A stretch of DNA of 24,733 bases from a virus: the IMG/VR virus record IMGVR_UViG_3300044695_004635, positions 1-24,733 of that record. One strand, given 5' to 3'. Below are positions 1 to 24,733 of the stretch, one piece after another. The notes beneath the pieces were generated by a model, which saw only the letters and a program-made list of their open reading frames with translations, was not told where the DNA came from and made no database searches. A program made the position numbers and the translations under genes. Position 1 is the first letter of the stretch. The number at the start of each line of letters is the position of its first letter.

Positions 1-1254
1 GCGGCGAACGACCGCGAGCAGGCCCGGACGATGTTCCGCATGGCCTCCGCCGTGATCGAGGCCTCACCGCAACTGTCGAAGCTCCTCGAGGTGATCGACT
101 ACAAGAGCGTGATCCGGAACCGGCAGCATGGGAACGAGATCCGCTGCCTGTCGAGTGAGTGGCGGAAGCAGGAAGGGCTGAACGGCTCGGTCATCCTCGA
201 CGAGATCCACAGTTTCCGCTCGCCGGCTCTGGTCGATGCCCTCGTCTACGCGATCCGCGGAACGCCGAACAGCCTCGTGATGTCGATCTCGACGGCGGGC
301 GACGACCGGAACGGAATCGGCTGGCAGTGGTGGAAGGATTCGGAACTGGTGATGAAGAACCCCGCCGCGAACCCGACCTTCTACGGGCTGATCTACGCCG
401 CCGACCCCGAGGACGACTTCTCCGACCCGGCCGTCTGGCGGAAGGCCAACCCGTCGATGGGCGTAGCGTTTCCCGAGTCGGAGTTCGCGGCCGACTACCA
501 GGACGCGACGACCGATCCGCGGAAAATGTCGAAGTTCCTCCGCTACTCGCTCAACGTCTGGCAACAGGCCGACGCCCGCTGGTTCCACGGCGACGACTGG
601 GCGAAGTGCGGCCGCGAGCCGCTGGAGCCGCTCCCCGGCCGGCCCTGCTGGGTGGGCGTCGACCTCGCGTCGAACCTCGACATGACGAGCGCGGCCTTTG
701 TGTTCCGGGAGCAGGACGGCTCCTACTCGGTCGAGTGGAAATACTGGGTGCCGTCGGAGACCGTCGGCGACCGGGTCCGCGAGGGAATCCCGTATGACAC
801 CTGGATCCGCGAAGGCTGGGTGACGGTCACGGACGGCCACCGGCTCGACCACGAGGCGGTCGCCCGCGACATCGTCGCCTACGGGGAGTCGCACGAGATC
901 CGCGGCGTCGGGGTCGATCCCTGGCAGGCCGGGGCCTTGGAGACACTCCTCCAGCGGGAAGGGATCGAAGTGAAGTCGGTCGCGCAGCGGACGGCCTACC
1001 TGAACGCGCCGTGCAAACTGCTCGAGGCCCTGGTCGTCGAGGGCCGGCTTCGGCACGGGGCGAACCCGGTCGCGGCGTTCAACGCCAACAACGTCTGTGT
1101 CTACACGGACCCCACGGGCATGATCAAGCCGGACAAGGCGAAGTCGAGCGAGAAGATCGACGGGATCGCGGCGCTCGTCAACGCCCTCGCGCTCGCCTCG
1201 ACCGACGACGCGGAAACGGGCAGCGCGGACGACTGGAAGATCCACGTTCTCTGA
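1..1254 (+). CDS. terL: Terminase large subunit, HK97-type (5' partial)
   Basis: This is the ATPase and nuclease motor that packages DNA into the prohead. The reading frame is open from base 1 and already matches the family before the first ATG (position 31), with a stretch like the conserved 'A..REQA..MF' segment, so the start and the Walker A motif lie outside the window. A Walker B motif (VILDEIH) is encoded near 190-210. The C-terminal RNase H-like nuclease shows its acidic residues in WVGVDLAS (near 650), GVGVDPWQ (near 905) and KIDGIAAL (near 1155). The end of the gene is intact, and the portal gene follows after a 77-base gap that holds a short motif and a hairpin. The family match is strong; the Terminase_1 (HK97/phi-like) subgroup is my reading of the motif order. 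Confidence 0.93.
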   Translation, partial: AANDREQARTMFRMASAVIEASPQLSKLLEVIDYKSVIRNRQHGNEIRCLSSEWRKQEGLNGSVILDEIHSFRSPALVDALVYAIRGTPNSLVMSISTAGDDRNGIGWQWWKDSELVMKNPAANPTFYGLIYAADPEDDFSDPAVWRKANPSMGVAFPESEFAADYQDATTDPRKMSKFLRYSLNVWQQADARWFHGDDWAKCGREPLEPLPGRPCWVGVDLASNLDMTSAAFVFREQDGSYSVEWKYWVPSETVGDRVREGIPYDTWIREGWVTVTDGHRLDHEAVARDIVAYGESHEIRGVGVDPWQAGALETLLQREGIEVKSVAQRTAYLNAPCKLLEALVVEGRLRHGANPVAAFNANNVCVYTDPTGMIKPDKAKSSEKIDGIAALVNALALASTDDAETGSADDWKIHVL

Positions 1255-1266
1255 AACTTTCCCGGG
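1253..1266 (+). promoter_or_regulatory. Shared GAAACTTTNCCGG motif upstream of portal
   Basis: GAAACTTTCCCGGG overlaps the terminase stop codon and lies 79 bases before the portal ATG. The same motif occurs 78 bases before the capsid ATG (6616) and once inside a gene (10346). The A/T-rich core stands out in this GC-rich sequence. It could be a late promoter element, with the GAAACTT part resembling the -35 box of ECF sigma promoters, or part of an RNA leader. I could not identify a convincing -10 element. Confidence 0.4.
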
Positions 1267-1295
1267 CCCGGGCGGCCGCGCGAGACTGACGGACG

Positions 1296-1314
1296 GCGGG
1301 CCGGCCGAGCCCGC
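1296..1314 (+). other. Hairpin between terminase and portal
   Basis: GCGGGC (1296-1301) pairs with GCCCGC (1309-1314) around a 7-base loop. A 12-base self-complementary stretch, CCCGGGCCCGGG (1261-1272), lies just upstream. No T-run follows, so attenuation or an mRNA processing role is only possible; chance is plausible in GC-rich spacers. Confidence 0.3.
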
Positions 1315-1331
1315 AGCCCGAGGGTCCGCCG

Positions 1332-2879
1332 ATGCCCCGCAAGCCCGCCGCCACTCCGCGCCGCAAGGCCGCCGCGCGGCCGATCCGCGGGACGCTCGTC
1401 AACCTGCGGAGCAGCCTGGCCGACATGACCTGGAGCCTGTCGCCTCGCGACATCGGCCCGGAGACCGCGATCCGCGTCTCCTCGATCCTCGGGGTCGTCC
1501 GCTGGATCTCGCAGGCCGTGGCGGTGATGCCCCTCCAGATCATGCGGACGCTCCCCGACGGGCGGAAGGAAGACGCGGCGATCCCCTGCTCCTACACGCT
1601 GCGGAAGCGGCCGAACCCGTGGCAGAGCGCCTACGACTTCTGGCAGCTCGTCTCCTACTGGACGGCCCTCTACGGGAACGCCTACGCCCGCGTCCTGCCC
1701 GGCCCGCGCGGCTTCTGCTCCGAGCTGCGGCCGATGCACCCGTCGCGGGTGAAGGTCGATCGGCTCTCCGACTACTCGCTCGCCTACACGTTCTTCAATG
1801 ACCGCGGGACCTGGGAGCCGGTGCCGGCCTCCGAGGTCCTGCACTGGCGGTGGCTGTCGAACAACGGCGTCGTGGGCATGGCCCCGGCGGAGCTGTGCGG
1901 GACGTCGATCGCCCTCGCCCGCCAGCTCGACATCGCGGCGACGGCCTTCTGGCAAAACTCCGCCCGGCCCGACGTCGTCCTGGAGACCCAGGAGAAGATC
2001 CCCGACGAAGCCGTCGCGGCCCTCCGCGAGCAGATCCGGACGCTCTACGGCGGCGCCGCGAACCGCGGCAGCGCGGCCGTCCTGCCGAAGAAGACCAAGC
2101 TCGTCCCGATCGAGTCGAACAGCATGGAGGCGAACCAGTTCCAAGAGTTGAGGGACGCGATCCTCCCCGACGTCTGCCGCTGCTGGGGCGTTCCCTCGAC
2201 GCTCCTCGGCGACGCCCGGATGGCGAAGTATTCGACCGTCGAGCAGGAGCATCTCTCCGCCCAGGTCTGGTGCCTGTTGCCCTGGCAGAAGCGGATGGAG
2301 GGCCCGGTCGACATGCTCCTCCAGCCGGTCTACGGCGAGGACGTCTACGCGAAGCTCGACAACCGCGGGCTCCTCCGCGGCGACACCGCGGCCCGGTCTT
2401 CGCTCTACCAAACGCTCTGGAACATGGGGGCGATCACGCCGAACGAGATCCGCGACCGCGAGGATCTGCCGCTCCTCGAGGACCCGGCCGCGAACGAGAC
2501 GTTCGTGCAACTCGGGTTCTCGACGCTGGCCGCGGCGGCCGCCGCCCAGGCCGGGGCCGCCGGGGGCGATCCGCCGGCGAGCGATCCGACCGACGACACG
2601 CCGGCAGACGACACGCCGGTCGACACGACCGTGGACTCGGAGACCGACCCGCTCGCGGCCGCAGCCTCCGGCGCGGCCCTGGCCTCGACCGCCCTCAACG
2701 GCGCCCAGGTCGCGGCGCTCCTCGATGTCCTGAACCAGATCGCCGCCGGCACGATCGACAAGGACGCGGCCGTCGCCCTGATCACCGCGGCCTTCCCGAC
2801 GATCACCGAGGCCCTCGCGTCGCAGATGGTCGACGGCACCAACCCCGCCCAGCCAGGAGGCCAGAACGATGCAACCTGA
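1332..2879 (+). CDS. Portal protein, HK97 family
   Basis: This 515-residue protein forms the dodecameric portal through which DNA enters the head. The core (about residues 40-400) has the HK97 portal pattern: the early helix with 'SSILGVVRWISQAVAVMPL', the 'YGNAYARV' segment, and a late helical stretch containing GVPSTLLGD and the phased 'ITPNEIRDREDLPLL' motif. After an Ala/Asp/Pro/Thr linker with repeated DDTP units (about 415-440), a C-terminal helical domain (about 455-500) of the kind 'NGAQVAALLDVLNQIAAG' is present; similar domains occur at the ends of other portal or minor capsid proteins. The start at 1332 is preceded by GAGGG. The 3' end overlaps the protease gene by 11 bases, and that gene's AGGAGG site (2855-2860) lies inside this one, which suggests coupled translation. 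Confidence 0.93.
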   Translation: MPRKPAATPRRKAAARPIRGTLVNLRSSLADMTWSLSPRDIGPETAIRVSSILGVVRWISQAVAVMPLQIMRTLPDGRKEDAAIPCSYTLRKRPNPWQSAYDFWQLVSYWTALYGNAYARVLPGPRGFCSELRPMHPSRVKVDRLSDYSLAYTFFNDRGTWEPVPASEVLHWRWLSNNGVVGMAPAELCGTSIALARQLDIAATAFWQNSARPDVVLETQEKIPDEAVAALREQIRTLYGGAANRGSAAVLPKKTKLVPIESNSMEANQFQELRDAILPDVCRCWGVPSTLLGDARMAKYSTVEQEHLSAQVWCLLPWQKRMEGPVDMLLQPVYGEDVYAKLDNRGLLRGDTAARSSLYQTLWNMGAITPNEIRDREDLPLLEDPAANETFVQLGFSTLAAAAAAQAGAAGGDPPASDPTDDTPADDTPVDTTVDSETDPLAAAASGAALASTALNGAQVAALLDVLNQIAAGTIDKDAAVALITAAFPTITEALASQMVDGTNPAQPGGQNDAT

Positions 2880-3822
2880 ACGCCGCTACCTCCCGATCGC
2901 CGAAGGCGGGGAACTGACGGTCGAACAGCGGGACGGCGAGGCACCGAAGATCCGCGGCATCGCGCCGCCGTGGGACTCGCTCTCCTCGGACCTGGGCGGC
3001 TTCCGCGAGAAGTTCGCGCCGACGGCGTTCGACAAGGTTCTGGCGAAGAAGCGGCTCGACGTCCCGCTGCTCTTCAACCACGACGACTCCAAGATTCTCG
3101 CGAGGACCACGAACGGCACGCTCCGGATCGAGAAGACCGACAAGGGCCTGGCCTATGAGGCCGATCCGGTCGCGACTCCGACGGCCGCCGAGGTCCTGAC
3201 GCTGATCCGCTCGAAAACGATCTTCGGCTCGTCGTTCGCGTTCACCGTGAACGAGAAGGGAGAGAGCTGGGACGAGGACGGCCGCGGCAACGTCACGAGG
3301 ACGATCAACGAGGCGTCGGGCCTCTACGATCTGTCGCCGGTCACCCGCGCGGCCTACCCGTCGTCGGCTCTCTCGGCCCGGTCCCTCGACCTCTGGCGAT
3401 CCGCCCGCGCCGCCGCGGCCGCCCCCGGCTCCGCCCCGGGGCTGCTGATCTCGATCGACTTCGACCAGACGTTCACGGCCGCCCCCGGCCTCTGGCGGAG
3501 TTTCATGACCGAGGCCCTCGCCCGCGGAAACCGCGTCTGCTGCGTGACCCGGCGCGAGGACACGGAGAAGAACCGCGAGGAACTGCGGCTCGCGTTCGGG
3601 GGGCATTTTGGCGACTTGGCCGGCGTCGTGCTCGCCGGGCCGGACCGACGAAAGCGGTCGGCCGCAGCCGACGCCGGCCTCTCGCCCGACATCTGGATCG
3701 ACGACAAGCCCGAGACCGTGCCGGAGCCAGAGGAGACCCGCGGCGTCCGCGTGTCGAGCCTCGCCGGTGCCCGGGCCGCAGCGGCCGCCGCCGTCGCGAG
3801 GATGCGGATCCATGCCGGCTAA
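2869..3822 (+). CDS. Prohead protease (S78) fused to a HAD-type phosphatase domain
   Basis: Residues 1-175 are an HK97-type prohead serine protease, which cleaves the capsid delta domain during maturation. Its catalytic His is H71 (LLFNHDD) and its Ser is in FGSSFAF (S121 or S122). After an Ala/Pro linker (about 180-190), residues 191-285 carry the HAD superfamily signature: motif I DFDQT (D197, D199), a motif II Thr in CVTRR (T227), a basic motif III candidate near K262, and motif IV IDDKPE (D278, D279). No cap domain is visible. Phage proteins of this HAD type usually stand alone. No in-frame ATG or GTG with a ribosome site lies just before the HAD part, so a true fusion is more likely than two starts. 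AGGAGG lies 8 bases before the ATG. The substrate of the HAD part is unknown. Confidence 0.88.
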   Translation: MQPERRYLPIAEGGELTVEQRDGEAPKIRGIAPPWDSLSSDLGGFREKFAPTAFDKVLAKKRLDVPLLFNHDDSKILARTTNGTLRIEKTDKGLAYEADPVATPTAAEVLTLIRSKTIFGSSFAFTVNEKGESWDEDGRGNVTRTINEASGLYDLSPVTRAAYPSSALSARSLDLWRSARAAAAAPGSAPGLLISIDFDQTFTAAPGLWRSFMTEALARGNRVCCVTRREDTEKNREELRLAFGGHFGDLAGVVLAGPDRRKRSAAADAGLSPDIWIDDKPETVPEPEETRGVRVSSLAGARAAAAAAVARMRIHAG

Positions 3823-3967
3823 GTGCACGCGGTGCGGCGGTCGGGCCCGCGTCGATTCGTCGAAGCGGGCCGGCGACCGCCAGGTCCAGTACGTCGAGTG
3901 CCAGTCCTGCCGCGCCCGGTGCCGGCAGGTCGTCCCTGCGGATTCAATCTGGAGGCGCAGCCGATGA
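3812..3967 (+). CDS. Small zinc-ribbon protein
   Basis: This 51-residue basic protein has CxxC (C5, C8) and CxxC (C30, C33) pairs spaced by 21 residues, plus C37, so it probably binds one zinc as a ribbon. Size and cysteine spacing recall Com-like phage zinc proteins, but the likeness is too weak for a name. The ATG overlaps the end of the protease gene by 11 bases, with a GAGGAT ribosome site at 3798-3803. Its stop overlaps the next start (ATGA). It opens the block inserted between protease and capsid genes. Nucleic acid binding is inference from the fold. Confidence 0.65.
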   Translation: MPAKCTRCGGRARVDSSKRAGDRQVQYVECQSCRARCRQVVPADSIWRRSR

Positions 3968-4335
3968 CCGACACCAACGCCCCCGCCGCCGCGGCGGCCC
4001 CGTTCGACACCCTCGCGGCCCAGCTCGCCGCGTTCATGGCAGCGGCGAAGTCGTCGGCCGCCGACGGCCTGACCTGGCAGGAGTTCGGCGAGCTGCTCGT
4101 CTCGCTCCTGCGGCTGTGCGTCACCACGCTCGACACGGTCCAGGGCCTGTCGGGCGAGGAGAAGCGGGCGGTCGTCCTGGCCGCGGCCGCGAACCTGTTC
4201 GACCTCGTGGCCGACAAGGCGATCCCGACGGCCGTCTGGCCGCTCTGGATCCTCGTCCGCCCGGCCGTCCGGTCGCTCGTCCTGGCGATCTCCGCCGGGG
4301 CGATGGAGCAGATCCTGAAACTCGTGAGGTCGTGA
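3964..4335 (+). CDS. Unknown helical phage protein
   Basis: This 123-residue protein has an Ala-rich start, a helical middle (GEEKRAVVLAAAANLFDLVADK) and a more hydrophobic end with 'AVWPLWILVRPAVRSLVLAI'. The tail may insert in a membrane or pack as an amphipathic helix. The GGAGG site at 3951-3955 supports the ATG at 3964; open frame upstream of it has no matching site. It is coupled to its neighbours by ATGA and TGATG overlaps. Because the next three genes encode membrane or secreted products, a holin-like or accessory lysis role is possible, but I do not recognise the family. Confidence 0.7.
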   Translation: MTDTNAPAAAAAPFDTLAAQLAAFMAAAKSSAADGLTWQEFGELLVSLLRLCVTTLDTVQGLSGEEKRAVVLAAAANLFDLVADKAIPTAVWPLWILVRPAVRSLVLAISAGAMEQILKLVRS

Positions 4336-4904
4336 TGATCACCGCGCTCCTACTCGCCGCCGCCGCTCTGCTGTTCGCGAGCCCCGAACACCTGAAGGCG
4401 ATCCGCGAGGCCGTCCGGCAGAAGGCCGCCGCGGCAACGCTCCAGCCGCGGCACCTGCTCGCCAGTGGCCTGGTGATCGGCGCCGCGATGGTCTGGTTCT
4501 CGGCCGGCCGCGACGAGGCGGCGCCGCCGCCCCCGGCCCCGGCCCCGGCCCCGGCGGGGCTGCACCTGCGCGGCCTGTTCAAGGGGCCGACGGCGTCGGA
4601 GGACGCGGCCACGATCGGCGGCCTCTGCTCCGAGCTGGCCGACGAGATCGAATGGGACGGCCGGCAGGCCGAGCCGTCCCTGAAGAGCGGCGTCGCGTTC
4701 GACGACCTGCGGCAGCGGGCCCGCGAGCTGCGATGCCGGGGCGTGTCGATCGGAGCCCGCCAGCCGGCGGCCCGAGACGCGATCCGCGTCTACCTCGAGG
4801 AGCAGGTCGGGACCGCCGGCGGCCCGGTGACACCGGAGCAGCGGGCGAAGTGGGTCTCGGCCCTCCGCGACATCGGCCGGGAGGCGACCGATGCGGCCCG
4901 ATAG
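4335..4904 (+). CDS. Membrane protein with proline stalk, unknown function
   Basis: This 189-residue protein has two hydrophobic segments (about 1-16 and 41-57) separated by a basic stretch. After these comes an Ala/Pro stalk (about 62-74, encoded by tandem CCCCGG units) and a soluble helical domain (about 80-185). The layout suggests a membrane-anchored protein whose C-terminal domain reaches outside the membrane. The ATG at 4335 overlaps the previous stop (TGATG), and the 3' end overlaps the peptidase gene by 14 bases. It could be a holin-like or spanin-like partner of the peptidase encoded next. This is inference from position and topology only. Confidence 0.68.
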   Translation: MITALLLAAAALLFASPEHLKAIREAVRQKAAAATLQPRHLLASGLVIGAAMVWFSAGRDEAAPPPPAPAPAPAGLHLRGLFKGPTASEDAATIGGLCSELADEIEWDGRQAEPSLKSGVAFDDLRQRARELRCRGVSIGARQPAARDAIRVYLEEQVGTAGGPVTPEQRAKWVSALRDIGREATDAAR

Positions 4905-5982
4905 GCTTCGGCTCCTCGCCGTCTCCCTGCTTCTCGGTCTGGCCTTTGCGGCGGTCGTCGCGAGCCTGACGGGCGGCCCCCGGCCGGCCGGCTGGATCGA
5001 CGAGGGCGACGGCCGGTTCGGCTGGCGGCCGGACCCCGCCGGCGTTCGCGAGTTCCTCGCCGAGCTGCCGGAGCCGACGTTCGCCCGGGCCGGGGCCGAG
5101 ACCGTGGCGAAGGCCCAGGGGAAGGACACGTTCCTGTACCGCCCGGCCTACAAGGCCCACCAGGCCCTCTACAGCCGGCCGTGGATCGTCGAGCGGCAGG
5201 GCATCGGCGACTGTGTTTCGTGGGGCTGGGCCCACGGGATCTACGTCGCCCAGTGCGTCGACTGGGAAACCGGCCGGCTCGCGAACCCGCCCCCGTTCCC
5301 ATCCACCGAGGCGATCTACGGCGGCTCGCGCGTCGAGGCCCGGGGCAAGTCGGGCGACGGCGCCGCCCCCGTCGGCGGCTGGAGCGACGGCTCCTACGGC
5401 GCGGCCGCGGCCCGCTGGGTCCGCGACTGGGGCGTCGTCTACCGCGAGCAGATCGGCGACCTCGACCTCCGGGCCTACTCCGCCGACCGGGCGAAGCAGT
5501 GGGGCGCCTACGGCTGCGGCGGCAAGGGCGACGGCGGCCGGCTGGACGGCGTCGCGAAGCGGCACCCGGCGACCCATATCGCCCTCGTGACGACCTGGGA
5601 CGAGGCCGCCTCCGCGGTCGAGGCCGGCTTTCCGATCCCGGTCGCCTCGATGCAGGGATTCACGAACACCCGCAACGCCCACGGCTACGCCGCGGCTTCC
5701 GGCCAGTGGGCGCACGAGATGTGCTTCGTGGCCGTCCGCTACCAGCGGAACGGCTCGCCGTCCGACGCTCTCCTCTGCCTGAATTCCTGGGGGCCGAATT
5801 GGATCACCGGCCCGAAGTGGCCGGCAGACATGCCCGACGGATCGTTCTGGGTCGAGCGGCGTGTCGTCGAGCGGATGCTCGCCCAGGAGGACTCGTTCGC
5901 GGTCGGGTCGATCGCCGGCTTCGGCTGGCGCGACCTGCACCACGGGAACTGGATGACCCCCGCGCCGGAGGCTGGCCGATGA
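4891..5982 (+). CDS. Papain-like (C1A) cysteine peptidase with signal sequence
   Basis: This 363-residue protein starts with a signal peptide or signal anchor (about residues 5-26). The rest has the C1 papain layout: Gln (Q103) just before the nucleophile in GIGDCVSW (C108), His in the 'HEMCFVAVRY' strand (H275) and Asn in LNSWGPNW (N298), the counterpart of the papain NSWG motif. All catalytic positions are kept, so an active enzyme is expected. It sits between membrane protein genes in the block separating protease from capsid. A lysis or envelope-degrading role is attractive because I find no classical endolysin in the window. Papain-like enzymes normally cut proteins, so attack on host surface protein or processing of a virion protein are alternatives. 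The GGGAGG site near 4879-4884 supports the start. Confidence 0.8.
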   Translation: MRPDRLRLLAVSLLLGLAFAAVVASLTGGPRPAGWIDEGDGRFGWRPDPAGVREFLAELPEPTFARAGAETVAKAQGKDTFLYRPAYKAHQALYSRPWIVERQGIGDCVSWGWAHGIYVAQCVDWETGRLANPPPFPSTEAIYGGSRVEARGKSGDGAAPVGGWSDGSYGAAAARWVRDWGVVYREQIGDLDLRAYSADRAKQWGAYGCGGKGDGGRLDGVAKRHPATHIALVTTWDEAASAVEAGFPIPVASMQGFTNTRNAHGYAAASGQWAHEMCFVAVRYQRNGSPSDALLCLNSWGPNWITGPKWPADMPDGSFWVERRVVERMLAQEDSFAVGSIAGFGWRDLHHGNWMTPAPEAGR

Positions 5983-6275
5983 CCGTCACGTTCACGAAGC
6001 GGCATGCGATCTACGCGGCGGCCGCGGTTCTGCTTCTGTTCTGGTTCTCGGCCCCTGCCCGTGGGCCGTTCTCGCCGGCACCGTTCATCCCGAGCCCGTT
6101 CTCGCCCCAGCCCGACCGGCCCGTCCTGCGGGTGATCGCGCGTCTCGCGAAGACGTTCCTCTGGGTGGCGCTCGTGGCCGACGGACCGCCGGCCGACGCG
6201 GCCGAGTACCAGACCGTCCGGGCCCGCGTCGGTGACGACGGGCACCAGGTCCTCGAGCATGGCAGGGGGTGGTGA
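5979..6275 (+). CDS. Small proline-rich membrane protein
   Basis: This 98-residue protein has a strong membrane segment (about 9-25), then a Pro/Phe-rich stretch with PFSP and PFIPSP repeats (28-48), a second moderately hydrophobic segment (about 56-68) and a polar tail. It begins in an ATGA overlap with the peptidase gene and ends in a TGATG overlap with the next gene, so all three should be made together. I do not recognise a family. Its size, topology and neighbours make a holin-like or peptidase-partner role possible. Confidence 0.62.
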   Translation: MTVTFTKRHAIYAAAAVLLLFWFSAPARGPFSPAPFIPSPFSPQPDRPVLRVIARLAKTFLWVALVADGPPADAAEYQTVRARVGDDGHQVLEHGRGW

Positions 6276-6592
6276 TGTTTTCTGGAATCTGGAACGCGTT
6301 CCTCGCGTGGCTTGTCTGGCTCTCGGCTGACCCGGCCGCGATCGACGCGGAGGCCCCGAAGGCCGCCGCCGCGGTGGCCGCCGCCCGGGCGAGCCTCGCG
6401 GTGGACGCCGCGCCGCCGGCGCCCCCGGCTCCGCCCCCGGCCCCCGGCCCGAAGCCGAAGCCGACCGGATGCCGGTGCGGATGCACGAACGGCAAGATCA
6501 AGCCCGACGGCCGGATCGAGATCCCATGCGAATGCTCGCCGGCCTGCACCTGTAAGGCGGGGAAGTGCGCCGGCGGCAAGTGCCGTCCCTGA
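6275..6592 (+). CDS. Small secreted cysteine-rich protein
   Basis: This 105-residue protein has a hydrophobic N-terminus that looks like a signal sequence (about 1-20), an Ala-rich helix, an Ala/Pro stalk (about 46-60) and a cysteine-rich end. The end has nine cysteines in CRCGC, CEC, CTC and two single positions within about 40 residues. It may bind metal or form disulphides outside the membrane. I chose ATG 6275 because it overlaps the previous stop (TGATG) and follows AGGGGGTGG; in-frame GTG codons at 6269 and 6272 are alternatives. It closes the inserted block. Function unknown. Confidence 0.65.
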   Translation: MFSGIWNAFLAWLVWLSADPAAIDAEAPKAAAAVAAARASLAVDAAPPAPPAPPPAPGPKPKPTGCRCGCTNGKIKPDGRIEIPCECSPACTCKAGKCAGGKCRP

Positions 6593-6596
6593 AATC

Positions 6597-6611
6597 GTCC
6601 TACCGTAGGAC
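6597..6611. promoter_or_regulatory. Short palindrome upstream of capsid gene
   Basis: GTCCTAC and GTAGGAC form a perfect 7 bp dyad around a single central C, five bases after the stop of the preceding gene. This could be an operator or the core of a short hairpin. It lies directly before the shared GAAACTTT motif, in the only sizeable spacer in front of the capsid gene. Confidence 0.4.
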
Positions 6612-6615
6612 AGCC

Positions 6616-6629
6616 GAAACTTTTCCGGG
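6616..6629 (+). promoter_or_regulatory. Shared GAAACTTTNCCGG motif upstream of capsid
   Basis: GAAACTTTTCCGGG lies 78 bases before the capsid ATG. The portal gene has the near-identical element 79 bases before its ATG. The equal spacing and position in front of two major structural genes argue for a late promoter element or leader signal rather than chance. Confidence 0.45.
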
Positions 6630-6693
6630 GGTGGTGCCGGCTGGCATTCTCGCGAGCGTCGGCCCGAACACCCCGCACGCAAGGACGCGAACC

Positions 6694-7917
6694 ATGCCCA
6701 GCCCCAAGCTCGCTCGACTCCAGGACGAAACCGTCGCCATCGAGAACGAGATCAACGATCTCCGTTCCGTGACCCCGGCCGACGACGCCGACAAGAAGCG
6801 GATCGAGGAGCGGCTCGCCGCCCTGTCGAACCGGGCCGGCGAGATCGCAGCCGAGGCGAAGGGCGAGCGGGCCCTCGACGACAGGCTCGCCTCGCTGCGG
6901 GCCGTCCGGACCAGCGACTCCGAGCCCCGCGGCGATGATCCGAAGGCCGACGAGCCGGCGCCCCGGTCGGACATCCGCTCCGGCGTCCGGGCGTTCTCCT
7001 CGGTCAAGGCCGCGGCTCTGGTCGGCGGCTACCTCCGCCAGCTCTTCACCGGCGAGGTCCGGGCGATGGGCGAGACGAGCAGCACCTACGACGCGAAGGG
7101 GGCCGAGTACGTCATCGGCGAGCTGTTCGCGGCGATCGTGAACCGGCTCCAGTACAGCTCGGTCGCCCTCCAGCTCGCGACCGTCGTCACCCCGCGCGGG
7201 GCGAAGATCTCGTTCCCGAAGGTCGGCGACGCGACCGCGTCGTTCGTGGCCGAAGGGACGGCGACCACGGATCAGGATCTGGCGACGAGCATCGCGGACC
7301 TGACGCTCTACGAGATGCGGGCCTCGTGCGCCGTCTCGCGGGCCCTCCTCGAGGACAGCCCGATCGACGTCGCCGGCCTCGTGGCCGATCGGTTCGCCCT
7401 GGCCTACGCCCAGAAGTTCGACGCGGTCTGGCTGGGCGGCAACGCTTCCAGTCCGTCGATCACCGGCCTCGCGGCCGCCGTGGCCGGCGGGAACACCATC
7501 ACCGTCGGGGCCTCGGCCGCGACGACTCTCAACAACCTTGCCGACGTCGTCGGCAAGGTGGACGAGACCGTGATGGGCACCGCCTCCTGGGTGGTGTCGA
7601 AGGCCGGCTGGGTGGACCTGATGAAGCTTTGGTCGTCCCAGCAGACGACCACGACCGTGGGCGGCGGGCGGATCGTGCCGACTGTCTTCGGTGCCCCGGT
7701 GTACCTCGTCAAGGGTTTGCCCTCGACGACGCTCGCCCTGTACGGCGATTTCATGATGGCTTCGGCTGTCGGCGTGAAGGACGGCGGCCTGGAGATCGAG
7801 GCCGGCCGCGAGATCCTGATGCGGAACCGCCAGGTTCTCTACGTCGCGAATACCCGGTTCGGCGTGGCGAACCACGCCCCCGAGTTCGTCGGCCGGCTGG
7901 CGAAGGCTGCGTCCTGA
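6694..7917 (+). CDS. Major capsid protein, HK97 fold
   Basis: This 407-residue protein builds the icosahedral shell. Residues 1-70 are a charged coiled coil (LARLQDETVAIENEI and following), matching the scaffolding delta domain that the prohead protease removes. A disordered acidic linker (about 72-95) follows and should hold the cleavage site. Residues from about 125 on fit the HK97 capsid fold, with an N-arm region 'YVIGELFAAIVNRL', 'RGAKISFPKVGD', and the P/A-domain segments ending in 'TRFGVANHAPEFVGRL'. ATG 6694 is supported by AAGGA at 6681-6685; upstream open frame lacks a ribosome site. The 101-base spacer before it and the large hairpin after it suggest this gene is expressed differently from its neighbours. 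Confidence 0.93.
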   Translation: MPSPKLARLQDETVAIENEINDLRSVTPADDADKKRIEERLAALSNRAGEIAAEAKGERALDDRLASLRAVRTSDSEPRGDDPKADEPAPRSDIRSGVRAFSSVKAAALVGGYLRQLFTGEVRAMGETSSTYDAKGAEYVIGELFAAIVNRLQYSSVALQLATVVTPRGAKISFPKVGDATASFVAEGTATTDQDLATSIADLTLYEMRASCAVSRALLEDSPIDVAGLVADRFALAYAQKFDAVWLGGNASSPSITGLAAAVAGGNTITVGASAATTLNNLADVVGKVDETVMGTASWVVSKAGWVDLMKLWSSQQTTTTVGGGRIVPTVFGAPVYLVKGLPSTTLALYGDFMMASAVGVKDGGLEIEAGREILMRNRQVLYVANTRFGVANHAPEFVGRLAKAAS

Positions 7918-7941
7918 ACCTGACCGCGTGAGTGCAAACCA

Positions 7942-7977
7942 GGCCCGGGGGCCGGCACGGATGCCAGCCCCCGGGCC
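7942..7977 (+). terminator. Strong hairpin after capsid gene
   Basis: Eleven perfect base pairs (7942-7952 with 7967-7977, GGCCCGGGGGC and its complement) enclose one mismatch, a second 4 bp stem (GGCA/TGCC) and a CGGA tetraloop. No T-run follows. It lies 24 bases after the capsid stop and just before the ribosome site of the next gene. It probably acts as a partial terminator or as a 3' stabiliser that keeps capsid mRNA in excess over the head-tail genes. The position fits what is known from other phages. Confidence 0.65.
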
Positions 7978-7997
7978 GCCCCGTATCCGGAGGCCCC

Positions 7998-8189
7998 ATG
8001 CAGACCGAGCCCCTCCGCCTGACCAGGAACTACCGCGGCTACCGCCGCGGCGAGGTGATCCAGGCGACGGCCGGGCTGGCGAAGACGCTCGTCGAGGCCG
8101 GCGTCGCGGAGCCGGTGAAGGCCGCCCCGCGGATCCCGGGCCTCGAGGTCGAGCGGGCGGTCGAGTCGGTCGTGATCGAAACGAGGTGA
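7998..8189 (+). CDS. Small head-region protein, unknown function
   Basis: This 63-residue protein has the pattern 'LTRNYRGYRRGEVIQA...AKTLVEAGVAEPV', which resembles short phage proteins often found just after the capsid gene in head regions, with a strand-rich start and a 'LV.AG.A' helix. GGAGG ends four bases before the ATG. It is the first gene after the capsid hairpin. Role unknown; a head decoration or connector accessory role is possible. Confidence 0.7.
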   Translation: MQTEPLRLTRNYRGYRRGEVIQATAGLAKTLVEAGVAEPVKAAPRIPGLEVERAVESVVIETR

Positions 8190-8193
8190 TCCC

Positions 8194-8646
8194 GTGCCGA
8201 TCCCGGCCCAGCCGAACACCGCCGCGAAGAACCTGATCGTCACGCCGCTCCGCGGCATGGGGTCGGCGAAGGTGGACCTCGTCCGCAGCGGCGCGAGCGT
8301 CGTCGTGACCGTGACGTTCGTCGCAAGTCTGAACTATTCCGGCTGGACGTGTTACGCGGAGGCGACGGCGGCCGACGCTGGGAAGACGATCGTCGTCCCG
8401 AAGACGATCACGACCGACGGCTCCGGCCGGCGGGTGGTGACGCTGACGTTCGTCCCGGCGACGTTCTACGGGATCTCCGGCCTCGACTTCGACGGCCGCT
8501 ACGTCGCCTACCCGAGATCGTTCCGGCTGGAGTGCTGGCACGAGAACGTGATCGGCGGCAAGGTCTACGCCGACATCTTCCTCGGTGGCACCGTGTCGCT
8601 CACGACGGCCCAGCCGAACTACCTCCACTCGGTGACCCAGGCATGA
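8194..8646 (+). CDS. Strand-rich head-region protein, unknown
   Basis: This 150-residue protein starts at GTG 8194 behind GAGGTGA, which also contains the stop of the preceding gene. It is rich in alternating hydrophobic and polar residues ('VVVTVTFVASLNYSG', 'RVVTLTFVPATFYGISG'), suggesting a beta-sandwich. This rhythm loosely recalls immunoglobulin-like or BppU-type N-terminal domains of phage surface proteins, without a firm match. It ends in an ATGA overlap with the connector gene. A decoration protein is a reasonable guess from its position after the capsid gene. Confidence 0.7.
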   Translation: MPIPAQPNTAAKNLIVTPLRGMGSAKVDLVRSGASVVVTVTFVASLNYSGWTCYAEATAADAGKTIVVPKTITTDGSGRRVVTLTFVPATFYGISGLDFDGRYVAYPRSFRLECWHENVIGGKVYADIFLGGTVSLTTAQPNYLHSVTQA

Positions 8647-9200
8647 AACCAGACACCCTCCGCGTGATCCAGTGGCCGGTGATCGAGCCCGTGAGCCTCG
8701 TCGAGGCGAAGGCCCAAGTCGGCCTGATGCCAGACCAGGCCGACCACGACACGCTCCTCCTGGGGAAGATCGCCGCCGGTCGCCGGCTGATCGAGCGGCG
8801 GCTCGGCCAGACGCTCGTGGCGACCCAGTACCGGGCGACCTGGGCGACGGCCCCGGCGGTCCTGACGCTTGCCGCCCCGCCCCTGCTGGTGGACGCGACC
8901 TACCCGCTCGCGGTCACGGTGGACGGCGTGGCCGTGGCGGCCGGCGACCTCGAGGTCGATGCCGACGCGATGCCGGCGACCGTGACGCTCCCGACCGGCA
9001 CGGTGGGGAAGGTGGTCGCGACCTACTGGGGGGGCGTGGCCCCGGGGACGCCCGTCGCCCCGCAGATCCGGGCGGCCCTGCTGATGTACGTCGAGCACCT
9101 GTTCAAGAACCGCGGCGTCCTCGCGGAGGACACGGCGGTCGAGCTGCCGCAGGCCTTCGAGGCCCTGCTCGCCAGCGAATCCCACGACGGGGGCTGGTGA
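8643..9200 (+). CDS. Head-tail connector (gp6-like adaptor)
   Basis: This 185-residue protein is predicted to form the ring below the portal. Its N-terminal half has the gp6-like signature 'PVSLVEAKAQVGL' then 'DHDTLLLGKIAAGRRLIERRLGQ', two helices typical of the HK97 gp6 / phage connector family, followed by a strand-rich insertion and a C-terminal helix ('IRAALLMYVEHLFKNRG'). The start ATG 8643 overlaps the upstream stop. It is followed directly by head closure and gp10-like genes, the expected order for this module. Confidence 0.82.
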   Translation: MKPDTLRVIQWPVIEPVSLVEAKAQVGLMPDQADHDTLLLGKIAAGRRLIERRLGQTLVATQYRATWATAPAVLTLAAPPLLVDATYPLAVTVDGVAVAAGDLEVDADAMPATVTLPTGTVGKVVATYWGGVAPGTPVAPQIRAALLMYVEHLFKNRGVLAEDTAVELPQAFEALLASESHDGGW

Positions 9201-9201
9201 C

Positions 9202-9534
9202 ATGGGCCTCCCGTCCGGACTGCTCCGCGAGGTGTTCGCGATCGAATCGCCGACCGAGACCCGGAACGCCCTCGGGGAGAGCGTCCAGGCGTGGACCGAG
9301 GTCAGCCGCGTCTACGGCTCCTATGAGGCGGTGAGCTACTCGGAGCAGCAGCGGCGCGGCCAGATCGGCGGCTCGACCCAGGCGACCGTCCGGATCCGCT
9401 ACGTCGAGGGCCTTCGCGGGAACTGGCGGCTGCGGTGGGTGAGCCGTGGCGACCGGCTGCTCTACATCTCCGCGGTCGTCGAGAAGGGCGCCCGCGAGGA
9501 GCACGAGCTGACCGTCGAGGAGCAGGCGACATGA
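9202..9534 (+). CDS. Head closure / head-tail joining protein
   Basis: This 110-residue protein matches the short phage head-tail joining family: an opening of the kind 'GLLREVFAIESPTETRNALGE', the variant of the common 'W.....V.g.....s..E' segment (WTEVSRVYGSYEAVSYSEQ), a central strand 'TQATVRIRYVEGL' and an ending in a strand around 'RLLYISAVVEKG'. It would sit under the connector ring and close the head. It starts one base after the connector stop and overlaps the next gene by ATGA. Confidence 0.8.
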   Translation: MGLPSGLLREVFAIESPTETRNALGESVQAWTEVSRVYGSYEAVSYSEQQRRGQIGGSTQATVRIRYVEGLRGNWRLRWVSRGDRLLYISAVVEKGAREEHELTVEEQAT

Positions 9535-10076
9535 TCGCGCTCAACTGGCGGGGCATGTCGGGCCAGGTGGGGGCGCTCATGGCCCGCTATGACGAGCTGC
9601 CGCGGCACATCGCCAAGAAGCATTTGGGCGCCGCGATGAAGCGGGCCTTGAAGACCGGCGTTCCGGTCCTGCGGAAAAACACCCCGAAGAGGAAGAAGAC
9701 GCTCCGCGCGTCGGCGGTCACCCGCGACACGCGAGGCCGGTTCACGAAGGGCTCCGGCAAGATCAAGAACATCGCCGGAGCCCTGCGCCGGGCGGCGACC
9801 GTGAATTCCAAGTACGCCGGCAAGAACCGCGACGGATTCGTGATCGGCCGGCTGGGCTACAAGTACGGCACCGAAAGCCGGAAGGCGATCTGGCTGGAGT
9901 TCGGGACGACCCAGATCGAACCCCGAAAGATCATGGAACGGACCCACGCCCAGGTGAAACAGCCGGCGTCGAAGATGCTCGTCGGCGAGATGCGAAAGGC
10001 CCTCAACAAGGCATGCGCAGAACTGGCCGCCGGGAAGAATCCTGGCGGCGCCCCCGGCTTCCGACGCAAGAGGTGA
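9531..10076 (+). CDS. Tail completion protein, HK97 gp10-like
   Basis: This 181-residue basic protein has the gp10-like pattern: an N-terminal helix, a Lys/Arg-rich middle, then 'AIWLEFGTTQIEPRKIMERTHAQ', which corresponds to the family's 'vEfGt' plus 'aRPFm.pA' motif, and a final helix. Proteins of this family occur between head closure and tail terminator genes and help join or complete the tail. ATG 9531 overlaps the previous stop. The middle region (about 40-85) is longer and more basic than usual. Confidence 0.78.
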   Translation: MIALNWRGMSGQVGALMARYDELPRHIAKKHLGAAMKRALKTGVPVLRKNTPKRKKTLRASAVTRDTRGRFTKGSGKIKNIAGALRRAATVNSKYAGKNRDGFVIGRLGYKYGTESRKAIWLEFGTTQIEPRKIMERTHAQVKQPASKMLVGEMRKALNKACAELAAGKNPGGAPGFRRKR

Positions 10077-10080
10077 CCCC

Positions 10081-10491
10081 ATGCCGATCCCCACGAACTA
10101 CACCGAGGGCTGGCTCCGCGACACGATCGAGGCCGCGGCCGGGTGCCCGGCCTACCCGCTGGCCGTCCCCGAGGGCGTCCTGCCGCCGTTCGTGATGTAC
10201 GGCCAGGCGGGGCAGGAGGACCTCCAGACCCTCGACGAGGGATTCGGCTCCGTGACCCTGGTGCAGGGCACCTATTCCGTCTCGATCTGCGCCGACGGCT
10301 ACCTCCAGGCGAAGCAGCTCGCCCGGGGGATCCGGGCCGCGCTCCGAAACTTTACCGGCCTCGTCGGCGACTTGAAGATTCACGAGTCGGCGATCACCGG
10401 CCAGCAGGACGGCGACGCGGTGTTCCTCGAAGGCCGCGACGTCCCGACCTACATCGTCGAACAGACTTACGCGATCACCTGGGAGGAATGA
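10081..10491 (+). CDS. Tail terminator-like protein
   Basis: This 136-residue protein lies where the tail terminator gene is expected, between the gp10-like gene and the tail tube. It has an N-terminal helix (LRDTIEAAAG), a strand with 'PPFVMYGQAG', a mid strand 'GTYSVSICADGYLQAKQLARGIRAAL' and a final strand 'YIVEQTYAITW', the layout of DUF3168-type tail completion proteins. It would cap the tail tube and fix its length. AGAGGTGA lies before the start. A third GAAACTTTNCCGG element lies inside it (10346-10358). Confidence 0.68.
   Translation: MPIPTNYTEGWLRDTIEAAAGCPAYPLAVPEGVLPPFVMYGQAGQEDLQTLDEGFGSVTLVQGTYSVSICADGYLQAKQLARGIRAALRNFTGLVGDLKIHESAITGQQDGDAVFLEGRDVPTYIVEQTYAITWEE
10346..10358 (+). 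other. Third GAAACTTTNCCGG element, inside a gene
   Basis: GAAACTTTACCGG occurs within codons for Arg-Asn-Phe-Thr of the tail terminator-like gene, 149 bases before the next start codon. It may be an internal promoter for the tail tube genes or a chance match; the distance differs from the two intergenic copies. Confidence 0.3.
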
Positions 10492-10494
10492 ACC

Positions 10495-10869
10495 ATGCCC
10501 GATCCCGTGACCTGGATCAGTTCGCAGGGGACGACGTTTTCGTTCGCCGGCGCGACCTTCAAGTGCATCGACATCAGCCAGGAGGGCTCGGCCCCGAGCC
10601 GCGAGCGGGTCGACCTCTCGACGCTCGACCTCGTCGACGGGGCCGAGAAGGTCTACGCGAACGCCCCGCTCAAGGATCCGGCCGACCCGAAGAAGATTAC
10701 GATCCAGTTCCGGGCCTACGGGACGGCCACCGGCCCGACCGAGGGTGCCGAGGCCACGCTCACCACGACCGGCGGCAGCGGCACCTACCGCTGCACGGCG
10801 TCGAGCATCAGCCGTAAGACCGGCGCTTTCGTCGAGGGCTCGGCCACGTTCGAGCAGGTCCTGTCCTGA
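10495..10869 (+). CDS. Tail tube-like protein A
   Basis: This 124-residue protein follows the tail terminator and precedes the G/GT chaperones, the fixed position of the tail tube gene. It is strand-rich, with an N-terminal 'FSFAGATFKCIDISQEG', a loop (PLKDPADPKK), a strand pair around 'ITIQFRAYG' and an ending with 'SGTYRCTASSISRKTGAFVEGSATFEQ', typical of tube proteins that end in a strand pair with 'G.a.FEq'. GGAGGAA precedes the ATG. It is short for a siphophage tube protein and stands beside a similar gene, so which of the two forms the tube is open. Confidence 0.65.
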   Translation: MPDPVTWISSQGTTFSFAGATFKCIDISQEGSAPSRERVDLSTLDLVDGAEKVYANAPLKDPADPKKITIQFRAYGTATGPTEGAEATLTTTGGSGTYRCTASSISRKTGAFVEGSATFEQVLS

Positions 10870-10883
10870 TCCGGGGGTGATCC

Positions 10884-11270
10884 GTGCCCCTGCCCCCCAG
10901 TTCCCATCCGTGCATCGTCACCTTCGCCGGCGTCCAGATCGGCGCGCTGACCGGGTTTGACTCGGAGGCGCAGGCCGGTCAACTCCAGGACGTCACCCAC
11001 GGTGACAGCCAGGTGGTCGGCTACGGAGAGGCCTCGCGGGTCCTGAAGGAATGGGACTGTACCTCGATCGAATCGGCGACGGCGTCCTTCCAGTTCTGGG
11101 GGCCGCCGTCGTTCGCGATCGCGGACGTCGGGATGCGCGGGCTGCTCACGTTTTCGGCCCCCGGGAACACCTACTCCGGAGAGGCGATCCTCACCCGCTG
11201 GAGTCATTCCGGCAGGAAGGGGGAGTTCGCCACCGGCTCCTGCTCGTTCCAGCTCACAGGAAGGCGATGA
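10884..11270 (+). CDS. Tail tube-like protein B
   Basis: This 128-residue protein starts at GTG 10884 behind GGGGGTGA. Its layout parallels the preceding gene: an N-terminal strand 'CIVTFAGVQIGALTGFDSEA', a conserved-looking 'VTHGDSQVVGYGE' loop, and an ending 'YSGEAILTRWSHSGRKGEF' then 'SCSFQLTG', similar in rhythm to the last 30 residues of its neighbour. The two may be old duplicates, one forming the tube and the other a variant or decorating subunit. The tail-chaperone gene follows after one base. Confidence 0.62.
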   Translation: MPLPPSSHPCIVTFAGVQIGALTGFDSEAQAGQLQDVTHGDSQVVGYGEASRVLKEWDCTSIESATASFQFWGPPSFAIADVGMRGLLTFSAPGNTYSGEAILTRWSHSGRKGEFATGSCSFQLTGRR

Positions 11271-11271
11271 C

Positions 11272-11652
11272 ATGACGACGATCACGACGTTCGACGATCT
11301 CCTCGCGCTCGGTGCCACCGGCGACCCGATGCCCTACTTCTGCAAGGCGTGGAAGCGGACGGTCCTCATCAAAGACCCGACCGCCGAAGACCTCGACATC
11401 TGGCGGATGTACTGCAACCGGAACAAGGCGGCCGACGCCCCGTTCTCCGCGCGGCTGCTCCAGATCATGCTCGTCAACGACAAGGGCGAGCCGATCATCC
11501 CGCCGGGCGACGAGGGCCTCGACGCCGTGGCGATGATGCCGGCCGCCGGCGTGGCCGAGGTGGCCGAGGCGGCGATGAAGCTCATGGCCGGGCCGACCGA
11601 GGACGAGGTCGAGGAACTGGAAAAAAACTCCGACGCCAGCCGCTCGAGCTGA
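11272..11652 (+). CDS. Tail assembly chaperone, short form (G)
   Basis: This 126-residue protein is the short tail assembly chaperone, which holds the tape measure protein while the tube polymerises. It lies between tail tube and tape measure genes and its frame is followed by a -1 frame product, as in lambda G/GT. It is helical and acidic, with 'KDPTAEDLDIWRMYC' near the middle and a Glu-rich end (EDEVEELEKN). AGGAAGG at 11258-11264 supports the start. A slippery A AAA AAC heptamer lies at 11622-11628, eight codons before the stop. Confidence 0.82.
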   Translation: MTTITTFDDLLALGATGDPMPYFCKAWKRTVLIKDPTAEDLDIWRMYCNRNKAADAPFSARLLQIMLVNDKGEPIIPPGDEGLDAVAMMPAAGVAEVAEAAMKLMAGPTEDEVEELEKNSDASRSS

Positions 11653-11668
11653 TGCTCTACCGGCTGGC
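11622..11668 (+). promoter_or_regulatory. -1 ribosomal frameshift signal (G to GT)
   Basis: A AAA AAC at 11622-11628 is in the correct X XXY YYZ phase with the G frame. After a 6-base spacer, GCCAGCCG (11635-11642) pairs with CGGCTGGC (11661-11668), and inside this GAGC (11646-11649) pairs with GCTC (11654-11657). The G stop codon lies in the hairpin loop. A -1 slip moves ribosomes into the T frame, giving a GT product of about 253 residues. All elements are visible in the sequence; frameshift efficiency cannot be judged. Confidence 0.85.
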
Positions 11669-12032
11669 TCTGGAGGCGGGCGTGATCAACGTCGAGGAGG
11701 AACTGAAACCACGGATCAAGCGGTCACAACTGGCGCGGTGGGCGGCCTACTACCGGGTCGAGCCGTGGGGCAACCCGTGGCGGCGGGCCGGGCGGGCGAC
11801 CGCCCTGATCCGGGCGGCGCTCGGGTGCCGCTACGACAAGGGCGACGAGGAGCGGTTCCTCCCGTCCTATCGCGAGGGTGACGAGAGCCGGCCGGCGGTG
11901 CCGCAGACGGACGAGGAGATCGCGGCGGCTCTGGCCGCCCTGCCCGGGCTGAAGAGGGAGCGGACATGGCGGACATCGGCAAGGTACGCGCAGTATTCAC
12001 GGCCTCGACGGGCGGTCTCGTCTCGGGTGTGA
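11652..12032 (+). CDS. Tail assembly chaperone T domain (expressed as GT fusion)
   Basis: This -1 frame continues G after slippage at 11628. It encodes 'RLALEAGVINVEEELKPRIKRSQLARWAAYYRVEPWG', the T-domain pattern in which helices end with 'W.aYy..ePfG', then a basic helix and an acidic tail. GT proteins recruit the tape measure protein to the tube. I give the coordinates from ATG 11652, which overlaps the G stop (TGATG), so some separate T could also be made; the main product should be the fusion from 11272. The frame overlaps the tape measure gene by 67 bases. Confidence 0.8.
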   Translation: MLYRLALEAGVINVEEELKPRIKRSQLARWAAYYRVEPWGNPWRRAGRATALIRAALGCRYDKGDEERFLPSYREGDESRPAVPQTDEEIAAALAALPGLKRERTWRTSARYAQYSRPRRAVSSRV

Positions 12033-13498
12033 ATCAAGCCGTGGCGAGCATGTCGAAGATGGAGGCCGCGGTCGGCAGTCTCCGGAGCGGGATGACCGCG
12101 CTCGTCGCGATCCAGGGGGCGCAATTGTTCGCGTCGGTCGCCGGGGCTGTCTCCCGCGGCGTGTCGTCGATGGTCTCCTACGGGCAGGCCCAGGCCGAGG
12201 TGATCGACCAGCAGAGCAAGCTCGCGGCCCGGCTCGGGATGACGCTCGGAGAGTTTTCCGGGCTCGCCCTCGCCGGCGACCTGGCCGGCGTCAGCATGGA
12301 GACGATCGCGAAGGCCGCGACGAAGGCCGACATCATGTTCGTGAAGGCGTCGCAGGGCTCGAAGGTGGCCCAGGCGGCCTTCGCCGGGCTCGGCCTTTCC
12401 GTGGACCAGCTCGGGGGCCTGTCGGCCTCGGAGCGGTTCGACGCGATCGCGGCGGCGATCGCGAAGCTGCCGACCGAGGCCCAGCGGGCGGCGGCGGCCG
12501 TCCGGGTCTTCGGCAAGAGCGGCGTCGATCTGCTCCCGATGTTCGCGGGCGGCGCCGAGGGGATCGCCCAGGCCCGCGAGCAGGCCGAGCGGCTGGGGTT
12601 GACGCTGACCAACGCCCAGGGGCAGGACGTCGAGGCGATGAACGACGCTTTCACGATGGCCGGCAAGGCGATCGAGGGCGTCGTGAACCAGGTCGTCGCC
12701 TACCTGTCCCCGGCCGTGAAGGAGGTCGCCGACACGTTTACGAACCTCGTCGGCTCGATGGGCGGCGCGAACCTCGGCCAGGCGATCGGCGACGGGATCC
12801 TCCAGGGGGCGAGGTTCCTCGCCGGGATCGGCGACTGGCTGATCTCCAACCTGTCGAGCGTCTGGGAGTACGTCTCCCAGGTGGGCGGGCAGTGGGGATC
12901 CGTGGCCGACGCGATGAATCGGATCGCCGGCTTCCTGTCGGGCGTGTTCAACGCCGCTGAGGCCGGGCTCGGTGTTGTCGTCCTCGGGTTCGGGGCGGTC
13001 GTCGAGGGGATCGCGCGGCTCCTCCGGGCCGGCGGGCGGTTCCTCGGTCTCGACACGTCCGGGCTCGACGCCTACGTCGAAGGGGCGAAGGCATTCAACG
13101 CGGAGATCACGAAGGGCATCGACCAGAACATCGCCGACTCGAAGGCCGGCTTCGAGCGGGCGTTTGGCGAATCGGCCGCGCCCGTCGGCGCCGCCGTCGC
13201 CGGGCCGCTGACGACGGCCCTCGACGGGGCGATCGCCCGGGCCGAGCAGTCGGCCGCGCAGGTGGACACGGCCTCGAGGGCGACGCCCCCGGCGGCGGCC
13301 CCGGCGGCCGAGCTGCGGAACGAACAGGCCCTCAAGGGCATCGACTCGCGATCCCAGGAGGGGATCTCGGAGATGTTCCGTCTCATGCGGGGCGGCACGG
13401 AAGACGTCCAGGAAAAGCAACTCTCCGTCCTCGAGCAGATCCGCGACGGCCTGGGCGGCCAAGACGACGAGTACCCGTTCGCTCTGGAGGGTGGCTAA
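11966..13498 (+). CDS. Tape measure protein
   Basis: This 510-residue protein sets tail length and probably helps DNA enter the cell. It has the typical composition, long helical Ala/Gly/Ser-rich stretches without cysteine, and the usual opening 'KVRAVFTASTGGLVSGVNQAVASM'. A recognisable region 'LGMTLGEFSGLALAGDLAGVSME' with a later 'VRVFGKSGVDLLPMF' segment (about 180) is common in tape measure proteins. A hydrophobic stretch around 325-350 may cross the membrane during DNA delivery. At about 0.15 nm per residue the tail would be near 75 nm. GAGGGAG lies five bases before ATG 11966, and the gene ends in a TAATG overlap with the next. Confidence 0.9.
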   Translation: MADIGKVRAVFTASTGGLVSGVNQAVASMSKMEAAVGSLRSGMTALVAIQGAQLFASVAGAVSRGVSSMVSYGQAQAEVIDQQSKLAARLGMTLGEFSGLALAGDLAGVSMETIAKAATKADIMFVKASQGSKVAQAAFAGLGLSVDQLGGLSASERFDAIAAAIAKLPTEAQRAAAAVRVFGKSGVDLLPMFAGGAEGIAQAREQAERLGLTLTNAQGQDVEAMNDAFTMAGKAIEGVVNQVVAYLSPAVKEVADTFTNLVGSMGGANLGQAIGDGILQGARFLAGIGDWLISNLSSVWEYVSQVGGQWGSVADAMNRIAGFLSGVFNAAEAGLGVVVLGFGAVVEGIARLLRAGGRFLGLDTSGLDAYVEGAKAFNAEITKGIDQNIADSKAGFERAFGESAAPVGAAVAGPLTTALDGAIARAEQSAAQVDTASRATPPAAAPAAELRNEQALKGIDSRSQEGISEMFRLMRGGTEDVQEKQLSVLEQIRDGLGGQDDEYPFALEGG

Positions 13499-14409
13499 TG
13501 GCTGTCGTCTCCGTTCAGTGGCTCCCCTCCGGGGGCCTCTCCGGAAAACTCGGCGAATCCTACCGGCCCACGGAGAAGTGGCGGGTCCGCGTGGACAACC
13601 CGCGCACGTCGAAAATCGCGATCGCCAACTCTACCGGCCAGGGCTACGGCGTGGCGCACTGGGACTTCCCGGCCTGCAAGGCGATGGAGTTCTCCGTCGA
13701 CCTGGCCGACGACGTCGGCATGCTCTGGATCGTGACCGTCCAGTTCTACGTCCCGCCGAACGGGAAGAAGATCAACGCCGCGACGGGCATCCCCGAGGAC
13801 TTCTGGCAGGCGTCGGGCGGCACGACGAGCGTCCCGGCGTTCCGTGACCGCGATAACGATCTGATCGTCAACTCGGCCGGCGACCCGATCGAGGGCCTGT
13901 CCCGCGAACGCGAGGAGCGCGGCTGGGTCCTGACCAAGTTCTACGAAAACGATACCTGGATGCAGGACCGAAACACCTACTCCGGCTCGACCAACTCCGA
14001 CCAGTGGGACGGCGAGCCGGCCGGGAAGTGGAAGGTCTCTTTGAAGTCGGCCGACGAGCGGCAGTCGCAGAAGCTCGACGAGAACGACGAGGAAGGGGCG
14101 GTGAAGAAGTACGTCGAGACGAAATGGGAGTTTCGCCTCGACCCCGACGGCTGGCAGTTGAAGCCGTGGGACCTCGGCTTTCAGGAGAGGTGCGACTCCA
14201 GCGGCACGCCGTCCACCAGCGGCACGAAACGGAAGGTGATCGTCGGCCAGGACGGGAAGCCCGTGAAGCAGCCGGTCGCATTGTCCAACGGCATCGCGAA
14301 GGCCGTCGGCCAGGAACCCGACGCGCTCACGTTCAATGTCTACCCGACGACGGCCTTCGGCGCGAAGTTCGGGACGCCGTCGATCGTGCCCGTCCCGCCG
14401 GGGCCCTGA
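13498..14409 (+). CDS. Unknown tail protein downstream of tape measure
   Basis: This 303-residue protein lies where distal tail or baseplate genes are expected. It is strand-rich in the first third ('WRVRVDNPRTSKIAIANSTG', 'GVAHWDFPACKAMEFSVDL') and rich in Trp, Asp and Lys in the middle, with a disordered Ser/Thr/Gly stretch (about 235-245). I do not see a Dit, Tal or peptidase motif. It is cotranslated with the tape measure by a TAATG overlap. Distal tail or baseplate function is inferred from position. Confidence 0.7.
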   Translation: MAVVSVQWLPSGGLSGKLGESYRPTEKWRVRVDNPRTSKIAIANSTGQGYGVAHWDFPACKAMEFSVDLADDVGMLWIVTVQFYVPPNGKKINAATGIPEDFWQASGGTTSVPAFRDRDNDLIVNSAGDPIEGLSREREERGWVLTKFYENDTWMQDRNTYSGSTNSDQWDGEPAGKWKVSLKSADERQSQKLDENDEEGAVKKYVETKWEFRLDPDGWQLKPWDLGFQERCDSSGTPSTSGTKRKVIVGQDGKPVKQPVALSNGIAKAVGQEPDALTFNVYPTTAFGAKFGTPSIVPVPPGP

Positions 14410-14412
14410 CGC

Positions 14413-14748
14413 ATGGACCGGAAGGTTCGGTTTACCGAGGACGCCGCCCGCCGTGTCGCCGCGGCGACGCTCGCCTACGAGCGCAGCGGCCGCGACCAGC
14501 CGCCAATCCATTTCCGCCAGGGCGGCGACGACGGCGAGCCGATCCGGCTCGGGAAGACGACCGCGATCTGGAACAAGGGATCGGTTGCCACGATCCAGCT
14601 CTGGGAGGGCGGGACGCCCGGCTCCGAGACGCAGACCGGGACGCTCGCCGGCTGCGTCAACAAGTTCGCGAACGTGGCGAGCGGGAAATGGGTCGCCGTG
14701 GCCCGCGGCCCGCTGAACGGCTGGTACTTGATCGCGGCGGAGTGCTGA
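14413..14748 (+). CDS. Small unknown tail-region protein
   Basis: This 111-residue protein has a helical start (FTEDAARRVAAATLAYE) and a strand-rich remainder with 'EPIRLGKTTAIWNKGSVATIQLW' and an ending 'KWVAVARGPLNGWYLIAAEC'. I do not recognise a named family. It starts three bases after the preceding stop and ends in a TGATG overlap with the fibre gene. The position between a tail protein and the fibre suggests a minor tail or fibre-attachment role, as inference only. Confidence 0.68.
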   Translation: MDRKVRFTEDAARRVAAATLAYERSGRDQPPIHFRQGGDDGEPIRLGKTTAIWNKGSVATIQLWEGGTPGSETQTGTLAGCVNKFANVASGKWVAVARGPLNGWYLIAAEC

Positions 14749-17420
14749 TGTTCGACCTCCTCGCCCAGACCGATCCGCTCTCCGTCGGCGGCTGGCTGAT
14801 CATGCTCGTGGCGCTGGGTATGTACCCGGTCGGCATCCTCCTGCCCGGGTGCTGCGGGTGCAGCGGCTCACCCTGCGGCCAGTGCAGCGGCAATCTGCCA
14901 AACACCGTGACCGTGACGTTCGGCACGCTCGCGGACGAGATCGCCGGCCCGTACAACCATGAGGTTGAGTTCCTTTCCTGGTACGAAAGCCCGGCCCCGG
15001 CCGAGACCGGGCCGTCCTACGGCTACCCCGGGGCTTTCGGCTATCCCTACGGCTGGCCGTCGTCGCCGTCGCAGCCGATGGGCAGCGGGGCCGTGGCCCG
15101 GGTCACGACCACGGGCGGGGCGGTGTTCGGCACCGAGGGGGGCATCACAGGCGTCCAGCTCCTGTCGGGCGGCTCCGGCTACGCGGAACGAACCCGGGTG
15201 GCCCCGACGCTGACGATCACCGGCAGCGGCACCGGGGCGACGTTCACGCCCACGCTGTCGAGTATCGGCTCGCCGGCCGTCTGGTCGCTCGCGAGCGTGG
15301 CCGCCTCCGGCGGCACCGGCTACACCGACGGCGAGACGCTGACGATCACGGCGGCCGGCGGCGACACGGTCGTGAGCAAGGCCACCGCGACGCTCACGGC
15401 CAGGCGGCCGCCGACGATCACGGCCACGGCCGGCGGCACGACCGGCAGCGGCGCCACGCTCGCCGTTACGCTGGCCGAGTCGGGGGCGACGCCGAAGGCA
15501 TGGGTTGTCGCCTCGATCTCCGTGACCAGCGGCGGCACCGGCTACAAGGCCGGCGACCCGGTGACGCTCGCGCACGAGGGCGACGTCGTCGTCTCCGGCA
15601 GCAAGGCGGCGACCGTCACGATCAGCGACGAGCGGACGACGCCCGGGTTCGCGGTCGATGCCACCGACGCCGGCGGCACCGGGGCGACGTTCGCCTTCAC
15701 CTACGTCTACGATCCGACGTTCAACGACTGGGAGCTGACCGCGATCACGGTCACCAACGGCGGCACCGGCTACACGGCGGCTGGCGCGGTGGTGCTGACG
15801 AAGACCGCCGACACCGAGGCGACGGGGAACGATGCGGAGTGGTCCGGGACGATCGCCCTCGACTACACGGTCTCCGGCGGCGCGATCACGGGGGTCTCCG
15901 GCTGGGGCGTCCCGTTGAACGGCCTCTATGGCTGGCGGCTGGCCGGCATCGTGAACGGGGTCACGTTCAACGGGGCGACGACCTACTACCGGCCGGGCGG
16001 GCCGGCCGTCGCCGTGACCGTGACCAACGGAGGCCAGTATTACAACGAAGACCCGAGCCTGCCGCCGCGCGTCGCGACGGTCTCCACTCGCGTCTACCCG
16101 GATCGGATGGGTCCGTTCCAGCCGCCGCTTGCGTCGCACGCGCTGATCCGGCCGACGATCGACACGAACACGGCGTCGGCCACGTTCGGCCAGATCACCG
16201 CCCTGACGATCGACGCGGCCGGGGCCGGCTATACCTCGAGGACGGCCTGGCTGGGGAAGCGATGTTGCCGGCCGCTGTATGACGGCAAAGCGTTTGTCCT
16301 CCAGCGGGCCACGCCGGGGGCCTTCGAGGAGCCCGACTGGTGCGTCTACGAGGGGCAATCGTGCAACGGCTGGGCGGGCCTCGGGGAGACATACCTCCGG
16401 CTCGTGATCCCGAATTTCGCGACGCCGCCCGAGCGGTCGGCGCAGGTGCCGACGGGCGCCGGTGGCACCGTCACCGTCCCGCGCGTCGCCCCGCGGCTGC
16501 CGTACCTGACCGCGAACACGTTCGGCCCACCCGCACCCTGCCGGATGTATTTCGAGTCGGCGACGCGGCTCACGGACTGCGAAACGCTGAGCCTGACGCT
16601 GGAGGCCGGCTCCACGGCGACCGCGACCGTCGTCGGCGGCGGCAGCTACGCGGCCGGCGACCCGACCAAGGTTTGCCTGAGCTGCTGCACGGCCGGGGCG
16701 CCGCTCGAGGTCTCCGCGACGCTCGCCTACATGGCACCGCCGGGGTCGCCGACGACGACCGCCGACGAGATCTGGAAATCGGAGTACGACTACTGGCAGG
16801 AGGAGGGCTACCCGTCGCCGCCCGGCACCTACGCGCTCCAGTTCGGCTCCGTCTCGACCAACTTCGGCGGAGCGACGCAGACCCGCGGTTGGCGTTTTTT
16901 AAACCCCACGACCGGGCTCACGGTCGGGGTGGCGTACGGCGAGTGTGATCGCTGGTTCAACCAGTCCACGCGGTTCCCGGGAACCGTGAGCGAGGAACTG
17001 CTGAAGGACGTCTACCGGAATGCCTCCACGCGATACACGGGCCTCGTCCAGTGGGACGACCATGTCGGCGCCTGCGGCTCCGACTGCGACCGCAAATGTC
17101 TGTTGCTCGGGTTCTTTGACAGCCCCGGTCGGATGTCCGCGAGCGACTACCCGACCACGAGTACGCCGATCTCCGCGAACGGCACGACCGCCGACGCCGG
17201 CTATGAGTTGACGAGCGATTACTACACGACATCGGCCCACAACTCCAACGGCGACACGAAGGCCTTCGCCTTCAACACGTTCCCGCTGACGAAGGAACTG
17301 TGCGATCGCTGCCAGTCGAGCGTCTGTAGCCTTTCCGGGAAGACGTTCTCGATCGTGAAAAACTACGGCGGCCTCATCACCCCAGCATGGCGCGTGATCG
17401 CCACGCTCACTATTGCATGA
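14748..17420 (+). CDS. Large cysteine-rich repeat protein, probable tail fibre or spike
   Basis: This 890-residue protein begins with a membrane-like segment (about 13-34) and a cysteine cluster PGCCGCSGSPCGQC (residues 34-46). Residues about 110-500 hold repeats around GG(S/T)GY (at 141, 188, 262, 338, with degenerate copies near 428 and 491), each followed by a short strand pair, the kind of repeat seen in elongated beta fibres. The last 400 residues hold about 16 more cysteines in pairs such as CC, CLSCC and CGSDCDRKC, plus many Tyr and Trp, suggesting a disulphide-rich or metal-binding receptor domain. It is the last large tail gene. An unusual TTT TTA pair near 16895 may be a frameshift site. 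Receptor binding is inference; a surface or host-modifying role is an alternative. Confidence 0.65.
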   Translation: MFDLLAQTDPLSVGGWLIMLVALGMYPVGILLPGCCGCSGSPCGQCSGNLPNTVTVTFGTLADEIAGPYNHEVEFLSWYESPAPAETGPSYGYPGAFGYPYGWPSSPSQPMGSGAVARVTTTGGAVFGTEGGITGVQLLSGGSGYAERTRVAPTLTITGSGTGATFTPTLSSIGSPAVWSLASVAASGGTGYTDGETLTITAAGGDTVVSKATATLTARRPPTITATAGGTTGSGATLAVTLAESGATPKAWVVASISVTSGGTGYKAGDPVTLAHEGDVVVSGSKAATVTISDERTTPGFAVDATDAGGTGATFAFTYVYDPTFNDWELTAITVTNGGTGYTAAGAVVLTKTADTEATGNDAEWSGTIALDYTVSGGAITGVSGWGVPLNGLYGWRLAGIVNGVTFNGATTYYRPGGPAVAVTVTNGGQYYNEDPSLPPRVATVSTRVYPDRMGPFQPPLASHALIRPTIDTNTASATFGQITALTIDAAGAGYTSRTAWLGKRCCRPLYDGKAFVLQRATPGAFEEPDWCVYEGQSCNGWAGLGETYLRLVIPNFATPPERSAQVPTGAGGTVTVPRVAPRLPYLTANTFGPPAPCRMYFESATRLTDCETLSLTLEAGSTATATVVGGGSYAAGDPTKVCLSCCTAGAPLEVSATLAYMAPPGSPTTTADEIWKSEYDYWQEEGYPSPPGTYALQFGSVSTNFGGATQTRGWRFLNPTTGLTVGVAYGECDRWFNQSTRFPGTVSEELLKDVYRNASTRYTGLVQWDDHVGACGSDCDRKCLLLGFFDSPGRMSASDYPTTSTPISANGTTADAGYELTSDYYTTSAHNSNGDTKAFAFNTFPLTKELCDRCQSSVCSLSGKTFSIVKNYGGLITPAWRVIATLTIA
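15168..16232 (+). repeat. GG(S/T)GY-coding repeats in fibre gene
   Basis: The segment GGC GGC (A/T)CC GGC TAC occurs at 15168-15182, 15309-15323, 15531-15545 and 15759-15773, with degenerate forms near 16029 and 16218. Spacing is irregular (141, 222, 228 bases and more), so these are diverged protein repeats and not a simple DNA tandem repeat. Confidence 0.7.
16895..16926 (+). other. Candidate -1 frameshift site in fibre gene
   Basis: T TTT TTA (16895-16901) is in the X XXY YYZ phase of the fibre frame. After 7 bases, CGACCG (16909-16914) pairs with CGGTCG (16921-16926) around a 6-base loop. A -1 slip would end at a stop at 16946-16948, giving a product of about 730 residues without the last cysteine-rich part. 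TTT and TTA are very rare codons here. The stem is short, so this is a candidate only. Confidence 0.35.
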
Positions 17421-17713
17421 TCTGCGACTTTTCCCAATCCCTGATCTGCCCACGCTGCGGCTACCGCGCGCAGCATGCGAACACGTTCCGCAATTGCTCG
17501 CCGCCGCCGCGCCGCCCGCCGGTCATGATCGGCGACGCCGTGGAGCGGCTACTCGCGGCGGTCGGCCTGACGCCGGCCCGGATCGAGTGGTGGCTGGGCA
17601 AGCCCTGCGGATGCAGCGGCCGGAAGGCGTGGCTCAACCGGGCCGGGGTGGCGGTGCAAGAGTGGGTCTCCCGGGCCGTCGAGGCGGCGGCCCGGTTCTA
17701 CGGCTTCGGGTGA
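17417..17713 (+). CDS. Small cysteine protein, unknown
   Basis: This 98-residue protein begins in an ATGA overlap with the fibre gene. Its N-terminus has cysteines in 'ICDF', 'ICPRCGYRAQ' and 'FRNC', a possible zinc knuckle; then a Pro-rich link; then a helical part with 'AVGLTPARIEWWLGKPCGC' and 'RKAWLNRAGVAVQEW'. I have the impression of similar short proteins in phages of high-GC hosts near tail genes, but no function is known to me. An in-frame ATG at 17387 inside the fibre gene is a less likely start. Confidence 0.68.
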   Translation: MICDFSQSLICPRCGYRAQHANTFRNCSPPPRRPPVMIGDAVERLLAAVGLTPARIEWWLGKPCGCSGRKAWLNRAGVAVQEWVSRAVEAAARFYGFG

Positions 17714-17734
17714 ACGGCACCGTGAGGGCGAACG

Positions 17735-17947
17735 ATGCCACGGCTAGAGACGAGCCTCGACGACACCGACGACGACGACACGCCGGATGTCGGCATGTCT
17801 GACGACATTCAGTGGATGAGGAAACCAAAGGCCAAGGAGGGCCCAAATGGCAGGCGATCCGATGACCGAGGCCGCAAAGCGGCTCGTGGCCGAGCATCCA
17901 AACCACTCCGCCCGCGGGCTGGCAAGAATGCTCGTCGCCGAAAGTAA
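17735..17947 (+). CDS. Possible small charged protein overlapping the phosphoesterase
   Basis: This 70-residue frame has an acidic start (DDTDDDDTPDVGMSDD) and a strongly basic end rich in Arg and Lys. GAGGG at 17724-17728 precedes the ATG. It fills the 133-base gap before the phosphoesterase gene and then overlaps that gene by 101 bases in another frame. Third-base GC is about 77% in the unique part and falls in the overlap. The unique part looks coding; the end may be incidental. Function unknown. Confidence 0.4.
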   Translation: MPRLETSLDDTDDDDTPDVGMSDDIQWMRKPKAKEGPNGRRSDDRGRKAARGRASKPLRPRAGKNARRRK

Positions 17948-18845
17948 GGGAGCCCTCACGCTGGAGTCGGCCCGGACAAGGATCCGGGCGCAGTTCGGCC
18001 AGTCCGGCAGGAAGCGCGACCGGCAGTACGCCACGGCCCCGCGGCCGGCCCGCCAGCCCGGGCACCGGTTCGCGATGCCGGCTTCGAAGGCCGAGCCGTG
18101 GACGCCTCACGACCTGGGCGTCGTCGGGAAGGTCGGGATCCTGTCGGATATCCACGTTCCCTACCATGACCCGATCGCCCTCCGGGCCGCGGTCGATCAC
18201 CTGGCCGAGGCCGAGATCGACGCGCTCGTCCTGAACGGCGACACGGCCGACTTCTACACGATCAGCCGCTGGACCAAGGACCCGCGAAAGCGCGACCTCG
18301 GAGGCGAACTGGCCCAGATCCGCGAGCTCCTCGGCTGGATCCGGCAGACGTTCCCCGAGATCCCGATCCTGTTCAAAAACGGAAACCACGAAGAGAGATG
18401 GCGCGCGTGGCTTTGGCAGCACGCCCCGGAGATCTCGGCCGAGCCGGAGATGGGCCTCGCCGCGTGGCTGCACCTGGAGCGGCACGGGATGCAGCTCGTC
18501 GAGGACCATCGGCCGGTCATGCTCGGGAAGCTGCCGGTCCTTCACGGCCACGAGAAGGGGAAGGGAATCTCCTCGCCGGTCAACCAGGCCCGCGGGGCGT
18601 TCCTCCGGCTCCATCACACGGTCCTCGAGGGGCACGGCCACCGGACGAGCGGACACTGCGAGCCTGATATGTGGGGCTCGGAGGTGTTCTGCTGGTCAAC
18701 GGGGTGCCTCTGCGACCTCCGGCCGGAATACGCCCGGATCAACAAGTGGAACCACGGCTTCGCGATCGTCGGGGTCCATGAAGGCGGGGAGTTCGACGTC
18801 GAAAACCTGCGGATCACGGCCGACGGGAAGGTCCGGTCCTCGTGA
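17847..18845 (+). CDS. Calcineurin-like metallophosphoesterase with N-terminal HTH-like region
   Basis: This 332-residue protein has the full set of binuclear metal motifs: DxH (D101, H103 in SDIHVPYHD), GD (D132 in LNGDTADF), GNHE (N180, H181), a His in VLHGHE (H233/H235) and GHGH (H263/H265). Residues 5-60 form a helical region, 'AKRLVAEHPNHSARGLARMLVAE', then 'ESARTRIRAQFG', which resembles a helix-turn-helix found in front of similar phage phosphoesterases and may bind DNA or RNA. AAGGAGG lies six bases before the ATG. It probably hydrolyses a nucleic acid or nucleotide phosphoester; the substrate is not visible. It overlaps the next gene by GTGA. Confidence 0.88.
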   Translation: MAGDPMTEAAKRLVAEHPNHSARGLARMLVAESKGALTLESARTRIRAQFGQSGRKRDRQYATAPRPARQPGHRFAMPASKAEPWTPHDLGVVGKVGILSDIHVPYHDPIALRAAVDHLAEAEIDALVLNGDTADFYTISRWTKDPRKRDLGGELAQIRELLGWIRQTFPEIPILFKNGNHEERWRAWLWQHAPEISAEPEMGLAAWLHLERHGMQLVEDHRPVMLGKLPVLHGHEKGKGISSPVNQARGAFLRLHHTVLEGHGHRTSGHCEPDMWGSEVFCWSTGCLCDLRPEYARINKWNHGFAIVGVHEGGEFDVENLRITADGKVRSS

Positions 18846-19351
18846 GCCCGTACATCCTGACCGACGCGGACCTCGACGAGGCCGAGCGGCAGGCCCGGCG
18901 GTTCCAAGGGGCCTGGACTGGCACATCGGGGACGCTAGCGTCGTGGCTGTTCCACGCGGTGACCACGATCAGGGAGGAGCGAAGGATGAAGGAGCAGCAA
19001 GGGGACCGGGTGAAGTTCGCCACGGGCGCGGTTCGCTCCGGCGACGCGGAGGCGACGCGCTACGATCTGATCTCGCCGATTGGCCTTGAGGCCGTGGCCC
19101 GGACCTGCGCCGAGGGGGCCGCGAAATACTCCGACTACAACTGGGAACGTGGGATGCCGGTTCACGATCTCCTGAACCATGCCCTCCGGCACATCTACCA
19201 ATACCTCGCCGGCGACCGCTCGGAGGATCATCTCCCGCATGCGGCCTGGGGGCTGCTCGCGGCGATCCACTCGGAGAAGCTCTGGCCGCACCTGAACGCC
19301 GGCACGCTCCGCGGGCCGGGCTGCGAGCGGCCGCAGGAGCCGACGCCGTGA
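18842..19351 (+). CDS. dATP/dGTP diphosphohydrolase-like protein (DUF5664 type)
   Basis: This 169-residue protein has a core (about residues 73-145) with 'RYDLISPIGLEAVARTCAEGAAKY', 'NWERGMPVHDLLNHALRHIYQYL' and 'EDHLPHAAWGLLAAIHSEK', the pattern of the dATP/dGTP diphosphohydrolase N-terminal family, MazG-like all-helical enzymes that remove pyrophosphate from dNTPs. Conserved Glu and His residues in these helices should bind metal. It may adjust nucleotide pools during phage replication. The GTG at 18842 gives a 48-residue N-terminal extension; a second start, ATG 18986, has an AGGGAGGAG site six bases before it and would give the core domain alone. It ends in a GTGA overlap with the next gene. 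Confidence 0.75.
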   Translation: MSPYILTDADLDEAERQARRFQGAWTGTSGTLASWLFHAVTTIREERRMKEQQGDRVKFATGAVRSGDAEATRYDLISPIGLEAVARTCAEGAAKYSDYNWERGMPVHDLLNHALRHIYQYLAGDRSEDHLPHAAWGLLAAIHSEKLWPHLNAGTLRGPGCERPQEPTP

Positions 19352-19491
19352 GCCCGTTCCTGATCGCCGTCACCGGCGTGATCTACCTCGTCGTCGCCGC
19401 CGACCTCGTCTGCCACGGGAAGACGGGACTCGGGATCGCCTACCTCGGCTACGCCTTCGCGAACGTGGGCCTCTACCTGGCGGCCCGCTGA
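19348..19491 (+). CDS. Very small two-helix membrane protein
   Basis: This 47-residue protein starts at a GTG that overlaps the previous stop (GTGA). It has two hydrophobic helices, about 3-22 ('FLIAVTGVIYLVVAADLVC') and 27-46 ('LGIAYLGYAFANVGLYLAA'), joined by a short polar turn HGKTG. Short phage membrane proteins with this two-helix layout and a Gly/Tyr pattern in the second helix are common. Function unknown; holin-like or envelope effects are possible. Confidence 0.65.
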   Translation: MSPFLIAVTGVIYLVVAADLVCHGKTGLGIAYLGYAFANVGLYLAAR

Positions 19492-19560
19492 CTGGACTCG
19501 GGCGCGGCCGCTGGCATGCTGGCCGGCGGTTCGGTTCCACTCACGCGAAAGGATTCGCCT

Positions 19561-19860
19561 ATGAGGTTCGTTGTTTCCTGCCTGCTGATGTTCGTCGCCT
19601 CGGCCGCCGTCGGCCAGGATGTGATCGTGGCCCGTCCCCGGTCGGTCGTCGTGACCGCCCAGGATCACGCGGTCGTCCTCGCCCGTCGCGGGGCCCTCGT
19701 GCATTCGGGCTGCGGGCAGTGGGAGGGGATCGGAATGGGCTCGACGCCCCAGCGGGCCCGGGAGGCCTGTTGCTACTTCGGCCGCCGGCCGATCGCCGAC
19801 GAGGGCGTCGCGTTCTCGCCGCTCACCCGGCGCTGGTACGCGGTGATTCGCTACCGCTGA
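19561..19860 (+). CDS. Small secreted protein with GCG/CC motif
   Basis: This 99-residue protein starts at ATG 19561 behind AAAGGA. It has a clear signal peptide (about 1-20, ending near AVGQD). The mature part contains 'HSGCGQWEGIGMGS', 'REACCYFGRR' and an ending 'RRWYAVIRYR'. Three cysteines and the end with aromatic residues suggest a compact secreted domain. I do not know its function. It is the last rightward gene of the late block and is followed by a strong hairpin. A 69-base spacer precedes it, so it may have its own promoter, though I cannot point to clear boxes. It may alter the infected cell surface. Confidence 0.7.
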   Translation: MRFVVSCLLMFVASAAVGQDVIVARPRSVVVTAQDHAVVLARRGALVHSGCGQWEGIGMGSTPQRAREACCYFGRRPIADEGVAFSPLTRRWYAVIRYR

Positions 19861-19864
19861 CCGG

Positions 19865-19913
19865 CCGCCGGCTTGCCCCCGGGGGCTCGGCCCCCGGGGG
19901 CGCTGGCCGGCGG
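19865..19913. terminator. Strong bidirectional-type hairpin at end of late block
   Basis: Two copies of the palindrome GCCCCCGGGGGC (19875-19886 and 19890-19901) form a 12 bp stem with a TCG loop. Outside this, CCGCCGGC (19865-19872) pairs with GCCGGCGG (19906-19913). It lies four bases after the last late gene stop and 67 bases from the convergent integrase stop. There is no T-run. It most likely separates the two converging transcripts. Confidence 0.75.
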
Positions 19914-19928
19914 TTGTGACGGCTGGAT

Positions 19929-19954
19929 CGGTCGCGCCGCATAGGATTCGACCG
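19929..19954. other. Candidate integrase core site (attP)
   Basis: CGGTCG (19929-19934) and CGACCG (19949-19954) are inverted around a 14-base centre, in the short spacer beside the integrase 3' end, where many temperate phages keep attP. Tyrosine recombinase core sites have this general form. No second copy or host junction is in the window, so this is a weak candidate. Confidence 0.25.
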
Positions 19955-19980
19955 TCGGCGAAATCCGGGGACGCTACCGC

Positions 19981-20883
19981 TCACGCGGTCCTGGCTGGCG
20001 GCTCCTGGTCGTCTGGCTTGAAGATCCGCGGCATCGCCTGCCACGCCTTCGGGCGGCGTGCATCGACGACACGGGGATCTAGGTAGGACCGCCGCGTGAT
20101 CCGGTCGGAGGAGTGGCCGAGGAACGCCGTGGCGTCCATCCCGGCCGCGGCAAGGTGGCTGGCCGTGGACCGCCGCAGGGCGTGGAACTGGACGTCGCGG
20201 CCGTCCCCGAGGCCGGCCCGCCTGGTGATCGTCTTCCAGCGTTTCCGGAGGGCTGTCCCCGAGGCGACCCACCAGAACACCGTCGGCCCGTTGTGAGCCG
20301 ACACGGCATCCACGAGGTCGGAAGCCTCCGGGCTGAGTTCGTACACCCGTTCCTGCCGGCGGCCCTTCCTGACCCCGGCGGGGACCGTCAGCGTGGGCCT
20401 GTTCCAGCAATGTCGCGGCGTCGAGAGGATCGCCGTGATCCGCTCGCCTGTCTCCAGGCCGACCGCGACGAGGGCCGGGAAGAACGTCCGAGCCGGGATC
20501 GGCCCGATCCATCCCGACGCCTGCCGGGCCGCGTCGGCAAGCCGGGCCAGCTCGTCGGCGGTGAACGCCCGCGGCACCCGCTCCGGCACCAGCTCGGGGG
20601 CGACCGCCGGCCGGAGCCGCACAAGCCCGCGGGCCTGGGCGAAGTTCCACAAGGCGAGTATCCCGGACCGCTCACGGGCGACCGAGTTTGGGGACAGTTT
20701 CGCGCCCCGGGCCGTCAGCCACTGGGAGACGACCAGGTCGTCGAGGTCGTCGAGCAGGGCCGGCCGACCGAGCCACCGGCTGAACTGGTTGATCGCGTGG
20801 CGTAGGAGGCGGACGCTTTCGGGCGACCGGCCGCGGAGCCGCAGGGGAACGTAGACCGTGTCGAGAAACGCGCTGAGTGTCAT
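19981..20883 (-). CDS. int: Tyrosine-type site-specific integrase
   Basis: This 300-residue recombinase integrates phage DNA in the host chromosome. The N-terminal half (about 1-90) is a SAM-like core-binding domain, with helices 'PLRLRGRSPESVRLLRHAINQF' and 'KLSPNSVARERSGILALWNF'. The catalytic half has all expected residues: R148 (ETGERITAI), K173 (VRKGRRQ), H234 and R237 (FHALRRSTASHL), H257 (FLGHSS) and the nucleophile Y267 (RRSYLDP). On the minus strand, GGAGGAGG (complement of 20892-20899) lies about nine bases before the ATG. It lacks the extra N-terminal arm-binding domain of lambda-type integrases. It converges on the late genes, and the excisionase-like gene diverges from it. Confidence 0.92.
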   Translation of the reverse strand: MTLSAFLDTVYVPLRLRGRSPESVRLLRHAINQFSRWLGRPALLDDLDDLVVSQWLTARGAKLSPNSVARERSGILALWNFAQARGLVRLRPAVAPELVPERVPRAFTADELARLADAARQASGWIGPIPARTFFPALVAVGLETGERITAILSTPRHCWNRPTLTVPAGVRKGRRQERVYELSPEASDLVDAVSAHNGPTVFWWVASGTALRKRWKTITRRAGLGDGRDVQFHALRRSTASHLAAAGMDATAFLGHSSDRITRRSYLDPRVVDARRPKAWQAMPRIFKPDDQEPPARTA

Positions 20884-20911
20884 GGTGTGTACCTCCTCCG
20901 AATGGATAGTT

Positions 20912-20925
20912 CACACCTCCGTGTG
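20912..20925. promoter_or_regulatory. Small dyad near integrase start
   Basis: CACAC and GTGTG are inverted around CTCC, about 30 bases upstream of the integrase start codon. A second dyad, TCCGT-GG-ACGGA (20936-20947), follows. Either could be an operator for integrase control. Both are short. Confidence 0.3.
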
Positions 20926-20949
20926 CTGCCCCCCTTCCGTGGACGGAGG

Positions 20950-20976
20950 CCGGTTGTTCCGGTTGCTCCGATTGGC
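20950..20976. repeat. Three 9 bp iterons between int and xis
   Basis: CCGGTTGTT, CCGGTTGCT and CCGATTGGC follow each other directly with a 9 bp period; a degenerate CCGTTGG follows at 20984. Direct repeats near one helical turn in an int-xis spacer suggest binding sites for excisionase, an Int arm domain or a regulator. Confidence 0.5.
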
Positions 20977-21026
20977 CGCGGCACCGTTGGTCCGGAAGGT
21001 TCTGTCCCGTCCCCGCCACTGCCAAA

Positions 21027-21053
21027 GGTTCCGATCCCGACGGGATCGCAACC
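21027..21053. promoter_or_regulatory. 27 bp dyad, probable operator
   Basis: Around central A 21040, twelve of thirteen positions are symmetric: CGATCCCG/CGGGATCG inside and GGTT/AACC outside, with one C-C mismatch between them. The size and odd centre fit a dimeric repressor operator. It lies between the integrase and excisionase-like genes. A hairpin role in RNA is also possible. Confidence 0.5.
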
Positions 21054-21064
21054 AGCGGCCAATG

Positions 21065-21111
21065 AACGCTACGCGGCCCGGGTGGCAAAGGCCAGCCGGG
21101 CCGCGGGCGTT
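21065..21111. terminator. Large hairpin before excisionase-like gene
   Basis: Ten base pairs (21072-21081 with 21096-21105), one G-G mismatch and four more (TGGC/GCCA) close on an AAAG loop. A further 5 bp (AACGC/GCGTT) extend the base. The layout matches the hairpin after the capsid gene. It ends 33 bases before the ATG at 21144, so it may terminate upstream transcription or act as a DNA structure in recombination. Confidence 0.5.
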
Positions 21112-21143
21112 GATTCGCAGACCCGCCCGGCTACGTTCGGGAC

Positions 21144-21386
21144 ATGACAATGATCGTGGACAAGTCAGGACGACATCTCTGCACCACGGCGGAAGCGGCC
21201 CGCGAGTACGGGTGCGGCCCGTCCTACATCCGGACGCTCGCCTCCAAAGGAATCCTCTGGTCGAAGGTAGAATCCCCCCGAGTGGTGTTCTACGATTTGG
21301 ACCAGGTTCGGCGCGTCGCCAAGGAGAATCGGCAGACGCGAAAGAAACGCGGCGGGCGTCCACCGAGGGGCAACCAAGCCGCCTAA
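21144..21386 (+). CDS. Excisionase-like small HTH protein
   Basis: This 80-residue protein has a MerR/excisionase-type winged helix: 'LCTTAEAAREYGCGPSYIRTLASKGIL' forms the helix-turn-helix, 'SPRVVFYDLDQVRRVAKE' the wing and closing helix, and a basic Arg/Gly tail follows. It is the first rightward gene after the integrase and shares its control region, so it probably directs excision or regulates int. No good ribosome site precedes the ATG 21144; translation may start close to the RNA 5' end, or at ATG 21150. AlpA-type regulator is the alternative name. Confidence 0.72.
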   Translation: MTMIVDKSGRHLCTTAEAAREYGCGPSYIRTLASKGILWSKVESPRVVFYDLDQVRRVAKENRQTRKKRGGRPPRGNQAA

Positions 21387-21402
21387 CATCAACGGTGGCT
21401 TC

Positions 21403-21714
21403 ATGTCCTGGCTGATCTACCTCGTCCGCGCTTGCGCGGCTGGGCTCATTGTCCTTACGGGGTTCGTGTTCCTGCTCGCGTGCGCCTTCTCGAAGGACGC
21501 TAGCTGGATGATGTACGGGATATCCTCCGTGATCGCTGTCGGCGGCCTTCTGTCGTGGCCTCGCCGCCCGAATGCCTGGAGGAGAGACCCTCCGACGATG
21601 CGGCAAATCGAGTACGCCGACCATCTGGGGATCGCCATCCCGGCGGGCGTCACGAAAGGGCAGCTCTCGGACATGATCTCCGAGGCGAAGGGCGAAGCCC
21701 CACAACGCCTGTAA
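21403..21714 (+). CDS. Membrane protein with TKGQLSDMI-type tail domain
   Basis: This 103-residue protein has two hydrophobic helices (about 4-27 and 35-51) followed by a soluble end with 'TMRQIEYADHLGIAIPAGVT' and 'KGQLSDMI'. The last part resembles a short helical motif (Q..yA..LGI.IP.G.TK..LSd.I) found at the ends of various bacterial and phage proteins; its partner is unknown to me. It starts 17 bases after the excisionase-like gene with only a weak GGTGG site. Superinfection or envelope roles are possible; nothing in the sequence decides. Confidence 0.6.
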   Translation: MSWLIYLVRACAAGLIVLTGFVFLLACAFSKDASWMMYGISSVIAVGGLLSWPRRPNAWRRDPPTMRQIEYADHLGIAIPAGVTKGQLSDMISEAKGEAPQRL

Positions 21715-21746
21715 ATCAGCGGAAACACGGCCCGGCTAAATTCCCC

Positions 21747-21776
21747 TTGACCAAAAGGCGATACCTCACTTAGAGT
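21747..21776 (+). promoter_or_regulatory. Early rightward promoter (sigma70-like)
   Basis: TTGACC (21747-21752) and TAGAGT (21771-21776) are spaced by 18 bases in a locally AT-richer stretch. Transcription would start near 21783 and run to the block with the phage ATPase and SSB. This is the clearest promoter-like sequence in the window. Confidence 0.55.
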
Positions 21777-21835
21777 CTCCGTCGGTCATGGATGGCATGG
21801 CGGACGCTCGCGGTCGATCGACACGGAGAAACGTC

Positions 21836-21907
21836 ATGAACGCCCATGAAATCGTTGAGGTTGTGATCGTTGTCCTGCGGGTGGTGGTGTCGCTGCTCAG
21901 GAACTGA
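21836..21907 (+). CDS. Hydrophobic 23-residue peptide (or 39 residues from 21788)
   Basis: A GGAG site (21825-21828) lies seven bases before ATG 21836. The peptide runs MNAHEIVE followed by an almost unbroken Val/Ile/Leu helix with one Arg and ends in RN. Two further in-frame ATGs (21788, 21797) would extend it to at most 39 residues; the first would sit about five bases from the predicted transcript start. It could be a type I toxin-like or small membrane regulator, or a leader peptide. It stands alone in the 238-base spacer and a T6 run follows at 21915. Confidence 0.4.
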   Translation: MNAHEIVEVVIVVLRVVVSLLRN

Positions 21908-21952
21908 ACGGCGATTTTTTCAGCCCGCCAAAAGGCGAAAAGGAGAATTGGC

Positions 21953-22195
21953 ATGGATGCCAGAAACAGTGAACGCATGCCCGGCGACGCGGAGGCCGAC
22001 GCCGCCTGCCGCGTGATGCAGGACCTCTACGGCCGCCATCTGCGGCTCGGTGATCCGGTGCAGTGGCGGCTCGACGAATGGACGCCGGGCACGACGGCAA
22101 CGTCGATCGTCTGCGGCCGCCGGCACGGCCGGCTGATCGTGGACTATGCCGGCGAGTTGGTGGAGATCGAGCCCGACCAGATCCTCCCCTTCTGA
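21953..22195 (+). CDS. Small beta-barrel-like protein, unknown
   Basis: This 80-residue protein begins with a polar helix and continues with strands 'LRLGDPVQWRLDEW', 'ATSIVCGRRHGRLIVDYAG' and 'ELVEIEPDQILPF', the rhythm of a small SH3- or KOW-like barrel. AAAAGGAG is eight bases before the ATG. It opens the early block with the ATPase and SSB. Nucleic acid binding is possible but not shown. Confidence 0.65.
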   Translation: MDARNSERMPGDAEADAACRVMQDLYGRHLRLGDPVQWRLDEWTPGTTATSIVCGRRHGRLIVDYAGELVEIEPDQILPF

Positions 22196-22208
22196 AGGAG
22201 CGGCACGG

Positions 22209-22481
22209 ATGCCAGTCACCAGGAGACGAGCGAGCCGGGAGGACACGGCGCTCCACCGGTCGCTGCACCGGGTAGACCACGCCGCCGCCCGCCGGGGGCG
22301 GATGGCTTTCCACATGGCCCGGGCGGCCTGGGCACCGCTGCGGCGGCTCGACGAGTTGCTCCGTGAGATCGACGCCCGCGGCGGCATGGGCCTGGCGGCC
22401 GGCCTGCTGATGCGGGCCAGGACAGCCCGCGACGAGGGCTGGCCCTACCTCACGGACGAGAGCGGGGAGGTGTGGAAATGA
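22209..22481 (+). CDS. Small basic helical protein, unknown
   Basis: This 90-residue protein is Arg-rich and helical throughout ('REDTALHRSLHRVDHAAARRG', 'LRRLDELLREIDARGG'). AAGGAG at 22195-22200 sits eight bases before the ATG. The start codon lies in a small inverted repeat GGCA-CGGA-TGCC, which could limit access by ribosomes. It ends in an ATGA overlap with the next gene. A nucleic acid-binding role fits the charge but is not proven. Confidence 0.62.
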   Translation: MPVTRRRASREDTALHRSLHRVDHAAARRGRMAFHMARAAWAPLRRLDELLREIDARGGMGLAAGLLMRARTARDEGWPYLTDESGEVWK

Positions 22482-22702
22482 ACACCGCGATCATCGGGAT
22501 CTGGCTCATCGCCGCGTCGCTCGTCTGGCTGGCGAGCGTGATCGCGGTCGTCGTGATGGGGATCAGTTCGCACATGGAGGCCGGCCGCCGCAACGGATGC
22601 GGCGGTCGAGGATGCCGGAGGAGTGCCGGCGGGCAGGGATGCAACACCACGCCGCGGGGGGCGGAGACCGCCCGCGGCTTTTCCCCTGGATGGAAGGAGT
22701 GA
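22478..22702 (+). CDS. Small membrane protein with cysteine/glycine tail
   Basis: This 74-residue protein has one membrane helix (about 4-30, 'AIIGIWLIAASLVWLASVIAV') and a Gly/Arg/Cys-rich tail (NGCGGRGC and following). It begins in an ATGA overlap, and an in-frame GTG at 22472 is an alternative start. The tail-coding DNA includes a strong GC hairpin with TTTT, so the end of this gene may serve as a control element rather than as selected protein. Function unknown. Confidence 0.5.
   Translation: MNTAIIGIWLIAASLVWLASVIAVVVMGISSHMEAGRRNGCGGRGCRRSAGGQGCNTTPRGAETARGFSPGWKE
22651..22682 (+). terminator. Intrinsic terminator-like hairpin upstream of phage ATPase
   Basis: GGGCGG/CCGCCC (22659-22664 with 22668-22673) around an AGA loop is extended by GCCGC/GCGGC (22651-22655 with 22674-22678), leaving a 3-base bulge, and is followed by TTTT (22679-22682). 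This is the only hairpin here with a U-run, so it is a real terminator candidate. It lies before the ribosome site of the ATPase gene and could attenuate its expression or respond to antitermination. Confidence 0.6.
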
Positions 22703-22704
22703 CG

Positions 22705-23670
22705 ATGGCGATTTCGATTCGGAAGGCGAAGCGGTCCGCAACGAAGCTGCGTATCCTGCTGACGAGCCCCAGCGGGGGCGGGAAGACGTTCGGGGCCCTG
22801 CTCCTGGCGAAGGGGCTCGGCGGGCGGACGGTCGTGATCGACACCGAGGAGGGGTCGTCCGACCTGTACGACGAGCTGCACGAGTTCGACGTCATCGACC
22901 TGAAGCCGCCGTTCACGCCCGAGCGGTACGTCGAGGCGATCTCGGCGGCCGAGGCTGCCGGCTACGAGGTGATCGTGATCGACTCGGTCACGCACTGCTG
23001 GAGCGGCAAGGGTGGGTGCCTGGAGCTGGTGGACGACATCGCGAAGGCCCAGTTCCGGGGGAACACCTGGTCGGCTTTCTCGGTGATCACGCCGCGATGG
23101 CGGGCGTTCGTCGATGCGATCCTCCGGTCCTCGGCTCACATCGTCTGCACCGGGCGGTCGAAGACCGAGACCGCCCAGGTCGAGGACCACGGGAAAAAGA
23201 AGGTCGCGAAACTCGGCATGAAGCTGGAGGCCCGCGACGGCCTCGAGTACGAGTTCACGACCGTTCTCGACCTGGTCCACGACGGGCACTACGCCACCGT
23301 GTCGAAGGACCGGACCGGGATCTTCTCTGGCGACCCGAAGCCGATCACGGTCGAGACCGGGAAGCGGCTGGCGGAGTGGCTCGCGGGGGCCGAGCCCGCC
23401 GAGGACACGAAGCCACGGCCGGCCCAGCCGCCGAAGGCCACGGCGACGAAACCGACGTTGGCCTCCGGGGCCGAGCTGGTCGAGATCGTCCGGAGCCGAA
23501 TCGCGGCGGCTTCCACGGTCGCGGCCCTGGGGAAGGTCGTCGACGGGATCGACAACGCCCTGTCGCAGGGCCGGCTTTCCGATGGCGACTGGTCCGACCT
23601 GACGGATCTGGCAAACGCCCGGCACGAGGAGATCGAACCCACCACGCAGGAGACCGTCACCAATGGCTGA
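22705..23670 (+). CDS. Phage RecA-like ATPase, probable Sak4-type recombinase
   Basis: This 321-residue protein has a Walker A (residues 21-28, SPSGGGKT), an acidic strand VIDTEEG (44-50), Walker B VIVIDS (89-94), the 'TGRSKTE' segment (149-155) and a conserved strand 'YEFTTVLDL' then 'KDRTGIF', the order of AAA_24-type phage nucleotide-binding proteins, some of which are Sak4 single-strand annealing recombinases. A linker rich in Ala/Pro/Lys (about 230-255) precedes a helical end domain. The SSB-like gene directly downstream fits the Sak4 picture, since such proteins act with their SSB. AAGGAG lies five bases before the ATG. A helicase-loader type role is the main alternative. Confidence 0.8.
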   Translation: MAISIRKAKRSATKLRILLTSPSGGGKTFGALLLAKGLGGRTVVIDTEEGSSDLYDELHEFDVIDLKPPFTPERYVEAISAAEAAGYEVIVIDSVTHCWSGKGGCLELVDDIAKAQFRGNTWSAFSVITPRWRAFVDAILRSSAHIVCTGRSKTETAQVEDHGKKKVAKLGMKLEARDGLEYEFTTVLDLVHDGHYATVSKDRTGIFSGDPKPITVETGKRLAEWLAGAEPAEDTKPRPAQPPKATATKPTLASGAELVEIVRSRIAAASTVAALGKVVDGIDNALSQGRLSDGDWSDLTDLANARHEEIEPTTQETVTNG

Positions 23671-24154
23671 TGCTTTCGACATGCTCGACGACACGTTCGA
23701 CGACGCCCCGCCGGCCGCCCGGGCCGAGCGGGAGACCGTCCCCGAGGGGAACCATGCCTTCACGATCAAGGCGGCCGAGATCGCGGACGGCCGGCTCTCC
23801 GTGACGCTCGTCCACGAGGACGCCCGCTACTACTGGGTGAAGGCGAACCCGCCGACGACCGCGAAGTCGTTCGCGACGATCGCCGGCTCGCTCGCCCGGG
23901 TCCTCGGGATGACCGGCGGCCAGTTCCGCGACGCGATCCTCGACGGCGGCGACGGCGTCGTCGGCCGGCGGGTCGGCGCGAGGATCTGGCACAAGGCCGG
24001 CGACCGCGGCGGGCTGTTCGCGAACGTCGGCGAGTTCCACCAGCCGGAACCCGAAGCGGCGCCGGCGAAGCCGGCCGCGAAGCCGGCCGCCAGGACGGCC
24101 ACGAAGAAGGCCGACGCCGCGACGAGGCCGCCGGAGGACGACATCCCGTTCTGA
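23663..24154 (+). CDS. Phage single-strand DNA-binding protein
   Basis: This 163-residue protein ends in PPEDDIPF, the acidic tip typical of bacterial and phage SSBs that recruits partner proteins. An acidic start, a strand-rich core (about 28-125, 'FTIKAAEIADGRLSVTLVHE', 'YYWVKANPP', 'GRRVGARIWHKAG') and a disordered Lys/Ala/Pro linker with KPAAKPAA repeats (130-152) come before the tip. The core looks like the DUF669-type phage OB fold. It overlaps the ATPase gene by eight bases, with AGGAGA before the ATG, so the two are translated together as a recombination or replication pair. Confidence 0.82.
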   Translation: MADAFDMLDDTFDDAPPAARAERETVPEGNHAFTIKAAEIADGRLSVTLVHEDARYYWVKANPPTTAKSFATIAGSLARVLGMTGGQFRDAILDGGDGVVGRRVGARIWHKAGDRGGLFANVGEFHQPEPEAAPAKPAAKPAARTATKKADAATRPPEDDIPF

Positions 24155-24160
24155 TCCATC

Positions 24161-24178
24161 GCGGCCGCTCCCGGCCGC
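24161..24178 (+). terminator. Hairpin after SSB gene
   Basis: GCGGCCG (24161-24167) and CGGCCGC (24172-24178) pair perfectly around a 4-base loop, seven bases after the SSB stop. A second pair, GGGGC/GCCCC (24180-24184 with 24193-24197), follows. There is no U-run. It is probably a partial terminator or an mRNA end stabiliser. The rest of the 170-base spacer to the next gene shows nothing else I can name. Confidence 0.45.
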
Positions 24179-24324
24179 AGGGGCTCACGGAGGCCCCAGG
24201 GGGCGCCCGGCCGGCGGTGGCGAAAACACCGGCACGCGGCACCCGGGAGCGGCTGTCTCCCCGAGACCCGGAACCGCCGGCCGCCCCACGACACGGGGCC
24301 AAAACAAGGAAGCACGGAGGACGG

Positions 24325-24558
24325 ATGGACCTGTCGAAAGTCGATCTCTCGTCGATCATCGGCCGCCTCATGTCGTTTGGCGTCCCGCACGAGTACGCGG
24401 AGGCGGTCGAGCGGCTGCTCGCGAGTGCCGGCTACGCCCGCTCCGAGGTCGCGTACCTGAAGAAGCGGATCGAGTACCTCCTGGAACACGTCCCGGAGGA
24501 GATCCGGAACCCGCCGCCGCCGGCCCCGGCGGCGAGTTGCCGCAGCAAGTGGGAGTGA
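24325..24558 (+). CDS. Small helical protein, unknown
   Basis: This 77-residue protein is helical, with 'GVPHEYAEAVERLLASAGYARSEVAYLKKRIEYLL' suggesting a short coiled coil, and a Pro-rich end. CGGAGG is four bases before the ATG. It follows the SSB gene after a spacer with hairpins. It may assist replication or recombination, but I recognise no family. Confidence 0.65.
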   Translation: MDLSKVDLSSIIGRLMSFGVPHEYAEAVERLLASAGYARSEVAYLKKRIEYLLEHVPEEIRNPPPPAPAASCRSKWE

Positions 24559-24560
24559 AC

Positions 24561-24733
24561 ATGGGCACCTTCATCGAATCCGACGCCGATCTGCCGCTGG
24601 TGGCGCTCTGCCGGCGGCCCCCGGCCCCGCCGCCGGTCGAGGCCGGGCTCGCGGCCGGGGCGGCCTGCCTGGCGAAAGCCGAGCGGGCAGGCTTCGACAC
24701 TGGCGCCGCTCGGGCCGCGGTCCTCGAGCTGCT
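24561..24733 (+). CDS. Partial small gene at right edge, unknown
   Basis: An ATG two bases after the preceding stop opens a frame that runs to the window edge (57 codons). GGGAG lies before it. The start is polar and acidic (MGTFIESDADLPLVALCRR), then a Pro run and an Ala-rich helix. Too short to assign; the 3' end is outside the window. Confidence 0.5.
   Translation, partial: MGTFIESDADLPLVALCRRPPAPPPVEAGLAAGAACLAKAERAGFDTGAARAAVLEL

Follow-up and report, generated by a model that had tools for sequence, protein, structure and literature searches.

A predicted HAD phosphatase domain fused in frame with the prohead protease in a large group of phages

Why would a phage join a phosphatase to the protease of its own prohead? 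The question is raised by one open reading frame in a 24,733-nucleotide stretch of viral DNA (IMG/VR record IMGVR_UViG_3300044695_004635, hereafter the window). The answer favored here, with moderate confidence, is that the protease has been turned into a cargo carrier and that the HAD domain is a phosphatase of the capsid lumen.

The fused gene and its domains

The fused gene (2869..3822, + strand) was a stop-free reading frame of 317 codons, with AGGAGG closely preceding its ATG, and encoded a 317-aa protein made up of an S78 prohead protease, a HAD phosphatase domain and a protease C-terminal tail. The portal gene (1332..2879, +; PF04860, 7.6e-74) lay directly upstream and overlapped the start of the fusion, preceded by the gene for the terminase large subunit (31..1254, +; PF20441, 1.8e-44), the 5′ end of which fell outside the window. 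An HK97-type major capsid protein (MCP) with an N-terminal delta-like region was encoded at 6694..7917 (+; PF05065, 1.3e-25). Judged by sequence, this MCP is the expected substrate of the fused protease, and the portal–protease–MCP order fits. A small Cys-rich, zinc-ribbon-like ORF (3812..3967, +) had its ATG overlapping the stop of the fusion gene (ATGCCGGCTAA), and a homologue of it occurred in the clade of contig L119 described below. The head operon also contained a 363-aa ORF (4891-5982) with no Pfam or PHROG match; a similar ORF stood before a separate HAD gene in contig L266. Elsewhere in the window, a dATP/dGTP diphosphohydrolase-type protein (18842-19351; PF18909, 1e-18) was adjoined by a calcineurin-like phosphoesterase (17847-18845; PF00149).

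The Peptidase_S78 catalytic domain, with H71 and S122, covered residues 17-173 (2917..3387, +) and was delimited by profile (PF04586, 1.6e-33; 116.6 bits against a curated cut-off of 21), conservation and AlphaFold2 (AF2). It was followed by a variable linker with a predicted helix (residues 174-191; 3388..3441, +; mean column conservation 0.60) and by a minimal, capless HAD domain (residues 192-284; 3442..3720, +), the limits of which were drawn from PHROG matches, motifs, conservation, AF2 and Foldseek. A second variable linker of low confidence (residues 285-296; 3721..3756, +; conservation 0.58, pLDDT <50 over 287-297) led to a conserved Ala-rich C-terminal helix (residues 297-317; 3757..3819, +), recognized from an AF2 helix at 298-316 and from comparison with the tails of sister proteases. 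The HAD motifs were D197-F-D199-Q-T201, T227 in CVTRR, K262/R263 and D278-D279. The initial annotation had described the S78 His and Ser followed in one frame by all four HAD motifs, with no internal start between them, and this description held for the window copy, in which ATG, GTG and TTG were absent from the 30 codons preceding the HAD domain.

The HAD domain belongs to a divergent family. No Pfam or NCBIfam HAD model scored above its cut-off for the domain, which is therefore assigned to the HADs by its motifs, its predicted structure and its matches in fold searches. There was likewise no family-level Pfam or NCBIfam match to Swiss-army-knife HADs or to the T4 PNK phosphatase, the likeness to T4 PNK being one of fold only, and a PDB sequence search with the domain returned nothing meaningful. 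Residues 192-291 matched PHROG 4256 (7e-16) and PHROG 4919 (1e-15), both families of unknown function, with which they shared a 90-residue domain and the motifs D-x-D-x-T, hhhT-x-R, K and W-I-D-D-x-P. Proteins of these two families are free-standing and encoded in phage metabolism regions, whereas the copy in the window is inserted in a head protein.

The structure prediction that the initial annotation had proposed returned a HAD fold. The AF2 model of the HAD domain alone, built from an alignment of 35 relatives, had a mean pLDDT of 89.6; strand 1 ended at D-x-D, strand 2 at the Thr and strand 4 at D-D, while the Lys/Arg began the helix after strand 3. The domain is predicted from this model to have a Rossmannoid HAD fold with the catalytic D, T, K and DD at canonical positions. 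Foldseek matches in the PDB were headed largely by HAD phosphatases, including AphA (prob 0.98) and BT_0820 (0.99), and also comprised the CopA P-domain, KDN-9-P phosphatase and T4 PNK phosphatase; the leading hits, mostly HADs, had probabilities of 0.9-0.99. TM-scores were only 0.4-0.5, and the best E-value was 5.5e-3, with none ≤0.001, modest E-values being expected of a capless domain of 90 residues. The T4 PNK 3′-phosphatase, AphA and BT_0820 (prob 0.8-0.99) had in common with it the HAD fold, D-x-D, the motif II Thr/Ser and the acidic motif IV, but at ~13-18% identity, and they are larger or carry extra elements. The viral fold library BFVD gave 11 matches with E<0.001, reaching down to 1e-7, one of which was named HAD-like. 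All four motifs were kept in 35 diverse family members, and the phosphatase is, from its residues, apparently catalytically intact. The full-length AF2 model (pLDDT 80, pTM 0.55) consisted of two folded domains of undefined relative orientation, with low confidence at 164-171 and 287-297 and helices at 171-183 and 298-316.

Spread and conservation of the fusion

A search for the same domain order elsewhere showed that the window was one case of many. A protein scan of IMG/VR recovered 33 contigs with the fusion, and a scan with the HAD alignment found HAD and protease in one ORF in 80/80 of the best 80 of 536 relatives, a recurrence that rules out chance. The fusion was thus present in at least 104 other IMG/VR contigs (these 80 and 24 further ones) and in one Planctomycetaceae MAG (L118), the contig of which also encoded an integrase. 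The phages that bear it are a freshwater family, and their hosts are probably planctomycetes.

Residue conservation was computed over 64 full-length fusions. In the HAD domain D197, D199, T201, R228, R229 and R263 were 100% conserved, D278, D279 and K262 98%, and T227 was either T or S; in the protease H71 was kept in 63/64 (98%) and S122 in 64/64 (100%). Mean column conservation was higher for the HAD domain (0.81) than for the protease (0.72), and dN/dS was 0.36 against 0.45 (NG86, rough in such GC-rich DNA). These sequence comparisons indicate that the HAD domain is under purifying selection. It is very improbable that the domain serves as a catalytically irrelevant stable spacer or as a regulator of the protease. 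Such a role would agree with linkers that vary around a domain that is kept, but the catalytic residues were all invariant in HADs down to 58% identity to that of the window, and standalone relatives retained the same residues.

The two halves of the gene had partly separate histories. With contig L018 the window shared 99% of the HAD domain but 53% of the protease, and with L009 it shared 71% of the HAD domain but 92% of the protease; 51 pairs resembled the first pattern (HAD closer) and 26 pairs the second (protease closer). Since protease and HAD can be exchanged separately, the junction is a recombination point, and both halves are kept. The initial annotation had suggested that self-cleavage at an Ala/Pro linker might release the HAD; this suggestion gained no support, as the composition of the linker varied among fusions (e.g., RGMVAHRAESRG in L009) and Ala/Pro was not conserved. 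A possible internal start, an ATG with GGAG just upstream located 9-11 codons before the HAD domain, was found in ~15/64 fusions (L072-L094, L118). Because this Shine-Dalgarno-like start precedes the domain, free HAD may also be made in that sub-clade; a universal internal start was rejected on the same count. One contig (L133, 5410-6270) encoded two HAD copies in a single ORF, the first of which is probably inactive because WIDA replaces WIDD.

The sister clade and the C-terminal tail

The sister group of the fusion-bearing phages comprised the MAG contig L119 and 37 viral contigs (L142-L178). Its S78 proteases lacked the HAD domain and had ~70 residues after the core, forming a helical tail that ended in LDALIGARAATALARMKANGL. 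A separate downstream HAD gene was present in 13/38 of these contigs, and many of the others had kilobases of downstream sequence with no HAD. With the HAD either free or missing in this clade, the fusion itself is dispensable for viability. Gene order in the sister contigs was protease, small Cys-rich ORF and separate HAD, and the homologous small ORF follows the fusion in the window.

This order bears on the possibility, raised by the initial annotation, that a sequencing error had removed a stop codon. A lost stop or a chimeric assembly could be suspected since relatives with separate genes exist and since one contig (L033) had a frameshift within the HAD domain. Loss of a stop codon cannot yield the fusion, however, because the small ORF separates the sister protease from the HAD gene, so that read-through would not join them; moreover, more than 100 contigs carried the fusion, diverging to about 52-58% identity. 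The comparative data refute an artefact, the probability of which we regard as negligible.

The initial annotation had described the protease as followed by the HAD domain, but the comparison with the sister clade spoke against a simple C-terminal addition. The tail of the fusion (SSLAGARAAAAAAVARMRIHAG) resembled the sister protease tail (z 3.2; 3/300 shuffles reached the score) but showed no such likeness to the end of the separate HADs (z 0.8), the comparison being one of short Ala-rich helices. Because the sister protease tail reappears after the HAD domain in the fusions, we conclude from sequence, with moderate confidence, that the HAD domain lies downstream of the protease core but ahead of the C-terminal tail that belongs to the protease itself. 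The alternative that the tail is part of the HAD fold was set aside: standalone relatives end shortly past the DD motif, which makes a protease origin more likely. It was also considered that the tail mimics the MCP cleavage site, as GVRVSS in the window resembles GVRAFSS of its MCP; this reading was dropped since the tail was unchanged where the MCP junction differed (L056, L029). The helix at residues 297-317 is proposed to be a capsid-targeting tail. Fused and separate planctomycete HADs formed one clade (100/97) in a HAD tree that was poorly resolved (93 columns) and left the direction of change unsettled.

Other HAD fusions and a candidate cargo phosphatase

Two lambda-type portals, in L037 (2147-4288) and L265 (302-2179), carried a HAD of the same family at their C-terminus; their PF05136 matches were 5.5e-46 and 2.8e-44, respectively. 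Both genes lay directly upstream of a protease or protease-capsid gene, and each is known from one contig; with two contigs only, and with relatives of the L037 portal lacking the HAD, portal::HAD was rejected as a common form. The BFVD also lists uncultured proteins named 'Prohead protease' and 'XkdF' with a matching domain. A further copy stood at the C-terminus of a 903-aa FkbM methyltransferase/glycosyltransferase protein (L286, 580-3288). Except for this methyltransferase, the fusion partners found are proteins inside or lining the prohead. Standalone HAD relatives lay near genes for MazG, ribonucleotide reductase, thymidylate synthase or Sir2.

The initial annotation had named no described protein with this layout, but parallels exist. 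In Lactobacillus phage LJ, the closest system in culture, a HAD domain forms the N-terminus of the S78 head maturation protease (ATN93899.1; L353 5109-6065 = MF999224 20108-21064). HAD and S78 are thus joined in one polypeptide there too, but in reversed order and with a HAD of another family (BT_0820/2obb-like, 1.4e-16); 52 viral contigs related to LJ matched the protease part only, and close relatives of LJ had no HAD. Nudix (NudE) domains fused to MuF, to portals and to a capsid-processing serine peptidase have been published and interpreted as packaged and injected (PMC9503650), as have fusions of MuF or portal with 2H and inorganic pyrophosphatase domains (PMC5512222). In all of these, as here, where it is known from sequence, a phosphate-processing enzyme is joined to a lumenal head protein; the present case differs in its enzyme fold, in the position before the tail and in being conserved as the usual form throughout one group of phages. 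In its catalytic domain, His/Ser and portal-MCP position the protease resembles S78 prohead proteases of the HK97 gp4 type (PF04586), the usual members of which have no HAD, those of the sister clade having only the helical C-terminal tail. No HAD fused to a prohead protease was found in a literature search of open-licence papers. Fusions of enzymes to head proteins are therefore already published and the HAD-in-protease variant is new; it stands out because it is fixed in a large group of phages, because the HAD is inserted ahead of the tail and because unfused sisters are available for comparison.

What can be stated of the fusion is that an enzyme domain shares the reading frame of a lumenal head protein and that this arrangement is conserved across phages. 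The earlier suggestion that the phosphatase is carried into the capsid became likelier, because the HAD domain is upstream of the protease tail and because portal::HAD fusions exist. Under the cargo reading, the C-terminal tail would target the fusion into the assembling prohead, a role comparable to that proposed for the C-terminal propeptide of the SPN3US protease (PMC7411985), and the HAD would be co-packaged with the protease, of which about 60 copies enter the prohead in HK97 and about 90 in D3 (PMC12749128). The protease would cut the capsid protein and itself, and the compact HAD might then stay with the packaged DNA and dephosphorylate nucleotides or the ends of nucleic acids, most likely once the next host has been entered; these last two steps are put forward more tentatively. 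A nucleotide or nucleic-acid-end phosphatase is our best guess by analogy, because standalone relatives lie near the genes named above and the nearest folds include enzymes that act on nucleotides or polynucleotide ends. Duda, Oh and Hendrix reportedly observed in 2013 that proteins fused to C-terminal fragments of the HK97 protease are brought into proheads.

Two other roles of an active HAD were weighed. It is unlikely that the HAD is a cytoplasmic enzyme of late infection, engaged in nucleotide salvage or in processing RNA ends or signalling nucleotides, with the fusion serving only to couple expression. Most phage members of the family stand alone, often near nucleotide-metabolism genes, the sister clade is served by a HAD gene that stands apart within the operon, and one sub-clade has possible internal starts, all of which would suit such a role; yet it is lumenal head proteins (protease, portal), rather than early enzymes, that recur as partners, the HAD lies before the protease tail and not at an end, and the window copy has no internal start. 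It is rather improbable that the HAD acts only in the prohead during assembly, where its targets might for example be phosphorylated head proteins, bound nucleotides or the phosphates of DNA ends, and that it is afterwards excised and disappears together with the fragments of the protease. The placement before the protease tail would agree equally with this role, as would the two flexible linkers that flank the domain. Prohead proteases are usually digested and leave the head, and the HAD may share this fate. We know, however, of no phosphate-dependent maturation step in HK97-type heads, and the HAD-less sister phages have homologous head genes.

A broader extension of the cargo reading is offered as a speculation that we think somewhat doubtful: proteases and portals may be natural cargo vehicles, with phages repeatedly splicing HADs into lumenal head proteins so that dozens of copies would be packed, freed by self-cleavage and delivered to dephosphorylate defence signals or damaged nucleic-acid ends. 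The fusion is an example from nature of a prohead protease that has apparently become an enzyme-loading device, and the unfused or HAD-less sister phages provide a built-in control. Provided that the HAD is packaged, a search for domains inserted ahead of the protease tail could reveal enzymes delivered by virions, and the fusion would offer a naturally occurring model for filling HK97-type shells with cargo. A testable function is also offered for two PHROG families of unknown function that occur in hundreds of phages.
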